From Trichocoleus sp. FACHB-46 (GTDB lineage: Bacteria > Cyanobacteriota > Cyanobacteriia > FACHB-46): a DNA stretch of 64,000 nt. Below the pieces are notes generated by a model. It was not told the DNA's origin. It ran no database searches and was given only the letters and a program-made list of their open reading frames with translations. Below, piece after piece: positions 1 through 64,000 of this stretch. Both the position numbers and the translations under genes were made by a program. Position 1 is the stretch's first letter. Each line of letters starts with the position of its first letter. The stretch lies in assembly GCF_014695385.1 (NCBI RefSeq), contig NZ_JACJOD010000031.1, forward strand, positions 372,001 to 436,000, in the 5' to 3' direction.

Positions 1-132
1 CCGGTAGAAGAGAACGCAACACCAACAGATACTCCAACTGCCGCCCCAGAAGCTGAGCCAACTCAGCCAACTCAGGGCTCCGGGAGCACCCCAGCTCCGA
101 TCACTGATCCAAATCCTGCCGCTCTCTGGTAA
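1..132 (+). CDS. C-terminal tail of an unidentified protein (5' end outside the window)
   Basis: Frame 1 is open from the first base to a TAA at 130-132 and encodes 43 residues rich in Pro, Thr, Ala and Glu, ending in NPAALW. Such Pro/Thr-rich tails are common on cyanobacterial cell-wall or exported proteins, and the next gene on the same strand is an L,D-transpeptidase, so an envelope protein such as a penicillin-binding protein is plausible. No domain is visible, so the identity cannot be decided from this fragment. Confidence 0.6.
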   Translation, partial: PVEENATPTDTPTAAPEAEPTQPTQGSGSTPAPITDPNPAALW

Positions 133-195
133 TGCCATTGCAGCAGCAGTAATTCCATCGCACCAGAATTTCGACCGTTAGGACAAAGCGTAGCC

Positions 196-792
196 GTGTT
201 TCCAGATCGTTCTCTGTGGGTTTGTTTTGGGGCAGCCATTTGCTTGAGTGCTGTTGCTACTCCAGCGGTTGGCCGAGTTGCTCAAACGAACCTCAACCGC
301 AATCAAGCGCCAGCGCCTATGCCAGAGCTAAAAACTAAGGCGCTGACTCCCTATATTCCAGAGCTACCTCCGATTCGTCCGATTCTGCCAGACGTGACGA
401 CGCAAGAAACTCGATTGGTGCTGAAGCTGAAGCAACGCCGCCTCTACGTCTACCAAGGCAAGCAACTTAAGGCCAGCTATCCGGTTGCAGTCGGTCGCTC
501 TGGATGGGAGACGCCCACAGGTCAATTCCGCGTCATGGGGATGGTACAAAATCCTGGATGGACCAATCCTTTTACTCGAAAAGTGATGCCTCCAGGTCCT
601 GGCAATCCTTTGGGCGATCGCTGGATTGCCTTTTGGACCGATGGTCGTAACTCGATTGGCTTTCATGGCACCCCCGATCGCGACTCTGTCGGTCAGGCGG
701 CTTCGCATGGCTGTGTGCGGATGTTGAATGAAGACATTCGTGAATTGTATGAGATCGCGGTGTTGGGGACTCCCGTCAGGGTCGAGCTTTAA
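196..792 (+). CDS. L,D-transpeptidase (YkuD domain), exported
   Basis: 198 residues starting at GTG. Residues 8-26 form a hydrophobic signal-like segment ending near ATPAVG, followed by a Pro-rich linker (about 31-66) and a YkuD catalytic domain (about 72-198). The family signature is complete: the upstream histidine in GFHGTP (His157) and the SHGCVRM block with His171 and catalytic Cys173. Enzymes of this family form 3-3 cross-links in peptidoglycan or attach proteins to it in the periplasm. The gene follows a partial Pro/Thr-rich gene on the same strand by 63 bp. The family call is secure; the substrate is not known. Confidence 0.93.
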   Translation: MFPDRSLWVCFGAAICLSAVATPAVGRVAQTNLNRNQAPAPMPELKTKALTPYIPELPPIRPILPDVTTQETRLVLKLKQRRLYVYQGKQLKASYPVAVGRSGWETPTGQFRVMGMVQNPGWTNPFTRKVMPPGPGNPLGDRWIAFWTDGRNSIGFHGTPDRDSVGQAASHGCVRMLNEDIRELYEIAVLGTPVRVEL

Positions 793-893
793 AGGGAGCG
801 GAGTTGAGGGGCGATCGCTGAGGGAAGTTCTGGATCTCACAATGCCTAGGATAGACTTGAAAGGTAAGGACATCACTTCACCTTAAGGTTTTC

Positions 894-1940
894 ATGACGG
901 CTGAAGCAGACGTTGTTAAGCAAAGCGACTTGCTCAATCAATTAGTCCTCGATCGCAACAACATGGAAGAGTTGGGGCGAGTCGATATGCTGTGGATGTA
1001 TCCTGCAGCCCATCGTGTCCTCGGCTTTATTTGCAAGTCAGGCTTTTTAGGCGCAAAAAAGATTGTCTTTAAGCTGCCACAAATTCAGACGCTCGGTACC
1101 AATAGCATTCTGGTGCATTCCCAACCAGAGGAAACCGACGGCGAAAAAGTGAAGCAGCTAGATTCATTGCTCAATTGCGAAGTCTGGAGCGACGCTGGTA
1201 ACAAGGTTGGCCGCATCACCGATTACCGCTTCCAACTGAAAACCGGAGAAATCACGCAATATTTGTTTGTCTCTAGCGGCTGGAGTGGTATTACGGGAGA
1301 CATCTATCAACTGCCTCCGAGCCGCATTATCAGCTTTGGGCGTAAGCGGGTGCTGGTGCCAGAAGCGGCAGTGAAATCGTTTGAACTCTATCGACCTGGC
1401 ATTAAACAAACGCTAAGCAAAGCCCGAAACATCCTCAAAGACGATTACATCTCGCTGGTGAAGCAAGCCCAAAGCCTGACGGAACATGCCAAAGAACGGG
1501 CACAGGCGATCGCGGAACAAGCCAAAGAAACAGCACAGACCTTTACAGATCAACTCAAAGAAGAAACCCAAACCTTTACGGAGCAAGCGAAAACCACCAG
1601 TCAGACCGTGGCAGAGCAAGTGAAGGAGCGCACCCAAACGGTAGTAGATCAGGCAAATACAGGTTTTCAGAGCCCTTATCCGCCTAGTCAAGCGCCAACC
1701 ACCCCAGAACCATCTGTCAGTAAACCTGCCGTCTCTCCTCCGCCTCCTGCCTCAACCCCTCAGCCTCAAGCAGCAACAACACATGCCTTTGCCGATGAGG
1801 AAGACGATCCCTGGGACTTCCTAGAAGAGGATGAGCCTTTCACTCCCCCTCCTAGCTATCCAGAGACCTTCAGAAAAGCGGACACTAATCCCAAGACCAA
1901 GACAGAGACAGAGGATGACGATGACGAACCTTGGATTTAA
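894..1940 (+). CDS. PRC-barrel protein with LEA/apolipoprotein-like 11-mer repeats and acidic tail
   Basis: 348 residues. The N-terminal part (about 1-165) holds PRC-barrel-like blocks, including a segment with GNKVGRITDYRF and a preceding QLDSLLNCEVWSD strand pair. PRC barrels are small beta domains found in photosynthetic reaction centre H subunits and in RimM. Residues 194-259 are six consecutive 11-residue amphipathic repeats of the type AIAEQAKETAQ. After these come a Pro-rich stretch and an acidic, tryptophan-containing end (EEDDPWDFLEEDEP and DDDDEPWI). No signal peptide or membrane segment is seen. The repeats suggest a long amphipathic helix that could bind membranes or protect against desiccation; this is inference. 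ATG start, solitary gene. Confidence 0.8.
   Translation: MTAEADVVKQSDLLNQLVLDRNNMEELGRVDMLWMYPAAHRVLGFICKSGFLGAKKIVFKLPQIQTLGTNSILVHSQPEETDGEKVKQLDSLLNCEVWSDAGNKVGRITDYRFQLKTGEITQYLFVSSGWSGITGDIYQLPPSRIISFGRKRVLVPEAAVKSFELYRPGIKQTLSKARNILKDDYISLVKQAQSLTEHAKERAQAIAEQAKETAQTFTDQLKEETQTFTEQAKTTSQTVAEQVKERTQTVVDQANTGFQSPYPPSQAPTTPEPSVSKPAVSPPPPASTPQPQAATTHAFADEEDDPWDFLEEDEPFTPPPSYPETFRKADTNPKTKTETEDDDDEPWI
1473..1670 (+). repeat. Six tandem 33-bp units encoding 11-residue amphipathic repeats
   Basis: Read in the frame of the PRC-barrel gene, this stretch divides exactly into six 11-residue units: SLTEHAKERAQ, AIAEQAKETAQ, TFTDQLKEETQ, TFTEQAKTTSQ, TVAEQVKERTQ and TVVDQANTGFQ. Position 11 is always Gln, position 4 is Glu or Asp, and position 7 is Lys in five of six. 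The nucleotide sequence has diverged between units, so this is an old protein-level repeat kept by selection. The 11-mer period matches group 3 LEA proteins and apolipoprotein/synuclein-like helices. Confidence 0.9.
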
Positions 1941-2035
1941 GCTGAAACTCTAACACAGCTCTAGAACAGCTTATGAACTGCTGCTTTGAGGTGCGATCGC
2001 TGCACAAGTAAAGAATAATTTGCCATGATCGCAGT

Positions 2036-2812
2036 ATGGAGCGATTTCCTACTGTTTTAATTCCTCCCGCGATCGCCGCTGCTGAATCTCCGTTGCAAGT
2101 TCAAGCAGCTTTGCAGCAAACTTTGCCGCCGATGGGAGTGCATATGAAGGCTCCCAAAGGTCATTCTGAAAGCCAGTTTGAGCATGATCTGTGGCGCTAT
2201 TTCCCTGGCAAAATCCAGACGGGACTGCTGGTGAGTAACCCAGCGTGTAAGCAGCCATATGTGCCAGACTTCGCTTACATTGATGCGGCACTCAACTTAC
2301 ATATTGATCTTGAGATTGACGAGCCTTACGCTTACGGCACCCAGAAACCGATCCACTATCTCGGTTCTGCCAAAGACCAACAGCGAAATCAATATTTCCT
2401 AGACCAAGGCTGGCTGATCATTCGCTTCAGCGAAGAACAGGTGGTGCGATCGCCTGCGAGTTGTTGCAAAGCTGTAGCCAGCGCGATCGCCACCCTGCTC
2501 GGAGATAGCGCCATGCTGCATCCCTTCCGGCAAGTGGCCACGCTAAAGCCCCAGAAACGCTGGACTCAAGCAGAAGGGCAAGGTATGGCCGAACAAGCTT
2601 ACCGAGAGAAATATTTAGTCGCGCAGACTCCACCTCAGCCTGCAAAGAATTCTCAGTTGCGCCAACGACAAAACCAAGCATCTCGCCCTAGCACCCGTTT
2701 AATCTCCGCTAATTTCACGTTCTACTGCCCAGAGTGCGGCGATGGCCCGATTCGCTGGCAAGGTCACTATGTCAGTTGCCCCACCTGCCACTATGACGAA
2801 TTTGTTTTCTAG
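2036..2812 (+). CDS. Putative PD-(D/E)XK-fold nuclease-like protein with C-terminal zinc ribbon
   Basis: 258 residues. Residues about 40-150 resemble the Vsr/DUF559 type of endonuclease fold: a helix acidic residue in SESQFEHDLW, then VPDFAYID, then a strand with HIDLEIDEPY, then a QQRNQYFLDQGWLIIRFSEE block in which an Arg-Asn pair leads into the strand. The last 30 residues form a four-cysteine zinc ribbon with CPEC and CPTC pairs. The catalytic lysine of the classic motif is not evident, so activity is uncertain. The middle is a Gln/Arg-rich linker. ATG start; no operon partner is close. The family assignment comes from motif reading only. Confidence 0.6.
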   Translation: MERFPTVLIPPAIAAAESPLQVQAALQQTLPPMGVHMKAPKGHSESQFEHDLWRYFPGKIQTGLLVSNPACKQPYVPDFAYIDAALNLHIDLEIDEPYAYGTQKPIHYLGSAKDQQRNQYFLDQGWLIIRFSEEQVVRSPASCCKAVASAIATLLGDSAMLHPFRQVATLKPQKRWTQAEGQGMAEQAYREKYLVAQTPPQPAKNSQLRQRQNQASRPSTRLISANFTFYCPECGDGPIRWQGHYVSCPTCHYDEFVF

Positions 2813-2936
2813 CTAGTCTGCCACTCGCCATCCTTCGCCCCAGCTCGGAGGTGAGGAGATCCGTCCAGCGTCCCTGGCAAAGTTTAGCCAAGATGGAAGT
2901 TAGAGAGAAGTTAGAGACATATACGCGAGGTGAACT

Positions 2937-3134
2937 ATGTTTCCTTTCTGGAGTAATAATTGGGGCAACGCCTGCTACGGTAACGAACCCATTTCTCGCA
3001 AAACTCGCCTAGAACGTAAACTCGGTTTCCTGCGATCGATGCGAGATGACTTAGAAACTAAATTGGCAGGTCTCAACGCTGCGATCGACAACGTAGAGCG
3101 GCAGATTGGCCAAGAGGATGTCTCTCAGGTCTAG
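2937..3134 (+). CDS. Small coiled-coil protein
   Basis: 65 residues. A Trp/Asn/Gly-rich head (MFPFWSNNWGNACYGNEP) is followed by a charged helical segment (about 20-58, RLERKLGFLRSMRDDLETKL) with heptad-like leucines. It recalls DUF5320-type small coiled-coil proteins, but the match is weak. A perfect 18-bp hairpin terminator follows 35 bp after the stop, which supports a real transcription unit. ATG start. Function unknown. Confidence 0.65.
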   Translation: MFPFWSNNWGNACYGNEPISRKTRLERKLGFLRSMRDDLETKLAGLNAAIDNVERQIGQEDVSQV

Positions 3135-3169
3135 ATAGCGATCGCCTTCTAGAAGTGCTTGAGAAAGCC

Positions 3170-3233
3170 AAAAACAAACCCCAACCTTCTGGTCAGCTCA
3201 GCTGCTAAATGAAAGAGGTTGGGGTTTGTTTTT
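3170..3233. terminator. Bidirectional Rho-independent terminator, 18-bp perfect stem
   Basis: Arms 3170-3187 and 3216-3233 are exact reverse complements, with a 28-nt loop. The left arm starts with A5 and the right arm ends with T5, so both strands have a U-tract. It lies between the plus-strand small coiled-coil gene and the minus-strand gene ending at 3236, and fits as a shared terminator for this convergent pair. Confidence 0.92.
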
Positions 3234-3235
3234 GC

Positions 3236-3961
3236 TTATGACGCTTTGTTGGAGGCAGCCGCATTGCGAGACAGGCTGTATTGTCCAGTTCTGCCGCGAT
3301 ACCACTTGTTCTCTTTCACGCCCGCCGAGAGCACATGCAAAATGCGATCGCGAGCTTTGTTGCGTACAGTCTGAGGCATTTCCTGCTCAAAAATGGCATC
3401 AACAATCGCGGGTACTTCGATAATGTCTTCGGGCTGGCGTTGCAGCACTACCGAGACGGCTTCAGGCAAGGGAGTTTTACCAAACTCCGACCGCACATAT
3501 CGCTGCCAACCTTCTAGTTTTCTAGCTGGCTTAGCGCCACGCTTGGGTTTGTCAGGGTTAGCCCGCCGACCTCGACCGGATTTAGCAGGAGCGGGAGTTT
3601 CGGTTTCTGCTTCTACTTCTGGAGGAGACGCAGGCGTAGAAGGCTCAGGAGCCACCTCATCGGCTACAGGTGCAGGTTTAGCATCCTGAGCTTTACTCGC
3701 TCTAGGCTTTCTACCCGGTTTACCAGGCTGCTTAGCAGGAGCAGCAGGCGCAGCAGGTGCAGCAGCAGGAGTTGAACCTGTATCTGCGGAGCTAAACATA
3801 CCAATCACGCTTTTCAGGCTGTTGCGCTTTTCACGGACAGCCTCTAGCTGCACCAAGAGTGTAGCTTCCTGAGATGCCAAATCAGCATCTACGTCTAGGA
3901 GTTTAGTCAGAACGGAAGTAGATGTTTGTTCAGATGATGGAGAATCTGTCACCGGAGACAT
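3236..3961 (-). CDS. Conserved protein with basic Ala/Pro/Lys-rich linker and C-terminal helical domain
   Basis: 241 residues. Residues 1-55 form a predicted helical/coiled-coil region (VLTKLLDVDADLASQEATLL). A low-complexity Ala/Pro/Lys linker (about 60-145) has basic blocks such as KPGRKPRASK and SGRGRRANPDKPKRG that look like AT-hook or histone-H1-like DNA-binding patches. The C-terminal 90 residues contain an ordered segment (GWQRYVRSEFGKTPLPEA onward) that resembles a winged-helix region. A chromatin or DNA-binding role is possible but unproven. ATG start. Its stop abuts the shared terminator. Confidence 0.7.
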   Translation of the reverse strand: MSPVTDSPSSEQTSTSVLTKLLDVDADLASQEATLLVQLEAVREKRNSLKSVIGMFSSADTGSTPAAAPAAPAAPAKQPGKPGRKPRASKAQDAKPAPVADEVAPEPSTPASPPEVEAETETPAPAKSGRGRRANPDKPKRGAKPARKLEGWQRYVRSEFGKTPLPEAVSVVLQRQPEDIIEVPAIVDAIFEQEMPQTVRNKARDRILHVLSAGVKENKWYRGRTGQYSLSRNAAASNKAS

Positions 3962-4343
3962 TCCTTTAGGTTACGCATGTTAGTGTTAATTCTAAAAGAG
4001 AGAATGAACTGTTCTATCATTTCAGACAAATGTTTTGCATAAAAATTCACATCTTTGTCGCACATAACCCCTCATATCTGCTTTTTTAGACATAAGTTGG
4101 CGATCGCTGACACGAATCTCAGTAATTTTACAGATCTAAGTAGAAAAGCTGAAATGCAGCTCTGAACGTTGATTGCTCATCTGTGTCACTGCCAGATTTA
4201 CGCTGGTTAACAGGGAAGGCGATCGCCTCCAGTACAGATTAATTAAGCCAGTAATTTTGGCTGAGTCATGCAGGTGGAGATAAGATGATCAAAACTGCTA
4301 AAACAGTCAACCCTGACGTTCCCACTCGACTCTTGCGATCGCG
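3962..4343. other. Gene-free spacer upstream of tex
   Basis: This 382-bp region separates two divergent genes and should hold both promoters. It is AT-rich near 3990-4090 and contains two HIP1-type sites. No ORF of useful length, RNA gene, riboswitch or clear regulator site was recognised. Confidence 0.6.
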
Positions 4344-6647
4344 ATGCTGAACATTCCTCAAATTCTGGCTGAAGAGCTAGACCTCAGACCCCACCAGGTT
4401 AAAAGCGCCTTAGAACTCTTTGCTGAAGGAGCTACCGTTCCCTTCATTGCCCGCTACCGCAAAGAGCGCACCGAGGAAATGAATGAGGTGCAACTGCGAG
4501 ATCTCTTCGATCGCTACACTTACCTCACCGAGTTGGAAGAGCGCAAAGCTGCCATCTTAGAGGCGATCGCGGCTCAGGGAAAACTGACCGAGGAACTGCA
4601 AGCTAAGATTGTTCCTTGCCTTCAGAAAAACGAATTAGAAGACCTTTACCTGCCCTACAAGCCCAAGCGCCGCACTAGAGCCACCATTGCCAGGGAAAAG
4701 GGACTACAACCGCTAGCTGAGTTTATTCAAACCTTGAACCGCCCTAGTGCGGCTCCTGCTGCCTTAGAGACAGAAGCCAGCAAATATCTCTCTGAGGAAC
4801 AGGGAGTGAAGACGGTCGAAGATGCTCTCCAAGGTGCCTCGGATATTTTGGCAGAAGGTGTAGCGGAGCAAGCAGAGCTACGAGCTTATTTGCGGGATTA
4901 CCTGATGGAGACAGGCATCTTTGTCTCCAAAATCAAGGCAGATTATGCAGAAGGTACAACTAAGTTTGAGATGTACCGCAACTTCCAAGCCAAAGCTAAA
5001 GCGATCGCTCCCCATAATCTCTTAGCGCTCTATCGCGGCGAGGCAGAAGGGATTTTAGACTTTGACCTCACCTTCGATGAAACAGCAGTGCTCTCCTATT
5101 TGGAGTCGCAGACAATCCGCACCAAAACTCCAGCAGTGCGCGACTTCTACCGCACCATGATTAAAGATGCGTTTAATCGCTTGATGAAAACCTCTTTAAT
5201 CAGTGAGGTACGGGGCGATCGCAAAGCCTACGCAGATATGGAATCGATCAAAACCTTTGAAACTAATCTGCGGGAATTGCTCCTCTCCAGTCCCGCTGGC
5301 ATGAAACCCACCTTGGCGATCGACCCTGGTTTCCGCACCGGATGCAAAGTGGCTGTCCTTGACCAGACTGCCCAGTTTCTTGCCTATCAAGCTATCTTTC
5401 CCCACCAAGCAGTCGCTCAACGCGCTCAAGCCGCTGCCACCCTCAAGCGACTAATTGAGGAATATCAAGTTGAGTTAATTGCGATCGGCAATGGCACCGC
5501 TGGACGAGAAACGGATGAGTTCGTCACAGAAGTATTGGCAACATTAGACCGCAAGCCAGTCAAGGTGATGGTGAACGAGTCAGGTGCTTCGATCTATTCG
5601 GCTAGTGAGGTGGCGATCGCAGAATTCCCCAATTTAGATATCACCGTGCGAGGCGCGATCAGCATTGGTCGGCGCTTACAAGACCCCTTGGCGGAACTGG
5701 TGAAGATTGACCCTAAATCCATCGGGGTGGGGCAGTACCAACATGACGTAGACCAGAAACTGCTAAAGAAGAAGCTGGATGAAACGGTAGAGAGTTGCGT
5801 CAACTATGTGGGCGTGGACCTCAACACCGCTTCTAAGGAGTTGCTGACCTTTGTTTCGGGCATCACTCCCACGATCGCCAACAACATCGTCGCCTACCGC
5901 AACCAAAACGGTGCTTTCAAAAATCGTCGTTTGTTGATGAAAGTCCCGAAGCTAGGCCCGAAAGCGTTTGAGCAGGCAGCAGGCTTTTTACGGATTCGAG
6001 ACGGTGAGAACCCGCTAGACAACACCGCCGTTCACCCAGAGAGTTACAAAGTCGTAGAAGCGATCGCCAAAGATTTACAGGTGCCTTTAACCCAAATTAC
6101 CCAAGTTGCAGAACGGCTGAAATCTACCAATCTGAAAAAATATGTGACGGAGACGGTGGGAGAACCCACGCTACGCGACATCGTTAGTGAGCTGGAAAAA
6201 CCTGGTCGTGACCCCCGTGCTGAGTTCCAATACGCCACCTTTAGAGAAGGGGTGAAAGAGATCTCTGACTTGCAAGTGGGAATGGAATTGGAAGGTGTCG
6301 TGACCAATGTGGCGAACTTTGGAGCCTTTGTTGACATCGGAGTGCATCAAGATGGCTTAGTCCACATCTCCCAACTCGCCGATCGCTTTGTCAGCGACCC
6401 TAAACTGATTGTGAAAGTAGGGCAAGTGGTGAAGGTACGAGTGATGGAAGTCAACGAAGCTCTCAAGCGGATCAGTTTAACCATGCGCTCTGGCCAAGAA
6501 GCTCCTAGGCCCACCAGTCAGCCCAGTAAGGTGAATCAGGTGAGCAAACAACAAGTCGAGAAGCAGAGTGGAAAGCAAGGCGATCGCACCAAGACCCCAC
6601 CCGCCACACTCAACGACCTCAAAGCCAAATTCGGTAAGAAGAAGTAG
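4344..6647 (+). CDS. tex: Tex family transcription accessory / RNA-binding protein
   Basis: 767 residues, the usual Tex length. Domains in order: the N-terminal Tex helical region (about 1-190, containing VPFIARYRKERTEEM), a YqgF/RNase H-like domain (about 320-460; LAIDPGFRTGCKVAV), the helix-hairpin-helix region (about 490-630; DLNTASKELLTFVSGI), and a C-terminal S1 RNA-binding domain (about 645-715; GVVTNVANFGAFVDIGVHQD). Tex binds nucleic acid and affects transcription and stress tolerance in other bacteria. A Gln/Lys-rich tail follows S1. ATG start at 4344. It stands alone on this strand. Confidence 0.97.
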   Translation: MLNIPQILAEELDLRPHQVKSALELFAEGATVPFIARYRKERTEEMNEVQLRDLFDRYTYLTELEERKAAILEAIAAQGKLTEELQAKIVPCLQKNELEDLYLPYKPKRRTRATIAREKGLQPLAEFIQTLNRPSAAPAALETEASKYLSEEQGVKTVEDALQGASDILAEGVAEQAELRAYLRDYLMETGIFVSKIKADYAEGTTKFEMYRNFQAKAKAIAPHNLLALYRGEAEGILDFDLTFDETAVLSYLESQTIRTKTPAVRDFYRTMIKDAFNRLMKTSLISEVRGDRKAYADMESIKTFETNLRELLLSSPAGMKPTLAIDPGFRTGCKVAVLDQTAQFLAYQAIFPHQAVAQRAQAAATLKRLIEEYQVELIAIGNGTAGRETDEFVTEVLATLDRKPVKVMVNESGASIYSASEVAIAEFPNLDITVRGAISIGRRLQDPLAELVKIDPKSIGVGQYQHDVDQKLLKKKLDETVESCVNYVGVDLNTASKELLTFVSGITPTIANNIVAYRNQNGAFKNRRLLMKVPKLGPKAFEQAAGFLRIRDGENPLDNTAVHPESYKVVEAIAKDLQVPLTQITQVAERLKSTNLKKYVTETVGEPTLRDIVSELEKPGRDPRAEFQYATFREGVKEISDLQVGMELEGVVTNVANFGAFVDIGVHQDGLVHISQLADRFVSDPKLIVKVGQVVKVRVMEVNEALKRISLTMRSGQEAPRPTSQPSKVNQVSKQQVEKQSGKQGDRTKTPPATLNDLKAKFGKKK

Positions 6648-6676
6648 AGAGAATATGTTCGAGATTGCGTTGGTTG

Positions 6677-7093
6677 TTATTGCCCAACCTTCTCCAACAT
6701 GTTAAACATCAAAGAATGCAGTGCTAAGAGGGCCAAAACTGCATAAGCAATGGTGCAAAGCTCAATACTACTCAGGGCACCCCAGGCCCAACCCCAGGAA
6801 ATCGAGCGGCGATAAGCCAGAAACCAAACCACGCCACTGAGGACAGCCCCCAACCAAATCCAGCGATAACTATAGAAAACGAATTGCGTTATCAGGGGAA
6901 TTGACATGCCAATCGCAATGCTTTGAAACTGCGGCACAAGCCAAAGAGCTAGAACCGCAACAGCGGTAGAAGAGACTGTAACTATACCTGCAAATAAGGT
7001 AAATGGCTGATTTGGTTGACGTGGGCTATTCATAAACTTTGCTAGACCTCGTTTCATCTTCCTAATTCTTGTGTGAATTGAGGAGAAATTCAT
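6677..7093 (-). CDS. Hypothetical integral membrane protein (about four TM segments)
   Basis: 138 residues from the ATG at 7093, which is preceded by GGAAGCAGG as a ribosome-binding site. The frame is open to a TTG at 7147, but that start has no such site. Four hydrophobic segments are visible: LFAGIVTVSSTAVAVLALWL, an ITQFVFYSY segment, WLGAVLSGVVWFLAY and IAYAVLALLALHSLMF. The N-terminus is basic (HTRIRKMKRG), favouring a cytoplasmic N-terminus. No family was recognised. It converges with tex, leaving only 29 bp between the stops. Confidence 0.65.
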   Translation of the reverse strand: MNFSSIHTRIRKMKRGLAKFMNSPRQPNQPFTLFAGIVTVSSTAVAVLALWLVPQFQSIAIGMSIPLITQFVFYSYRWIWLGAVLSGVVWFLAYRRSISWGWAWGALSSIELCTIAYAVLALLALHSLMFNMLEKVGQ

Positions 7094-7323
7094 CCTGCTT
7101 CCATTTGGTCTAGGGAGCTGAGTGTGGGTTGAGCTTCTGGCCCCCAACGCTTCAAGTTGCTGATTTATCCAAGCGATCGCCGCACTTGATTAGTTTCATT
7201 GGTTTGTTTCACTTCTGTTTTAGCAATTTTCAAACGAGTTCAAAGCTAAACGTGGCAAGAAAAAGTAGAGGCGATCGCTCCTTAGGAAGGAGAAATAGGG
7301 CGATCGCTGAATTGAATAGTGAG

Positions 7324-9870
7324 TTACTGATTAAGAATTGCTGTTACTTGTTGCTGAACTTTCTCTAATGCCTCACGTCTTTCCACAATCCAACTTCTAT
7401 CAGTTTCACGTTGCTCTAATGTCTCAGCGTGAATTTTCTCTTGTTGCTCTAGTAAACTCTCATATAGAGATATAGCCTGCTCAATAATCTGATTCAACGC
7501 ACTCATTGGTTGCTCAAAAGTAGAGTTTATAATTTCGTTTCGCTTCTGGGAAACTTTTTCCTTCGATTCATCAAACTTTTTAAGCCCGACTTTTAAAATT
7601 TCACCCTTGATCTGATTCTTTAAGCCGTCGAAGTCTAGCATTCCTAGGCCAAAGGAGCCTGCAACAGCAGCAGCTAAACTTGCCAAAATAACAGAGACTA
7701 GACCTACAGGTGTAAAGAAAATTAATGCGGCAGCCAAAGCTCCTCCTGCTCCAATACCTCCGAGAAAACCTCCTACTCCTGTAAAATCATCACTTACGCT
7801 TGTAATCCCAAGTTTCAACTGCTCACTGAGATTAGTTTTTACTTGGCGATCAAACTCTTTTGTTTCTGATTTGATAATGTCTAGCTCAGCCGAAATCTTT
7901 TTATTTAAGCTATCTAGGCTAGTTTGAAGAATAGGCTGTAAGCTTGTTTGTCCCCATTGATCTACTTCTCTGAGGAGATCTCTGACAAACTGATCAGTAT
8001 AGTCTTGGATGAGTTTTTTCTGGTTCCAAACAGGGCTATAACTCGACTGCCAATCTTGGCTTTTTGAGGTCAGGGACTCAGAAACGCTTTGATACCATTT
8101 CTCCCAAGAGTTAGCAGCTTTTTGCTTAGTTATATTCTGTATATCTCTTGCCAGTTTTTTTAATTTAACATGACGCCCACTAACCTCTCCAATCTTCTCT
8201 ATAATCTTTCGTTTCTCTGATTCAGATATAATTATTTCTCCATTCAATAGGCTTTCAGCTTGGTTCATACTGCTTAAACCCTCTTGAATAAGACCTAGAA
8301 CTTCATATGCACATTGTTTAACTTGAAAAGAACCTCGCTCTGTCACAAGAAAATCTTCAATTGATTTAGTTAAATTTGAAAACGCATCAAAGTATTCATT
8401 TTTACTGCCAGACTTAATTGATTTTAGAGCTGCTTTGGCAGAGATGTAATGAATACGATCTTTCGTGGTTATGGACAAAGTATGACTTGCAAATATTTCA
8501 GTTCTTTGGATTACATCTGCATGATCCTCTTCATCATCCAGGAGATCCATAAAATTGACTACTAAAAACAGATTTTCAGTAGAAGAATTTGAGCTATTTT
8601 TATTGAGCTGTCTTTTTATGTCTTGTATTAGTTCCTTCTCTTTTTCAGGAAGAAGACGCATCGCATTAGTCATAACTACAGCTACGTCTATGTCTTGAAG
8701 TAGCTTTTGAGTAATAGCAGTTCTTTCAGGATGTTCATTTAAGCCAGGAGAATCAATAATCTCAACACCATTTTTACATAATGCTAAGTTCGGATGCTCA
8801 AAAACAATTCTTTCTATCTTAGATTGTTCTAATTCATCACTACGATGATCTCTAGCTGCATCTTTGGAAATAGATGCTTTTTCTTTGTATTTGTCAACTG
8901 AAATCTCTTGATGCTCTCCGTCTTTATAAAAACAAGTAACACGCTTTTTGTCACCATACTTTAAAACTGTAATATTCCCACTACAAGGGATTGCACGTGC
9001 GGGTTGAATTTCTTCTCCTAGTAAAGCATTAAGTAATGTAGACTTACCCTGACTAAACTCTCCTACAACTGCCAGTTTAAATTTTTGAGATGTAAGCTTC
9101 TCAGATACTCTTTCTAATCCTTCAATAAGAGGATGAGCTATAAATTTACGCTCATTACAGCTTTGAAAAATTTGATACAAATCACAGCATGATTTCGATA
9201 ACTGTTTTTTGTAATTTTGAAATTCTTGAAGTTGCTTGTAGGAAACAACTTTTTGCTCAACATCTTCCTGTTCCTCTTGCGAGGCTAGCATAGCCAACAA
9301 ATCGTTCGCAGCATCAACAAAAATAGTATCCAGTAAGTGAAAACGCGCTGGATCGAGTTGGGATTTCAGCTTATCTATAATTCCCGGAGCTATATGTTCT
9401 TGATTTGTCAATCTAGCTTCTAAAGCCGTTAGATAAGCTGGCTCTATCTTTAGGAGGCTGCCGATTGCACCCAAATACTTTTTCTCCTGCGGGCTAATAC
9501 TGCCATCAACCGCAGACATTTCGTAGCTAATGCCAATCAGTAGTAGTCTCTCCGACTCTGATAAAGAATTTGTAAGGATCGATAGATTCTTAGACTGTGC
9601 ATAAACTTTTTTCTCTCGAACTCCTTTACTAATGAATTGTACTAATTGACGAGTATTACTATTAGGTGGAATAAAACGATTTATTGTTTTTTGCCATTGT
9701 TGCTTTTCTTCTTCTGTAATTTGACCGTCTTGCAACATTACCCCTTGCAGAACTGTAATCAGCGCAGATAAAAAAACGATAGATGGCGAAAGATCTTCTT
9801 GACGTAAATCTTGTCCCGTAATGCGTGAAAGCAGCTCAAGAGTTTCAGAGTTAATACTGCTAAGATCCAT
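7324..9870 (-). CDS. Dynamin-like GTPase with N-terminal TerB-like domain
   Basis: 848 residues from the ATG at 9870; a GTG at 9924 would add 18, and neither start has a clear ribosome-binding site. Residues about 30-150 look TerB-like, with two acidic metal-site motifs, LQDGQITEEE and AVDGSISPQE. A GTPase domain follows: P-loop GEFSQGKST (270-278), the switch threonine in CSGNIT, G3 DSPGLNE and a G4-like VNFMD. Near 695-745 is a glycine/alanine-rich hydrophobic stretch (GGIGAGGALAAALIFF), as expected for a membrane-inserting paddle, and the C-terminus is a long coiled coil. Bacterial dynamin-like proteins remodel membranes and some act against phage. The gene is visibly AT-rich and has no HIP1 octamer, unlike most neighbours, suggesting transfer. 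It diverges from the gene at 10009. Confidence 0.88.
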   Translation of the reverse strand: MDLSSINSETLELLSRITGQDLRQEDLSPSIVFLSALITVLQGVMLQDGQITEEEKQQWQKTINRFIPPNSNTRQLVQFISKGVREKKVYAQSKNLSILTNSLSESERLLLIGISYEMSAVDGSISPQEKKYLGAIGSLLKIEPAYLTALEARLTNQEHIAPGIIDKLKSQLDPARFHLLDTIFVDAANDLLAMLASQEEQEDVEQKVVSYKQLQEFQNYKKQLSKSCCDLYQIFQSCNERKFIAHPLIEGLERVSEKLTSQKFKLAVVGEFSQGKSTLLNALLGEEIQPARAIPCSGNITVLKYGDKKRVTCFYKDGEHQEISVDKYKEKASISKDAARDHRSDELEQSKIERIVFEHPNLALCKNGVEIIDSPGLNEHPERTAITQKLLQDIDVAVVMTNAMRLLPEKEKELIQDIKRQLNKNSSNSSTENLFLVVNFMDLLDDEEDHADVIQRTEIFASHTLSITTKDRIHYISAKAALKSIKSGSKNEYFDAFSNLTKSIEDFLVTERGSFQVKQCAYEVLGLIQEGLSSMNQAESLLNGEIIISESEKRKIIEKIGEVSGRHVKLKKLARDIQNITKQKAANSWEKWYQSVSESLTSKSQDWQSSYSPVWNQKKLIQDYTDQFVRDLLREVDQWGQTSLQPILQTSLDSLNKKISAELDIIKSETKEFDRQVKTNLSEQLKLGITSVSDDFTGVGGFLGGIGAGGALAAALIFFTPVGLVSVILASLAAAVAGSFGLGMLDFDGLKNQIKGEILKVGLKKFDESKEKVSQKRNEIINSTFEQPMSALNQIIEQAISLYESLLEQQEKIHAETLEQRETDRSWIVERREALEKVQQQVTAILNQ

Positions 9871-10008
9871 ATTTTTATGGCTGGTAATGTTGTTCGTCTT
9901 CCAATATGCCCAATTTTCTCCCACAGACGCCCAGATCCGGGTAAATACGGATACTTTTCTTAATCTCAGAATTTAGGCTGGAAAAATCTTCTGTAAGCGA
10001 GTAAAAGT

Positions 10009-11310
10009 ATGCTTTTCCAATTCTCTCCTGCGATACAGGCTGGTTTAGCTGCTGGAAAATACGTACAAGTTCTCACTTCTTCAGGAGCGCCATTAAGCAT
10101 TGCTAGAGACGCGACAACCGGGCAGTTCGTTGGTCATGCTGTCGGGTTGCTGAGTAATAGCGGCCTTCCTCTCAATCCACTGGCCGTTCCCCTGCAACTT
10201 GCTAATGCTGGAACACAAATGTACCAGATACATCAGATGCATCAAGGTTTTACAGCGGTGCAAGCTGGTTTACAGACACTTCAGGCTAGCGTTGGAGTTC
10301 TACAAGCGACAACAGCAGTCATTGGTGTGGGAGTCGCCGCTGGTGTAGCACTCTCAGCTGTAAATCTTTGGCAAACCCTTAAGCTTCGGGAAGATGTTAA
10401 ACAGCTTAAGCTTGAGGTTAAAGATGGGTTTGTCGATTTAAGAAAGGCACTTAAAGACCAAGGATCTGAAATTCTTTTAAAGATTGAGCAGATCGCGCAA
10501 GATATCAAATTCGAGCAGCATCGTCAGATTCTGATTCGAGCCTATGGGAGATTTCTAGAGGCCACTAAACTCATCAAAGCAGCAATGTCATGCATTGATA
10601 TAGCGATCCGAAATGCTGACTTAGCCAACGCACGACAAATGCTTGGAGAAGCTTTAGCAGACTACAGCAATCCCCATGTTTTGTCAGAAACTTCAGCCCC
10701 CGGCCAACTCCGTAGATTAGAGTGTGCTTGGGCAATTGAGCAAACAATCGCAGTAACTTATCAATTACAAAATGAATCTGCTGCTGCAAGCGATCGCCTA
10801 TCCCACCTCCGCAAGCGAGTTTGCCAAGATACGCTAGCTGTTGTAGAAGCTTGTGAGTCTGAAGAAGAATTAGACTTTATTTTTCCTGAAATCACCCGAA
10901 TTCATGATCACGATCTAGTTGCTTTAGAGTCTTGGCAAAACCATATTGATTGGGAGCGATCGCTGCCTGAATCAGAAAGAAAGTTATTGCAGAGTTCCAA
11001 TTCACTTGAGCTAGAGAGCACTGCTGATTTCAATACAGCTACTAGTGTGATGGAAATAGTGCCTGAACAAACTCTCTATGAGGACTTGAAGGATAAGTCC
11101 CATCTCTCCTCGCTGAGAGATCAGTTAGAACTACTCATCAAACCCAACTTACGGCAAGAGTATGCTGCCTATATTGATAAGCAAGCTATCGCTGCTGGAC
11201 ATAAAGCTTTAACTTCTGCCAACCTTCAGGAAGCCTCTAACCTTACCATTGCCAATCTTTACTGGTATTTCAAAGTCAGGGATGATTCTGAGCAAGAGTT
11301 AGAAGATTAG
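10009..11310 (+). CDS. Helical protein with one membrane segment, divergent partner of the dynamin-like gene
   Basis: 433 residues, ATG start. Residues 1-90 are Ala/Gly/Gln-rich. Residues about 94-120 form a hydrophobic segment (TTAVIGVGVAAGVALSAVNL) leading directly into a charged amphipathic helix (about 124-175; KLREDVKQLKLEVKDGF). The rest is predicted helical with no recognisable catalytic motif. A glycine-rich hydrophobic stretch followed by a long coiled coil resembles the hairpin of alpha-helical pore-forming proteins, but that is only a shape comparison. The gene is divergent from the dynamin-like GTPase over a short spacer, so the two may share a control region and work together. 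Two HIP1 sites occur inside it. Function unknown. Confidence 0.75.
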   Translation: MLFQFSPAIQAGLAAGKYVQVLTSSGAPLSIARDATTGQFVGHAVGLLSNSGLPLNPLAVPLQLANAGTQMYQIHQMHQGFTAVQAGLQTLQASVGVLQATTAVIGVGVAAGVALSAVNLWQTLKLREDVKQLKLEVKDGFVDLRKALKDQGSEILLKIEQIAQDIKFEQHRQILIRAYGRFLEATKLIKAAMSCIDIAIRNADLANARQMLGEALADYSNPHVLSETSAPGQLRRLECAWAIEQTIAVTYQLQNESAAASDRLSHLRKRVCQDTLAVVEACESEEELDFIFPEITRIHDHDLVALESWQNHIDWERSLPESERKLLQSSNSLELESTADFNTATSVMEIVPEQTLYEDLKDKSHLSSLRDQLELLIKPNLRQEYAAYIDKQAIAAGHKALTSANLQEASNLTIANLYWYFKVRDDSEQELED

Positions 11311-11337
11311 TGGCACTAGAAAAACAGCGATCGCACT

Positions 11338-11400
11338 TCAATCACTTAAACAGAAACACTCAGATCAAAGCTACCTGAGTGCTTCTGTTTAAGTGATTGA
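11338..11400. terminator. Bidirectional terminator, 26-bp near-perfect inverted repeat
   Basis: Arms 11338-11363 and 11375-11400 are reverse complements with one mismatch (a G-T pair on one strand) and an 11-nt loop. It lies 27 bp after the plus-strand gene and 34 bp from the leuS stop, between convergent genes. There is no long U-tract, only TTGATTTTC after the right arm, so a pure hairpin or processing role is also possible. Confidence 0.8.
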
Positions 11401-11434
11401 TTTTCTGAATCAGAAATAGCTGATTGGCAATGAA

Positions 11435-13999
11435 TTAAGCCACTACGAAATTGACCAACTTACCAGGCACGACGATCACTTTCTTGATCTCCTTGCCTTC
11501 GATGTAGCGCTGAGCCAATTCCGACTCACGAGCATATTGCTCTTGGGCTGCTTTGTCAGCTCCCGCAGGTACTTGGATACTGCCACGGGTTTTACCCAAG
11601 ATCTGAATCACGATCGTGATCTCGTCTGCTACCAAGGCCGCAGCGTCCGCTTCAGGCCAAGCTTGCAAGTGAATTGACTCCGTATGTCCGATCCCCTGCC
11701 ATAGCTCATCGGCAATATGCGGAGCCAAAGGAGCTAACAACAAGAGCAATGTCTGAATCCCTTCCACATAGATAGGAGAGTCTTTGCAGGTGGTATCGGT
11801 GAGGGCGTTACTCAGCTTCATCAACTCAGACACCGCCGTGTTGAATTGATATTCTCCTTCAAAGTCTTCTGTCACCGCTTGAATCGCTGTGTGGATGGCG
11901 CGGCGGAGATCCTTCTCTGGCTTGCTTAGTTCAGCTAGATTAGCCTTCTTGGTGCGATCGCCACCCTTCTCCGCAAACTCACTTACCAACCGCCACACCC
12001 GACCCAAAAAGCGGAACTGACCTTCTACATCGGCGTCATCCCACTCCAAGTCTTTCTCTGGAGGAGCCTTGAACAGGATAAACATCCGGGCCGTGTCTGC
12101 GCCATACTTCGCCAAGACCGCTTCTGGATCAACCCCGTTGTACTTCGACTTGGACATCTTCTCGTAGAAGACCTCCAACGTTTCTCCCGTTTTAGGGTCT
12201 CTGGGATCGCCTGCGTTCACCAAGTTAGGTGTGACATATTTACCCGTGGTGGGATTCTTGTAGGTCAGACCTTGCACCATCCCCTGGGTCAACAAGCGCT
12301 CAAAGGGTTCATCAAAATTGAGGAGACCGCGATCGCGCAACACCTTGGTAAAGAATCGGGAGTAGAGCAAGTGCAAAATGGCGTGCTCAATCCCACCCAC
12401 ATATTGATCGACTGCCATCCAGTCATTGGTGATGACAGGGTCAAAGGCTTGCTGATCGTTGTTAGCATCTGGGTAACGGAGGAAGTACCACGACGAATCA
12501 ATGAAGGTATCCATCGTGTCGGTTTCCCGCTTCGCCGCTGTGCCACAACTGGGACAAGGCACATTCACCCAGTCTTCGAGTTGTGCTAAAGGAGATGGCC
12601 CCCGGCCCGAAAACGCAACATTTTCTGGCAACCGCACCGGGAGATCTTGGTCTGGTACAGGTACCGCACCACATTGGGAACAATGAATGATCGGAATCGG
12701 TGCGCCCCAATAGCGTTGACGGGAAATCAACCAATCTCGCAAGCGATACTGCACTCGCGCCTTACCAAACCCTTGCGCTTCGGCAAATTTCACGATCGCT
12801 TCCTTGCCTTGGATCGATGGCGTGCCATCAAACTGACCAGAATTCACCATAATGCCTGGCTCAGTGTAGGCAGCTTCTAGAGGCGCATTGGCATCGCCGC
12901 CTTCCGGCACAATCACTGTCTTGATCGGCAAGTTCTTTTCCGTGGCAAACTTGAAGTCGCGCACATCATGAGCAGGCACCCCCATAACGGCCCCAGTGCC
13001 ATACTCGTACAGCACGTAGTCGGCAATCAGGATTGGCACTTCCTCCCCGGTGAACGGATTAATCGCTTTGCCTCCGGTCGGAATACCCCGCTTAGGTTTG
13101 TCCTCTGCGGTTCGCTCCAATTCGCTCTGACCCGCCACTTCTTTAGCAAATGCTTCCACGGCTTCCTGGCGATCGCTCGTAGTGACGCGAGCCGTGAGAG
13201 GATGCTCTGGCGCGAGCACCACATAAGTCACGCCATAAACCGTATCCGGGCGAGTGGTAAACACCCCAATCTTTTCGTCAGAACCGACGATGGGGAATTC
13301 CAAATAAGCACCCACCGATTTGCCAATCCAGTTAGCCTGCATCAGCTTGACTCGCTCTGGCCAACCCTTGAGCTTATCCAAGTCAGTAAGCAGTTGCTCG
13401 GCATAATCGGTGATCTTGAGGAACCACTGCTTCAGTAGCTTGCGCTCTACCTGCGCCCCCGACCGCCAAGAACGGCCTTCATTATCTACCTGCTCATTCG
13501 CAAGTACCGTTTGGTCAACCGGGTCCCAGTTCACTGCCGACTCTTTTTGATAGGCCAAGCCAGCTTGGTAGAACTGCAAGAAGATCCACTGAGTCCAGCG
13601 GTAGTAGTCTGGCGAGCAGGTCGTGACTTCTCGGCTCCAGTCGAAACAGGTGCCCAGCTTCTGCAACTGCTTCTGCATTTGCGCGACGTTTTGGTAAGTC
13701 CACTCGGCAGGTTGAATCCCGCGATCGATCGCCGCGTTTTCTGCGGGCAGACCAAAGGCATCCCAACCCATTGGGTGCAGCACTCGGTAGCCCTGCATTT
13801 TCTTCAGTCGCGCAATTACATCGGCAATGGTATACACCCGCACGTGCCCCATGTGCAGATTACCCGAAGGATAGGGAAACATGGACAGCGCGTAGAATTT
13901 GGGCTTGTTAGGATCTGTAGAGGTCTGGTCTAAGCCTAGCTCAGCCCAAGTTTGCTGCCACTTGTCCTCAATTGCTTTGGGGGTATACCGGGACTCCAC
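11435..13999 (-). CDS. leuS: Leucyl-tRNA synthetase
   Basis: 854 residues, typical for bacterial LeuRS. The class I signature is seen as [12 protein letters not shown] near residue 44 and KMSKSKYNG in the C-terminal half. The CP1 editing domain carries TTRPDT and [13 protein letters not shown] zinc-type cysteine cluster (CSQCGAVPV, then CPSCGTA) lies in the insertion after the editing domain. The enzyme charges tRNA-Leu in the cytoplasm and proofreads it. The start is GTG at 13999, preceded at good distance by AGGAG, so this non-ATG start is well supported. The divergent gene at 14080 begins 80 bp away. Confidence 0.98.
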
Positions 14000-14079
14000 G
14001 AACGGAACTCCTGCTAAATTTCAGTCATCTGGTTTGCCTACCTATTCTAAATGCTCGGCACTGGTCTATTACATTGCAA

Positions 14080-14493
14080 ATGGATTTCTTGAAAGTCTTT
14101 GTCTACGGCACCCTCAAGCCAGGCGAGGTGAATTACCAACGCTACTGTGCAGGCAAAGTTGTGACGGCAACACCCGCGATCGCTCGTGGTCAGCTATTTG
14201 CTTTGCCGTTGGGCTACCCAGCTATGACTTGGGGAACTCAAACGGTGCACGGGTTTTTGCTTAGCTTCCAGGACACAGCCATCTTGTCCCGCTTAGATGC
14301 TTTAGAAGATTTTGTGTCAGGGCGATCGCCAGAGCAAAACGAATATCAGCGAGAACTGATTACGGTTTTTGACTCAGAGGAGCAACCGTTGGGCAGGGCT
14401 TGGGCTTACCTCATGCACCCCCATCACATTCAACAACTCCGAGGTGTCCTAATCCCCGATGGAATTTGGCTGGCGCAAGCCCGACCCAGTTGA
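14080..14493 (+). CDS. Gamma-glutamylcyclotransferase-like (AIG2/GGCT) protein
   Basis: 137 residues from the ATG at 14080. The frame stays open upstream into the leuS leader, but homology-like sequence starts at MDFLKVFVYGTLKPGE. That segment is the substrate-binding YGTLxxG signature of the GGCT fold, and the conserved acidic residue is in the LDALEDFV block. Family members cyclise gamma-glutamyl peptides or act on related amide bonds; the substrate here cannot be told. The gene is divergent from leuS and ends just before a strong terminator. Confidence 0.88.
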   Translation: MDFLKVFVYGTLKPGEVNYQRYCAGKVVTATPAIARGQLFALPLGYPAMTWGTQTVHGFLLSFQDTAILSRLDALEDFVSGRSPEQNEYQRELITVFDSEEQPLGRAWAYLMHPHHIQQLRGVLIPDGIWLAQARPS

Positions 14494-14511
14494 GAAAACA
14501 CTGACAAAACG

Positions 14512-14551
14512 AAAGAGGTAAAACAGCTTCCACCCCTGTTTTACCTCTTTT
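14512..14551. terminator. Rho-independent terminator, 15-bp perfect stem
   Basis: Arms 14512-14526 (AAAGAGGTAAAACAG) and 14536-14550 pair perfectly around a 9-nt loop, with the T-tract partly inside the stem. It follows the cyclotransferase-like gene by 18 bp and faces the minus-strand anti-sigma gene ending at 14634, so it may serve both directions. Confidence 0.88.
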
Positions 14552-14633
14552 GTGACCTGGTTTCGTTGCCTGAAAAATTGAGACCCGCGATCGCTAGAGC
14601 CCGTCTAGCCACTCATACTTCGCTAGCAAATAT

Positions 14634-15260
14634 CTAGCGAATATTATCGTTGGAGTCGTTATGAATATCTTCGACTGCATCCGCTGGTAGAGAAACCGGA
14701 GCCTTGGGAATTTCCACCACTGGCTGGTCTAGAGCAATCATCAAAGCGTCAGAATTAACGGGCTGCGCCGAGCTAGGCAGTTGTGCATTCTGAGCTGCAC
14801 CTGAGCCTTCAATAGGAGACTGGGCAAACTGGGGGCTGAAAGAGTTGTTGCCGGGAAGGAATCCGGAAACCGCACCCACAAATAAAGCTGCAACCGCTGC
14901 GCCACCCCAAAGTAGAAGTTGCTTAGGCCGACGATTAACTCGCTTGAACACGGCATCAACGGTTTGGTCAACCGATTGACTTGCCGCAGGTACGGGCATC
15001 GCCTGCAAGCCTTGGCGCAGTTCCAGCAAGCGGGTGTACAAACGCTTAACAACGGGGTCTGTTGCTAGCCATTCTTCGACTTGCTTACGTTCTGCGGCAG
15101 TGACTTCACCATCCAGGTAAGCACTTAATAATTCGAAGCGATCGCGTTGAAGCATAGAACGGGCACCCGTAGGTTGATGGGGGTTATCAATCTGTCCAGT
15201 GAAACCATCTTCAGGGGACGTTGGTTTAGAGCTGTTACGGGACTCAAAATCAGACATCAT
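14634..15260 (-). CDS. Membrane-anchored anti-sigma factor for the adjacent ECF sigma
   Basis: 208 residues. The N-terminal cytoplasmic part (about 35-100) has the anti-sigma pattern LLSAYLDGEVTAAER then VEEWLATDP, as in zinc-less relatives of the RsgA/RseA anti-sigma domain; no cysteine or histidine zinc motif is present. One membrane span follows (about 117-135; LLLWGGAAVAALFVGAVSGF), then a low-complexity Ser/Ala/Gln-rich periplasmic region. It lies 143 bp downstream of the sigma gene on the same strand, the usual arrangement for an ECF sigma and its inhibitor. It probably sequesters SigG until an envelope signal releases it (inference). Two Met codons open the frame; the first is used here. 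Confidence 0.85.
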   Translation of the reverse strand: MMSDFESRNSSKPTSPEDGFTGQIDNPHQPTGARSMLQRDRFELLSAYLDGEVTAAERKQVEEWLATDPVVKRLYTRLLELRQGLQAMPVPAASQSVDQTVDAVFKRVNRRPKQLLLWGGAAVAALFVGAVSGFLPGNNSFSPQFAQSPIEGSGAAQNAQLPSSAQPVNSDALMIALDQPVVEIPKAPVSLPADAVEDIHNDSNDNIR

Positions 15261-15380
15261 CTTTACATCACTACCAGGTCACGCCAGGAAAACACACTAA
15301 AATTTACAGACCATTTAGTCTAATAGACCAATCATAGAAGAACAGCTTGAGGCTGACACTGTTCCTAAGTCAGAGACCCT

Positions 15381-15399
15381 AACCGTATCTCTTACGGTT
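15381..15399. other. Small hairpin between sigG and the anti-sigma gene
   Basis: AACCGTA (15381-15387) and TACGGTT (15393-15399) form a 7-bp stem with a 5-nt loop, 5 bp after the sigG stop. There is no U-tract, so it is not a convincing terminator. It might moderate read-through or stabilise the transcript between the two coupled genes. Confidence 0.4.
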
Positions 15400-15403
15400 G
15401 ATG

Positions 15404-16063
15404 TTACTGACCATCCAAATAGTTTTGCAATTGAAACTGCAAGCGCTGCCTTGCTCTAGCAATTCTTGACTTTACAGTACCCAGAGAAACGCCCGTAATC
15501 TCGGCAATTTCTTCATAGGCCATGCCTTCAATTTCGCGCAACACGATGGTTGTGCGGAAAACTTCAGGTAGGTCAGCGATCGCCTCACGAAGTTGGTCGT
15601 AAAACTCGCGGGTCGTCAAGTGCTCTTCGGGACCAGGATCAGCAGAAGCAATCTCCCAATCCATTTCTCCGTCATCCATCGCTCGCGGCGCATCCAGAGA
15701 TAGAGGCTCTGATACCCGCTTGCGCTTCCGCAGTTCGTCATAGAACAAGTTGGTGGCAATACGGCTCAGCCAGCCCCGGAACTTCACTGGGTCGTTTAAG
15801 CGTTTGACGTTGCGGTAAACCCGAATCCAGACTTCTTGAGCCAGATCTGAGCGATCCTGCCAATCGGGAGCAAGATGATACAAGACCCGTTCTACATGGG
15901 ATTGGTAGCGCCGCATTAATTCAGCAAATGCCGAGCGATCGGGCCGTAGCCCTTCTTGACATTGCAAAATCAAATCGTAATTTGAGAGTTTTTCGGGTTG
16001 CACTGGCACTTGAGGAGCATTTGCCTCAACCGTGGACCAGGATACAGGAAGAGAGTGACTCAT
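15404..16063 (-). CDS. sigG: ECF (group 3) RNA polymerase sigma factor, SigG type
   Basis: 219 residues, ATG start. Region 2 lies at about 38-115 (AFAELMRRYQSHVERVL, SDLAQEVWIRVYRNV, FRGWLSRIATNLFYDE). Region 4 lies at about 150-212, with a helix-turn-helix ending in EEIAEITGVSLGTVKSRI. The size and the two-region layout fit ECF sigma factors; the N-terminal extension and the adjacent anti-sigma gene match the cyanobacterial SigG group. It would direct RNA polymerase to stress promoters when released from its anti-sigma factor. The next gene downstream is that anti-sigma factor. The SigG orthology is from memory and less sure than the family. Confidence 0.88.
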   Translation of the reverse strand: MSHSLPVSWSTVEANAPQVPVQPEKLSNYDLILQCQEGLRPDRSAFAELMRRYQSHVERVLYHLAPDWQDRSDLAQEVWIRVYRNVKRLNDPVKFRGWLSRIATNLFYDELRKRKRVSEPLSLDAPRAMDDGEMDWEIASADPGPEEHLTTREFYDQLREAIADLPEVFRTTIVLREIEGMAYEEIAEITGVSLGTVKSRIARARQRLQFQLQNYLDGQ

Positions 16064-16319
16064 GGGTGGAATCTGGGTCTATAACATTCCTGTTTGGTTT
16101 GACGCCGCTAGATTCAGAGAGTTCCCAGGATTCGTCTCAGTTAGTTTTAGCTCTAAGAATTGAGATTGAGCCGCTGAGTAGAGGCCCATCCTTATATCTA
16201 GAGCTGATAATCCTGCATCTTGCACATGGTTTTCATTAACAACATTTCAATAGTACTTTGAGGATTGCCAGATTGTTTCAACCTCAAACAAGTTCTATCA
16301 ACCCCAAAGGCGCGAAGGG

Positions 16320-16505
16320 CTATAGGGCAGGAGGTTTGATGAGATTGGTAAAGAAAGCTTGAGCTTCTGAGTTATTGGCAAGTTGGCTGGAACCAACCGG
16401 GTTTTGGGCGGTTTCCGAAGCTTGGGAACCCGGGGACCAGTTACCGCCTAAAAATAAATTTAGGGAGAAGGTAATGGTAACAGCTAGCAAAAGTTTTTCT
16501 GACAT
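16320..16505 (-). CDS. Small secreted peptide, upstream of sigG
   Basis: 61 residues from the ATG at 16505; a GTG one codon earlier is also possible. GAGGAG sits 8 nt before this ATG, which is strong support for translation. Residues 3-20 are a hydrophobic signal-peptide-like segment (EKLLLAVTITFSLNLFLGG), followed by a polar Ser/Asn/Gln-rich mature part ending in NLIKPPAL. No family was recognised. It lies 256 bp upstream of sigG on the same strand. A link to envelope stress is possible only by position. Confidence 0.6.
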   Translation of the reverse strand: MSEKLLLAVTITFSLNLFLGGNWSPGSQASETAQNPVGSSQLANNSEAQAFFTNLIKPPAL

Positions 16506-16738
16506 CACGGGCTCTCCTCACAAAGTAGTTCAGTTAGGGAACACTTCTGAAGTAGAGGGTTGCTGGTTTAGTACCGCTCATCCTACCGAGGTCCCTGAAT
16601 CCGCTGTACAGATTTAATGATTTCTACAGCCTTACTTAGAGTGCCCATCAATTACTAAATAACCATGAGGTAAGCAACAAGTTATGATGAATTTTGTCCT
16701 GGTTGGTTCCCACCTAAACAGCCCTAAACCAGTTCTTG

Positions 16739-17071
16739 TTAAGAATCCTTAGCTTTGAGGTCAGCCAGCATTAGATTGATGCGCTCCGCTACATCTGCTT
16801 TACCTTCGGGATCGGCATCGTAAAGAAACACATCTAGAACGAACCAGCGGCACAAAATGGGGTCGATTCGGACTAATTCCAGCATCACGCCATTGATGAC
16901 TTCAGTCATCCAGGTTCTCGGCAAACGCTGTAATTCATCTCGAATAGCCAAGGCATCTTCTAAGTTTTGACTTTTGTGGGCGGCGATCGCGGATTTAACC
17001 ACAGCCTCAACCAATTTGTTGAGACCTGCTGTTAGCTCGGAATTGGGGGAGTTCGGATGCTGGTCTTCCAA
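16739..17071 (-). CDS. Conserved hypothetical cytoplasmic protein
   Basis: 110 residues starting at TTG (17071). No ATG or GTG is available in frame before a TAG at 17090-17092, and the first internal Met is far inside, so TTG is the likely start. The protein is mostly helical and acidic, without signal or membrane segments. Blocks such as RLPRTWMTEVINGVML and FVLDVFLYDADPEGKAD look ordered and conserved-like, but no domain name can be given. It is 106 bp upstream of the dnaE stop on the opposite end of the same strand, so it lies downstream of dnaE in transcription order. Confidence 0.65.
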   Translation of the reverse strand: MEDQHPNSPNSELTAGLNKLVEAVVKSAIAAHKSQNLEDALAIRDELQRLPRTWMTEVINGVMLELVRIDPILCRWFVLDVFLYDADPEGKADVAERINLMLADLKAKDS

Positions 17072-17177
17072 AGAATTTTTCAGGTAGCACTACTTCTGAG
17101 CTTAGTACGACTACCCGAATTATGCCTGACATTAATCACGATTATTTCCAGCGCCAGCATAGCCCCAAAGCATAGTG

Positions 17178-20100
17178 TTACGAATTCACCAAAGCCGATG
17201 CTCTAGCTTGAAATCCAGCTTGGGCCAAGGCATTCACAGCAGCTTGATAATCTTGAACGCGGAACTGCGCTCCTAAACGGACAAATTGGCGGCGATTCGG
17301 AGCTGAAATAACGGCCACTACAGAAATTTTGGCTCTCTCTTCTTCGCCTCGATGCTCTAGGAGGACTGTCCGCAAGCGGTGTTGGTCTTCAATATTGCTG
17401 GCTCGCTGGGGATCGAGTTCCACCATCAACATTCGTACTTCTTCCACAGGTTCAGCATCATCAATAATGAACTGGTTGCGATCATCGCGGCGATCGACTT
17501 TGCCCCAAATCATTAACCGCGCGTCAGGGATAATGTAAGCGCCGATCCGCTCAAAAGATTTCGGAAAGACTACAGCTTCCGCTTGTCCAGTTAAGTCTTC
17601 AATTTGCACAATTGCCATGCGATCGCCTTTTTTGGTGACGACAGGCTTGACGCTGGACAGCATGATGATGGCGCCAATGGTGACATCGTCACGCTGATCG
17701 CCCAAGTCACAAATATTGATCGGGGCCAAGATTTTAGCGGATTGCTGCACCGATTTCAGTGGATGGTCGGAGATGTAGAAACCGAGCAATTCTTTCTCTA
17801 GCCGTAGCTTTTCTTGTTGCGGAAAATCCTCTACGGGCGGCGCTTTAGGAGCAGATTCAAAATTAGTAGCAGTTGGATTAGGGCTTTCAGCCGTTGCCCC
17901 ACCAAATAGATCGAACAAGTTACCCTGCCCGATTGCTCGATCCTTCGCCCGCGATTGCGCCCAGTCAGTCACTAGCTCCAAATCTTGAATTAGCTGGTTG
18001 CGGTTGGAGTTGGGGTCAAAAGCATCCATCGCCCCGCACTGAATTAAGGCTTCTAAAGCTCGGCGGTTCACAGAGCGAGAATCCACGCGATCGCATAAAT
18101 CTGCCAGCGACTTGAAAGAACCTCCTTCATCACGGGCAGCCAAAATACACTCGATCGCACCTTGCCCGACGTTACGTACCGCTGACAAACCGAACAAAAT
18201 ACTGGTTTTAAGCGGGGTAAAGTCCACGAGCGATCGATTGATGTCTGGTGGCTCTACCTCGATCCCCATACTTAAACAGGTACTAAGGTATTTTTGAACT
18301 TTATCCTGGTCGCCACTATTAGCAGTCAACAACGCTGCCATGTATTCAACTGGGTAATTAGCCTTTAAGTAAGCGGTTTGGTAGGTTACATACCCATAAG
18401 CGGTTGAGTGAGATTTATTGAAGCAATATTCTGCGAAGAGCACCATTTGATTGAAGAGTTCTTCGGCAATTTTGGACTTCACACCACTTTTAGTTGAGCC
18501 GTCTACAAAGATTTCTTGATGCTTTTGCATCTCAGATACCTTCTTTTTACCCATAGCTCGGCGTAGCAAATCGGCTTGACCCAGTGAATAGCCACCCATA
18601 TCTTGAGCAATTTTCATAATTTGCTCTTGATAGACCATGATGCCGTAAGTTTCTTTGAGAATAGGCTCTAAAATTTGATGAGCATAATCAATTTGTTCTC
18701 GGCCATGTTTGCGGTTAATAAACTTAGGAATTAGACCTGCATCCAAAGGCCCCGGACGGTAAAGAGCCAGAATTGATGAAATATCTTCTAGATTAGAAGG
18801 TTTGAGGTCACGCACTACCTGGCGCATGCCAGAAGACTCTAGTTGAAAAATACCTTCTAGTTCACCTTTAGCGAGTAGAGCAAAAGCTTTGGGATCATCA
18901 ATAGGAATTTCGTCTGGATCAACTTTTTGACCATGCGTTTGCTCAATTAAGTCAACCGTCTTCTGGATCATCGTTAAGTTTCTAAGACCCAGAAAATCCA
19001 TTTTTAGGAGGCCAATATTCTCAATGTCCTCCATAAAATATTGAGTAATCACAGAGCCATCATTGTTGCGCTGTAACGGCACAATTTCATCTAGAGGTTG
19101 TGCTGAGATCACGACTCCAGCAGCATGGACACCAAAGGTTTTGTTCGTGCCCTCAATCCGGATTGCCATATCAATCCAGCGGCGATAAGTAACTGAAGTG
19201 TTGGGAATGGTTTGATTCCCATCATATTTTTCTTTGAATTCTGGGGCGGGAGTGCCGTCCGAAATCATGACCTTGAGCTTGGCGGGTTTGCCCCGGGCTA
19301 CTGGAATCAATTTCGCCATGCGATCGGATTCGCCGTAGGGAATATCCAACACTCTGGCTACATCTTTCAGCACCGCTTTTGAGGTCATGCGGTTGAAAGT
19401 AATAATTTGCGCTACTCGATCTTCACCATATTTACGGGTAACATATTCCAGCATTTGGTCACGCTTTTCAATGCAGAAATCGGTATCAATATCAGGCATT
19501 GACTTCCGTTCTGGATTCAAAAAGCGCTCAAATAGTAATCCGTGATGAACCGGATCAATATTTGTAATTTTTAGAGCGTAAGCGACCAGAGAACCTGCGG
19601 CTGAACCACGTCCTGGCCCCACCGGAATGCCGCTATCTCTGGCGTATTTAATGTAGTCCCAAACAACTAAAAAATAATTAGGAAATCCCATTTGTTGGAG
19701 CATTTTTAGCTCATACTCCAAGCGCTCGCGATAGGTGGGAGGTATTTCTTGACGGGACTGACAGTTTAATCGCTGGAGTAAACCTTCCCAAGTTACGTAT
19801 TCTAGATAAGTATCAGGAGTGTGACCTTCTGGAACGGGATAATTTGGCAGGGGATCTTTTCCTAAGATGTCATAAGGTTCTACTTTTTCAGCAACTTCTA
19901 GCGTGGTTGCGATCGCCTCTTCAATCACTTCATCAGGTAAATGATCTTGGAATAGTTGCCGCATTTCATCTGCTGATTTTAGATACTCAGTTCCGCTATA
20001 GCGCAGCCGTTTATCCTCAGCAATTAGCTTGCCAGTTTGAATACATAACAGCGCATCATGGGCTTCGACATCAAAGCAAGAAATAAAATGCGAATCGTTA

Positions 20101-20711
20101 GTGGCGACAATTTTGATGTCTAACTCGCGAGCAATTTTAATAATTTCAACATTAACGATGCGGTCCTCGGTAGAACCGTGATCTTGAATCTCGAGATAAT
20201 AATCCTCTCCAAACAGATCTTTGTACCACTGAGCCACTCGACGCGCGACTTCTGGTTTACCTTGCATGATGGCTTGCGGCACTTCACCGCCCAGGCAAGC
20301 ACTCGTGACAATTAGCCCTTCGTGGTATTGCTGCAATAAGTCTTTATTAATACAAGGGCGAGAAAAAATGCCTTTACCCTGCACACCCTTTAGGTGAGAG
20401 ATTGTGGTGAGCTTTACGAGATTCTTGTAGCCCTGGGTGTTTTTAGCCAGTACAACTTGGTGATAGCGAGGACGACGCTCTTGCTTCTCGATGTCGCCGT
20501 TGATTACATACATTTCGTTGCCGATAATTGGCTTAATATTTTTGCCACGGCAAACTTTGATCAGTTCGATCGCCCCATACATGACTCCGTGATCCGTCAG
20601 CGCGATCGCGGGCATACCGAGTTCCAAGGCGCGATCGATGAGGGCGGGCAACTGGCTGGCTCCGTCGAGCAAGCTGTAGTCACTGTGAATATGCAGGCCA
20701 ACGAAAGACAT
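17178..20711 (-). CDS. dnaE: DNA polymerase III alpha subunit, unsplit and without intein
   Basis: 1177 residues from the ATG at 20711; a GTG 15 bp upstream is less likely. In order: the PHP domain ([13 protein letters not shown] at the start), the polymerase core with the catalytic aspartates in PDIDTDFC, the fingers, helix-hairpin-helix, and an OB fold near the C-terminus ([18 protein letters not shown]). This is the replicative polymerase. Many cyanobacteria encode it as two genes joined by a split intein inserted between Tyr and Cys of the EYCFN motif. Here [13 protein letters not shown] is continuous, the Cys codon being 18423-18425 (residue 763). The gene is one uninterrupted frame. Confidence 0.98.
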
Positions 20712-21081
20712 GGGCTTCTCAACCACAGACGGATGGAGATTAGATTACCGCATATCTAGTGTTCGCACCAATAAGTTAACCCCATCACTCCCAATATCTA
20801 GCGGAGGTTAAGGTATTAAGTGAAGTTTAAGTCAACTGTGTCATTTACCTCAGGCTGTCTGATAGTACTCTTGCACTATTTTATTCGCTATACAGCCGAA
20901 ATGCGGTTAAGTTTTGCGGGCTTGACTGATATATTTAGGGCACTTTAAGTAAAAATGAGGCTCAAAATAACCGGACCATCCCAGTCCCAAGTCGTTAAAA
21001 AATTAATATAAGGCCAGCAACTTTATCGGAACTGGTGCAATCACTATTAATACCTCACACACAAGATTTCTCCCAACCACT
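20712..21081. other. Gene-free divergent promoter region between dnaE and the DUF3747 gene
   Basis: About 370 bp, AT-rich from 20820 on, with no HIP1 octamer. Both flanking genes start here in opposite directions, so both promoters must lie inside. No RNA gene, riboswitch or clear operator was recognised. Confidence 0.55.
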
Positions 21082-22311
21082 ATGTCGAATTCCCTGCGAC
21101 TCCAATTGGCTGTCTCAGCCACGCTAGCGTTGAGTGCCATCAGTTCTGTTAATCCAGCGATCGCGGCGGCTACCTTCACTCAACAGGAGGTAGATCAGAG
21201 CAAATTTATTGCGGTAGCTGCTCCCTATGGCCGACAAGCTCACCAACTCCTCATCTTAGAACAGGTCTCCAATAAGCAGGCCTGCTGGCAAGAGGGCGGA
21301 ATCGCCACAGGAAGCCATACGCCTGTAGAACCGTTGTTACTCGGCTTTGATTTCACTGGCATTTGTGGACGTAGCACCGATAGCAATGGCTACTCTGTGC
21401 GGATGGCAGGCCAAGACCTAGGATTGAAGTATAGTTTGCGAGTGGTCAAACGCAACAATGAATTGGTGCTCATCGGGCAACCCAACCGGGGACAAAATTT
21501 ACCAGCGTTGGAAATTGGCAGAACCCGTGGCTTAGACTCAGGCTTCGCCAAGATTTTCCTTGATCCAGGTTGGCGGTTGAGTAAGCGCGTTTACAACGAT
21601 CGCCCACTGGGTCATGTTTACCTCACCAATGATTTGGCTCCAGAGACCTTGCTACCCAGCAATATTGCCACGGGTTCGACTCCACCTACCACGATTCCTG
21701 TGGTGGGCTCGACAAAACCTGCGGCTCTACCTACGACTGGCCCGACTCGGCCTGCCAATGGATCTGTAACTGTTCCTGCTCCCCTACCATCGGCTCGACC
21801 TACTCAACCAATTGGGATCGTTCGACCCGCGCAACCAATTGGGACCGTTCGGCCTGCTCAACCCACAGTAGTGATTCCCAAAACCCCCACGACTGCAACT
21901 GTGATTCCAGTGCCAGTCCCTCCTCCTCAATCCACAAGTCAGCCCGTTAGCCAGCCGATTGGCCAGCCGATTGGGGTAACATCTCCAAAACCGACTGCAT
22001 CCACGTCTGTTCCTATTTTGGTACCCTTACCAGAAACCAAGACGGGAAATAGACCCAGCACTTCTAGTGTCAAGCTCCCCACCATCACGCCTGCGGTGAG
22101 CATTCCCCCCGTGACCAACTCCAGTCGTCCTTTACCCAACAGCGGTATTAAGGTGACACCCGCTCCCAGTCTCCCATCTGTTATTCCCTCCCCCAGTGCG
22201 CCTAGTAAGGGGGGTTTCGTGGTGCCCACAGTAGGAGAGCAAAGCAGCACCCAGGCACCTGCGACTCCCACAGTTCAGATCAAATTACCAACCGTTACGG
22301 TTTACCAGTAA
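21082..22311 (+). CDS. DUF3747 exported protein with Pro/Thr-rich repeat tail
   Basis: 409 residues. A signal peptide (about 1-29, ending near AIAAATF) precedes the DUF3747 domain (about 30-190), recognised by FTQQEVDQSKFIAVAAPYG and HQLLILEQ. This family is essentially cyanobacterial and has no known function. The remaining 215 residues are a low-complexity Pro/Thr/Ser tail with short repeats such as RPAQPIGTV and SQPIGQPIG, suggesting a wall-spanning or surface region. ATG start. A clear terminator follows the stop. Confidence 0.9.
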   Translation: MSNSLRLQLAVSATLALSAISSVNPAIAAATFTQQEVDQSKFIAVAAPYGRQAHQLLILEQVSNKQACWQEGGIATGSHTPVEPLLLGFDFTGICGRSTDSNGYSVRMAGQDLGLKYSLRVVKRNNELVLIGQPNRGQNLPALEIGRTRGLDSGFAKIFLDPGWRLSKRVYNDRPLGHVYLTNDLAPETLLPSNIATGSTPPTTIPVVGSTKPAALPTTGPTRPANGSVTVPAPLPSARPTQPIGIVRPAQPIGTVRPAQPTVVIPKTPTTATVIPVPVPPPQSTSQPVSQPIGQPIGVTSPKPTASTSVPILVPLPETKTGNRPSTSSVKLPTITPAVSIPPVTNSSRPLPNSGIKVTPAPSLPSVIPSPSAPSKGGFVVPTVGEQSSTQAPATPTVQIKLPTVTVYQ

Positions 22312-22336
22312 GTTGAATTCTCCATCCATCTACTAA

Positions 22337-22387
22337 GGGGCAGAAAGATCGCCAGTGAATAATTCGGCCTTCTGCCCCATGTTTTTT
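22337..22387 (+). terminator. Rho-independent terminator after the DUF3747 gene
   Basis: Arms GGGGCAGAA (22337-22345) and TTCTGCCCC (22370-22378) pair perfectly around a 24-nt loop, followed within 4 nt by T6. It lies 25 bp after the stop. Confidence 0.88.
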
Positions 22388-22451
22388 AAGCTGGCTTGGG
22401 TTGCTATTAATATTGTCAGCAATACTGTCAGCCCTGTTAGACTTATCCTCC

Positions 22452-23612
22452 ATGCTGGACGATCGCCCAGAATTTCGTCACCCAGAATTTCGGCATTTCA
22501 TGCTGAAGGAGATCTATGAGCAACCTGATGTCGTTCGGGCTTGCCTAGAGAAGTATCTGAATTTGGATTGGACACAGAATCGCACTTCAGAGTCTCCAAT
22601 CCATCTGGGATTGCCAGCCAGCTTCTATAACGGTTTGGCCGAAATTCACATTGTTGCTTGTGGCACCAGTCTCCATGCCAGTTTAGTTGGGCAATATTGG
22701 CTAGAACAGTTGGCAGGTATTCCGACTAGAGTTCGTTATGCTTCGGAGTTTCCAGACCACCCATTTCCCTTAACTCCCAATACATTGACGATCGCAGTCA
22801 CTCAATCGGGAGAAACAGCAGACACACTCAAGGCGCTGACATTCGAGCAACAACGGCGGTCTCAACTCACTCCAGCTTGCCGTCCTCGCTTGCTAGGTTT
22901 AACCAATCAACCGAACAGTACCCTACAGCAACGAGTAGACCATATCCTACATGCACCTTCTGAACAGGAAGTGGGAGTGGCAGCAACCAAGAGTTTTGTC
23001 GCTCAGTTAATAGTGTTCTACACCTTGGCGCTGGATCTGGCTTGTCGCCGCCAAATGCTATCTAGCGATCGCCTCGATATCTTGCTCAGAGAAGTAGAAC
23101 GGTTGCCCGAGAAGATCTCCCAAATCTTAGCAGCAACAGACGCGATCGCCCAACTGGCGAAAGAGTTGGTGGATACTCAAGATTTTATCTTTTTGGCTAG
23201 GGGGATTAATTACCCCATTGCGCTCGAAGGAGCCTTGAAGCTAAAAGAAACCAGCTATATCCATGCTGAAGGTTATGCGGCTGGAGAGTTTCTCCACGGG
23301 CCGATCGCGATTCTGGATGAGCAAGTAACGGTGGTTGCGATCGCGATGCCAGGGCAAGTTTACGACAAAACTTTGGCGAATCTGCAAAAGGTGAAATCTC
23401 GTGGCGCTAGGTTAATTGCCATTACCACGCCTGTAAATTCTGAAGCCGCCGCTTTGTTTGATTCGTTGCTGCCGATCCCAGACGTAGATGAGTTACTCTC
23501 GCCAATTTTGACGGTGATTCCCTTACAACTCCTGGCCTATTACATCACGGTGTATCGGGGGCTAGATGTCGATCGCCCGCGTGGTTTAACTAAATCTTTG
23601 AGTGCAGAATAA
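22452..23612 (+). CDS. GlmS-type double-SIS sugar-phosphate isomerase lacking the glutaminase domain
   Basis: 386 residues from the ATG at 22452; the frame is open to a TTG at 22401. It aligns by eye with the isomerase half of glucosamine-6-phosphate synthase: FMLKEIYEQP near the start, the first SIS domain (HIVACGTSLHASL, VTQSGETADT), the second SIS domain (GINYPIALEGALKLKE, HAEGYAAGEFLHG) and an end resembling the GlmS C-terminal DVDxPR..KS signature (DVDRPRGLTKSL). The N-terminal glutamine amidotransferase half, with catalytic Cys1, is absent and is not encoded upstream. It may be an ammonia-using GlmS, a deaminase, or another aldose-ketose isomerase. A short duplicated PEFRH lies near the start. 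Confidence 0.85.
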   Translation: MLDDRPEFRHPEFRHFMLKEIYEQPDVVRACLEKYLNLDWTQNRTSESPIHLGLPASFYNGLAEIHIVACGTSLHASLVGQYWLEQLAGIPTRVRYASEFPDHPFPLTPNTLTIAVTQSGETADTLKALTFEQQRRSQLTPACRPRLLGLTNQPNSTLQQRVDHILHAPSEQEVGVAATKSFVAQLIVFYTLALDLACRRQMLSSDRLDILLREVERLPEKISQILAATDAIAQLAKELVDTQDFIFLARGINYPIALEGALKLKETSYIHAEGYAAGEFLHGPIAILDEQVTVVAIAMPGQVYDKTLANLQKVKSRGARLIAITTPVNSEAAALFDSLLPIPDVDELLSPILTVIPLQLLAYYITVYRGLDVDRPRGLTKSLSAE

Positions 23613-23629
23613 TACAGTCGCGTTTGGTG

Positions 23630-26600
23630 CTATGAGTCAGCGATCGCTCCCAAGGCGATTAATGTGGTTTTTTGGGCTTCTGTTAAGCCTTTGACCTCTG
23701 TAATATTCATTCCTTCATAGGGTCGGGGTGGTTGCAGGGTGTTGAGACAGGTTCCAGTTTCCAGATCCCAACACTTCATCGTTTCGTCTTGGCTACCACT
23801 CCACAACAGGTAATGATGAGCATCCAAGAGCAAGGACCAAACCCAGTTTTGATGCCCCGATAAGGTGTTGAGACATTCTCCGGTAGTTAAGCTCCAGATC
23901 TTAATCGTTCTGTCAGCACTACCAGTAATGAGCTGGTCACTGCTGGGATGAAAAAGAATGGATAGAACGGCACTAGTATGTCCTGACAGAGTTCTCTCAC
24001 ATTCTCCAGTGGCAATATTCCACAGTTTGACGGTGAAGTCATCTCCCCCAGTTGCCAGTAGTTGACCATCCGGGCAAAACGACACAGACCACACTCGGTT
24101 AGCATGCGCTTGAAGGGTTCTGAGACACTGGCCTGTAGCTACATCCCATAGATTAATCATTTGCTCATAACCACCACTCGCAAGCAAGCAGCCATCTGGA
24201 CTAAAGGCAACTGACAACACAGAACTCGTATGTCCTGACAATGTCTGGAGACATTCTCCACTGGTGATGTCCCACAACTTGACTAGATGGTCGTAACTAC
24301 CACTGGCGACTAATCTGCCATCTGGACTTAAGGCGATCGCCCAAACCCAACTGGTGTGACCTTGCAATGTTTTCAGGCATTCTCCAGTTTGCACATTCCA
24401 CAGTTTAATTGTGCGGTCTAAGCTGCCTGTTACTAAAGTTTGGCTATCCGGCGTAAAGGCGACGCCAAAGATACGATTCGCATGTCCGCGAAAGATTTTT
24501 TTCAGTGGGTAGGTCAAACTGCGAGATGCGTCTGAATCTATGGCGTTGAAATCCCATAATCTAACTGTTTGGTCTTCATGACCACTCGCAAGCCATTGCT
24601 GATCTGGACTCAGGGCGATCGCATAGATCGAGTTGCTGTGTCCCTGAATAGTTCTGGCACATTGGCTCGTAGAGATATCCCAAATTCTGGCTGTATGGTC
24701 ATCTCCCCCGCTCGCGAGTAGATGTCCCTCTGGGTGAAAAGCTACAGACCAAACCCGATTGGTATGTTTTTCTAAAGTAGTGAGACATTTACCTGAAGGC
24801 ACACTCCACAGCTTTACAGTTTGGTCATAGCTACCACTAGCAACCACTTTGCCGTTCGGGCTGAACGCGACAGAGGCTACGGTGCTGACATGCCCTGGAA
24901 GCGTTTTCAGACATTCTCCCGTGCTAGCATTCCAGAGCTTCACGGTATTGTCAAAACTGCCACTCACCAGCGTTTGTCCATCTGGACTGAGTGCCAGCGC
25001 TTTAATCCAATGACTATGTGCCGGGAAGCTTTTGAAACATTCTCCTGTGGCGATCGCCCAGAGCTTGATGGTTTGATCTTCACCTGCACTGGCTAGGGTT
25101 TGGCCATTAGCAGCAACACTCACCGCCCAGACACAAGCGGTATGCCCTGCCAAAACTCGTAGGCAATCTCCTGTCTGGATATCCCAAATGCGGATGGTAT
25201 GGTCGGTACTACTACTAATGAGAATTTGCGCCGTTGTACTATCTGGAAAACTAGGATGAGGCGCAAAGGCGATCGCCGTGACAATGCTGGTGTGTCCATG
25301 CAAAGTTTTGAGGCATTGTCCTGTTTCGACATCCCACAGCCGCACTGTATGATCTTGCCCACAACTGGCTAAAACTCGGCTGTCCTGGTTAAAAGCAACC
25401 GCCCAAACCCAACTATTATGGCCTTTGCAAGCTACCATCTGCTTGCTGTTTGTTGCTCTCCAAATATGAATGTCGCCATTGGTATCACTGGTGGCTAAGA
25501 GCTGACCGTCTGCGTTAAAGGCTACGGAAGTAATGCCGCCGAAAGTCGCTGCAAAAACACAGTGAATGAATTCTGCCTGAGCGAAATTTACTTGATGTAA
25601 ATTGACATCTTGTAGATAGGCTTGGCGGATCTTTAACCCGGAAAAATCATAACCTGCTAAATTCGTCTCTAACTGACGAAGTAAGTTGAGGAGATTGCCA
25701 CCGCCATATCCGGTGAATCCGAGTGATTGGCTCTGTAGCTGAGTCAGGAGCTGATTCAGTTTTTGCTCAAGCTGTTGTAGAGAACCTAATTTGGTCAGCG
25801 ATCGCTCCACCACAGCTTTTAGAATGAGCCGAATTTGGCTTTCCCGAATATACTCTTTGGCTTGCCCCTGCATCAACACATGACTCAACAGCAACCGAGG
25901 GGACACCGTGACGATCTCCTCACAGACTTGCTCGATCAGTTTCTCGGTCACATATTCCATCACCACAGGCTGTTGCGTAAATCCCAGTGGGCGAGTTGCA
26001 CCAGCAGTCGGCTTGGCTGTGTCAATCAGACAGCGCCATGTCAGCGATTCCAGAGTCTCCATCAATTTGGGTCTGGAAATCTCCGGTATCATGTTGACTT
26101 GCAATTCTGCCGGAACAACTGGTTCCCGATTAATTGCTAACCAATACATCACCTGAGCTTCTATGTCTGACAAGCGCTCAAACTGTTGAGTCAGTAAGGT
26201 CGCAATGCCGTTAAATGCTCCCATACCTTGGTCGAGAAACGCCGCAATATCACCGGCAAATAAATCCTGAATTGAGGTAGCGGCAATCTTGAGCGCCAAC
26301 GGATTTCCTCGGTAGTGCTCGATCAACTGCTCTTGTTCGGTGGTCGAACCTGCCAATCCTTTAGCCAGCAAAATTTCATGCCCTGCGATCGCCTCTAACC
26401 CAGCCACGGAAAGCGTTCGCACGGATAGCAAATCTCCTTCTAGCGCTCCGACTTCTTGAGGTTTCTCCCGAGTTGTAATTACCAAGCAACTTTGATGGGA
26501 GATCTCGCCGACCCGCCTCAGCAACTCTCCATAGCTTTCATAGCCGCTGCGGTAAGCTCCTGCTCGCATACCTCCTTGGAGGATCGCCTCAAAGTTATCC

Positions 26601-27277
26601 AGAATCAGTAGACAGCGAGATCCTCGTAACAGCTCCAACAGACGAGAAAGCTGGCCACTTAAGCTTTCTGGCAAGGTGATGTCTTGCTGACGAGATAAAA
26701 ACTTGATCAAAGTTGCGAGTAGCTCTGGTAAGGGCGGGGCATCTCGCAGCGATCGCCAAATCAGACACTCAAACTCACCCTGTAATTGTTCCCCAACTTT
26801 GACAGACAAAGCTGTTTTACCAATCCCTCCCATCCCCAAAAGGGTGACGAGACGGCAACGGTCTTGCTGCACCCACTGACGCAAAGTGCTGAGTTCATCG
26901 GCTCGACCATAAAAGATTGACACATCAATCGCTTCTCCCCAATCTTGAGCCGGGAGTGAGGAGCTAGAAGCGTGAGCTAAGGAGGTGCTACTGTCTCCTC
27001 GATCGCTAACTGCAACTTCCTGGCGCTTGGCTTGCGATCGCTTCAACACGGTTGGACAGTTGAATTTTGTGACTCTCTCGCCTAAAGCATCCGAGAGTAA
27101 CTGCCACAACTTAGCACCCGTATCTTTGATGTAGCCTTGGTCATAGCCAGATTCTTTCGCAATTTCTGAATATGACCATCCTTCCCAAGCTCGCTTAAAT
27201 ACTGTCTCTTGCACTTTATTTAAGCGGCCTACCTCTAGAACCTGCTCAACAATCCCTAATGCTTCTTCAGCAGTCAT
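23630..27277 (-). CDS. STAND NTPase: HTH - NB-ARC - 14 WD40 repeats
   Basis: 1215 residues from the ATG at 27277 (a TTG lies 15 bp upstream). Residues 1-75 are a helix-turn-helix domain of the type that opens many cyanobacterial STAND proteins (WSYSEIAKESGYDQGYIKD). An NB-ARC NTPase follows, with P-loop LLGMGGIGKT (147-156) and Walker B CLLILDNFEAIL. A short pentapeptide-repeat-like linker (QAYLQDVNLHQVNFAQ) leads to 14 WD40 repeats, enough for two seven-bladed propellers, each ending in a GH and an LW/IW pair. Proteins of this class sense ligands through the repeats and signal through the N-terminus; some are immune receptors. No effector enzyme is fused here. It converges with the SIS-domain gene, 17 bp apart. 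Confidence 0.95.
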   Translation of the reverse strand: MTAEEALGIVEQVLEVGRLNKVQETVFKRAWEGWSYSEIAKESGYDQGYIKDTGAKLWQLLSDALGERVTKFNCPTVLKRSQAKRQEVAVSDRGDSSTSLAHASSSSLPAQDWGEAIDVSIFYGRADELSTLRQWVQQDRCRLVTLLGMGGIGKTALSVKVGEQLQGEFECLIWRSLRDAPPLPELLATLIKFLSRQQDITLPESLSGQLSRLLELLRGSRCLLILDNFEAILQGGMRAGAYRSGYESYGELLRRVGEISHQSCLVITTREKPQEVGALEGDLLSVRTLSVAGLEAIAGHEILLAKGLAGSTTEQEQLIEHYRGNPLALKIAATSIQDLFAGDIAAFLDQGMGAFNGIATLLTQQFERLSDIEAQVMYWLAINREPVVPAELQVNMIPEISRPKLMETLESLTWRCLIDTAKPTAGATRPLGFTQQPVVMEYVTEKLIEQVCEEIVTVSPRLLLSHVLMQGQAKEYIRESQIRLILKAVVERSLTKLGSLQQLEQKLNQLLTQLQSQSLGFTGYGGGNLLNLLRQLETNLAGYDFSGLKIRQAYLQDVNLHQVNFAQAEFIHCVFAATFGGITSVAFNADGQLLATSDTNGDIHIWRATNSKQMVACKGHNSWVWAVAFNQDSRVLASCGQDHTVRLWDVETGQCLKTLHGHTSIVTAIAFAPHPSFPDSTTAQILISSSTDHTIRIWDIQTGDCLRVLAGHTACVWAVSVAANGQTLASAGEDQTIKLWAIATGECFKSFPAHSHWIKALALSPDGQTLVSGSFDNTVKLWNASTGECLKTLPGHVSTVASVAFSPNGKVVASGSYDQTVKLWSVPSGKCLTTLEKHTNRVWSVAFHPEGHLLASGGDDHTARIWDISTSQCARTIQGHSNSIYAIALSPDQQWLASGHEDQTVRLWDFNAIDSDASRSLTYPLKKIFRGHANRIFGVAFTPDSQTLVTGSLDRTIKLWNVQTGECLKTLQGHTSWVWAIALSPDGRLVASGSYDHLVKLWDITSGECLQTLSGHTSSVLSVAFSPDGCLLASGGYEQMINLWDVATGQCLRTLQAHANRVWSVSFCPDGQLLATGGDDFTVKLWNIATGECERTLSGHTSAVLSILFHPSSDQLITGSADRTIKIWSLTTGECLNTLSGHQNWVWSLLLDAHHYLLWSGSQDETMKCWDLETGTCLNTLQPPRPYEGMNITEVKGLTEAQKTTLIALGAIADS

Positions 27278-27554
27278 CAACCTGCAACTCAATCTTGGCT
27301 TTCAGTGAATAAATGACATTTAGCACGCTCACCAGGCGTACTAGCCGTTTCCGCACCCCTCAATAAGCTTATCCGCAAATTTACGGTTTATCTGACTTTA
27401 TTCCGACTTTCCCAGACGAACAAATCAGGGAGATCAAGGTTGATATCGTTCAAAACAACATTTCACAACTAAGTAGCTTGGGTATACAGTTCTCCGCAAA
27501 GCCCTGCTACCTCGCCACCTCAGGCGATCGCTGGCTTAAGGCCTCATTGCTCGA

Positions 27555-28460
27555 TCACTGAGAAACAGCGGTTTGCTTCTGTCTGGTCTGCACCTGCTCC
27601 ACAAATTGTTGAATCACTTGAAGATAGCGGCCCTCACCAATGGCAGCGACATCATTGTGTCCCGCATCCTCCACCAATAAAAGTTGCTTAGGTTCTGGCG
27701 CTGCCTGAAATAAAGTGCGGCTCATTTCTGCGGGGACTGTCAAATCCAAAGTACCGTGGATGAACAACACAGGTGTCTTCAGCGATCGCACCTTTTCCAA
27801 GGAGTTAAACTTCTGCGTCAACAACAGATCCGCTGGAAATAGACCAAATCCACCTCGAACATCGACCATCCGGCGCATGGAAGTAAAGCTACTTTCCACG
27901 ATCAGCCCAGCGACTTCAGGCTGCTTGATGGCTAAGTCAATCGCGATCGCCCCACCTAAGGAATGACCATAAAGAAAAATCTGTTCCGGTGGAATCTCCC
28001 GGACTTGAGTTAAATAGTTCCACGCAGCTTGTGTATCTGCATAAACCTGCGCTTCAGTAGGGAAACTGCCCTCACTGCGACCATATCCTCGGTAGTCAAA
28101 CACAAAGACAGATAGCCCTAGCTGATGAAACCGCTGGGATTGAGATACAGTGGCTCCCACATTCGCCCCATTGCCATGCACATACAAAATCACGCCTTGT
28201 TCTGGCTCTGTAGGGGGCATCCACCATCCATGTAAGCGCTCGGCTTTGCCTGTAGGAGTGGTGATGGGTATCCAGATATCTTGATAAACCAGATTGACAA
28301 CTGCGGGTGTGGTTTCGCTAACGGGAGCAGGAAAGAAGATAAACCGATTTTGCCGAAATAGCAGGAAGACACAAGCTGCTAAATAGGCGATCGCCAGCCC
28401 GCCTCCCAAGACCAGCAGTAACTTCAGCAAGAGTTTGAACAGCAAAACCAGCGTGGGCAT
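27555..28460 (-). CDS. Membrane-anchored alpha/beta hydrolase
   Basis: 301 residues from the ATG at 28460; a TTG 21 bp upstream is less likely. An N-terminal hydrophobic anchor (LLFKLLLKLLLVLGGGLAIA) precedes an alpha/beta hydrolase fold of the BEM46/YqiA-like type: oxyanion region YVHGNGANVG, DYRGYGRSEG, nucleophile elbow GHSLGG, acid in HGTLDLTVP and histidine in AGHND. It is likely a serine esterase or peptidase on the cytoplasmic membrane; the substrate is unknown. The upstream gene on the same strand is a small exported protein. Confidence 0.92.
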   Translation of the reverse strand: MPTLVLLFKLLLKLLLVLGGGLAIAYLAACVFLLFRQNRFIFFPAPVSETTPAVVNLVYQDIWIPITTPTGKAERLHGWWMPPTEPEQGVILYVHGNGANVGATVSQSQRFHQLGLSVFVFDYRGYGRSEGSFPTEAQVYADTQAAWNYLTQVREIPPEQIFLYGHSLGGAIAIDLAIKQPEVAGLIVESSFTSMRRMVDVRGGFGLFPADLLLTQKFNSLEKVRSLKTPVLFIHGTLDLTVPAEMSRTLFQAAPEPKQLLLVEDAGHNDVAAIGEGRYLQVIQQFVEQVQTRQKQTAVSQ

Positions 28461-28487
28461 AAGTTTCAATTCCAGAGCCAATGAATA

Positions 28488-28529
28488 GCGCTAGCCGTAA
28501 CTCCCGTTGAAGTTGTTACTGACTAGCGC
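28488..28529. other. Interrupted inverted repeat between two minus-strand genes
   Basis: GCGCTAG (28488-28494) pairs with CTAGCGC (28523-28529), and inside it GTAAC (28497-28501) pairs with GTTAC (28515-28519). In the transcript direction it lies after the small exported-protein gene and before the hydrolase. No U-tract follows, so it is either a weak terminator or a processing hairpin. Confidence 0.5.
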
Positions 28530-28565
28530 CATTCTCTGTATCACTTTAGCTAAGTGCCACTCCAG

Positions 28566-28802
28566 CTAAATAGAGCGCCGCTTGAACACATAGTAAGAGC
28601 CTGCTGCCGCGACTCCTAGTAACAAGCTGCTTCCTAGCGCCAGAGGCATTGTGGTGTCAGGACTCGCAACTGTACGAGTCACTGTTTCTTCAGCAGAGTG
28701 GATCGGATCATGATGAGCTTGAGCGCTCGGGGCGATCGCGTGAGCAGCACCCACTAAAGCTAGCGTCAGGGAGGAGAATTGCCAAAATAAGCCTAAGTTC
28801 AT
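28566..28802 (-). CDS. Small exported protein with C-terminal membrane anchor
   Basis: 78 residues from the ATG at 28802, preceded by AAGGCAGG; a further ATG at 28835 lacks such a site. A signal peptide (about 1-28, ending at APSAQAHHD) is followed by a short polar region and a C-terminal membrane helix (LGSSLLLGVAAAGSYYVF) ending in KRRSI. This layout resembles small sorting-anchor or PEP/LPXTG-like tails, but no sorting motif is obvious. Function unknown. Confidence 0.65.
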   Translation of the reverse strand: MNLGLFWQFSSLTLALVGAAHAIAPSAQAHHDPIHSAEETVTRTVASPDTTMPLALGSSLLLGVAAAGSYYVFKRRSI

Positions 28803-28909
28803 ACATCCTGCCTTAGAGTCTAGAAATTGCGTCATCCCTACAGGAAGACTGAAGGCATAATAACTAGACTCTCAATGTTCACTAATGGATCTTTAGAGAG
28901 AAAACAGAG

Positions 28910-30370
28910 TTAACCCATATAGGGCAATTGCTCGTGCCAAGGCGTAGATTGCTCATAGGCATAGGCAACCTGGAACAAGATATCTTCCCGCAGCACATTG
29001 CTGATCATCTGTAGACCAATGGGCATGCCTTTGTCATCAAAGCCACAGGGAACGCTCAAGCCTGGTAAGCCCGCTAAGTTCACCGGAATGGTCATCAAGT
29101 CAGACAGATACATGCTTAACGGATCAGCCGTTTTCTCACCTGCCTTAAATGCCGTAGAAGGGGCAGTGGGACAGACTAACAGATCCACTTGTTCAAAGGC
29201 TCGCTCGAAGTCTTGCTTGATCAAAGTCCGAACTTTTTGGGCCTTCAGGTAATAAGCGTCGTAGTATCCAGCAGACAAAGCATAGGTGCCAATCATGATC
29301 CGCCGCTTCACCTCAGAGCCAAACCCTTGAGCGCGGGTCTTGGTATACATCGCCAGGATGTTATCAGGGTCTTCCGAGCGGAAGCCATATTTCACGCCAT
29401 CATAGCGAGCCAAATTAGCCGAAGCTTCAGAGGGCGCAATGATGTAATAAGTCGGCAAACCGTAGCGGAAGCTAGGACAAGAAATTACTTGAATTTCCGC
29501 GCCCAAATCCTGAAGTTGTTGAATCGCTTTGGTGACTGCGGCTTCTACGACCGGATCAAGCCCTTCGCCAAAGGTTTCTTGAATTACCCCAATTTTGCGC
29601 CGACCTCTGGGTTTGAGATCAGGCTTGAGAAATTTCGAGTAGTCCGGGATTTCTACGTTAAGGCTGGTCGAGTCTTTGGCATCGTAGCCCGCGATCGCCT
29701 GCAACAACACTGCCGCATCTTCGACACTGCGACCAAACGGCCCAATTTGATCCAACGAAGAAGCATAAGCCACCAAACCATAGCGCGAAACCAAGCCATA
29801 AGTTGGCTTCAGACCCACCACACCGCAGAAGGAAGCGGGTTGCCGAATTGATCCGCCGGTGTCTGATCCCAAAGCGACTACGCACTCTCTAGCCGCAACC
29901 GCCGCCGCCGAGCCACCAGAGGAGCCACCAGGCACACGCTCTAGATCCCAAGGATTCGCGGTGACTTGATACGCTGAGTTCTCGGTGGAGCTACCCATCG
30001 CAAACTCGTCCAAGTTAGTTTTACCCACCATCACAGCTCCAGCGGCAGCTAGCTTCTGGGTCACTGTGGACTCGTAGGGCGGCACAAAGTTTTCTAAAAT
30101 TCGCGAACCGCAGGTCGTGGGAATACCCTGCGTACAGAGATTGTCCTTAATCCCTACAGGGATACCTGCTAACAGTCCGATTTCTTCCCCTGCCGCAATT
30201 TTGGCATCGACTTGCCGTGCTTGCTCTAGCGCCCGATCTGCCGTGACGCACAGAAAGCTATGCAATTTCGGCTCTAGGGCTTGAATACGCTCTAGAGCTT
30301 CTTGGGTAATTTCCACAGCCGAGCGCTCTTTGCTGACAAGCTGTTGATGCAACTCGCGGATGGATGCCAT
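28910..30370 (-). CDS. gatA: Asp-tRNA(Asn)/Glu-tRNA(Gln) amidotransferase subunit A
   Basis: 486 residues from the ATG at 30370; the frame extends to a TTG at 30400. The amidase-signature Ser-cisSer-Lys triad is intact: Lys in [10 protein letters not shown], cis-Ser in [13 protein letters not shown], and the nucleophilic Ser in [12 protein letters not shown]. Together with GatB and GatC this subunit releases ammonia from glutamine to convert Glu-tRNA(Gln) into Gln-tRNA(Gln) in the cytoplasm. gatB and gatC are not in the window. It diverges from the hydrolase gene at 30495. Confidence 0.97.
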
Positions 30371-30494
30371 GCAGCGACCTCTTCCTGACTCAAAGTCCAA
30401 AACTTTAGTATACGTTTCTGCAAATACACCTTATCCGTTTAGGCGAATAAAGTTCTGGTCAGCCACTATAGAAATTGAGAAATTAAGGGTTAAG

Positions 30495-31358
30495 ATGCAA
30501 TCGCAAAATTCGAGTTTCGATCGCGCTGCTCAAGCTGCTCGTTTGCATGTGCAGAGCCAAGGGAAAGGGTTTCCCATTCTTTGTCTGCACGGCCATCCTG
30601 GGTCAGGCAGTAGTTTGTCAGTGTTTACCAATCATTTATCCCAGCGTTTCCAGACCATTGCGCCAGATTTACGGGGTTATGGCAACAGCCCTGCTCAGCA
30701 AGCATTTCAGATGGAAGATCATCTACTGGATTTAGAAGCGGTGCTCGATCGCTATCAAGTTTCGCGTTGCTTAGTTTTGGGTTGGTCGCTAGGTGGCATT
30801 TTGGCGATGGAACTGGCCCTAAAATTTCCCCAACGAGTCAGCGGCTTAATTTTAGTCGCGACAGCCGCTCGCCCACGCGGTAGCCATCCGCCCATCACTT
30901 GGCAGGACAATTTTTATACGGGGTTAGCATCGATGATCAATCGCCTTTCCCCGGGTTGGCAGTGGAATATTGAGGCATTTGGTAAGCGATCGCTCTACCG
31001 CTACCTGATTCAGCAGCACACCGCGATCGCCTACCAGTATTTAGCCGATGAGGCACTAATTGCCTACCTCCGCACCTCCCGAGAAGCCACCCAAGCTCTG
31101 ACAGTCGCTTTGAGAAAAGACTATAACCGCCTAGCGGATCTCGCTCAAATTACTTGTCCCAGCTTAGTCTTAGCGGGTGCCGAAGATCGCCACATCACGG
31201 CTCAATCTAGTTGGGAAACTGCTCAGCACCTCCAGAACAGTCAATGGCATTGCTACCCAAACACAGCTCACCTATTTCCTTGGGAGATCCCCGATCAAGT
31301 CGTAAAAGATATTGATCGGTGGCTAGCTCTCCATCCAGAAGTGATGAAATCAAATTAG
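30495..31358 (+). CDS. Alpha/beta hydrolase
   Basis: 287 residues from the ATG at 30495; the frame is open further upstream but without a family-like sequence. Motifs: oxyanion LHGHPGSGSS, DLRGYGNSP, nucleophile elbow GWSLGG, acid in AGAEDRHI and catalytic His in NTAHLFPWE. It is a soluble protein of the haloalkane dehalogenase/BioH-like branch, but the substrate is not predictable. It is divergent from gatA, with a 124-bp spacer. Confidence 0.88.
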   Translation: MQSQNSSFDRAAQAARLHVQSQGKGFPILCLHGHPGSGSSLSVFTNHLSQRFQTIAPDLRGYGNSPAQQAFQMEDHLLDLEAVLDRYQVSRCLVLGWSLGGILAMELALKFPQRVSGLILVATAARPRGSHPPITWQDNFYTGLASMINRLSPGWQWNIEAFGKRSLYRYLIQQHTAIAYQYLADEALIAYLRTSREATQALTVALRKDYNRLADLAQITCPSLVLAGAEDRHITAQSSWETAQHLQNSQWHCYPNTAHLFPWEIPDQVVKDIDRWLALHPEVMKSN

Positions 31359-31430
31359 GTTGGTTTTCTTAGCGAACCTCAAGGGTAGCCACAGGTTTAA
31401 AGGCAATTTTGAGCGTGACAACTCACACTA

Positions 31431-31715
31431 CTAAAATTGCCCACTAAGAATCCGAGACTTTCCCAGAGGCATTTTTACCTCCAAATCATCCGCGATTGTT
31501 AGGTCGGCAGGGGTTTTGCAGCGCTTTACTGTGACTCGAATCCCTTGAGCGCCTTCTTGCTCCAAATCCTCAACGTAACCAGATTTGGCAACTTGAGCTT
31601 CTTGAGAACTGAGGAATGGCCCAAAGTAGTAAGTACACCGAGGCCTATCAGTAACAATCTCAACCCAAAAAGCGAGCCCAAGAGTCTCGAGAAAACTGAC
31701 CAAAACTTCTTTCAT
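31431..31715 (-). CDS. DUF1816 domain protein
   Basis: 94 residues, ATG start. It is recognised as the cyanobacterial DUF1816 family from FWVEIVTDRPRCTYYFGPF, YVEDLEQEGAQGI and the VKRCKTPADLTI end. The function of the family is not established; it resembles small phycobilisome-linker-like (CpcD-fold) domains. It is downstream of rlmB on the same strand, 68 bp after its stop. Confidence 0.9.
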   Translation of the reverse strand: MKEVLVSFLETLGLAFWVEIVTDRPRCTYYFGPFLSSQEAQVAKSGYVEDLEQEGAQGIRVTVKRCKTPADLTIADDLEVKMPLGKSRILSGQF

Positions 31716-31783
31716 GATTCTTTTTCTGTGCCGATTACCAACGTTTTACGGGGTGCTACGCAGGCTTTTACTGTCGTTATTAT

Positions 31784-33361
31784 TCACACTTTGTTATACT
31801 CTGTTGCATTTCTTTTTTCAATTCCTTCTTTGTTAGGCATGTTGGCAAAATCAAAGGAGGTGCCATGCCGCTGTCGGTAAATTTCATAAAGTACCATTCC
31901 TGTGGCAACGGAAGCATTGAGGCTGGGAGTCTTGCCGCTTAACGGAATGGAGACTAAAACATCACAGCAGCGCTGTACCGTTAAGCTTAAACCTTCCCCT
32001 TCGGAACCAATGACCAGCACAATCGGGCCAGAAAACTTCACCGTGGGGACTGGCTCGCTCGCTCCCGCAGCAGTACCGTAAATCCAGAATCCGGCAGTCT
32101 TGAGTTCTTCTAAAGCGCGGGTCAGATTAACGACCCTAGAAACAGGAAATGTTTCTAAAGCCCCTGCGGCTACTTTCTTCACAACGGATGTAATCCCCGA
32201 AGCTCGTCGTTGTGGGATCACCAAGCCCTGGGCTCCTAACGCTTCAGCAGTCCGAATAATAGCTCCTAAGTTGTGGGGGTCGGTGATCCCATCCGCCACA
32301 ATGATTAAGGGCTGACTCGTTGCCGCTTGAGCTTGGGCAATCAAATCGCCCAAATCAGCATATTCATAGGGTGCAACCTGAGCAATCACACCTTGATGAT
32401 TTGCACCTGGTGCAATGTAGCTGAGGCGTTGCGGCTCCACTTCGTCAATGACAGTGCCATTGGCTCTGGCTTGCAGCAGCACGGTATGAAACCGGGGGTC
32501 GTAACGCAGTCGGGGAGTAATCCAGATCCGATTGAGCGGATGTTGGTTTTCTAAGGCTGTTAGCACCGGATGACGACCATAGATCAAGTCGCTTTCTTCG
32601 GACTCGCCAGCAGGTTTGGTGGAAGTCTCGTCAAAACGGCGATCGCGGTTTTCCTGCCCTCGATCCCGTCCTTCACTCCGCCCCTCAAACTTGCGATCGC
32701 GACCTTCACTCCGCCCTTCAAAACTGCGACCCCGACCTTCTGAGCCACCGTGACCCTCAAAGCTGCGGTCACGACCCCCAAAGTTACGCTCCCGTCCTTC
32801 AGGACGACCGAAACTCCGATCGCGGCCTTCACTGCGGCCTTCAGAACTAGAACTGCGATCGCGCTCTCCAAAGCTACGGCCACGAGTCTCAGGGCTGCGT
32901 TCCCGCCCTTCCGAACCCCGGTCACGCGGCTCAAAACTGCGTTCACGGGGGCCAAAGTTACGCTCCCGCCCTTCGGGACGACCAGAATTGCGATCGCGCT
33001 CTCCAAAACTGCGATCGCGGCTCTCAGAGGTGCGTTCCCGCTTATCAAAGTTACGAGTGGGTTTATCTGAGCGCTGCCGAGGAGCCTGAAAGTCTCCTGT
33101 GTTTGCAGTAGGCCTGACTCTAGGCTCTCCGTCACCTGCCCCCCTCCGGTCGCTGCCTCGGTATTCTCCCCCTCTATAATCGGTTCCCTTCCCGGAGGGG
33201 CGCTCCTTAGCAGATTTTGTGCGCAGACGAGGACTTGAGCTGCGAGATGCATCCTTTGGGATGGGGCGGCCTTGGCGGTCTCCTGACTGACCTTGCGATT
33301 GAGACCCTTTGCCTTCAGCGGCTCTACCGCGGTCTTTAGAGTAATTCTTCTTGGCGGCCAT
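31784..33361 (-). CDS. rlmB: 23S rRNA 2'-O-methyltransferase (RlmB/TrmH family) with long Arg-rich repeat extension
   Basis: 525 residues, about twice the usual RlmB length. Residues 1-255 are a low-complexity extension of degenerate repeats built from Arg, Glu, Gly, Asp and Ser (units like [12 protein letters not shown] and EGRERNFG). The catalytic part starts near residue 257 ([13 protein letters not shown]) and has the SpoU knot motifs: [33 protein letters not shown] and [15 protein letters not shown]. The enzyme methylates the ribose of a guanosine in 23S rRNA. mrnC lies 88 bp upstream on the same strand, a pairing known from other bacteria and consistent with shared 23S maturation. Confidence 0.93.
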
Positions 33362-33449
33362 ATTATTCTCTCAATAATTCGAAAAATTTATATCCCGGAG
33401 CCTTCAAGTCCCCACTGGTCTGAGGCTCATTATGTTGACCAGGAGGTAG

Positions 33450-33923
33450 CTACTCCTCTAGCGTTGGGTCTAGTTTCAGTTGGGCCAATAAGTAAGCCAA
33501 ACGCTGGGGATTGGTTAGGTATAGATAGCCCATTAAAGCTTCTAGACTAGTCGCCTGCTGATAGATTTCTGGATTCACTCGCTTAGAGCGGCTAGAAGCG
33601 GCGTTACGTCCTCGTCTCAGAATTTCCAACTCTTCGCCGGTCAACAAAGACTCTAGCGATCGCAGATGGTGAGCCTGGCTTTCAGCTCTGACTTGCGCCA
33701 CAACTTGCTGATGATAGCTTTGCAGTCGCTTGGGAGGAAGCAGGTACTGGGAGCGGATATACAATTCATAAACTGCATCTCCCAAGTAAGCCAACGCACC
33801 AGGTGAAATCGTCTGCAACTGAGCCGTGGGCAGAGTGATAGTGGGCAGAAAATTAGCTGGGCTAGCCAGGTCTTGAGCTGCCTGTGTATCCGAAATTTCT
33901 AAGCAATCTTCTTCTGCTTTCAC
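33450..33923 (-). CDS. mrnC: Mini-ribonuclease III (23S rRNA maturation)
   Basis: 157 residues from a GTG at 33923. The RNase III-like catalytic core without a dsRNA-binding domain is visible: LAYLGDAVYELYIRSQYL, then LTGEELEILRRGRNA and MGYLYLTN near the end. Mini-III trims the ends of 23S rRNA precursors. It is the first gene of an apparent operon with rlmB. GTG is preferred because no ATG lies upstream in frame and the protein has the expected family length. Confidence 0.93.
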   Translation of the reverse strand: MKAEEDCLEISDTQAAQDLASPANFLPTITLPTAQLQTISPGALAYLGDAVYELYIRSQYLLPPKRLQSYHQQVVAQVRAESQAHHLRSLESLLTGEELEILRRGRNAASSRSKRVNPEIYQQATSLEALMGYLYLTNPQRLAYLLAQLKLDPTLEE

Positions 33924-34024
33924 AGACAGCTCTTACCTTGTCAGCTAGATCCCACAGAACCGTTATTTTCCATCATAGGTCAGTCGATTAATTCGCTACA
34001 GTCTTGCCATTTTTGCAGAATGAC

Positions 34025-34052
34025 AAGCTATCCAGTTAAGCCTGGATAGCTT
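34025..34052. terminator. Hairpin terminator after the STAS gene, 11-bp perfect stem
   Basis: AAGCTATCCAG (34025-34035) and CTGGATAGCTT (34042-34052) pair perfectly with a 6-nt loop, 22 bp after the stop of the minus-strand STAS gene. The U-tract on the minus strand is weak, so the strength is uncertain. Confidence 0.7.
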
Positions 34053-34074
34053 GATGGCGCGACTTTTGCATGAG

Positions 34075-34443
34075 TCAAGCTGACTTGACGTTCTCTAAGG
34101 CCACATCGACTGAAGTTTGCAGAGCTAAGAATTGCTCTAAACGAACTAGCTTCACAGTTTGGGTCACTCGAGGATTAGTGACAATCTGCAAGGTTCCCTC
34201 AGCGGCTTGCGCCTTTTTGGCTAGCTGCACCAGCGCACCCAGTCCAGAACTATCAACAAAGTCGATATGGGAAAGATCCAAAATGACATGCTTGGGGCCT
34301 TCTTCGACGCATTTTGTGAGCACCTTACGAAAGGTAGGTTCAGAAAATGCATCTAACAGACCCGTCAGACGGAAGAGTTGGCAATTATCTCTGACTTCGC
34401 GTGTGCCTCTAAGGCTAACGGTCAGGGTGAGTGGCTCAGGAAT
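34075..34443 (-). CDS. STAS-domain (anti-sigma factor antagonist-like) protein with a likely ATT start
   Basis: 122 residues if it starts at ATT (34441-34443). A GTG at 34323 would give only 82 residues and remove the first strands and helix of the STAS fold. The upstream frame encodes LTVSLRGTREV and CQLFRLTGLLDAFSE, which complete the domain, and it is closed by a TAG just before the AGGAGGG at 34448-34454. The phosphorylatable serine region is HIDFVDSSGLGALVQ. Such proteins bind anti-sigma factors or act in partner-switching signalling. Solitary gene between carA and mrnC on the same strand. The family is certain; the start is inference from the ribosome-binding site. Confidence 0.88.
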   Translation of the reverse strand: MPEPLTLTVSLRGTREVRDNCQLFRLTGLLDAFSEPTFRKVLTKCVEEGPKHVILDLSHIDFVDSSGLGALVQLAKKAQAAEGTLQIVTNPRVTQTVKLVRLEQFLALQTSVDVALENVKSA

Positions 34444-34447
34444 AAAT

Positions 34448-34454
34448 CCCTCCT
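34448..34454 (-). promoter_or_regulatory. Strong ribosome-binding site that supports the ATT start
   Basis: On the minus strand AGGAGGG is followed by ATTT and then ATT, leaving 4-5 nt of spacing. No ATG, GTG or TTG in this frame lies between it and the GTG 120 bp downstream. Confidence 0.75.
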
Positions 34455-34574
34455 AACAAAAAATGTCCATAATTCGAGGCTCCAGTATACACTTTAGCCA
34501 GTTTTCAGGACAACTCATGCCAGTATAATCCTTAGCTCCATGCCTGTAACCTCAAGTTTGCAACTTTAAGTTTT

Positions 34575-35768
34575 TTAGGACGTTGCTTCGGTGGCGACGG
34601 CTGTAGGGCGATCGCCATTAGTTTTGGCAGCTCGCATGGCCTGTACAAAGTTTTCAAACAAATAATCTGCGTCATGCGGCCCAGGGCTGGCTTCCGGGTG
34701 ATATTGCACTGAGAACAAAGGCAGGGATTTGTGCCGCAAGCCTGCTACCGTGCGATCGTTGAGGTTGAGGTGGGTGATCTCCACATCTGCATCAGGCAGG
34801 GATTCTGGCGCGATCGCGAAGCCATGATTTTGGCTGGTGATCTCAATTCGCTGCTTTAATCCAGCAGGTTGATTGAGTCCTCGATGACCAAACTTGAGCT
34901 TGAAGGTTTCTGCCCCCAACGACAACCCTAAAATCTGGTGGCCCATACAAATGCCGAAGATGGGTTTTTGGCTGGTCAAGAGTGCCTTGGTCGTGGCAAT
35001 ACCTTCGGTTACTGCCGCCGGGTCACCGGGTCCATTCGAGAGAAAAATCCCGTCTGGATTGTATTTCATGATTTCGTCTGGAGGCGTGTCGGCTGGAACC
35101 ACAAGGACGCGGCAACCGTAACTAGCCAAACGACGCAAAATATTGCGCTTAATCCCAAAGTCCAGCGCCACCACGGTTAACAAATTAGAGCCGCTCTCAT
35201 CGTTCTGAGCGGTGGGGCTGAACTCCCACACGGAATCGGTGGGGTCAGACCATTCGTAAATCGTTGAGGTCGTTACTTCCTGGACTAAGTTGAGACCAGC
35301 CATACTGGGTGCATTTTGCACCTGCTCCAGCAGTTCTGTGGGATCAAGAATTTCGGTCGAGATTGCCCCATTCATGGCTCCAGCAGAGCGAAGCTTACGC
35401 GTCAGGGCGCGGGTATCAATGCCGTAAATGCCTGGAATGTTGTGTTGCTTCAGGTAGTCCGATAAAGATTGGGTCGATCGCCAATTGCTAGGACGTGGGC
35501 AAATATTGCGAGCGATCGCCCCTCGTACCTGAGGCCGTGCAGATTCATCATCTTCAGGGTTTACGCCAGTATTTCCCAACTCAGGATAAGTGAAGGTAAC
35601 AATTTGACCGCAATAGCTGGGATCAGTCAAAACCTCCTGATAACCCGTCATTCCTGTGTTGAACACAACTTCGCCAATGGTGGTCCCAGGCGCACCAAAA
35701 GACCACCCCCGGTAAACTGAACCATCCGCAAGAACTAAAAGAGCAGGTTGAGGGGCAGAAAGAGCCAT
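34575..35768 (-). CDS. carA: Carbamoyl-phosphate synthase small (glutaminase) subunit
   Basis: 397 residues, ATG start. The N-terminal CPSase small-chain domain has [18 protein letters not shown] and [14 protein letters not shown]. The C-terminal class I glutamine amidotransferase has its nucleophile in [15 protein letters not shown] and the His/Glu pair in [13 protein letters not shown]. It supplies ammonia from glutamine to CarB for arginine and pyrimidine synthesis. carB is not in the window, so the two genes are not adjacent here. Confidence 0.98.
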
Positions 35769-35895
35769 AGAAGTCTAGATAGGAGGACCTTGGAAACTGA
35801 TATTTGAAAACTACTTGCCGGACGCTATTATCCCATGCCCAATTGTAAGTGTCGTATCGAAAACTGCCGAATCCGGCTGGCCCAGTAGGAGCACA

Positions 35896-36861
35896 TTAGG
35901 GCGAACTTGTCTCTGCTGGAACGAGCACTTTCAGAGCCTGGTGTACAACTTGGAATGTCACAGGCAACTCACCAATTTGATGCCCATCAATATGAAAAGG
36001 CAGCTTGGTAGGTGAACTAAGACGCACCTTTGCCACTTGGTAAGTTTCAATTTTGGGGTTGTAGTGGTACTGACCTCGACTAATAGACCAAAAATGACGC
36101 ACTAGTTCCCATTTGCTGAACTTGCGATAAACGCTGACAGTCAGCAGCCCATCATCCATCAGTGCATCAGGAGCCACCGTAAATCCGGTTCCATAATAGG
36201 GACCATTGGCAATCACAACTAGCAGAGCTTGGAGCTGAAATTCGCTGCGAGTTGCGAGTTGACGGCGCAAAAATCGTTGACGCAGGGAGGTGCGTGTCGT
36301 CGCGTTTGCCAAGGGACGATCTAACTCAATTTTCAAGCGCTGAGGTTGATAACTGATGGCTAAGCGGACAGCTTGCAGCGTTCGTCCCCATTGCCCATCT
36401 TTCACTTCTTCCCCTAAAGGAAAGAGAGCTGCATCTAGCCCTACCCCAGCGGCCTCAAAAAAGTAGTGCTCAGCGTCGTTGTTGGCTTGTCCAACATCAA
36501 TACTTTTGATTTGCCCTTGGGCGATCACTTGACAGGCTTGAGCCAGATCGGTCGGTATGCTGAGGCTACGAGCAATGTTGTTATAGGTGCCAATGGGAAC
36601 AATGCCCAGCGGAATTGGAGCGTGAATCAGCCCTTTTGCGACTTCACTGACCGTGCCATCTCCACCCCCCACAATCACCATGTCATATCCTTCTTCTACG
36701 GCTCGTTGGGCCAGCAGCGCCGGAGATTCATCTGGCTTGGTAAATGCGAGATCAGCTCGAATATCTTCTGTCTCCAAGGCAGCAATGATATCGGGCAGCT
36801 TCATGGGGTTAGGCTCATCCGTACCGGAAACCGGATTCATGATCAAACTTGCACGCTTCAC
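35896..36861 (-). CDS. Diacylglycerol kinase-family lipid kinase (copy 1)
   Basis: 321 residues from a GTG at 36861. The DAGK catalytic signature is VGGGDGTVSEVAKGLI, followed by PLGIVPIGTYNNIARSL and IPTDLAQACQVIAQG. It belongs to the YegS/BmrU-like group, which phosphorylates lipids such as diacylglycerol at the membrane. A second member of the group, on the other strand at 42950, shares the DLAQACQ block, so the two are paralogues. The physiological substrate is unknown. Confidence 0.92.
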   Translation of the reverse strand: MKRASLIMNPVSGTDEPNPMKLPDIIAALETEDIRADLAFTKPDESPALLAQRAVEEGYDMVIVGGGDGTVSEVAKGLIHAPIPLGIVPIGTYNNIARSLSIPTDLAQACQVIAQGQIKSIDVGQANNDAEHYFFEAAGVGLDAALFPLGEEVKDGQWGRTLQAVRLAISYQPQRLKIELDRPLANATTRTSLRQRFLRRQLATRSEFQLQALLVVIANGPYYGTGFTVAPDALMDDGLLTVSVYRKFSKWELVRHFWSISRGQYHYNPKIETYQVAKVRLSSPTKLPFHIDGHQIGELPVTFQVVHQALKVLVPAETSSP

Positions 36862-37100
36862 TGGCTTGGCCCCACTTGGATGTTGTGAATCAATATCAAC
36901 TTATTCAGTGTCTAAACTAAACCTAGCTGATTCCAGCTTGGTGCCGCTCAATTGACTAAACAAGCCAACCGTCTTTTAAGCTGGCGATCGCCCTGTACGG
37001 AATCTCAGCTGGGGTCGGTGAGTTTAAAGTAGAAGAGTGAAAACTAAAAATATCTAGCTTGTAGACTTTAAACCATCCCACGGCAGTTGTTTGCCTTCCT

Positions 37101-38033
37101 ATGCCAAAGCTTTTTCCGTCGAGAGCGATTTTGCTGATTGTGTCGGGTGTCTTAACGCTGGCTAGTACAGGTTGCAGCGGCTCCTCGATCAAGCCTTCGG
37201 CGCAGAGTCTGTCTGCTCCCACGCCTACTTCGAGTCCTGCGCCAGTGGCTGAATTACCGATTGATCCCTCACCTGTAGTGATTGAAGAGCCTGCGTCTCC
37301 ACCTACTCCAGAACTGGACCCCTTTGAGTTTGCGCTCGATCGCGCTGCCAGTGCTGCTAGCATTGGAGCCTCCGCGCAATCCCAAGATGACTGGAAGTTA
37401 GTGGTGAGCCAGTGGCAAGAAGCGATCGCCTTCCTCAAACAGGTGCCAAATTCCAGCCCTTACCAATTGCTAGTTAAAGAAAAAATTAGCGAGTATCAAC
37501 AGCAACTCACGTACGCCAAGAAACAAGTCAGCAAGCCAGATGGGGCTACCGAGCCTCCGGCTGAGAGCGTGATTGCTTTAGCGCCTCCCCCGATCCCACA
37601 ACCCTTAGAGGCATCACGCTCCAATGTCGCCACCCGACCGGCTCAACCTGCACCTAGGCGCGAACGAGTTTTTGAGGCTCCCATCAAGCGCCGAGAAGGC
37701 GGTACTCCCGTCATTGATGTCACCTTTAACGGCAATCAAACCTTTGAGATGATTGTAGACACAGGCGCGAGCGGTACCTTGATTACGCAGCAAATGGCAG
37801 CTGCTATGGGTGTCAAACCCGTTACCAAAGCCTTGGTAGACACAGCCAGCCAAAAAGGAGTAGAAATTCCCGTCGGCTTTGTCGATTCGATTGAAGTAGA
37901 TGGGGCAGTCGCCAGCAATGTATCAGTTGCGATCGCGGGGCCTGACTTAGATACTGGATTGCTCGGTCACGATTTCTTTGGCAACTTTGATGTCACGATT
38001 CGGCGCGACGTGGTGGAATTTCGAGTCCGATAA
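37101..38033 (+). CDS. Retropepsin-like aspartic protease lipoprotein
   Basis: 310 residues, ATG start. A lipoprotein-like signal peptide (LLIVSGVLTLASTGCS, cysteine about 29) is followed by a Pro/Ser-rich segment, a helical region (about 75-140) with alternating Ala/Gln, and a C-terminal single-lobe aspartic protease domain. The catalytic motif is MIVDTGASGTLIT with the second block GLLGHDFFGNFDV. Single-lobe enzymes of clan AA act as homodimers. Periplasmic or outer-membrane location is inferred. The DUF4303 gene follows by 25 bp on the same strand and may be co-transcribed. Confidence 0.9.
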   Translation: MPKLFPSRAILLIVSGVLTLASTGCSGSSIKPSAQSLSAPTPTSSPAPVAELPIDPSPVVIEEPASPPTPELDPFEFALDRAASAASIGASAQSQDDWKLVVSQWQEAIAFLKQVPNSSPYQLLVKEKISEYQQQLTYAKKQVSKPDGATEPPAESVIALAPPPIPQPLEASRSNVATRPAQPAPRRERVFEAPIKRREGGTPVIDVTFNGNQTFEMIVDTGASGTLITQQMAAAMGVKPVTKALVDTASQKGVEIPVGFVDSIEVDGAVASNVSVAIAGPDLDTGLLGHDFFGNFDVTIRRDVVEFRVR

Positions 38034-38058
38034 CGCGATCCTACTGTACTGAGTTTGT

Positions 38059-38643
38059 ATGCAACTGAATTTCGATTACGCAAAGCTGAAAGAGGCTTTG
38101 ATTTCTGCCACAGCTGAAGCATTTGCCCAAACCAAAGCAGTTGCTGAAGCTGAGTCTCTCTATGTTTTCGGCCTCTACATTTGCCGGGAAGGCACTTTCA
38201 TTACACCCACTGCCAACACAGAAGCAGGGCTGACTCGGCTAGCCCAAGAGTATGCTCATAAGTACGGCAAGCCGAGCAACTTGTATCAACAAAGTTTACG
38301 CTGGTCGCCCTGGGACTGGACCTACCATGCTCAAGGCCAAGAATTTTATGCTGAGGTAGAAGACCTTCTAGAAAGTACTTGGTCTGAAGCAGATTGCCGA
38401 TACCTTCTAGAAGCTCAAAAGGTGTTTCAGGTTTGCCGTGAAGCTCTAGCACAGCTCGATCGCCAAGCCGTTTTCGACACCGGTAACGTGCGTGAAGCTC
38501 TTCTGCTCAATTTGTTCAAGAACGACCAAACTCAGGCACAACTCTTACAAGAAGCCCGCTACCTGAACAGCCCAAAAGCTTGCGATCGCTTCGCTGTGGA
38601 ATTACACCAAGGCCAAACTGTGTTTTTCCAAAAAGCTCGTTAG
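38059..38643 (+). CDS. DUF4303 protein
   Basis: 194 residues, ATG start. It is recognised as DUF4303 by its N-terminal helix plus SLYVFGLYICREG, the central RWSPWDWTYHAQG block and an acidic helix-rich end. The family is sometimes placed near toxin-immunity loci, but no toxin is adjacent here; the upstream gene is the aspartic protease lipoprotein, 25 bp away. The function is unknown. It converges with hisA, 6 bp between stops. Confidence 0.85.
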   Translation: MQLNFDYAKLKEALISATAEAFAQTKAVAEAESLYVFGLYICREGTFITPTANTEAGLTRLAQEYAHKYGKPSNLYQQSLRWSPWDWTYHAQGQEFYAEVEDLLESTWSEADCRYLLEAQKVFQVCREALAQLDRQAVFDTGNVREALLLNLFKNDQTQAQLLQEARYLNSPKACDRFAVELHQGQTVFFQKAR

Positions 38644-38649
38644 ACAAAA

Positions 38650-39423
38650 CTAGGCAAAAGCGGAAGTGCCGAAATCAGGAGGAACATCCTGCCAGCGACC
38701 TTGGCCCACGGCTCGCAGGGCTTCTTTCAGATCTACGTCTCCGGTGTAAATCGCTCGACCGACGATCGCCCCTGTCACCCCGGAGGGTTCTAGCCCCAGC
38801 AAACTCAGTAAATCGGTGACAGAGCTGACTCCACCCGACGCAATGACTGGGATGGCGATCGCATTGGCTAATTCTCGGAGTGCGTCTAGATTGGGGCCTT
38901 GCAGCGTGCCGTCGCGGTGAATATCGGTGTAGATAATTGCGGCTGCGCCGAGTTGGGCCATACGCTGCGCCAACTCTGTAGCTAACACTTCCGAGGTTTC
39001 CAGCCAACCTCGTGTGGCTACCTTGCCATTGCGGGCATCAATCCCCACCACAATCTGACTAGGAAATTCTTGGCAGAGCTGCGCTACTAGATCCGGCTGC
39101 TCCACGGCCACGGTGCCCAAAATAGCGCGTTGCACTCCTGTTGCTAGGAGATTAGCGACACTTTGGCGATCGCGCAAACCGCCCCCCACTTGAACTGGCA
39201 CATCCACCGCTCGCACAATTGCCTCAATCACTGGCAAATTCACCGGATGTCCAGCCTTGGCTCCATCTAAATCAACCAAGTGCAATCGAGGTGCGCCTTG
39301 TTCCGCCCACTGCCGCGCGACTGCCACCGGATTTTCATCAAACACTTGTGATTGGGCGTAGTCACCCTGGTACAACCGGACACAGCGACCTTCTAGCAGA
39401 TCAATAGCTGGAATCACATCCAT
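38650..39423 (-). CDS. hisA: ProFAR isomerase, histidine biosynthesis
   Basis: 257 residues, a TIM barrel of the usual length, ATG start. The first strand has the catalytic Asp in [10 protein letters not shown]; other conserved blocks are [31 protein letters not shown] and [11 protein letters not shown]. It converts ProFAR to PRFAR in the histidine pathway in the cytoplasm. It is a single gene here, not part of a his operon. Confidence 0.98.
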
Positions 39424-39607
39424 GACTTCACTATCCCTTAACCGTAAACACCAAACTTGCTACAACTCAGGTTTGCGATCGCGCTACCCAGTTCTCATTG
39501 AAGCAGGTTTGTTCTCATTCAGGAGCAAGGCCACAGACTCCAAGCCACGACCTGAGTTTCGATTTGCGGCTAAGAATCAAACAAGTGCTTCCAATACACC
39601 AACTTAC

Positions 39608-40954
39608 TCAGTTCATCTCACCCAACTCTTGTCCTGGCAGCGTCACTCTAAAAACGACTTGAGTTGCCTGACTTTCAACTTTAATCTGTCCTTTGAGCAG
39701 TTCTACCAGCTTCTCGACTAAAGCTAGACCCAAACCTGTGCCTCCCTGTTTCCAGGGGCCATGGCTGGGGACTCGATAGAACTTCTCAAAGATGTGAGCT
39801 AAGGCAGGCTCAGGAATTTCACAACCAGAGTTTTGAATCGTGAGTTCGATTTGATCTGACTTCTCAAATCTAGAAGCTAAAGCGATCGCCCTTGCGCTAA
39901 CGACGATCTCGCCTCCCATTGGAGTATATTTGCAAGCGTTATTTAGCAGTTCTGCCACAATGCGCTCTAAACCATTCTCCATTGAGAGCAAGGGTGGGAG
40001 ATCCGCCGGGATGTCTAGCTGCAAATTTTGTTGGCGTTCTTTAGCTCGTTCTTGAAAGGGCTCCAGGATGGAGGGGAGCCAGTCTTGTAGCCGCAAACTT
40101 TCTAACTCTACCGAGACAGCACCCGCTTCCAACCGCTGAAAGTCTAGTAGATCGTTGATGAGTTCGATTTCGCGATCGCACTCTTTGCTCAAGATTTGCA
40201 TGTAGCGATCGCGTTGCTCTGCATGTTTGGCCACCTTCAACATCTGAATTGCCATTTTGATGTTGGTCATGGGGGTGCGCAGTTCGTGAGAGACGGTGGA
40301 CAAAAAATCATCCTTGGTTCGGTTTGCCATTTCGGCCTCAGACCGAGCGGCTTGCTCTTGAGCCGCAGCGGCTTCGGCAATATAGCGAGCTTGAGAATTG
40401 CATAAAGCAGCAGCTGTAAAGTCTGCCAAGCTGGTCATGACTCGCACATCTTCGGCATCAAAGTGGCAGTGCTCATCATGGGAAACAATCCAAATCGTGC
40501 CTAAAGGTTGTCCCTGGGCTAGCAGCGGAATCACCAATCCTTCAACAATGGTCGGTTTAGCTTGCTGAAAGTAGGTGAAATATTGTTCAGGATAGGAATA
40601 TAGCTGGGGCGCACCTCGATCTATGCAAGTGCCGCAAGGGCTAAAGTGACAAGGAGTTGATCCTTGCTCGTAAGCCGCTAAGCCTCCTGCCAAACATGTC
40701 CAACGAAAAATAACTTCACCAGTCTCGGTGGTCTCCAGCAAACTCACCCCTGCTGTTCCGGCGTGGCAAAGCTTCAGAGCCATTTGAACTAGTTGTCTCA
40801 GCATAGTGGCAGGCTGGTCCACCATTTGTCTGGCTAAGCTGTGGAGAGCCGCATTCTCTGCCTGAAAGTTTGGCAATCTGGAGACTGGCCCCAACAACCT
40901 GTGCGTGATCAGAATATCTTCTAAGACAATTTGCTTCGAGGACAAGGAAGTCAT
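39608..40954 (-). CDS. GAF-domain sensor histidine kinase
   Basis: 448 residues, ATG start, no membrane segment. A GAF domain occupies about 50-195 and carries several cysteines (CHFSPCGTC). A short coiled coil follows, then the HisKA box FLSTVSHELRTPM (phospho-acceptor His about 223) and the HATPase domain with N box ELLNNACKYTP and G2 box GTGLGLALVEKL. It is a soluble sensor that would phosphorylate an unlinked response regulator. The cysteine cluster in the GAF domain could hold a cofactor or a bilin; the bilin idea is speculative. Confidence 0.93.
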   Translation of the reverse strand: MTSLSSKQIVLEDILITHRLLGPVSRLPNFQAENAALHSLARQMVDQPATMLRQLVQMALKLCHAGTAGVSLLETTETGEVIFRWTCLAGGLAAYEQGSTPCHFSPCGTCIDRGAPQLYSYPEQYFTYFQQAKPTIVEGLVIPLLAQGQPLGTIWIVSHDEHCHFDAEDVRVMTSLADFTAAALCNSQARYIAEAAAAQEQAARSEAEMANRTKDDFLSTVSHELRTPMTNIKMAIQMLKVAKHAEQRDRYMQILSKECDREIELINDLLDFQRLEAGAVSVELESLRLQDWLPSILEPFQERAKERQQNLQLDIPADLPPLLSMENGLERIVAELLNNACKYTPMGGEIVVSARAIALASRFEKSDQIELTIQNSGCEIPEPALAHIFEKFYRVPSHGPWKQGGTGLGLALVEKLVELLKGQIKVESQATQVVFRVTLPGQELGEMN

Positions 40955-41084
40955 AACGCACTGAATTGAAAGGGCAAAGAGATTTTGAGGTGAGGTTCCC
41001 CTTCAACTTCAGTTTGCCCTACCGATAGAGTGGCCCAACCTAATTGATAAATGTCTTATCTTTCTCGGCTGGCTTTCGTAGCCT

Positions 41085-42782
41085 TTACGCAGATGGAGCA
41101 AGTTCTCCTAGAATTTTGAACTTGATGTGATTAATGGACAAATCTCCGAGAGAAACGCCCAAAGATTCGCCTATGGGTGCTCCTTGAACTCTGACGTTTT
41201 CAAACGAAACACCTTTCGCCATTTCAGCGTGGTACCAAGCCAAGCCCATAAAGAAACGAGTTGGGTAGGGGCCGCGATCGACTACATCATCTGGGTTGGA
41301 TTCCATTGGTAGCCAACCAAATCCTGGGATGTAGAACTCAATCCAAACGTGATTGAAATCAGGTTCTAAAGGGACAAATTGGCGCTCAGCATAAGGTGGG
41401 CACTTGTAGCGACCCACAGTGCGGCAGGCAATTCCATTCAGGCGAGCCAACGCTAAAATTAAGCCCACATATTCCCCACAGGAACCAATGCCCCGCTCTA
41501 GCACAACATCGGGAGTGTCGATATGCGGTTTGATGCCATAGGACAGGCGATCGTAAACATAATTACGAATCTTCAAAACTCGGCGCAACAGATTGGTTTC
41601 TGTGCCGACTGCGGCTTGAGCAGCCCAACGAATGGGAGCTTTATCCATTGCCAACTCATCATCATCCACTAAGTAGCGAGCCTGAAACTCCGGCGATAAC
41701 GCTGGAACATTCTCTACTTCACGCGGAGCAAGCTGATACTTAATACTCCACACTTCTAAAAGCGCCTTCCAGCCCAATAATCGCCGCTCCCCAGGCTTCA
41801 ACGCAGCAAACTTAAATACTGCGACTCGTTGCCCATCGTGCAGTTCTTCTGTAAACGGCACCCCAATCGGTTCCACCTGCCTCACCTTTTGCCGATTAGT
41901 TTCCGCAGGCAGCGCAATCCGCCACTCCACGTTTTCTAAATGCACTTCCTCTAGCGGTTGCAGTTCCTCCACATAGGACATTTCAATTAAGTAGCCGTTG
42001 GAGAGGGCATAGCGCTTGTCTTCGTAATAGTGAAAGTGCAAGGGATGGATGAACGTGCGATCGCGAATGGCGAGTTCATGGGACGGGTCAGCATTGGGGT
42101 TGTCGCGGATATAAGGTTCTTCTCCCGCATAAGCGACATAAAGAATATCTTGGCCATTGGCAGGATGACGGTGAAAAGCCAAACCTGTGGGTTGATCGAA
42201 GGGGGTTAGGACACTGAAGCGAATCTCCCCAGTGCCGCGATCGAGACAGTAAACAGTTTGCTCAATGCGATCGCTGACCCAGAGTTCTTCGTCCCGCACC
42301 GTCAGGTGTTCGCTACCGACCCCCGGCGTAGGAAATCGGGTAATTTGCCGAGCCGTAGCCGCCTCAAAAATCACGATGTAACCGAGTTTTTGAGAACTCA
42401 CATAAACAGTGGATTGCCAAACTGCCACGCCATCAATCTGGTACGGCAAAGTGACAAAGTGTTGCGGTGTCAGATCGCTCAGGGTGCAATAGTAAACGCT
42501 ACTGCCTCGTGTAAACCAAAGTTTGTCCCCTTGAACCGCTAAACCCGTCGCATCTAAAAAGTCTGCCGTGTGATGTGCGTTTAGAATCTGCGTGTCGCCA
42601 TTGGTCACAGTGACTTGGAGCAGATATCCCCGGACTGTATCCACTGCCAGCAAAGTGTCTTCCCAAAAACTTAACCCCTGGAGGGCATAAGTGCCAAAGG
42701 GACGAATGGTACTTAACCAAGGGTCGAGTGGTCCAATTACAGCAGTCAATGGTTGGAGAGAAGGGGGCGGTTCAAGCGGCAT
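41085..42782 (-). CDS. Transglutaminase-domain protein with N-terminal beta-propeller region
   Basis: 565 residues from the ATG at 42782; the frame is open to 42932, which would overlap the promoter of the divergent kinase gene. The N-terminal half (about 10-290) looks like a propeller with repeated strands (FWEDTLLAVDTVRGYLLQV; DILYVAYAGEEP). The C-terminal half is a transglutaminase-like cysteine-protease fold with catalytic Cys in GIGSCGEYVGL, His in FNHVWIEFY and Asp in MESNPDD. No signal peptide is obvious. Such proteins may cleave or cross-link peptides; the substrate is unknown. Confidence 0.85.
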   Translation of the reverse strand: MPLEPPPSLQPLTAVIGPLDPWLSTIRPFGTYALQGLSFWEDTLLAVDTVRGYLLQVTVTNGDTQILNAHHTADFLDATGLAVQGDKLWFTRGSSVYYCTLSDLTPQHFVTLPYQIDGVAVWQSTVYVSSQKLGYIVIFEAATARQITRFPTPGVGSEHLTVRDEELWVSDRIEQTVYCLDRGTGEIRFSVLTPFDQPTGLAFHRHPANGQDILYVAYAGEEPYIRDNPNADPSHELAIRDRTFIHPLHFHYYEDKRYALSNGYLIEMSYVEELQPLEEVHLENVEWRIALPAETNRQKVRQVEPIGVPFTEELHDGQRVAVFKFAALKPGERRLLGWKALLEVWSIKYQLAPREVENVPALSPEFQARYLVDDDELAMDKAPIRWAAQAAVGTETNLLRRVLKIRNYVYDRLSYGIKPHIDTPDVVLERGIGSCGEYVGLILALARLNGIACRTVGRYKCPPYAERQFVPLEPDFNHVWIEFYIPGFGWLPMESNPDDVVDRGPYPTRFFMGLAWYHAEMAKGVSFENVRVQGAPIGESLGVSLGDLSINHIKFKILGELAPSA

Positions 42783-42949
42783 AGTTGCAGGTTTTCCAGC
42801 AATGGCCTCCTCATAATAAACAAAAGCCCTCCGGGCTGATCGTATCCCAGCCATACTCTCTGGACGGAATTTTGATCTCGTACTCCAGATACTTGTGTCC
42901 CGGTGGCCCACCAGCGGAGCATTTATCTTCAAGGTATGGTTGGCAATTT

Positions 42950-43840
42950 ATGAATCAACGCGCACTATTACTAGTCAATCGGCAGGCTCGGCGGGGCCAG
43001 GAGGCCCTCACTCAAGCGATCGCTCACTTGCAAGGTTGGGGGCTAGATTTACTAGAAGAATCAACTGCTGATCCTCAGCAGCTACCTGATTTGATTCGTA
43101 GCTACCGCGATCGCGTCGATTTAGTCATTGTAGGTGGCGGGGACGGCACCATGAATGCCGTCACTGAAGGCTTGGTTGACACTCAGTTACCGCTTGGGAT
43201 TTTGCCATTAGGCACGGCTAATGACCTAGCTCGGACACTCTGCATCCCCACAGACTTAGCTCAGGCGTGCCAAATTATTGCCGAAGGTCGGGTGCAACGG
43301 ATTGATCTAGGTTGGGTGAATGGCAAATATTTTTTCAATGTTGCCAGCCTTGGCCTTAGCGTCCAAATCACTCAGCAGATGACTAAAGAAGTAAAGCGTC
43401 GTTGGGGTGTGTTCGCTTACTTAACGACTGCCCTTCGGGTCGTAAGACAATCTCAACCCTTTAGGGCCGAAATCCGCTGTCGGGGAGAATCTATCCCAGT
43501 GAAAACGGTACAAATTGCCGTGGGAAATGGTCGCTATTACGGTGGGGGCATGACTGTGGTGGAAGATGCCGCGATCGATGATAATCGGCTCGATTTGTAT
43601 AGCTTAGAGATTCAAAATTGGTGGCAGATTATTCCTCTATTACCCGCCATGCGAGGCGGGCAGCACATTAAGTCGTCTAAGGTCCGGGCATTAGCTGGAA
43701 AAGAATTTGAAGTGCATACTCGCAGACCCCGTCCGATTAATACCGATGGTGAAATTACTACTTACACGCCAGCTACTTTTCGAGTCGTTCCCAAGGCGCT
43801 ATCAGTTTTGGTTCCCAACTCCCCGACTCCGACAAGTTAA
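42950..43840 (+). CDS. Diacylglycerol kinase-family lipid kinase (copy 2)
   Basis: 296 residues from the ATG at 42950; the frame opens 165 bp earlier but with no family-like sequence. Signature VIVGGGDGTMNAVTEGL, then PLGILPLGTANDLARTL. It belongs to the same lipid kinase group as the gene at 35896-36861, on the other strand, and shares IPTDLAQACQ with it. Its 3' end overlaps the 3' end of the convergent EAL gene by 68 bp. Confidence 0.93.
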   Translation: MNQRALLLVNRQARRGQEALTQAIAHLQGWGLDLLEESTADPQQLPDLIRSYRDRVDLVIVGGGDGTMNAVTEGLVDTQLPLGILPLGTANDLARTLCIPTDLAQACQIIAEGRVQRIDLGWVNGKYFFNVASLGLSVQITQQMTKEVKRRWGVFAYLTTALRVVRQSQPFRAEIRCRGESIPVKTVQIAVGNGRYYGGGMTVVEDAAIDDNRLDLYSLEIQNWWQIIPLLPAMRGGQHIKSSKVRALAGKEFEVHTRRPRPINTDGEITTYTPATFRVVPKALSVLVPNSPTPTS

Positions 43841-44963
43841 ACCAGGAACGCGATTCTGTAGTTTGAGCGGCTGGGGGATCGCCGGAGAGCAATTCTGGCA
43901 GATCAAGCGCTGACCAGTTGAGGGGTTGCTCTTGCAAGGTGAGTTCTGGCATGCCTAAGCCATAGCCTTGACCAAAATCGACTCCTAGTTCCCGACAAAA
44001 TTCTATATCTGCGATATCTTCTAGACCTTCGGCTAAAACTAAAATTCCCAGTTCGTGGGCTGAGTGGAGAAAGCTCTTGATTAGCACTTGCTGGAGGGCA
44101 TGTTGGCTACAGCCATGCACCAGTTGGCGGTCGAGCTTAATTAAGTCCGGATAAAAGCCCGTAAAGTAGTGGTCAAACGAAACATTACCGCACAGATCAT
44201 CCACGGCAATGCCAAATCCTTGCTCACGAATCCAAGGAACGAGTTCGCTCAACTCTGGGCAGTCCAGTAGAGCTTCTACTTCCGTCAATTCAAACACGAT
44301 TTGCTGAGGTCGTAACCCTAAGTCAAAAACTTGTTGAAAGTTCTGCGCTAAGGCTTGGGGATTTTGAATAATAGCGTTCGGTAAAACGTTAATAAAAAAG
44401 GTTTGTTCAGTATTGAAGTTGGCGATCGCTTCTAAACAAGTTTTACGCGCAAGTTCATCAAACTCATGCACACATCGACTAGAGAGCGCAGCATCTACCA
44501 ACTGCTTACCACTAAAAGCCGCTCCATTTTTACCAGTCGCTCTCGCTAAACACTCGTGCGCAATCACATTTCCAGAAGACAAGTTAAAAACAGGTTGATA
44601 TTTGAAAAATAAAGTTTGATTAATTAGAACTTCAAAAAACCAACTGTATTTAATCGATGCCGTCAATGCACTGAGGGGTTGAGCATGGAGAAATTCAATC
44701 AGTAATCCTTCTGAGTTCAAGGGCGATCGCGTAAAGAAACAACGAGAAAGCAGTTGGCTCTCATCGGATACAGTCTGGCCAATTTGCAAGCAAACTTCGA
44801 TCAACTGTTGATCGGTAACGGCCAAATAAAGCAGTTGAGGAATATTAGGAAGATTTTGAAACCCTAAGCCATGCAGGCACTGCTTCACCTCTGGGTTATG
44901 AGGTTGAATAATCAGCTTAAAGGAATTGGAGAGCACCGAGGTATCAATAGGGGACACAAACAA
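43773..44963 (-). CDS. EAL-domain protein, probably degenerate
   Basis: 396 residues starting at TTG (44963), with AAAAAGG shortly upstream; a GTG two codons later is an alternative. The N-terminal 130 residues are not assigned. The EAL domain (about 130-370) is recognisable, but key positions differ from active enzymes: ECLARA replaces EALxR, VDDLCGN replaces DDFGTG, and the end reads GQGYGLGMPE. The conserved FELTE and KLDRQLV remain. It may bind cyclic di-GMP or act as a protein partner rather than hydrolyse it. The stop lies inside the convergent kinase gene. Confidence 0.88.
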   Translation of the reverse strand: MFVSPIDTSVLSNSFKLIIQPHNPEVKQCLHGLGFQNLPNIPQLLYLAVTDQQLIEVCLQIGQTVSDESQLLSRCFFTRSPLNSEGLLIEFLHAQPLSALTASIKYSWFFEVLINQTLFFKYQPVFNLSSGNVIAHECLARATGKNGAAFSGKQLVDAALSSRCVHEFDELARKTCLEAIANFNTEQTFFINVLPNAIIQNPQALAQNFQQVFDLGLRPQQIVFELTEVEALLDCPELSELVPWIREQGFGIAVDDLCGNVSFDHYFTGFYPDLIKLDRQLVHGCSQHALQQVLIKSFLHSAHELGILVLAEGLEDIADIEFCRELGVDFGQGYGLGMPELTLQEQPLNWSALDLPELLSGDPPAAQTTESRSWFNLSESGSWEPKLIAPWERLEK

Positions 44964-45544
44964 GGAACCTTTTTCTATCGCTGCTTAAATTTTAAGTAAA
45001 GGCGTTTCATTAAGGAATGATGAAGTAGCTGAATAATATCCCGCAAAATGCTGAGTCTGCCTTTGCAATCAAGACAAATTTATTACTTAACGTATCAGCT
45101 CATGTCTTACTGCTCAGCTAATTAATTGAATGCCCTGTTACTTTAAAACTTAAACGGAAATTATCTTTCCTGGCTTTAGAGCTTAGTAATTATTTACTGA
45201 CAATTTATTCAATTCCTGTATTTTTCTATACTCTTTTTATACTTATGTTTTCCCAATGTTAGGGCTAGATGCTTTTAGACAAGGATTGGGCTGAGGATTA
45301 AAATTATTAAATTGGTATTAAAAGATTTACTTATCAAAAATTTGAATGTTGGGACGAGCCGAGTTACTCCAAGCTCAACCAATTCCCGATCGCTCAGGGT
45401 TTCGTGGCAAACACAGAGCTAGAACTGGAACGGGCTCAAAGTCGCTCAGATTGCGGTTACAACAGCCTAGGAGCAGATGGAAACCAAATTTAAGCACTAT
45501 GATTAAGTGCTGTAGGCGTTGTTTTATTTCCCGTGACTCTATCC
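44964..45544. other. AT-rich gene-free spacer upstream of the P-type ATPase
   Basis: About 580 bp between the starts of two divergent genes. It is strongly AT-rich from 45000 to 45340 and has no HIP1 octamer. It should hold promoters for both genes. No known RNA, riboswitch or regulator site was recognised, and its base composition differs from the flanks. Confidence 0.55.
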
Positions 45545-48346
45545 ATGGCTTCAGATTCACCGCCAGACTCTGTTGTGGCTTGGCATACCCTAGAGGCTGA
45601 GAAAGCTCTAGAGGTTCTTCAAAGCGATCGCGAATCTGGCTTAACGACTCAACAGGTGACAGAGCGCTTAGCACAGTACGGCCCCAACGAGCTAGTTGAG
45701 TCTGCGGGCCGCAGTACCTTAGCCATCCTGTGGGATCAGTTCAAGAACATCATGTTGTTGATGCTGATGGGTGTTGCGGTCGTCTCTGCCATTTTGGATT
45801 TGCGTTCTGGTAGCTTCCCTAAAGACGCGATCGCCATTACCTCGATCGTTGTTTTGAACGCTATCTTGGGCTACGTGCAAGAAAGCCGGGCTGAAAAGGC
45901 TTTGGCTGCTCTCAAAAGTCTGGCCTCTCCTAGGGTTCGGGCGATCCGCGATGGCAAAATTGTTGAAGTCAGCTCAAAAGAGTTGGTTCCAGGCGACGTC
46001 ATGCTGCTGGAAGCAGGGGTTCAGGTGTCTGCGGATGGCCGCCTCATAGAAGCATCAAATCTGCAAGTCCGAGAATCGGCTTTGACTGGGGAAGCTCAGC
46101 CAGCTACTAAGCACGCAGAAACTCACTTGCAGGAAGAAACACCTTTGGGCGATCGCCTCAACTTGGTCTTCCAGGGCACTGAGGTCGTCCAGGGGCGGGC
46201 TACTGTGCTAGTTACGAATACTGGCATGAAGACTGAGCTGGGCCACATTGCCACCATGCTTCAGTCTGTTGAGGCGCAGGAAACGCCTTTGCAAGAGCGC
46301 ATGACCCAGTTGGGGAACGTCCTTGTAGGTGGTTCGCTCGTTCTAGTGGCTTTAGTCGTCATTGGTGGCGTCATACGAACCGGAAACTTTAGCACCTTTG
46401 AAGAATTGCTAGAAGTTTCTTTGAGTATGGCTGTTGCGGTGGTTCCCGAAGGCTTGCCTGCGGTGATCACGGTGACATTGGCCCTGGGGACGCAGCGCAT
46501 GGTTCGTCGGCAAGCGCTGATTCGTAAATTGCCTGCGGTGGAAACCCTCGGTTCTGTCACCACCATCTGTTCCGATAAAACTGGAACACTGACTCAAAAC
46601 AAGATGGTCGTGCAACTCGTCGATACTGAGCGTCATACTTTCCGGGTTTCTGGCAACGGTTACGATCCAGTCGGCGAGTTTCAGCTAGAGCAACAAGCTG
46701 TTTCCCCAGAGCAATACTTAGAGCTACAAACTTTATTAATTGCTTGTATTCTTTGCAACGACGCGACCTTGCAGTATGAGAAAGACCAATGGGTCATTTT
46801 TGGTGATCCCACCGAAGGAGCGTTGCTCACGTTAGGCGCAAAGGCAGGCGTTGACAAGGCAACTTGGGCTCGTAAATTGCCACGAGTTTCCGAGTTCCCC
46901 TTCTCGTCTGAGCGTAAGCGTATGAGCGTGATTTGCGAAGCGAGTGATTACCGACCCATTACGGCTACTGCGGCAGACCCAATTCAATATCTGATGTTTA
47001 CCAAGGGGTCTCCAGAGTTGATTTTGGAACGCTGCACCCATATGCAGGTGGGCGATCGCTTAGAGCCGTTAAACGCAGAACAGCGAGCCGAAGTGCTAGA
47101 CCAGAACAACCAAATGGCAGGTCGGGGTCTGCGCGTTTTAGGGTTTGCTTACAAACCCCTGGCAACTTTGCCTGCCGAAGGCTCCGATGCAGCCACCGAA
47201 AAAGGATTGATTTGGCTCGGTTTAGTAGGGATGCTGGACGCACCTAGACCCGAAGCCAAAGAAGCCGTTGCGCGTTGCCGAGCCGCAGGTATCCGTGTGG
47301 TGATGATTACAGGTGACCACCAACTGACCGCCCAAACCATTGCCCAAGAGCTAGGAATTGCCCAACCAGGCGATCGCGTGGTCAGTGGTCAAGAACTCGA
47401 TCGCATGAGTTTACAGGAACTCGAAGATCAAGTCGATCAAGTCAGCGTTTATGCCCGCGTTTCACCTGAGCACAAACTACAAATTGTGCAAGCTCTGAAG
47501 CGGCGCGGTAGAGTCGTCGCCATGACCGGGGACGGCGTCAACGATGCTCCCGCCCTGAAGCAAGCCGACATTGGCATCGCCATGGGAATTACGGGTACTG
47601 ATGTCAGCAAAGAAGCCAGCGACATGGTGCTGCTAGATGACAACTTTGCCACCATCGTGGCTGCGACTGAAGAAGGCCGCACCGTTTATACCAATATCCG
47701 CCGCTTTATCAAGTACATCTTGGGCAGCAACATTGGCGAAGTGCTCACCATTGCGGCAGCTCCCTTGATTGGTCTAGGAGGGGTTCCCCTTTCGCCGCTC
47801 CAAATCTTGTGGATGAACTTGGTGACGGATGGTTTACCCGCCTTGGCCCTTGCGGTTGAACCCCCAGAACCCAACGTCATGAATCGGCCTCCCCACGATC
47901 CCCAAGAAAGCATTTTTGCGCGGGGTTTGGGTTCCTACATGATCCGAGTGGGCATTGTTTTTGCCGTTCTAACCATTGCCCTGATGACTTGGGCCTACGG
48001 TTACACTCACGCACCTGGATACGATCGCTCACCTGATACTTGGAAAACAATGGTGTTTACCACCCTTTGCCTCGCGCAGATGGGCCACGCGATCGCCATC
48101 CGCTCCAATGTGCGTTTGACCATTGAGCTTAACCCCTTCTCAAATCCGTATCTCCTAGGAGCTGTGACGCTGACAACGATTCTGCAATTACTGCTAATCT
48201 ATGTCCCACCGCTCCAAAACTTCTTTGACACCTTCTGGTTAAGTCCTTTGGAGTTAGCTATTTGTTTTGGCTTTAGTGCTTTGATGTTCACTTGGATCGA
48301 GCTAGAAAAGCTATTTCTCCGTTGGCAATCGGCTCGACGCGGTTAA
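45545..48346 (+). CDS. P-type cation-transporting ATPase (type II, PacL/Ca2+-like)
   Basis: 933 residues from the ATG at 45545, with a GTG 12 bp before it. The N-terminal cation-ATPase domain is present ([20 protein letters not shown]), the phosphorylation loop is [13 protein letters not shown], the hinge [12 protein letters not shown], and the fourth transmembrane helix carries [10 protein letters not shown], the motif of calcium-type pumps. About ten membrane segments fit. It probably exports Ca2+ or Mn2+ across the plasma or thylakoid membrane; the ion is not decided by sequence alone. Confidence 0.95.
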
Positions 48347-48400
48347 ACGCTCAGTCCAATTGCTATCCAATTGCTAAAAGTCTAATGGCTAAAGTTGTTG

Positions 48401-48494
48401 GCTAGGGTGGTATTGGGTAGGCAAAACCCAACTTACACCACTCCACAAATCTAATAGAGTGCAGTAGTAGGGGTGTGCTAAGGTGCGCCCCTAC
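48401..48494. repeat. Hairpin-rich repeat-like sequence after the ATPase gene
   Basis: This spacer combines GGGTAGGCAAAACCC and the hairpin GTAGGGG (48467-48473) with CCCCTAC (48488-48494). Similar GGGT/ACCC and TAGGGG-CCCCTA elements are scattered in many cyanobacterial genomes as short interspersed repeats. No second copy was seen in the window. The hairpin is followed by AATAATTTT and could also act as a terminator for the ATPase gene. Confidence 0.45.
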
Positions 48495-48557
48495 AATAAT
48501 TTTGAGCGATCGCTTCCTCTGAGCTCATCGCCTATTGCCGACCGCTGACCGTGACTT

Positions 48558-49718
48558 ATGTATCTCAAAAGTCTTCATCTGCGCCACTTTCGCAACTATT
48601 TGGATCAGCGGGTGGATTTCTCTGCTCCCAAAACTATCTTGGTCGGCAACAATGCCCAAGGTAAGTCCAACTTGTTGGAAGCAGTTGAGCTACTGGCAAC
48701 TCTGCGATCGCACCGGGCTGGCCGCGATCGGGACTTGGTGCTAGAAGGAGAGACGATTGGTCAAGTTGCCGCCCTGCTGGAGCGGGACACTGGCCCCATT
48801 GACCTTACCCTCACCCTAAGAAGTAATGGTCGCCGCACCGTAGCGCTGAACAGCGAACCTTTACGTCGCCAGCTCGATTTTCTGGGCGTTCTCAATGCCG
48901 TAGAATTCTCCAGCTTGGATTTAGATTTGGTCCGGGGTGGACCGGAAAAGCGCCGAGCCTGGTTAGATGCCCTACTGACCCAATTAGAGCCGATCTACGC
49001 CCATATTTTGCAGCAATACAACCACATCTTGCGGCAACGCAACGCCCTGTTGAAGCAGCGGCAACAACGCACCCCAGAAGCCAGCTTGTTTTCTCCGCCG
49101 CCAGAGCCTACAGAAGCGATCGATGAACCAGGCACCTTGGAGTTGTGGAATACGCAGCTTGCCGCCGCAGGGTCTCGCGTGATTCGCCGCCGGGCGCGGG
49201 TTTTGGAGCGGCTAGCTCCTTTAGCTGAGAAATGGCACCAAGAAATTAGTGGTAGTACCGAGGTGTTGCAAGTTAGATATGCACCGAATGTGGTGTTGAC
49301 CGAGGATGACCCCGCTCAGGTACAGCAAGCTTTTCTAGACAAAATTCAGCAGCGGGCGATCGCCGAACAGCACCAAGGCACTACCCTGGTTGGTCCGCAC
49401 CGCGACGAAGTGGAGTTCACCATTAACCAAACGCCTGCTCGTCAATATGGTTCTCAAGGCCAGCAACGCACCTTAGTTTTAGCCTTGAAGTTAGCAGAAC
49501 TCAAACTAATTGAAGAGGTTGTGGGGGAGCCCCCTCTGCTGTTATTAGATGACGTTTTAGCTGAGTTAGACCTGAATCGGCAAAATCAATTACTCGATGC
49601 CATTCAAGATCGGTTTCAAACCTTAATTACCACCACTCATCTCGGTTCTTTCGATGCCCAATGGCTAAATTCTTCACAAATCTTGGCAGTACGAGCAGGG
49701 CGGATTTCGCCGATCTAA
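48558..49718 (+). CDS. recF: DNA replication/repair protein RecF
   Basis: 386 residues, ATG start. ABC-type SMC-like ATPase with Walker [15 protein letters not shown], signature-like [17 protein letters not shown] and Walker [14 protein letters not shown]. RecF loads RecA at gaps in DNA with RecO and RecR. The middle holds an Ala/Gln-rich helical insertion (about 155-205). It stands between the ATPase gene and a hypothetical gene on the same strand, away from dnaN. Confidence 0.97.
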
Positions 49719-49825
49719 TGCAGGTAATCCTGATGCATCTGCTTCCACTTCGTAATCGTAATTACGACCTCTGTTGGCTGACTTATCCCATTTTATGAGC
49801 ACGTTTCTAAGTGATAAAAGCTGTC

Positions 49826-50230
49826 ATGGAGAACCATGAAATTAATCAATTAGGGTCTTCGCTACGGCAGATTAAGCAAACCTCAATTCGCTCGGGTGAG
49901 GCTGGTGTGGTTCGGCTGTGGTATCAGGGCGGAGAACCCTACTTCGACATTTTTTTTGAGCTACAAGACGACCACCTCCGCTGGTTTCAATTTACCTTAC
50001 GAGGCAAATCTCTCTCTTGGAGCCAAAGAGCCAAAAATGTTCAAACAGGCACAACTGACGAACCTCGAATCAACGACACTACTTACTACTCGGGTAGCAA
50101 ATTGATCCAAACAAATCACACGGTTGATCAAAATTTTGTGCAGTTAGTTCGAGCCATTTTGCAAACGAGAGCAGATGAAGCTGTATTTCAGCAAGCGATC
50201 GCCCTGCTGGACAGCCAAGCCCAAACTTGA
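49826..50230 (+). CDS. Conserved hypothetical cytoplasmic protein
   Basis: 134 residues from the ATG at 49826; a GTG at 49811 would add 5 residues. It has alternating strands with aromatic residues (WYQGGEPYFDIFFELQ and HLRWFQFTLRGKSLSW) and a C-terminal helix (VRAILQTRADEAVFQQAI). No signal peptide, membrane segment or known motif is seen. It follows recF by about 110 bp on the same strand. Family not recognised. Confidence 0.7.
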   Translation: MENHEINQLGSSLRQIKQTSIRSGEAGVVRLWYQGGEPYFDIFFELQDDHLRWFQFTLRGKSLSWSQRAKNVQTGTTDEPRINDTTYYSGSKLIQTNHTVDQNFVQLVRAILQTRADEAVFQQAIALLDSQAQT

Positions 50231-50264
50231 CCATCCAACTAATCCATGACTGCTTTATTCCAGC

Positions 50265-51230
50265 TTAAGGTTGCGTTAAGTACTGCGAGGAAATCTTCTC
50301 CGCCTTACCAGACGCGACTAATGCTTGGTAAATAAAAGCCGCAGCATCCGCCCGAGTTGCCTTTTCGTTAGGCTCTAAAACGTTTGGTCGCGGATGAGAC
50401 ACGGCTAAACCAGCCTGCGTTGCCGAGGCCACCGCACCCGTCGCATATTTAGGAATCTGCGCGGCATCTTGATAGGTTTGCAACACTTGGGTGGGGGCAG
50501 TAGAGCGAGGCAGTTCTAAGCCGCTTGCCAGAGCCACCAACGCTTGCACTCTTGGAATTTGTTGGGTGGGCTGAAAGATATTTTTGGGATAGCCTGCCAA
50601 AAAACCATTTCGAGACACTTCTTGAATCGCATCAGTGGCCCAAAAATCAGCAGCAACATCTTTGTAACTGACTGCTTGCTGTTTCGCTGGTTTATCGAAG
50701 GCTTTTTGCAGCATTGACGCATACTCTGCTCGCGTTACTGGAGCATCCGGGCGAAATGTACCATCCGGAAAACCGCTGATAATATCGCGCTGCACTAAAG
50801 CAGTAATAAAGGGATAAGCCCAATAATTTGCCTCAACGTCTGAGAAGCCCTCTGGCTCAGCGGTTGTTGGGGTGGGGCTGGGCGTTGGGGTAGCGGGTGC
50901 TCGGACCGCAAAGGGAACTGGCACTACATTAGGTTGGGCAGGCTCTGGTGCAGGTACGGTCGTTGGGACTGGCTGGTTGGGGGTTGGAGAGGGGGGCAAT
51001 GCCCCTTCATCTGGGCTAGGGGATATCGTTGGCGTTGCAGTGGGTGTTGCAGACGGGGACGGAGTTGGGTCTAGAAGGCCGCCTAAGTTAAACCCTTGTC
51101 CTTCTCGGCCTAACGACCAAAACAAGATCCCGCCAATCACACTAAAGGCTAGAAAAATACCAATGAATTCATCAAATCCCAAGGGGTCTCTACGGGATGG
51201 CTGAGGATCAGGGGGCAACGAATTGGTCAT
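50265..51230 (-). CDS. S-layer homology (SLH) domain protein with N-terminal membrane anchor
   Basis: 321 residues, ATG start. A short cytoplasmic head is followed by one membrane segment (FIGIFLAFSVIGGILFW), then a Pro/Thr/Ser-rich linker (about 55-130), then three SLH repeats covering about 130-305: ANYWAYPFITALVQRDIISG, DFWATDAIQEVSRNGFLAG and a diverged third repeat ending TRADAAAFIYQAL. SLH repeats bind secondary wall polymer or peptidoglycan, so this protein probably tethers the inner membrane to the wall. It is convergent with the gene ending at 50230. Confidence 0.93.
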   Translation of the reverse strand: MTNSLPPDPQPSRRDPLGFDEFIGIFLAFSVIGGILFWSLGREGQGFNLGGLLDPTPSPSATPTATPTISPSPDEGALPPSPTPNQPVPTTVPAPEPAQPNVVPVPFAVRAPATPTPSPTPTTAEPEGFSDVEANYWAYPFITALVQRDIISGFPDGTFRPDAPVTRAEYASMLQKAFDKPAKQQAVSYKDVAADFWATDAIQEVSRNGFLAGYPKNIFQPTQQIPRVQALVALASGLELPRSTAPTQVLQTYQDAAQIPKYATGAVASATQAGLAVSHPRPNVLEPNEKATRADAAAFIYQALVASGKAEKISSQYLTQP

Positions 51231-51339
51231 CTTAACTCCAGCAACGCCAAATACGCGAAGTTTGGTTAGATTCTACGCCCAATTTATATCCTCGATCGCG
51301 CTGAGTGGCAATTAGCCACAAGTTAGAGAAAAAGTTTAT

Positions 51340-52011
51340 CTAATTTCCCACAGATACCGAGCGAGAGGCGATCGCGAATTTTTCTACCTTGCTGGCGCTG
51401 TCACCTTCGTTCGCGGGGAGAGCGGGTTGAGTGGGAAAATGCTCGTCGAGAATGGTGGAAACAGTTTCTGGATGGATGCGGGTATAGCGAGTCTTGTCAG
51501 GCATCACAACCATAGTGGGGCCTGCCTTGCAATGCTTCATGCAGCCCGTCCCCTTAATGGTTACCTGATTGGTGAGGCCGCGATCGCCCAACTCCGACTC
51601 CAACGCCTGACACACTGCTCTGGCACCCCGCTTCATACAGTCTGATTTTTGGCAAACCAAAATTGTGGTTTTGCCTGGAGCAGGCATTGCTTTTTTGGAA
51701 GTTGCTGGAACCGCTTCGCCCGGTACAGCAGGGTAAATGGCGTAAGCTTTGAGTTTGGCAAATCCAGTTTTGGAATCCAGCTTTTTCTCGCCAGCCACTC
51801 GGATCCAATCGCCTAGGTTTAACACCTTACCTTCAGCAATAAACGAGGCCACGACGCTAGCTCGTGACTCCTTAGAGAGCTTGATGCAAACCTCGCCTTC
51901 AGGAGTAGCCACTCGGATGCGCTTGAACTTGTAGCCATCTTCCATCTCAAAACCCAGAAAGCGCCCTTCCAAGCTGAATTCTAGAACTTGACCGAATTTG
52001 GACTTACTCAT
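51340..52011 (-). CDS. Thioredoxin-like [2Fe-2S] ferredoxin domain protein
   Basis: 223 residues from the ATG at 52011, with AGGATG shortly upstream. The N-terminal part (about 1-95) is a small beta-rich region (FSLEGRFLGFEMEDGYKFKR). The C-terminal ferredoxin (about 115-205) has the expected four cysteines: CQKSDC with the pair CMKHC, the pattern of the NuoE/Aquifex thioredoxin-like ferredoxins. It probably carries electrons in the cytoplasm; the partner is unknown. The Asr1405-type gene ends 151 bp from its start on the same strand. Confidence 0.9.
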   Translation of the reverse strand: MSKSKFGQVLEFSLEGRFLGFEMEDGYKFKRIRVATPEGEVCIKLSKESRASVVASFIAEGKVLNLGDWIRVAGEKKLDSKTGFAKLKAYAIYPAVPGEAVPATSKKAMPAPGKTTILVCQKSDCMKRGARAVCQALESELGDRGLTNQVTIKGTGCMKHCKAGPTMVVMPDKTRYTRIHPETVSTILDEHFPTQPALPANEGDSASKVEKFAIASRSVSVGN

Positions 52012-52162
52012 GATGACATCCTAAGGTTTGATAGGTTTACGCTTTTCTCAAAAGGGGTAATGCAAAGTGCAAGGCAGTGAATTGAATATGAATATGAGTT
52101 TTCTAAGTTTAGTAAGTGTGATTGCTTATTAAATCTGCACAAATATTGATTGGCGGAAGAAT

Positions 52163-52411
52163 TTAGGCTTTAAGTTGCCAACAGAGGTCTAACCAATCGA
52201 TTAACTCACTACGAGCAGCAGTTAGATGCTGTATCACGCTACGGAGTTGAACCGCTTCTCCCACTGTCTGGACTTCTACCGACAAGGTGCCATCTCCAGC
52301 ACACCAACACTGAACTCCTAGCTCTTGCAACCGTTGGTAAACTTGCCAGCGATCGCACCGGGACACCGTAACTACTTGGCCGACGGGGGAGTTCAGACTA
52401 GATTGGTTCAT
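52163..52411 (-). CDS. Asr1405/Asl0597 family protein
   Basis: 82 residues from the ATG at 52411, preceded by AGGAAG. The frame opens 96 bp earlier at a GTG or similar but the family length fits the shorter form. Conserved blocks CDRWQVYQRLQELGV, CWCAGDGTLSVEV and SELIDWLDLCWQL fit the small cyanobacterial family named after Anabaena Asr1405/Asl0597. The function is unknown. It precedes the ferredoxin-domain gene on the same strand. Confidence 0.85.
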   Translation of the reverse strand: MNQSSLNSPVGQVVTVSRCDRWQVYQRLQELGVQCWCAGDGTLSVEVQTVGEAVQLRSVIQHLTAARSELIDWLDLCWQLKA

Positions 52412-52925
52412 AAGGTGTCTTCCTAAATGCAAGAGATTCTTAGTTGCAAGCGCTAGAGAAGCCGAACAAATTAAAAGAGGTGCTGCAAAGGAGTCGCAAG
52501 TAGACATTTAATGGCGTCTGCTTTTGAGTAAATACGGATAGCAGCAGTGAAATTCCGTATTCCGATTAGGCGATCGCTAGCAGGTGATGAGCTTAGATTG
52601 CCCACAGAGGAGCTAATGTGATTGATCAGTTTCGTTAATGCATGGCTGGATCGGCTCACTAAGTCAGGGGCAAGACTCTAAATTATTGAGAATAATAGTC
52701 AATAATTTCGTTAAAAACAATATAACAAAAACTGTGTATTTGAAAACTCTTTTCATTAAGAATTCATCAGATCTGCTATCAAAGCCAGATTTGAGGCAAG
52801 CAAAAGCTGGGCAGTGAGGTCACTACCCGAGTTCGGCGATCGCTTGCAGAGACGCCTGAAGCGCTAGCCCAGCCTTGATCTGGAGCGTCAGCCCAGCTTT
52901 AGTGGGTCAGCTTTGGTTAGATAGA
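52412..52925. other. Gene-free spacer, 514 bp
   Basis: The part near 52680-52790 is AT-rich and may carry the promoter of the Asr1405-type gene. The part near 52855-52915 contains imperfect repeats of AGCCCAGC and CAGCTTTAGTG-like sequence, possibly a terminator of the minus-strand gene that ends at 52926. Nothing else was recognised. Confidence 0.5.
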
Positions 52926-53447
52926 TTAATGCTCAATGTCTAAATTCAATACGTAAGCGCCAAGCTGTACTTTTTCCGACCACAACTCATACTCAATCCG
53001 CAAATGGTGAGGTAGAGCCTGACCCTCTAGCTTGAGACTGCGGGTAAAGTTGCGCAACCGCATCTGACCGCTGCTACTGAGCAAGTCACTTTGCAACCAA
53101 TAACGGCTCAAGCCGTAAACGCCTTGCTCCCAGAAGTGGCGATAGCTAAAGCGACCGTTGCCCTGCATAGTCATGATGACGCGATAGGGCGAAATTTCTA
53201 GCCACAGCAACCGAGGCGCAGGAGTGGCTGCCAACGTTTCTTGATCCGAAATCCCCACGCCTGTGGTGCCAGCATCTAGAGCTTCCAGATGGCCTTCTCG
53301 GTCTTGGAGCGTTGGTTCAGTTAGCAACAGGTGAAACCGTTCTTGGTCCTTCTGGTATAGAGTTGCAGCGGTATCAACTACAGACCAAATCGGCAGGTCT
53401 GTTGACACAAAAGATAAGCAAACAGGCTTGCGGTGATGCGTCAGCAT
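52926..53447 (-). CDS. Conserved hypothetical protein
   Basis: 173 residues, ATG start. Mixed alpha/beta with ordered blocks PAPRLLWLEISPYRVIM, YRHFWEQGVYGLSRYW and HHLRIEYELWSEKVQLG; it looks like a cytoplasmic protein with a jelly-roll-like or lipocalin-like beta end, but no family is recognised. No signal peptide or membrane segment. It is divergent from aroA, with a 115-bp spacer. Confidence 0.7.
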   Translation of the reverse strand: MLTHHRKPVCLSFVSTDLPIWSVVDTAATLYQKDQERFHLLLTEPTLQDREGHLEALDAGTTGVGISDQETLAATPAPRLLWLEISPYRVIMTMQGNGRFSYRHFWEQGVYGLSRYWLQSDLLSSSGQMRLRNFTRSLKLEGQALPHHLRIEYELWSEKVQLGAYVLNLDIEH

Positions 53448-53562
53448 GAAGTGTGAAGAGTGTGAGGAGGTGGCGATGTTTTCGGATAGCTACGAACAAC
53501 TCAGCCTTAACATCTAAAGAAAGCGGTAGGATTACTACGCAGTTCTAGGTCAGTCTATCTCA

Positions 53563-54915
53563 ATGCCAGCTCCGATCGTAACGTTGACAACCGCAGAAAA
53601 TCAGCATCAGCTCACAATTGCCCAACCCAGCGCAGGTCTTGCTTTGCAGGGCCGGGTTCAAATTCCAGGCGACAAATCCATTTCCCACCGAGCCCTGATG
53701 TTAGGAGCTTTGGCCGAGGGAGAAACGCAAATCCAAGGGCTGCTGCTAGGCGAAGATCCTTGCAGTACAGCGAACTGCTTTCAGGCAATGGGAGCAGAAA
53801 TCTCAGAGTTAAACACGGAGCTGGTGCGCGTGCGGGGGATTGGCCTAGGCAATCTGCGGGAGCCAATGGATGTCTTGAATGCGGGGAACTCTGGCACCAC
53901 TCTGCGGTTGATGCTAGGCATTTTGGCCTCTCATCCCGATCGCTTTTTTACCGTGACAGGCGATAGCTCTTTGCGATCGCGCCCCATGTCCCGTGTCGTC
54001 AAGCCTTTGCAACAAATGGGTGCCCAAATTTGGGGTCGTCAAGGAGGAGCTTTAGCGCCTTTAGCAGTGCAAGGACAAGCCCTTAAACCCACCCACTATC
54101 ACTCGCCCATTGCCTCAGCTCAGGTCAAGTCTTGCATTCTGCTGGCAGGACTCATGACTGAGGGCCAAACGACCGTTACCGAGCCTGCCCTCTCTCGCGA
54201 CCACAGCGAACGCATGTTGCGGGCCTTTGGCGCTGAGTTGACGGTCGATCCAGAAACGAAGAGCGTCACGGTCACAGGCCCAGCACGGTTACAAGGACAA
54301 ACCGTGATTGTTCCGGGTGATATTAGTTCTGCGGCATTTTGGCTAGTAGCAGGGGCGATCGTATCTGGTTCTGAGTTGTGGGTAGAGAACGTTGGGGTAA
54401 ATCCCACACGCACGGGAGTTCTAGATGCTCTAGAAATGATGGGAGCCGACATCACTCTAGAAAATCAACGAATTGTAGCGGGCGAACCCGTGGCTGATTT
54501 GCATGTGCGGCATAGCAGCCTGAAAGCTTGTGAGATTAAAGGCGACATCATTCCCCGCTTAATTGATGAAATCCCAATTTTGGCCGTAGCTGCCGCCTTC
54601 GCTCAAGGCACCACCGTGATTCGGGATGCAGAGGAGCTACGGGTGAAAGAGAGCGATCGCATTGCCGTCATGGCAGCCCAGCTTAATCACATGGGAGCGC
54701 AAGTCACAGAGTTGCCCGATGGTTTAGAAATTACGGGAGGTGCTGCCCTCCAAGGTGCGGAAGTGGATAGCCACACCGATCATCGGATTGCCATGAGTTT
54801 AGCGATCGCAGCTTTAAACGCTACGGGCATCACCACCATCCACCGAGCTGAAGCAGCCGCCATTTCCTACCCCAACTTCACCAGCACTTTGCAGCAGATC
54901 TGCCACCCCTTGTAG
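53563..54915 (+). CDS. aroA: 5-enolpyruvylshikimate-3-phosphate synthase
   Basis: 450 residues, ATG start. The N-terminal motif [20 protein letters not shown], the central [15 protein letters not shown] and [12 protein letters not shown], and the C-terminal [14 protein letters not shown] are all present and intact. It makes EPSP from shikimate-3-phosphate and phosphoenolpyruvate in the shikimate pathway. Its 3' flank holds a possible GCGATCGC-TTTTTT terminator near 54986-54998. Confidence 0.98.
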
Positions 54916-55762
54916 CGCTTAATTCGCTATTGAGATTTGGCAAATTTGCTTAGTAGCCATTCAGCGATCTAGTTTGCAACCGCAGCGATCGCTTTTTTGT
55001 CATGGCTTGGACATCTCAGGTTCAACTGCTAAAAGTCGGTACTTGTTAACTTAGGGGGCTAATGGCTTGCTTCCTCTATTCTTTGCCTGCCTTTAAATCT
55101 TGAGGAGCTTCAGGAATCAAGCTGCCTTGCCTTGAATACTAGGGGAAGCGGCTATCTTGGACTCAAATTTAGGTTTTACGCTAGCTTGTTCCCGCTAGTC
55201 AGGCAGAGTTGCATGAAGTCAGCGAGCTAAAGCTGTGGTTTTCAAGCTGGAACAGAGGGGTAATTTTCCAGAAGTTGTAATTAAGCAAGGATTTTTAATC
55301 GGATGCTAGATCACCGAGTTTCTAGCCAAGTCAGCAAATCACTTGCAGCCTATTTAACAACTAACTAAATATCAGCTAAATTTACTTTTCATATCAATTT
55401 TCGCATCACAATAATAGCTATTAGTAACAGCTAGTAATCATCAAATTGGAAGTCTTAAGGATCATGGACTTCGGGCTTGATGATGCTAAAGGAACGCTTA
55501 CGCATGATTCAGCTTTGATGGTTAGTTGGAGTTTTTAAAGCCATACTACGTAAGTACTCAGCAGCAAATCAGCACTTTCAGCCTCTGTATTGTTTAGGAT
55601 GCAACTTCGGTTATCTACTGACATTATGTGAAAGGATTATGATGACGCCAAACCATAAATTTAATTCTTTTATAAGAAATAATTAGTTGAATCTACGGTT
55701 TTCACAAACCTAAATTTAGTCATCAGGATTCGTACTTATTTTGACAGTCGTCTAAAAACATC
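54916..55762. other. Large gene-free region, 847 bp, before the REC-GGDEF-EAL gene
   Basis: No ORF above about 60 codons lies here on either strand. The first 85 bp include the probable aroA terminator. Between 55090 and 55300 there are several G/C-containing short inverted segments (CTTGAGGAGCTTCAGG and nearby), and the region from 55340 to 55760 is AT-rich. It could hold a long leader or a small RNA, but no known RNA family was recognised. Confidence 0.5.
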
Positions 55763-57484
55763 ATGAAAAAAATTCTTGTAATTGAGGATGATCTCCCAGT
55801 TCGAGAAAACATCCTAGAACTATTAGAAGCCGAAGAGTTTGATGTCATTGGGGCAGAAAATGGTGCGGTAGGCGTGCAAATGGCTCGGAAACATCTACCA
55901 GACCTAATTCTTTGTGATGTGATGATGCCAGAGCTGGATGGTCATGGTGTGCTGACCACTTTACGGACCGATTCCGCCACAGCTGCGATTCCTTTCATCT
56001 TTTTGACAGCCAAAGCTGACAAAACTGACTTTCGCCAAGGCATGAATTTGGGAGCCGATGACTATTTGACCAAACCTTGCACTGCGGATGAGCTGCTAGG
56101 GGCGATCGCAGCACGCCTCCAAAAACAAGCCGCCGTCACCGAGCAGTACACCACCGCTTTGAATCAGGCGCAAGAGCAGCTCAATCAGTTAATTCGGCAT
56201 GATAGCTTAACGGGCTTACCCAACCGCTTAGCCCTGCGAGAGCGATTTACGGAGATTTTGGCTCAAGCGAGCCAAGCGGGCCATCTAGTCACCATTCTGC
56301 TGATCCATCTGAATCGGTTTAATCGCATCAATGACAGCATGGGCTATCAAGTGGGGGACTTGCTGATTCAAACAATGGCGGAGCGGATTGTTGCTTGTCT
56401 GCAACCCATAGACAGCGTCATTCGCCTCAATCCAGAGCAATTTATTGTGATTCTGTCTCACTCCGAGCAAAATCAGGCGGCGGCAGTCGCCCAGCTCGTC
56501 CTAGACCGCCTATCTATTCCCTTTGTCTTGGAAGGACAGGAAATTTTTATCACGACCAGCATCGGTATTACTACTCGTAGCGACGCTGCTGACAATGTTG
56601 ACCTGCTAATTAAGCAGGCTGATGCCGCCATGCAAACCGCGCAGAAACAGAGCGGCAACCACTATGAGTTTTATGCTTCTGGGATGACTGTCGGCTCTCT
56701 AAATCAGTTTCTGCTAGAAGCTAATTTGCGTCATGCCTTAGAGCGCTCAGAGTTTCAGGTTTACTACCAACCCAAGGTGAGCTTGGTCACGGGGGAAATT
56801 GTTGGAGCGGAAGCCTTAATTCGGTGGTTTTCTTCTAGTCAAGGCTTCGTCTCGCCTGTTGAGTTTATTCCTTTAGCTGAAGAAACAGGATTGATTGTGC
56901 CCTTAGATGAATGGGTGATGACAACAGTTTGTACCCAAGCTAAGCAATGGCAACTAGCCGATTTACCACCACTCCAGGTTGCAGTCAACTTGTCAGGTTT
57001 GCAATTTCACCAAACTGACCTCACGGAACGGGTAACCCAAATTTTGCAAAGAACTGAGCTGGAGCCGCAGTACCTAGAGCTTGAGCTGACTGAAAGTGTG
57101 ATTATGCAAAATACCGATGCCACCATTAAAAAATTGGATCAGCTAAAAACGCTGGGAATTCAAATTGCCATTGATGACTTTGGGACTGGCTATTCTTCCT
57201 TGAGCTATTTAAAGCAGTTTTCCTTTGATACCCTCAAAATCGATCGCTGCTTTGTGCAAAATATTAGCTGTGATTCTAAAAATGCTGCCATTACCACTGC
57301 CATGATCCAGATGGCTCACGATCTTGACTTAAAAGTAATTGCAGAAGGCGTTGAGACCAACTCAGAGCTAGCTTTTTTACAGCAGCAAGCCTGTGATGAA
57401 ATGCAAGGATATTTCTTTAGTCGGCCTGTTCCAGCTCCTGAGTTTGAGCAGTTACTCGTGACTGGTAAGCGGCTCGCTGATTAA
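55763..57484 (+). CDS. Response regulator with degenerate GGDEF and intact EAL domain
   Basis: 573 residues, ATG start. REC domain at 1-120 with phospho-acceptor Asp52 (ILCDVMMPELDG), acidic pair Glu8-Asp9-Asp10 and Lys near 104. The GGDEF domain (about 140-295) has lost its motif: RLNPEQFIVIL stands where GGDEF should be, so it should not make cyclic di-GMP. The EAL domain (about 310-570) is complete: EALIRW, ELTES, DDFGTGYSS, LKIDRCFV and EGVETN. It is probably a phosphodiesterase controlled by phosphorylation. The cognate kinase is not adjacent. Confidence 0.95.
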   Translation: MKKILVIEDDLPVRENILELLEAEEFDVIGAENGAVGVQMARKHLPDLILCDVMMPELDGHGVLTTLRTDSATAAIPFIFLTAKADKTDFRQGMNLGADDYLTKPCTADELLGAIAARLQKQAAVTEQYTTALNQAQEQLNQLIRHDSLTGLPNRLALRERFTEILAQASQAGHLVTILLIHLNRFNRINDSMGYQVGDLLIQTMAERIVACLQPIDSVIRLNPEQFIVILSHSEQNQAAAVAQLVLDRLSIPFVLEGQEIFITTSIGITTRSDAADNVDLLIKQADAAMQTAQKQSGNHYEFYASGMTVGSLNQFLLEANLRHALERSEFQVYYQPKVSLVTGEIVGAEALIRWFSSSQGFVSPVEFIPLAEETGLIVPLDEWVMTTVCTQAKQWQLADLPPLQVAVNLSGLQFHQTDLTERVTQILQRTELEPQYLELELTESVIMQNTDATIKKLDQLKTLGIQIAIDDFGTGYSSLSYLKQFSFDTLKIDRCFVQNISCDSKNAAITTAMIQMAHDLDLKVIAEGVETNSELAFLQQQACDEMQGYFFSRPVPAPEFEQLLVTGKRLAD

Positions 57485-57569
57485 CGATTGGTATACCTGA
57501 GAGATTACTGAGCAAGTGGGAATACTGAAAGCAAGCTTCGGTGAATCCTAGGTTGGTAGCTTGCAGGGC

Positions 57570-57995
57570 ATGTGGCAAAGGGTCAAAAATTTCTTCCTTA
57601 GTTTTCGCACTTATGCTGACCTCAGCCCTGATGTCAAAACTCGGCGGCAGGTGAATCGTTGGCTCCGCGATCGCCCTGCTCTAACATCAGATGAATGGTA
57701 CGAGTATTTTTGGCAAGCCCGCCAAGTTTCACCCGCTGTCGCAACGTTTGCCTATATTTATTTAGAGCAGTATTCCGGTTTGCAAACGGCCAGAATCCTA
57801 CCCAGCGATCGCTTAGAGGAAGACTTGCATTTGACCTTAGTTTGCTGGTTTGACTGGCACTTCACCCTTTGCGAAGATTTTGAGCAGCACTTGGGGGTGG
57901 GGATTGAGGACTACTTGGAAATGCAGGACCTCTCGACCGTTGAAGATTTTGTCATGTTCTTAAATCAGCAATTGCTCTCCGTGAATCACTCCTAA
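57570..57995 (+). CDS. Hypothetical acidic helical protein
   Basis: 141 residues from the ATG at 57570; a TTG nine bases earlier is an alternative. It is rich in aromatic residues (WYEYFWQARQ, CWFDWHFTLCEDFEQHLG) with acidic helices and no signal peptide. The C-terminal part (SDRLEEDLHL then HFTLCEDFEQHLGVGIED) loosely resembles DUF1493-like acyl-carrier-type proteins, but the match is weak and no carrier serine is clear. It follows the REC-GGDEF-EAL gene by 85 bp on the same strand. Confidence 0.65.
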   Translation: MWQRVKNFFLSFRTYADLSPDVKTRRQVNRWLRDRPALTSDEWYEYFWQARQVSPAVATFAYIYLEQYSGLQTARILPSDRLEEDLHLTLVCWFDWHFTLCEDFEQHLGVGIEDYLEMQDLSTVEDFVMFLNQQLLSVNHS

Positions 57996-58091
57996 GTCAG
58001 GTGACGCTGATATGAGGTGTTGCCAACCTAGTAGAACGTCCCTTGAATCTCCTAATCTGCTTGTAAAGCTCAAGCATTCACCTTTAGGGTT

Positions 58092-58679
58092 ATGTCACTC
58101 GCTGCCATTGTATTAGCCGGAGGTCAAAGCTCCCGGATGGGTCAAGACAAAGCCCTGATTCCGGTCCAGGGAGTACCACTGCTACGCCACGTTTGTGATG
58201 TTGCAGCCGAGTGCACTAACGAAATTTATGTAGTGACGCCTTGGCCACAGCGTTACCGTGAGCTATTGCCCAATACTTGTCGGTTTGTGCAAGAACGACC
58301 GCTGCATCAAGATATTCACCCCCAAGGCCCTTTAGTGGGATTTGCTCAAGGGTTAGCCCAGGTCCAAACAGATTGGGTTTTGTTGCTGGCTTGCGACCTG
58401 CCTCGGCTTAGGGGCGAAGTCTTGCAAGGTTGGGCGCAACAGTTAGATACAGTTCCAGAACTTGCGATCGCCTTTGTCCCGTACCATGCTCAAGGTTGGG
58501 ACCCGCTGTGTGGGTTCTATCGCCGGAGTTGCTTGCCTCTCTTGAATGCTTTTATCAGCCGAGGCGGGCGATCGTTCCAACGGTGGCTAGACCACAATGA
58601 AGTGCAAGCCATTCCGGACGCTGACAAACACATGCTCTTTAACTGCAATACACCCAACGACTTAGCGGCTTTAAATTAA
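58092..58679 (+). CDS. mobA: Molybdenum cofactor guanylyltransferase
   Basis: 195 residues, ATG start. The nucleotidyltransferase motif VLAGGQSSRMGQDKAL is intact, with LLLACDLPRLRGE and the later FNCNTPNDLAAL as in the MobA family. It attaches GMP to molybdopterin for bis-MGD enzymes such as cyanobacterial nitrate reductase. nirA and a nitrite channel gene lie 3 kb downstream, so a nitrate-assimilation context is suggestive, though no narB is in the window. Confidence 0.93.
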   Translation: MSLAAIVLAGGQSSRMGQDKALIPVQGVPLLRHVCDVAAECTNEIYVVTPWPQRYRELLPNTCRFVQERPLHQDIHPQGPLVGFAQGLAQVQTDWVLLLACDLPRLRGEVLQGWAQQLDTVPELAIAFVPYHAQGWDPLCGFYRRSCLPLLNAFISRGGRSFQRWLDHNEVQAIPDADKHMLFNCNTPNDLAALN

Positions 58680-58766
58680 ATGCGCCACCAGTAAGATGCC
58701 AATTTCTCAAGTGAATGGCTAAGCTCGGTTTAGATAGTAATATTTTTAACTAAGGAGCTTAACACT

Positions 58767-58955
58767 ATGAGTATTGAGGATAGAGCTAAAGCTGTTGCTA
58801 AAAACATTGAAGGTAAAGTTCAAGAAGCAGTTGGCAATGTAACAGGCGATCCTAAAGACCTAGCCGAAGGACAGGCCAAACAGAATCAAGCCGCTGCTAT
58901 GCACACGGTAGAAGACATGAAAGATCATGCTAAACGGCTGATCGATCATGCTTAA
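58767..58955 (+). CDS. CsbD family stress-response protein
   Basis: 62 residues, ATG start, preceded by AAGGAG at 9 nt. The CsbD signature covers most of the protein: KNIEGKVQEAVGNVTGD followed by a helical, charged end. CsbD proteins are small hydrophilic helical proteins induced by stress; their mechanism is unknown. A good terminator follows. Confidence 0.92.
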   Translation: MSIEDRAKAVAKNIEGKVQEAVGNVTGDPKDLAEGQAKQNQAAAMHTVEDMKDHAKRLIDHA

Positions 58956-58992
58956 TTTGCTCTTTTAGTAAGCTTAAACCTTGGTTTCGCTT

Positions 58993-59024
58993 CAGCAGAG
59001 TTCTAGTAATTCTGCTGATTTTTT
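58993..59024. terminator. Bidirectional-position terminator after csbD-type gene
   Basis: CAGCAGA (58993-58999) pairs with TCTGCTG (59011-59017) around an 11-nt loop, followed by a T6 run. It lies 37 bp after the CsbD stop and directly before the minus-strand HEAT gene stop at 59028. Confidence 0.85.
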
Positions 59025-59027
59025 ATG

Positions 59028-60392
59028 TTAGTTGCTATCAGCAATCCCAGTCATTTGCCATTCTTGCAAAGCGATCGCTACTCCCTGCTTTAGTTCTAGT
59101 GATGCTTCTGGATCTGCTGCCAGGGTTTGTAATTTTTGATGAGTGATTTCAGGCGCTAATTGCTTTAGAGCTGCGATCGCGTGCAACTGCACTCCGATAT
59201 CTGGCGTGGCCAATAGTTGAATCAAGGGTTCTACAGCAGCCAGTTCTCCTAACTGCCCTAAGCCGAGAGCGATCGCTTGTTGCGTGTGGGGTTGTTGCAC
59301 AGCAGGGTGTTGGCTTGCTAAGGCTGCCAATAAAATTTCGACAGCTTGCGGTTTTAACTCAGGGGCTTCCACTCGGCCTAGGGCCGTGAGCACCGCTTGA
59401 TAAACCTCTAGAGACTCTAGCTGCAACGCTTGGTGTAAGTAGTTCAAAGCTTCTGGATGTTGCATCCAACCCAAAGCTCGTACTGCTTCTAACTGAAGGA
59501 CCGCAGGAGTGGCCGCAGATTGCAACACTTGCCACAAGGCGGCAGCGGCGGCGGGAGTCCCCAACCGCCCTAAGGAAGTAGCTGCTTGTTGACACACCGC
59601 TAAATTAAAATCCCACAGGCGATCGCGCAGGAGGGCTACCACATCAAGGTCAGGGGCTAAATCGGCTCGTAACGCTAAACCCGCCACAGCCTCTCGTCTG
59701 ACTGTAGCCGCCACATCATTGAGAGCATTGGCCAAAATCGGCGCAATCTGTGGGTCATGAAAACTACTTAATGCTTCGATCGCAGTCGATCGCACCTCTA
59801 CTTGTGGGTCCTCCACCACACTGGATAAGGGAGCAATGGTTTCACGGCTGCGAATCTGAGCTAAGGCTTGCACTGCCAACCCTCTGGATTGCTCGTCGGC
59901 TAGTAGTTCTGTTAAAGCGGCGATCGCATCAGGGCCAAAACTTGCCAAGGTAGTGGCGGCAATTTCACTCAACTCTTCCGCTTCTGTATCCTCGGATTGC
60001 AGCAACTGCACCAAGATTTTGATGACTGCTGGATGGTTGAACTGACCTAGAATTCGGATTGCAAACCAACGCAGTTCGACCTCGGCTGCGTCGTCTTGCA
60101 CAATCTCGATCAACGGTGCAATTAACCAATCTACACTTTGCCCAATCTGACCAACCGCTGCGGCTAAGGTAGGAAACACTTTGGCTAGATCCCAGCGCGA
60201 TTGGAAGTCTCCCGTCGCGAGAGCCGCGATCGCCAAATCTAGAATTTGCTTTAGCGCTGCTACTGTTGGCCCATTTTCCTCAGCTTGAGGAGTCGTTTTT
60301 ACAGCAGCAGAGAATTGTTGCAAATACTGATTCAGTAGCGGCCAATCGGCTTGTTGTGCCGCAGCCTGAGCTTTTTCCAAAACCTCTAACAT
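59028..60392 (-). CDS. HEAT-repeat protein
   Basis: 454 residues from the ATG at 60392 (a TTG lies two codons upstream). It is almost entirely HEAT/PBS-lyase-like repeats, such as EVRSTAIEALSSFHDPQIAP, TVRREAVAGLALRADLAP and LQLEAVRALGWMQHPEALNY, over about 85-450. HEAT proteins bind other proteins; in cyanobacteria related repeats occur in bilin lyases and NblB-like factors, but no such signature beyond the repeat is visible. It ends at the shared terminator. The Rieske gene is 35 bp upstream on the same strand, so the two may be co-transcribed. Confidence 0.93.
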   Translation of the reverse strand: MLEVLEKAQAAAQQADWPLLNQYLQQFSAAVKTTPQAEENGPTVAALKQILDLAIAALATGDFQSRWDLAKVFPTLAAAVGQIGQSVDWLIAPLIEIVQDDAAEVELRWFAIRILGQFNHPAVIKILVQLLQSEDTEAEELSEIAATTLASFGPDAIAALTELLADEQSRGLAVQALAQIRSRETIAPLSSVVEDPQVEVRSTAIEALSSFHDPQIAPILANALNDVAATVRREAVAGLALRADLAPDLDVVALLRDRLWDFNLAVCQQAATSLGRLGTPAAAAALWQVLQSAATPAVLQLEAVRALGWMQHPEALNYLHQALQLESLEVYQAVLTALGRVEAPELKPQAVEILLAALASQHPAVQQPHTQQAIALGLGQLGELAAVEPLIQLLATPDIGVQLHAIAALKQLAPEITHQKLQTLAADPEASLELKQGVAIALQEWQMTGIADSN

Positions 60393-60427
60393 TGGCAAAT
60401 CGGGGGTGTTAATACTTTCACTAAAAT

Positions 60428-60892
60428 CTATACTTTCACTAAAACTGTATCTCCCTCCAGCTTTGTCTCGTAAGTTTTGAGCGGCTCTGTCGCAGGTCCT
60501 TGCAACACTTTGCCATCCGTACCAAATTTAGAATCATGGCAAAGACAAACAAAAACTTTCTGCTCGGCTTGCCAGTCTACGAGACAGGCCTTGTGAGTAC
60601 AGCTAGCATTGACTGCGGCTAAAGTGTCAGGGCTATCTGGATTACGCACCACAAGCAAAGGCCCCGAAACAAACTTCTGATCGCCCAACTGACCTTTCTG
60701 GTCTAAAGTCGCCACAGTTCCTACAGGTTGAAAACCATCTGCACGAGCAACCGCGCCTGAATTGACCGCAGGAGTGGATGCTGTTTCGTTGGAAGTTGTG
60801 GTCGTTTTGTTAGAACAAGCTGCGATCGCCACTGGCAAAGAACTGGCAATTCCACCAACGCCAACCCAAGTTAAAAAAGTACGACGATCCAT
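60428..60892 (-). CDS. Tat-exported Rieske [2Fe-2S] lipoprotein
   Basis: 154 residues from the ATG at 60892; the frame opens further upstream. A twin-arginine signal (MDRRTFLTWVGVGG) ends at a lipobox-like AIAAC, followed by a Thr/Ser-rich linker. The Rieske domain (about 55-154) has both iron-binding boxes: CTHKAC (Cys, His and a disulfide Cys) and CLCHDS (Cys, Cys, His). The disulfide cysteines are present as in high-potential Rieske proteins of the b6f type, but the N-terminal transmembrane helix of PetC is replaced by a lipoprotein anchor. It may be an electron carrier in the periplasm or thylakoid lumen. A HEAT-repeat gene follows. Confidence 0.9.
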   Translation of the reverse strand: MDRRTFLTWVGVGGIASSLPVAIAACSNKTTTTSNETASTPAVNSGAVARADGFQPVGTVATLDQKGQLGDQKFVSGPLLVVRNPDSPDTLAAVNASCTHKACLVDWQAEQKVFVCLCHDSKFGTDGKVLQGPATEPLKTYETKLEGDTVLVKV

Positions 60893-61415
60893 GTTCAGTC
60901 TATAGAAGTTCTGCTCGTTCAATTGTCGCATAAGGCTCCAAATCAGTTCCTGCACTAACGATCACGGGAGTTTTCAGCCTCCTAACTGCCTAAAAAATCT
61001 ACCTGAACATGCTTTGTGAATAGTACGGATTGCACCAGGATTATGCAGTTTTTGTATATTTGATTACCTTTTTTGGTTCATTGAGCTAATACAAGAACCG
61101 CATAAATTAATTAAAAAATAAGTAATTTTTTCCAAGCAGATTGTGTTTTTAGCTCAACTCAGTTTTTTTCAAACTGTCTCGAATGATGCAAATTCTCAGA
61201 AAACTGTATAGAAAACAACTTTTGATAAGCATGGGATTCATGCAGTAATTGCATTGATTGATGATTTTTGTAGTTAAAGATACAAATCTTCTTTCTATGC
61301 AGAAGTTACATAAACATAGATTTTGCAGCTAGAGATACACTTTCAAATTCAAAGTCAAAGATTTTGATTTGAAATTAAATATCCTGGCTCAAAGCAGCTT
61401 TAGAAGGACTTGATT
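60893..61415. other. AT-rich upstream region of the FNT gene, with an NtcA site
   Basis: This 523-bp spacer is AT-rich throughout and gene-free. It holds the NtcA-type site at 61270-61283 described separately and a second, one-mismatch copy (GCA-N8-TAC) at 61325-61338. Confidence 0.6.
61270..61311 (+). promoter_or_regulatory. NtcA-binding site and probable promoter of the FNT gene
   Basis: GTA-N8-TAC is exact at 61270-61283. Twenty-two bases later TTACAT (61306-61311) stands where the class II consensus TAN3T would be, with one mismatch. The FNT start codon is about 105 bp downstream. It points to activation under nitrogen limitation. Confidence 0.65.
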
Positions 61416-62279
61416 ATGACGAAAGAAGCGATCGCGACTATTATTAGTGCTGCCCGCACCAAAGCAGAACTGGTTGAAAACAGCTTGCCTAAATTCCTAG
61501 TTCTATCTGTATTGGCAGGAATTTATGTCGGCTTTGGAGTGATGCTGGTTTTTTCCATCGGCGCACCCTTGCATGCGGCTGGGTCACCCGCGGTTAAAGC
61601 TTTAATGGGAGCCTCATTTGCGGTCGCTTTGTCATTAGTTATTTTTGCTGGGTCCGAACTATTCACTGGCAATCATATGTTCATGACAATTGCCAGTCTC
61701 GCCAAACAAGTTACCTGGAAAGACACTTGGAAAGTCTTGGGAATCAGCTTTATTGGTAACTTGGCTGGCTCTCTGCTGCTAGCCCTGCTCTTGGTTCAAT
61801 CTGGGCTTTTGGCTAAAGGACCGATCAAGAATTTTGTTTTAGAAGCTGTGGCTGGAAAAATGCAGGCTCCCTTTATGGAGCTATTTTTTCGCGGCATTCT
61901 TTGCAACATTTTGGTTTGTTTAGCCATTTGGATGGCCGCTAAGACTAAAGAGGATATCGCGAAGTTGGTGTTGATCTTCTGGTGTCTGTTTGCCTTCGTG
62001 GGGGCAGGGTTTGAACACAGCGTCGCCAACATGACCCTAATGGGATTAGGTCTCTTTATCCCCCATGATCCTGAGCAAATTTCTTGGATCGGATACGTCA
62101 AAAACCTGATTCCTGTCTCTCTGGGTAACTGGGTCGGCGGCGCTTGCCTGGTTGGAGCCTCTTACTGGTATGTAGGCAGCGATCGCCCATCTCGCAAAAC
62201 CAAAAAAGCTAAAAAGTTGGAATCAGTGCCCAGTTTTGAAACTTGGGAAACAGAACCTAGAGAGAAAACAACTTATTAA
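61416..62279 (+). CDS. Formate/nitrite (FNT) family channel, probable nitrite transporter
   Basis: 287 residues from the ATG at 61416, with AGAAGGAC 7 nt upstream. Six membrane segments fit the FNT fold. The family signatures are FAGSELFTGNHMFM and RGILCNILVCLAIWMA. The C-terminus is cytoplasmic and basic (SRKTKKAKKLE). FNT members conduct formate, nitrite or hydrosulfide; the adjacent nirA and the NtcA sites point to nitrite uptake. A terminator follows, and nirA has its own promoter, so the two are separate transcripts. Confidence 0.9.
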   Translation: MTKEAIATIISAARTKAELVENSLPKFLVLSVLAGIYVGFGVMLVFSIGAPLHAAGSPAVKALMGASFAVALSLVIFAGSELFTGNHMFMTIASLAKQVTWKDTWKVLGISFIGNLAGSLLLALLLVQSGLLAKGPIKNFVLEAVAGKMQAPFMELFFRGILCNILVCLAIWMAAKTKEDIAKLVLIFWCLFAFVGAGFEHSVANMTLMGLGLFIPHDPEQISWIGYVKNLIPVSLGNWVGGACLVGASYWYVGSDRPSRKTKKAKKLESVPSFETWETEPREKTTY

Positions 62280-62311
62280 TTGCTTAAGCGAACTCATTCT
62301 CCTAGTTAAAG

Positions 62312-62349
62312 AGCTTATCCAGACTATTTGGGTAGGCTTTTATTTTTTG
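62312..62349 (+). terminator. Rho-independent terminator after the FNT gene
   Basis: AGCTTATCC (62312-62320) pairs with GGGTAGGCT (62330-62338) through seven Watson-Crick and two G-T pairs, loop 9 nt, followed by TTTTATTTTTT. It lies 32 bp after the stop. Confidence 0.82.
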
Positions 62350-62453
62350 AAACAGCACCTATTAATCAGGTCTTTTGTATCCTTTGTTGCAAAATCAAAT
62401 GTTTTTTAGATCGTTTGAAATTAACGAGTTATGTCAAAACAGCATGACTTACA

Positions 62454-62478
62454 TGCAAGTGTTTCATATATAGAAACA
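62454..62478 (+). promoter_or_regulatory. Possible NtcB (LysR-type) operator upstream of nirA
   Basis: TGTTTC (62460-62465) and GAAACA (62473-62478) are perfect arms around a 7-nt centre, containing a T-N11-A LysR box. TGCA-N5-TTCA (62454-62466) overlaps it and is one mismatch from the TGCA-N5-TGCA motif reported for NtcB. It ends 4 bp before the NtcA site. The regulator is inferred. Confidence 0.45.
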
Positions 62479-62482
62479 TTTT

Positions 62483-62524
62483 GTAACTATAGATACGAAT
62501 TCACTAGCTAAGTACTCATAACCT
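62483..62524 (+). promoter_or_regulatory. Canonical class II NtcA-activated promoter of nirA
   Basis: GTA-N8-TAC (62483-62496) is exact, followed by exactly 22 bases and TAACCT (62519-62524), a perfect TAN3T minus-10 box. This is the full consensus for NtcA-dependent promoters in cyanobacteria. The nirA start codon is 89 bp after the minus-10 box. Confidence 0.9.
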
Positions 62525-62613
62525 TAGCTGGTAAGAAACGTTAAACGGCAAATTACATTGAATTCATCTGAATTCAAACCTTGCTTAAAGCCAGCAGTGA
62601 CACGGGTAGATTC

Positions 62614-64000
62614 ATGACAACCGCAGCAACCAATCCAGCGACTGGAAGCAATAAATTTGAGAAACTCAAAGCTGAAAAAGACGGTTTAGAGGTCAAAAAA
62701 GAACTTGATCGCTTTGCTCAAATTGGCTGGGAAGCGATGGATGAAACCGATCGCGACTACCGCCTCAAATGGTTGGGTGTGTTCTTCCGACCTGTCACTC
62801 CTGGCAAGTTTATGTTGCGGATGCGGATTCCCAACGGCATCCTCACTAGCGGCCAAGTCCGAGTCCTCGGCGAAGTACTCCAGCGCTATGGCGAAGATGG
62901 CACTGGTGACATCACCACTCGGCAAAATATTCAGTTGCGCGGCATCCGCATCGAAGATTTACCCGATATCTTCCGTCGCTTCGAGGAAGCGGGCCTCACC
63001 AGTATCCAGTCTGGCATGGACAACGTCCGCAACATTACAGGCTCTCCCGTTGCAGGGATTGATGCAGACGAGTTAATCGACACTCGCGGCATCGTCCGTA
63101 AAGTGCAGGACATGATCACCAATAACGGTGAAGGCAATCCCTCCTTTACCAACCTGCCTCGGAAATTCAACATTGCGATCGCGGGCTGCCGAGATAACTC
63201 AGTCCACGCGGAAATCAACGACATCGCCTTTGTCCCCGCCTACAAAAACAACAACCTAGGCTTCAATGTTTTAGTCGGTGGCTTCTTCTCCGCCAAACGT
63301 TGCGAAGCAGCAATCCCCATGAATGTCTGGGTTGATCCCCGCGATGTGGTGGCTCTGTGTGAAGCGATTCTCTTGGTCTATCGCAACCACGGTCTACGGG
63401 CCAATCGCCAAAAAGCGCGCTTGATGTGGCTGATTGATGAGTGGGGTCTCGACAAGTTCCGCTCAGAAGTTGAGCAACAAATGGGTCATGCGCTCCAGAC
63501 GGCTGCTCCCAAAGATGAGATTGTCTGGGATAAGCGTGACCATGTCGGCATTCACGCTCAGAAGCAACCCGGACTAAATTATGTGGGGCTACATGTTCCG
63601 GTAGGCCGCCTCTACGCCCAAGATATGTTCGACTTAGCGCGTCTCGCCGAAGTCTATGGCAGTGGAGAGGTTCGCCTCAGTGTTGAACAAAATGTGATTG
63701 TTCCCAATATTCCTGATTCTCGCTTAGGCCCCTTCCTGAAAGAACCTCTGCTGCAACGCTTTACCGCTGATCCTGCGCCGCTCTCGCGATCGCTGGTTTC
63801 CTGCACGGGGTCCCAGTTCTGCAACTTTGCCCTGATTGAAACCAAGAACCGCGCCGCAGCCCTAATTCAAGAATTGGATTCAGAACTCTCTTTGCCGAAA
63901 TCGGTGCGGATTCACTGGACAGGTTGCCCCAACTCCTGCGGTCAACCTCAAGTGGCTGACATTGGCCTCATGGGGACTAAAGTTCGCAAAGATGGCAAAA
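62614..64000 (+). CDS. nirA: Ferredoxin-nitrite reductase (3' end outside the window)
   Basis: The first 462 codons are present, from ATG at 62614 to the window end, without interruption. Blocks typical of the family are DGTGDITTRQNIQLRGI, NVRNITGSPVAGID and the siroheme/[4Fe-4S] cysteines in CTGSQFC and GCPNSC. The enzyme reduces nitrite to ammonium with six electrons from reduced ferredoxin. The family is usually about 510 residues, so roughly 50 are missing. The NtcA promoter and the FNT gene just upstream fit nitrate/nitrite assimilation; nitrate transport and narB genes may follow outside the window. Confidence 0.97.
   Translation, partial: MTTAATNPATGSNKFEKLKAEKDGLEVKKELDRFAQIGWEAMDETDRDYRLKWLGVFFRPVTPGKFMLRMRIPNGILTSGQVRVLGEVLQRYGEDGTGDITTRQNIQLRGIRIEDLPDIFRRFEEAGLTSIQSGMDNVRNITGSPVAGIDADELIDTRGIVRKVQDMITNNGEGNPSFTNLPRKFNIAIAGCRDNSVHAEINDIAFVPAYKNNNLGFNVLVGGFFSAKRCEAAIPMNVWVDPRDVVALCEAILLVYRNHGLRANRQKARLMWLIDEWGLDKFRSEVEQQMGHALQTAAPKDEIVWDKRDHVGIHAQKQPGLNYVGLHVPVGRLYAQDMFDLARLAEVYGSGEVRLSVEQNVIVPNIPDSRLGPFLKEPLLQRFTADPAPLSRSLVSCTGSQFCNFALIETKNRAAALIQELDSELSLPKSVRIHWTGCPNSCGQPQVADIGLMGTKVRKDGK

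Follow-up and report, generated by a model that had tools for sequence, protein, structure and literature searches.

Cyanobacteria possess many dynamin-like proteins that are without an assigned cellular role, and one of them raises the question of whether a bacterial dynamin can form a system with the membrane protein encoded beside it, and what such a system would do. The gene lies in a window of 64,000 nucleotides from Trichocoleus sp. FACHB-46 (the whole stretch of DNA analysed), in the interval between tex and leuS, where it stands divergent to a second gene for a protein with a membrane-type helix. We refer to the dynamin as P1 and to its neighbour as P2. A sequence-only reading of the window had proposed, from adjacency, that the two might act together at membranes and that P1 had been acquired. 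Both open reading frames were confirmed (P1, 7324-9924 on the minus strand; P2, 10009-11310 on the plus strand), and their parts are collected in Table 1. The annotated GTG start of P1 at 9924, which gives the longer frame, is probably wrong, since the ortholog in the sister species G002 starts at an ATG that matches position 9870.

Table 1. Features of the P1-P2 locus, in window coordinates; P1 residues are those of the long frame.
Feature	Position	Strand	Remarks
P1, TerB-dynamin-like GTPase with helical stalk and hydrophobic paddle	7324..9870	-	start probably ATG 9870
TerB domain of P1, residues ~15-205	9310..9882	-	Pfam TerB E 1e-8
GTPase domain of P1, residues ~216-520	8365..9279	-	Dynamin_N E 5e-26 (Pfam); P-loop and G3 invariant
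Hydrophobic paddle of P1, residues ~711-762	7639..7794	-	absent from all GTPase-less partner forms
C-terminal helix of P1, residues 791-866	7327..7554	-	common to GTPase-bearing and GTPase-less partners; candidate P2 contact
Breakpoint in P1	9600..9703		DNA identity to sister G002 falls from 0.8-0.9 to ~0.5 into the rest of P1
Divergent intergenic region, 138 bp	9871..10008		also present in G002
CCGGGTAAATACGG element, ATCCG/CGGAT arms	9937..9950	+	intergenic, between P1 and P2
P2, 433 aa, cyanobacterial family without a name	10009..11310	+	N-terminal sheet, Gly/Ala-rich hydrophobic helix, helical bundle
Gly/Ala-rich membrane-type segment of P2, residues 98-120	10300..10368	+	conserved; KD 1.93

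By all the features of sequence and predicted fold examined, P1 belongs with the bacterial dynamins of the BDLP/mitofusin type. Its GTPase carries the P-loop GEFSQGKST and the G3 motif DSPGLNE, both in invariant columns of alignment A3. The TerB domain scores 35.9 bits against PF05099 (cut-off 24.4) and contains two acidic motifs, LQDGQITEEEK and AVDGSISPQEK, while hydropathy in the paddle reaches a Kyte-Doolittle maximum of 2.43 at residue 729; the GTPase motifs, acidic motifs and hydrophobic stretch originally read from the letters are thus all present. The first Foldseek match of the P1 model is BDLP (2j69; E 1e-19, TM 0.49/0.61), followed by IniA and the C. jejuni DLP pair. A stand-alone relative of the TerB domain is encoded between menD and menB in cyanobacteria.

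P2 is, on its sequence, a member of an unnamed family that is cyanobacterial among the matches listed. Nothing reliable was returned by Pfam, NCBIfam, PADLOC, PHROGs or PDB, so it does not belong to some known unrelated family, and its description as a Gly/Ala-rich membrane segment followed by a helix, with no known family, was borne out. The model (pLDDT 83) comprises a small N-terminal sheet, the Gly/Ala-rich hydrophobic helix and a helical bundle; residues I105, G106, G108 and A117 are invariant across 44 sequences. Foldseek gave no significant match in PDB (none better than E 0.5) or among viral models. The best VIA rows were the pore-forming domains of Cry3Aa and Cry11 (Z 10-11 over ~170-190 residues, rmsd ~3.5), with PirB at Z 9.3; a fold like Cry domain I is at most tentative on these rows, as Z values below ~13 are common among helical bundles and lie within the chance range.

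The two genes form one genetic unit. A P1-type partner stands beside P2 in 84 of 90 loci, nearly always within ~550 bp; the six loci without a visible partner comprise three at a contig edge, two of which yielded a TerB domain in a six-frame search, and three with a truncated P2. Most pairs are divergent and seven are co-directional with P1 upstream, and adjacency holds across many cyanobacterial lineages in both arrangements. Among 59 relatives P2 occurs in nine genomes, and each full-length P1 whose contig extends to its second neighbour stands next to P2. An even sample of 386 cyanobacterial genomes contained P2 in 39 (fragments only in 15) and a GTPase-type P1 in 18, all of which also have P2, adjacent in 17 and on another contig in one. 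Relatives of P2 numbered 106 in a scan of 84,980 species, and the 80 listed are all cyanobacterial, to judge by their record titles. Many hosts are filamentous, and the unicellular Synechocystis salina (L105) also carries the pair. Homologues are therefore regular rather than rare neighbours, and the co-function first suggested by a single adjacency now has real linkage behind it. Forms of the CCGGGTAAATACGG element recur in 18 of 59 divergent P1-P2 intergenic regions; a genome-wide regulon is ruled out by its single copy in the window genome.

The suggestion of acquisition had been made on base composition and on the lack of HIP1 octamers. The AT-richness of P1 is real: GC is 0.35-0.38 over the gene against 0.488 for the window, GC3 is 0.23-0.28 where tex and leuS reach 0.56-0.61, and the P1 of the sister species is likewise AT-rich. 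The HIP1-free gap (7307-10790) is the longest of the 116 in the window, and we reject it as proof of acquisition because a gap of this length is expected by chance with p~0.17, before allowing for a low GC content that lowers the expected number of octamers further. That part of the argument falls, and foreign origin is better supported by an abrupt loss of identity to G002 inside the TerB part, from 0.8-0.9 above 9703 to ~0.5 below 9600, which on alignment is better evidence for foreign sequence in P1 than the gap. DNA identity between the two genomes is 0.77-0.92 through P2 and the first ~80 codons of P1, and ~0.5 over the remainder. The proteins follow the same division (P2 91%, N-terminal 80 residues of P1 88%, rest of P1 31-49%), as does dS, with values of 0.73-0.83 over the part in common and close to saturation in the remainder.

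The same division is sharper in Nostoc, where ten loci occupy one conserved site with flanking proteins mostly 85-95% identical and P2 92.5% identical. Here P1 residues 1-120 are 93-97% identical, and residues 400-790 fall into two or three discrete classes with identities down to 32-50%. Between classes dS in residues 400-790 is 0.94-1.2, against 0.24 in P2 and in P1 1-160, which indicates that these blocks are old and exchanged rather than merely fast-evolving. One locus switches class between adjacent blocks: L056 groups with L050 at residues 200-510 (53 sites to 8) and with L060 at 519-678 (55 to 9; Fisher p 3e-17). Fast evolution alone is rejected as the cause, given that dS is raised only in the body of P1 and that blocks switch class. 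A PHI-type permutation test gave 0/300 for P1, 67/300 for P2 (not significant) and 15/300, on 25 sites only, for a control dynamin of the tandem BDLP type. In seven of these Nostoc genomes the mean identity of this control is 95.6%, compared with 74.7% for P1 and 92.7% for P2. Within P1 allele classes dN/dS is mostly 0.16-0.30, and 0.58 in one short block, which gives no clear indication that single residues are under positive selection. Microcoleus/Tychonema and Pseudanabaena loci have related gaps between P2 and stalk identity. These alignments show that the GTPase-type P1 is a mosaic, pieced together from divergent alleles at a single site in the chromosome. In a Microcoleus group with stalk-only partners, partner identity tracks that of P2 without excess divergence; in this single group, the only one looked at, a lack of GTPase and paddle thus goes with a lack of exchange.

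The partner itself is modular. Over 86 P2 rows, 52 partners have the form TerB-GTPase-stalk, 3 GTPase-stalk, 7 TerB-stalk (mostly 500-540 residues) and 14 stalk only (mostly ~340 residues), and in 10 the partner is truncated or missing. Both GTPase-less forms retain the stalk profile at either end but not in its middle, and in both the C-terminal helix is preserved and carries a shared motif. GTPase and hydrophobic paddle come and go together: the hydrophobic segment occurs in 54 of 55 GTPase-bearing partners, as against none of 21 GTPase-less ones, and in the sole exception (L171) a stop codon truncates the protein. GTPase presence changes at least six times on the P2 tree, which gives no order of forms; four independent comparisons, each on a well-supported branch, all point the same way, although this number is too small to reach significance by itself. 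Since GTPase-less forms persist in several lineages, the pair does not require dynamin activity.

The surroundings vary in some groups and are fixed in others. Within the genus of the window the tex-leuS interval holds, in G002, an additional nucleotidyltransferase/HepT pair and a PIN protein. In a third species (G001, LeuRS 97% identical) the same interval contains HNH and Uma2-like proteins without P1-P2, so that synteny is not conserved in all the close relatives checked; P2 lies elsewhere in that genome with a short GTPase-less partner. This second locus adjoins a gene read as a protochlorophyllide reductase subunit. In Nostoc the pair has a fixed chromosomal site with a purU-type gene downstream of P2, and in one Microcoleus/Tychonema clade it likewise occupies a stable site. 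At 34 diverse loci no third gene recurs among the nearest two on each side, and no defence family recurs among 134 flanking proteins beyond generic kinase and ATPase matches, in an uncontrolled count; an association of the pair with defence islands is not supported. The 25 commonest flanking families include no Ter family, and the neighbours in the window are tex and leuS, unlike a Ter (tellurite/stress) operon, in which TerB belongs to a TerC/D/E/Z gene cluster. No copy of the pair appeared in two viral-contig scans, and a tblastn search of a plasmid collection found no P2 and no full-length P1.

The data show linkage, modular architecture, coupling of GTPase with paddle and mosaic polymorphism; contact between P1 and P2, membrane insertion, a trigger and an antiviral role are inferred. 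Our preferred reading, to which we give a probability of roughly 0.45, is that the pair is one membrane-acting module, a constant P2 with a polymorphic dynamin, that senses attack on the membrane, most likely by phage. P2 would insert its Gly-rich helix into the membrane as the constant partner, and would probably dock on the constant parts of P1, namely its TerB half at the N-terminus and its helix at the C-terminus. The chain ends of the BDLP fold pack together, and this packing, with the constancy of both ends in Nostoc, makes them the likely dock. The GTP cycle of P1 would drive the stalk with its membrane-inserting paddle, and opening powered by GTP would force the paddle into the membrane that P2 already holds. 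GTPase, stalk and paddle would form the working and recognition surface, whose old alleles are swapped by recombination; this variable part would track a changing opponent, and the module, on sensing membrane attack, would remodel or permeabilise the membrane. The exchange of alleles next to an unchanging partner, the patchy occurrence and the frequency of decayed copies recall loci under conflict, and by that analogy the module was probably shaped by conflict. Phage is named as the most likely opponent because DynA, another bacterial dynamin, is reported to limit phage (PMC8844932); we think of the antiviral or defence role as an unproven proposal. Counted against this reading are the missing defence-island signal, the stable sites, the lack of viral or plasmid copies, dN/dS mostly of 0.16-0.30, and the survival of GTPase-less forms. 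It is doubtful, if possible, that the locus is a dynamin-based recognition system in which P2 is constant and recombining P1 classes are held in balance, either as an antiviral receptor-effector or as a self-recognition locus; in this reading the polymorphism goes when GTPase and paddle are lost.

Other explanations account for parts of these data. The pair may repair or stabilise the plasma or thylakoid membrane during stress, TerB serving as a switch that responds to metal or stress and the mosaic reflecting tolerated recombination in place of conflict. The BDLP-like model of P1, housekeeping neighbours and stable loci, the TerB relative between menD and menB, and purifying selection within P1 classes would all suit a maintenance role, which we nevertheless find unlikely. 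If recombination were simply tolerated, the 96% identity of an ordinary dynamin in the same genomes in which P1 is 75% identical would go unexplained, as would the patchy distribution and decay. P2 might instead be an effector akin to a pore-forming toxin, restrained by its partner and released by P1 on a trigger, leading to abortive infection, with GTPase-less stalks as simpler controllers. The constancy of P2, the stalk ends common to all partner forms, the conserved Gly-rich helix and the Cry3Aa/Cry11 and PirB rows (Z 10-11 and 9.3) point that way, but the best Foldseek value is only E 0.5 and such Z scores are ordinary for bundles, and we consider this decidedly improbable. More improbable again is that P1 alleles assemble only within their own class, in one cell or across touching membranes, and so mark compatible filamentous cells: the discrete classes that GTPase, stalk and paddle form between constant ends, a polymorphism that is seen when the partner bears the GTPase and not in the stalk-only group examined, and the many filamentous hosts are consistent with it, whereas the pair of Synechocystis salina is in a unicellular organism. 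That an unrelated dynamin and membrane protein are adjacent by chance is scarcely credible, given a linkage that spans many lineages and two orientations, recruits no recurrent third gene and persists through loss of the GTPase.

What sets the locus apart is that P1 is far more polymorphic than its dynamin relatives in the same cells, while its partner, of an unnamed family, stays constant. P1-P2 makes it possible to test directly whether immune or recognition proteins occur among bacterial dynamins: the forms that naturally lack GTPase and paddle can serve as controls, and the P1 allele classes as swap partners, both ready to hand.

P1 belongs to a known kind of dynamin, and its pairing with P2 has no earlier description that we found in the literature searched, in which subscription papers were only partly covered. 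Cyanobacterial dynamins have been sorted by sequence and neighbours, in a text that does not mention TerB, and conserved neighbours, a KGK protein among them, accompany some BDLP clades (Jilly 2018, PMC5827413). Nostoc BDLP1/NosDLP (PDB 2J68/2J69) shares with P1 the layout of GTPase, stalk and paddle and is its best PDB match in sequence and fold, but only P1 has the N-terminal TerB domain and a P2 neighbour; the tandem-type BDLP, for its part, is 96% identical between Nostoc genomes whose P1 is 75% identical. The Campylobacter tethering pair DLP1/DLP2 resembles P1-P2 as a paired membrane dynamin and in the fold match of P1, although both of its partners are dynamins and only one of ours is (PMC6104087). 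Bacillus subtilis DynA is a bacterial dynamin reported to limit phage spread (PMC8844932). Unlike P1, it has no P2 partner, and it is not known to include TerB. The dynamin-type defence system Eleos consists of two adjacent dynamin-like genes, LeoA and LeoBC. P1 matches the PADLOC profiles for LeoBC and LeoA (E 3e-16 and 5e-16, at 57 bits) and shares the two-gene layout, whereas P1 adds TerB and P2 has neither a GTPase nor a LeoA or LeoBC match; identity with Eleos is rejected because the P2 partner is not a dynamin. The Mx proteins are eukaryotic antiviral dynamins in which the stalk region decides specificity. They change by substitution in a loop, whereas P1 changes by the exchange of whole blocks.

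The tex-leuS interval, which holds the P1/P2 pair in the window, is a variable site of small extent. In the third species of the genus (G001, L160) it is occupied by an HNH_5 protein and a Uma2 protein, and a nucleotidyltransferase/HepT pair and a PIN protein are found there in the sister species (G002, L162). The small hydrophobic ORF adjoining P1, the TerB and dynamin-type GTPase protein, has no family match and is absent from the equivalent place in both species. The intergenic element occurs once in the window's genome and also in the intergenic regions of 17 other loci; its carriers are one group of divergent P1/P2 pairs.

Features and their coordinates
Feature	Coordinates	Remarks
CCG-N3-AAATACGG element	window 9937-9950	between divergent P1 and P2
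Small hydrophobic ORF	window 6677-7147	up to 156 aa; TTG start
menD-menB TerB-like gene (L002)	G000:C31:38186-38770	window's genome
Three dynamin-like genes, tandem (L003-L005)	G000:C24:74443-80796	window's genome
P1 stalk remnant	G232:C38:38846-39736	genome G232

In several cyanobacteria (L002, L024, L025) menD and menB flank the gene for a stand-alone TerB-like protein, which shares ~40% identity with P1 over its TerB portion. Where the P2 partner in Microcoleus/Tychonema is of the stalk-only form, without TerB and GTPase, the locus encodes a separate TerB-like protein (~148 aa) three genes off (L116, L119, L121, L122, L123), and because of this arrangement TerB may act there in trans.

P2 is not detectable in G232, which retains the stalk remnant. 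The further dynamin-like genes of the window's genome are relatives of the Nostoc BDLP tandem.
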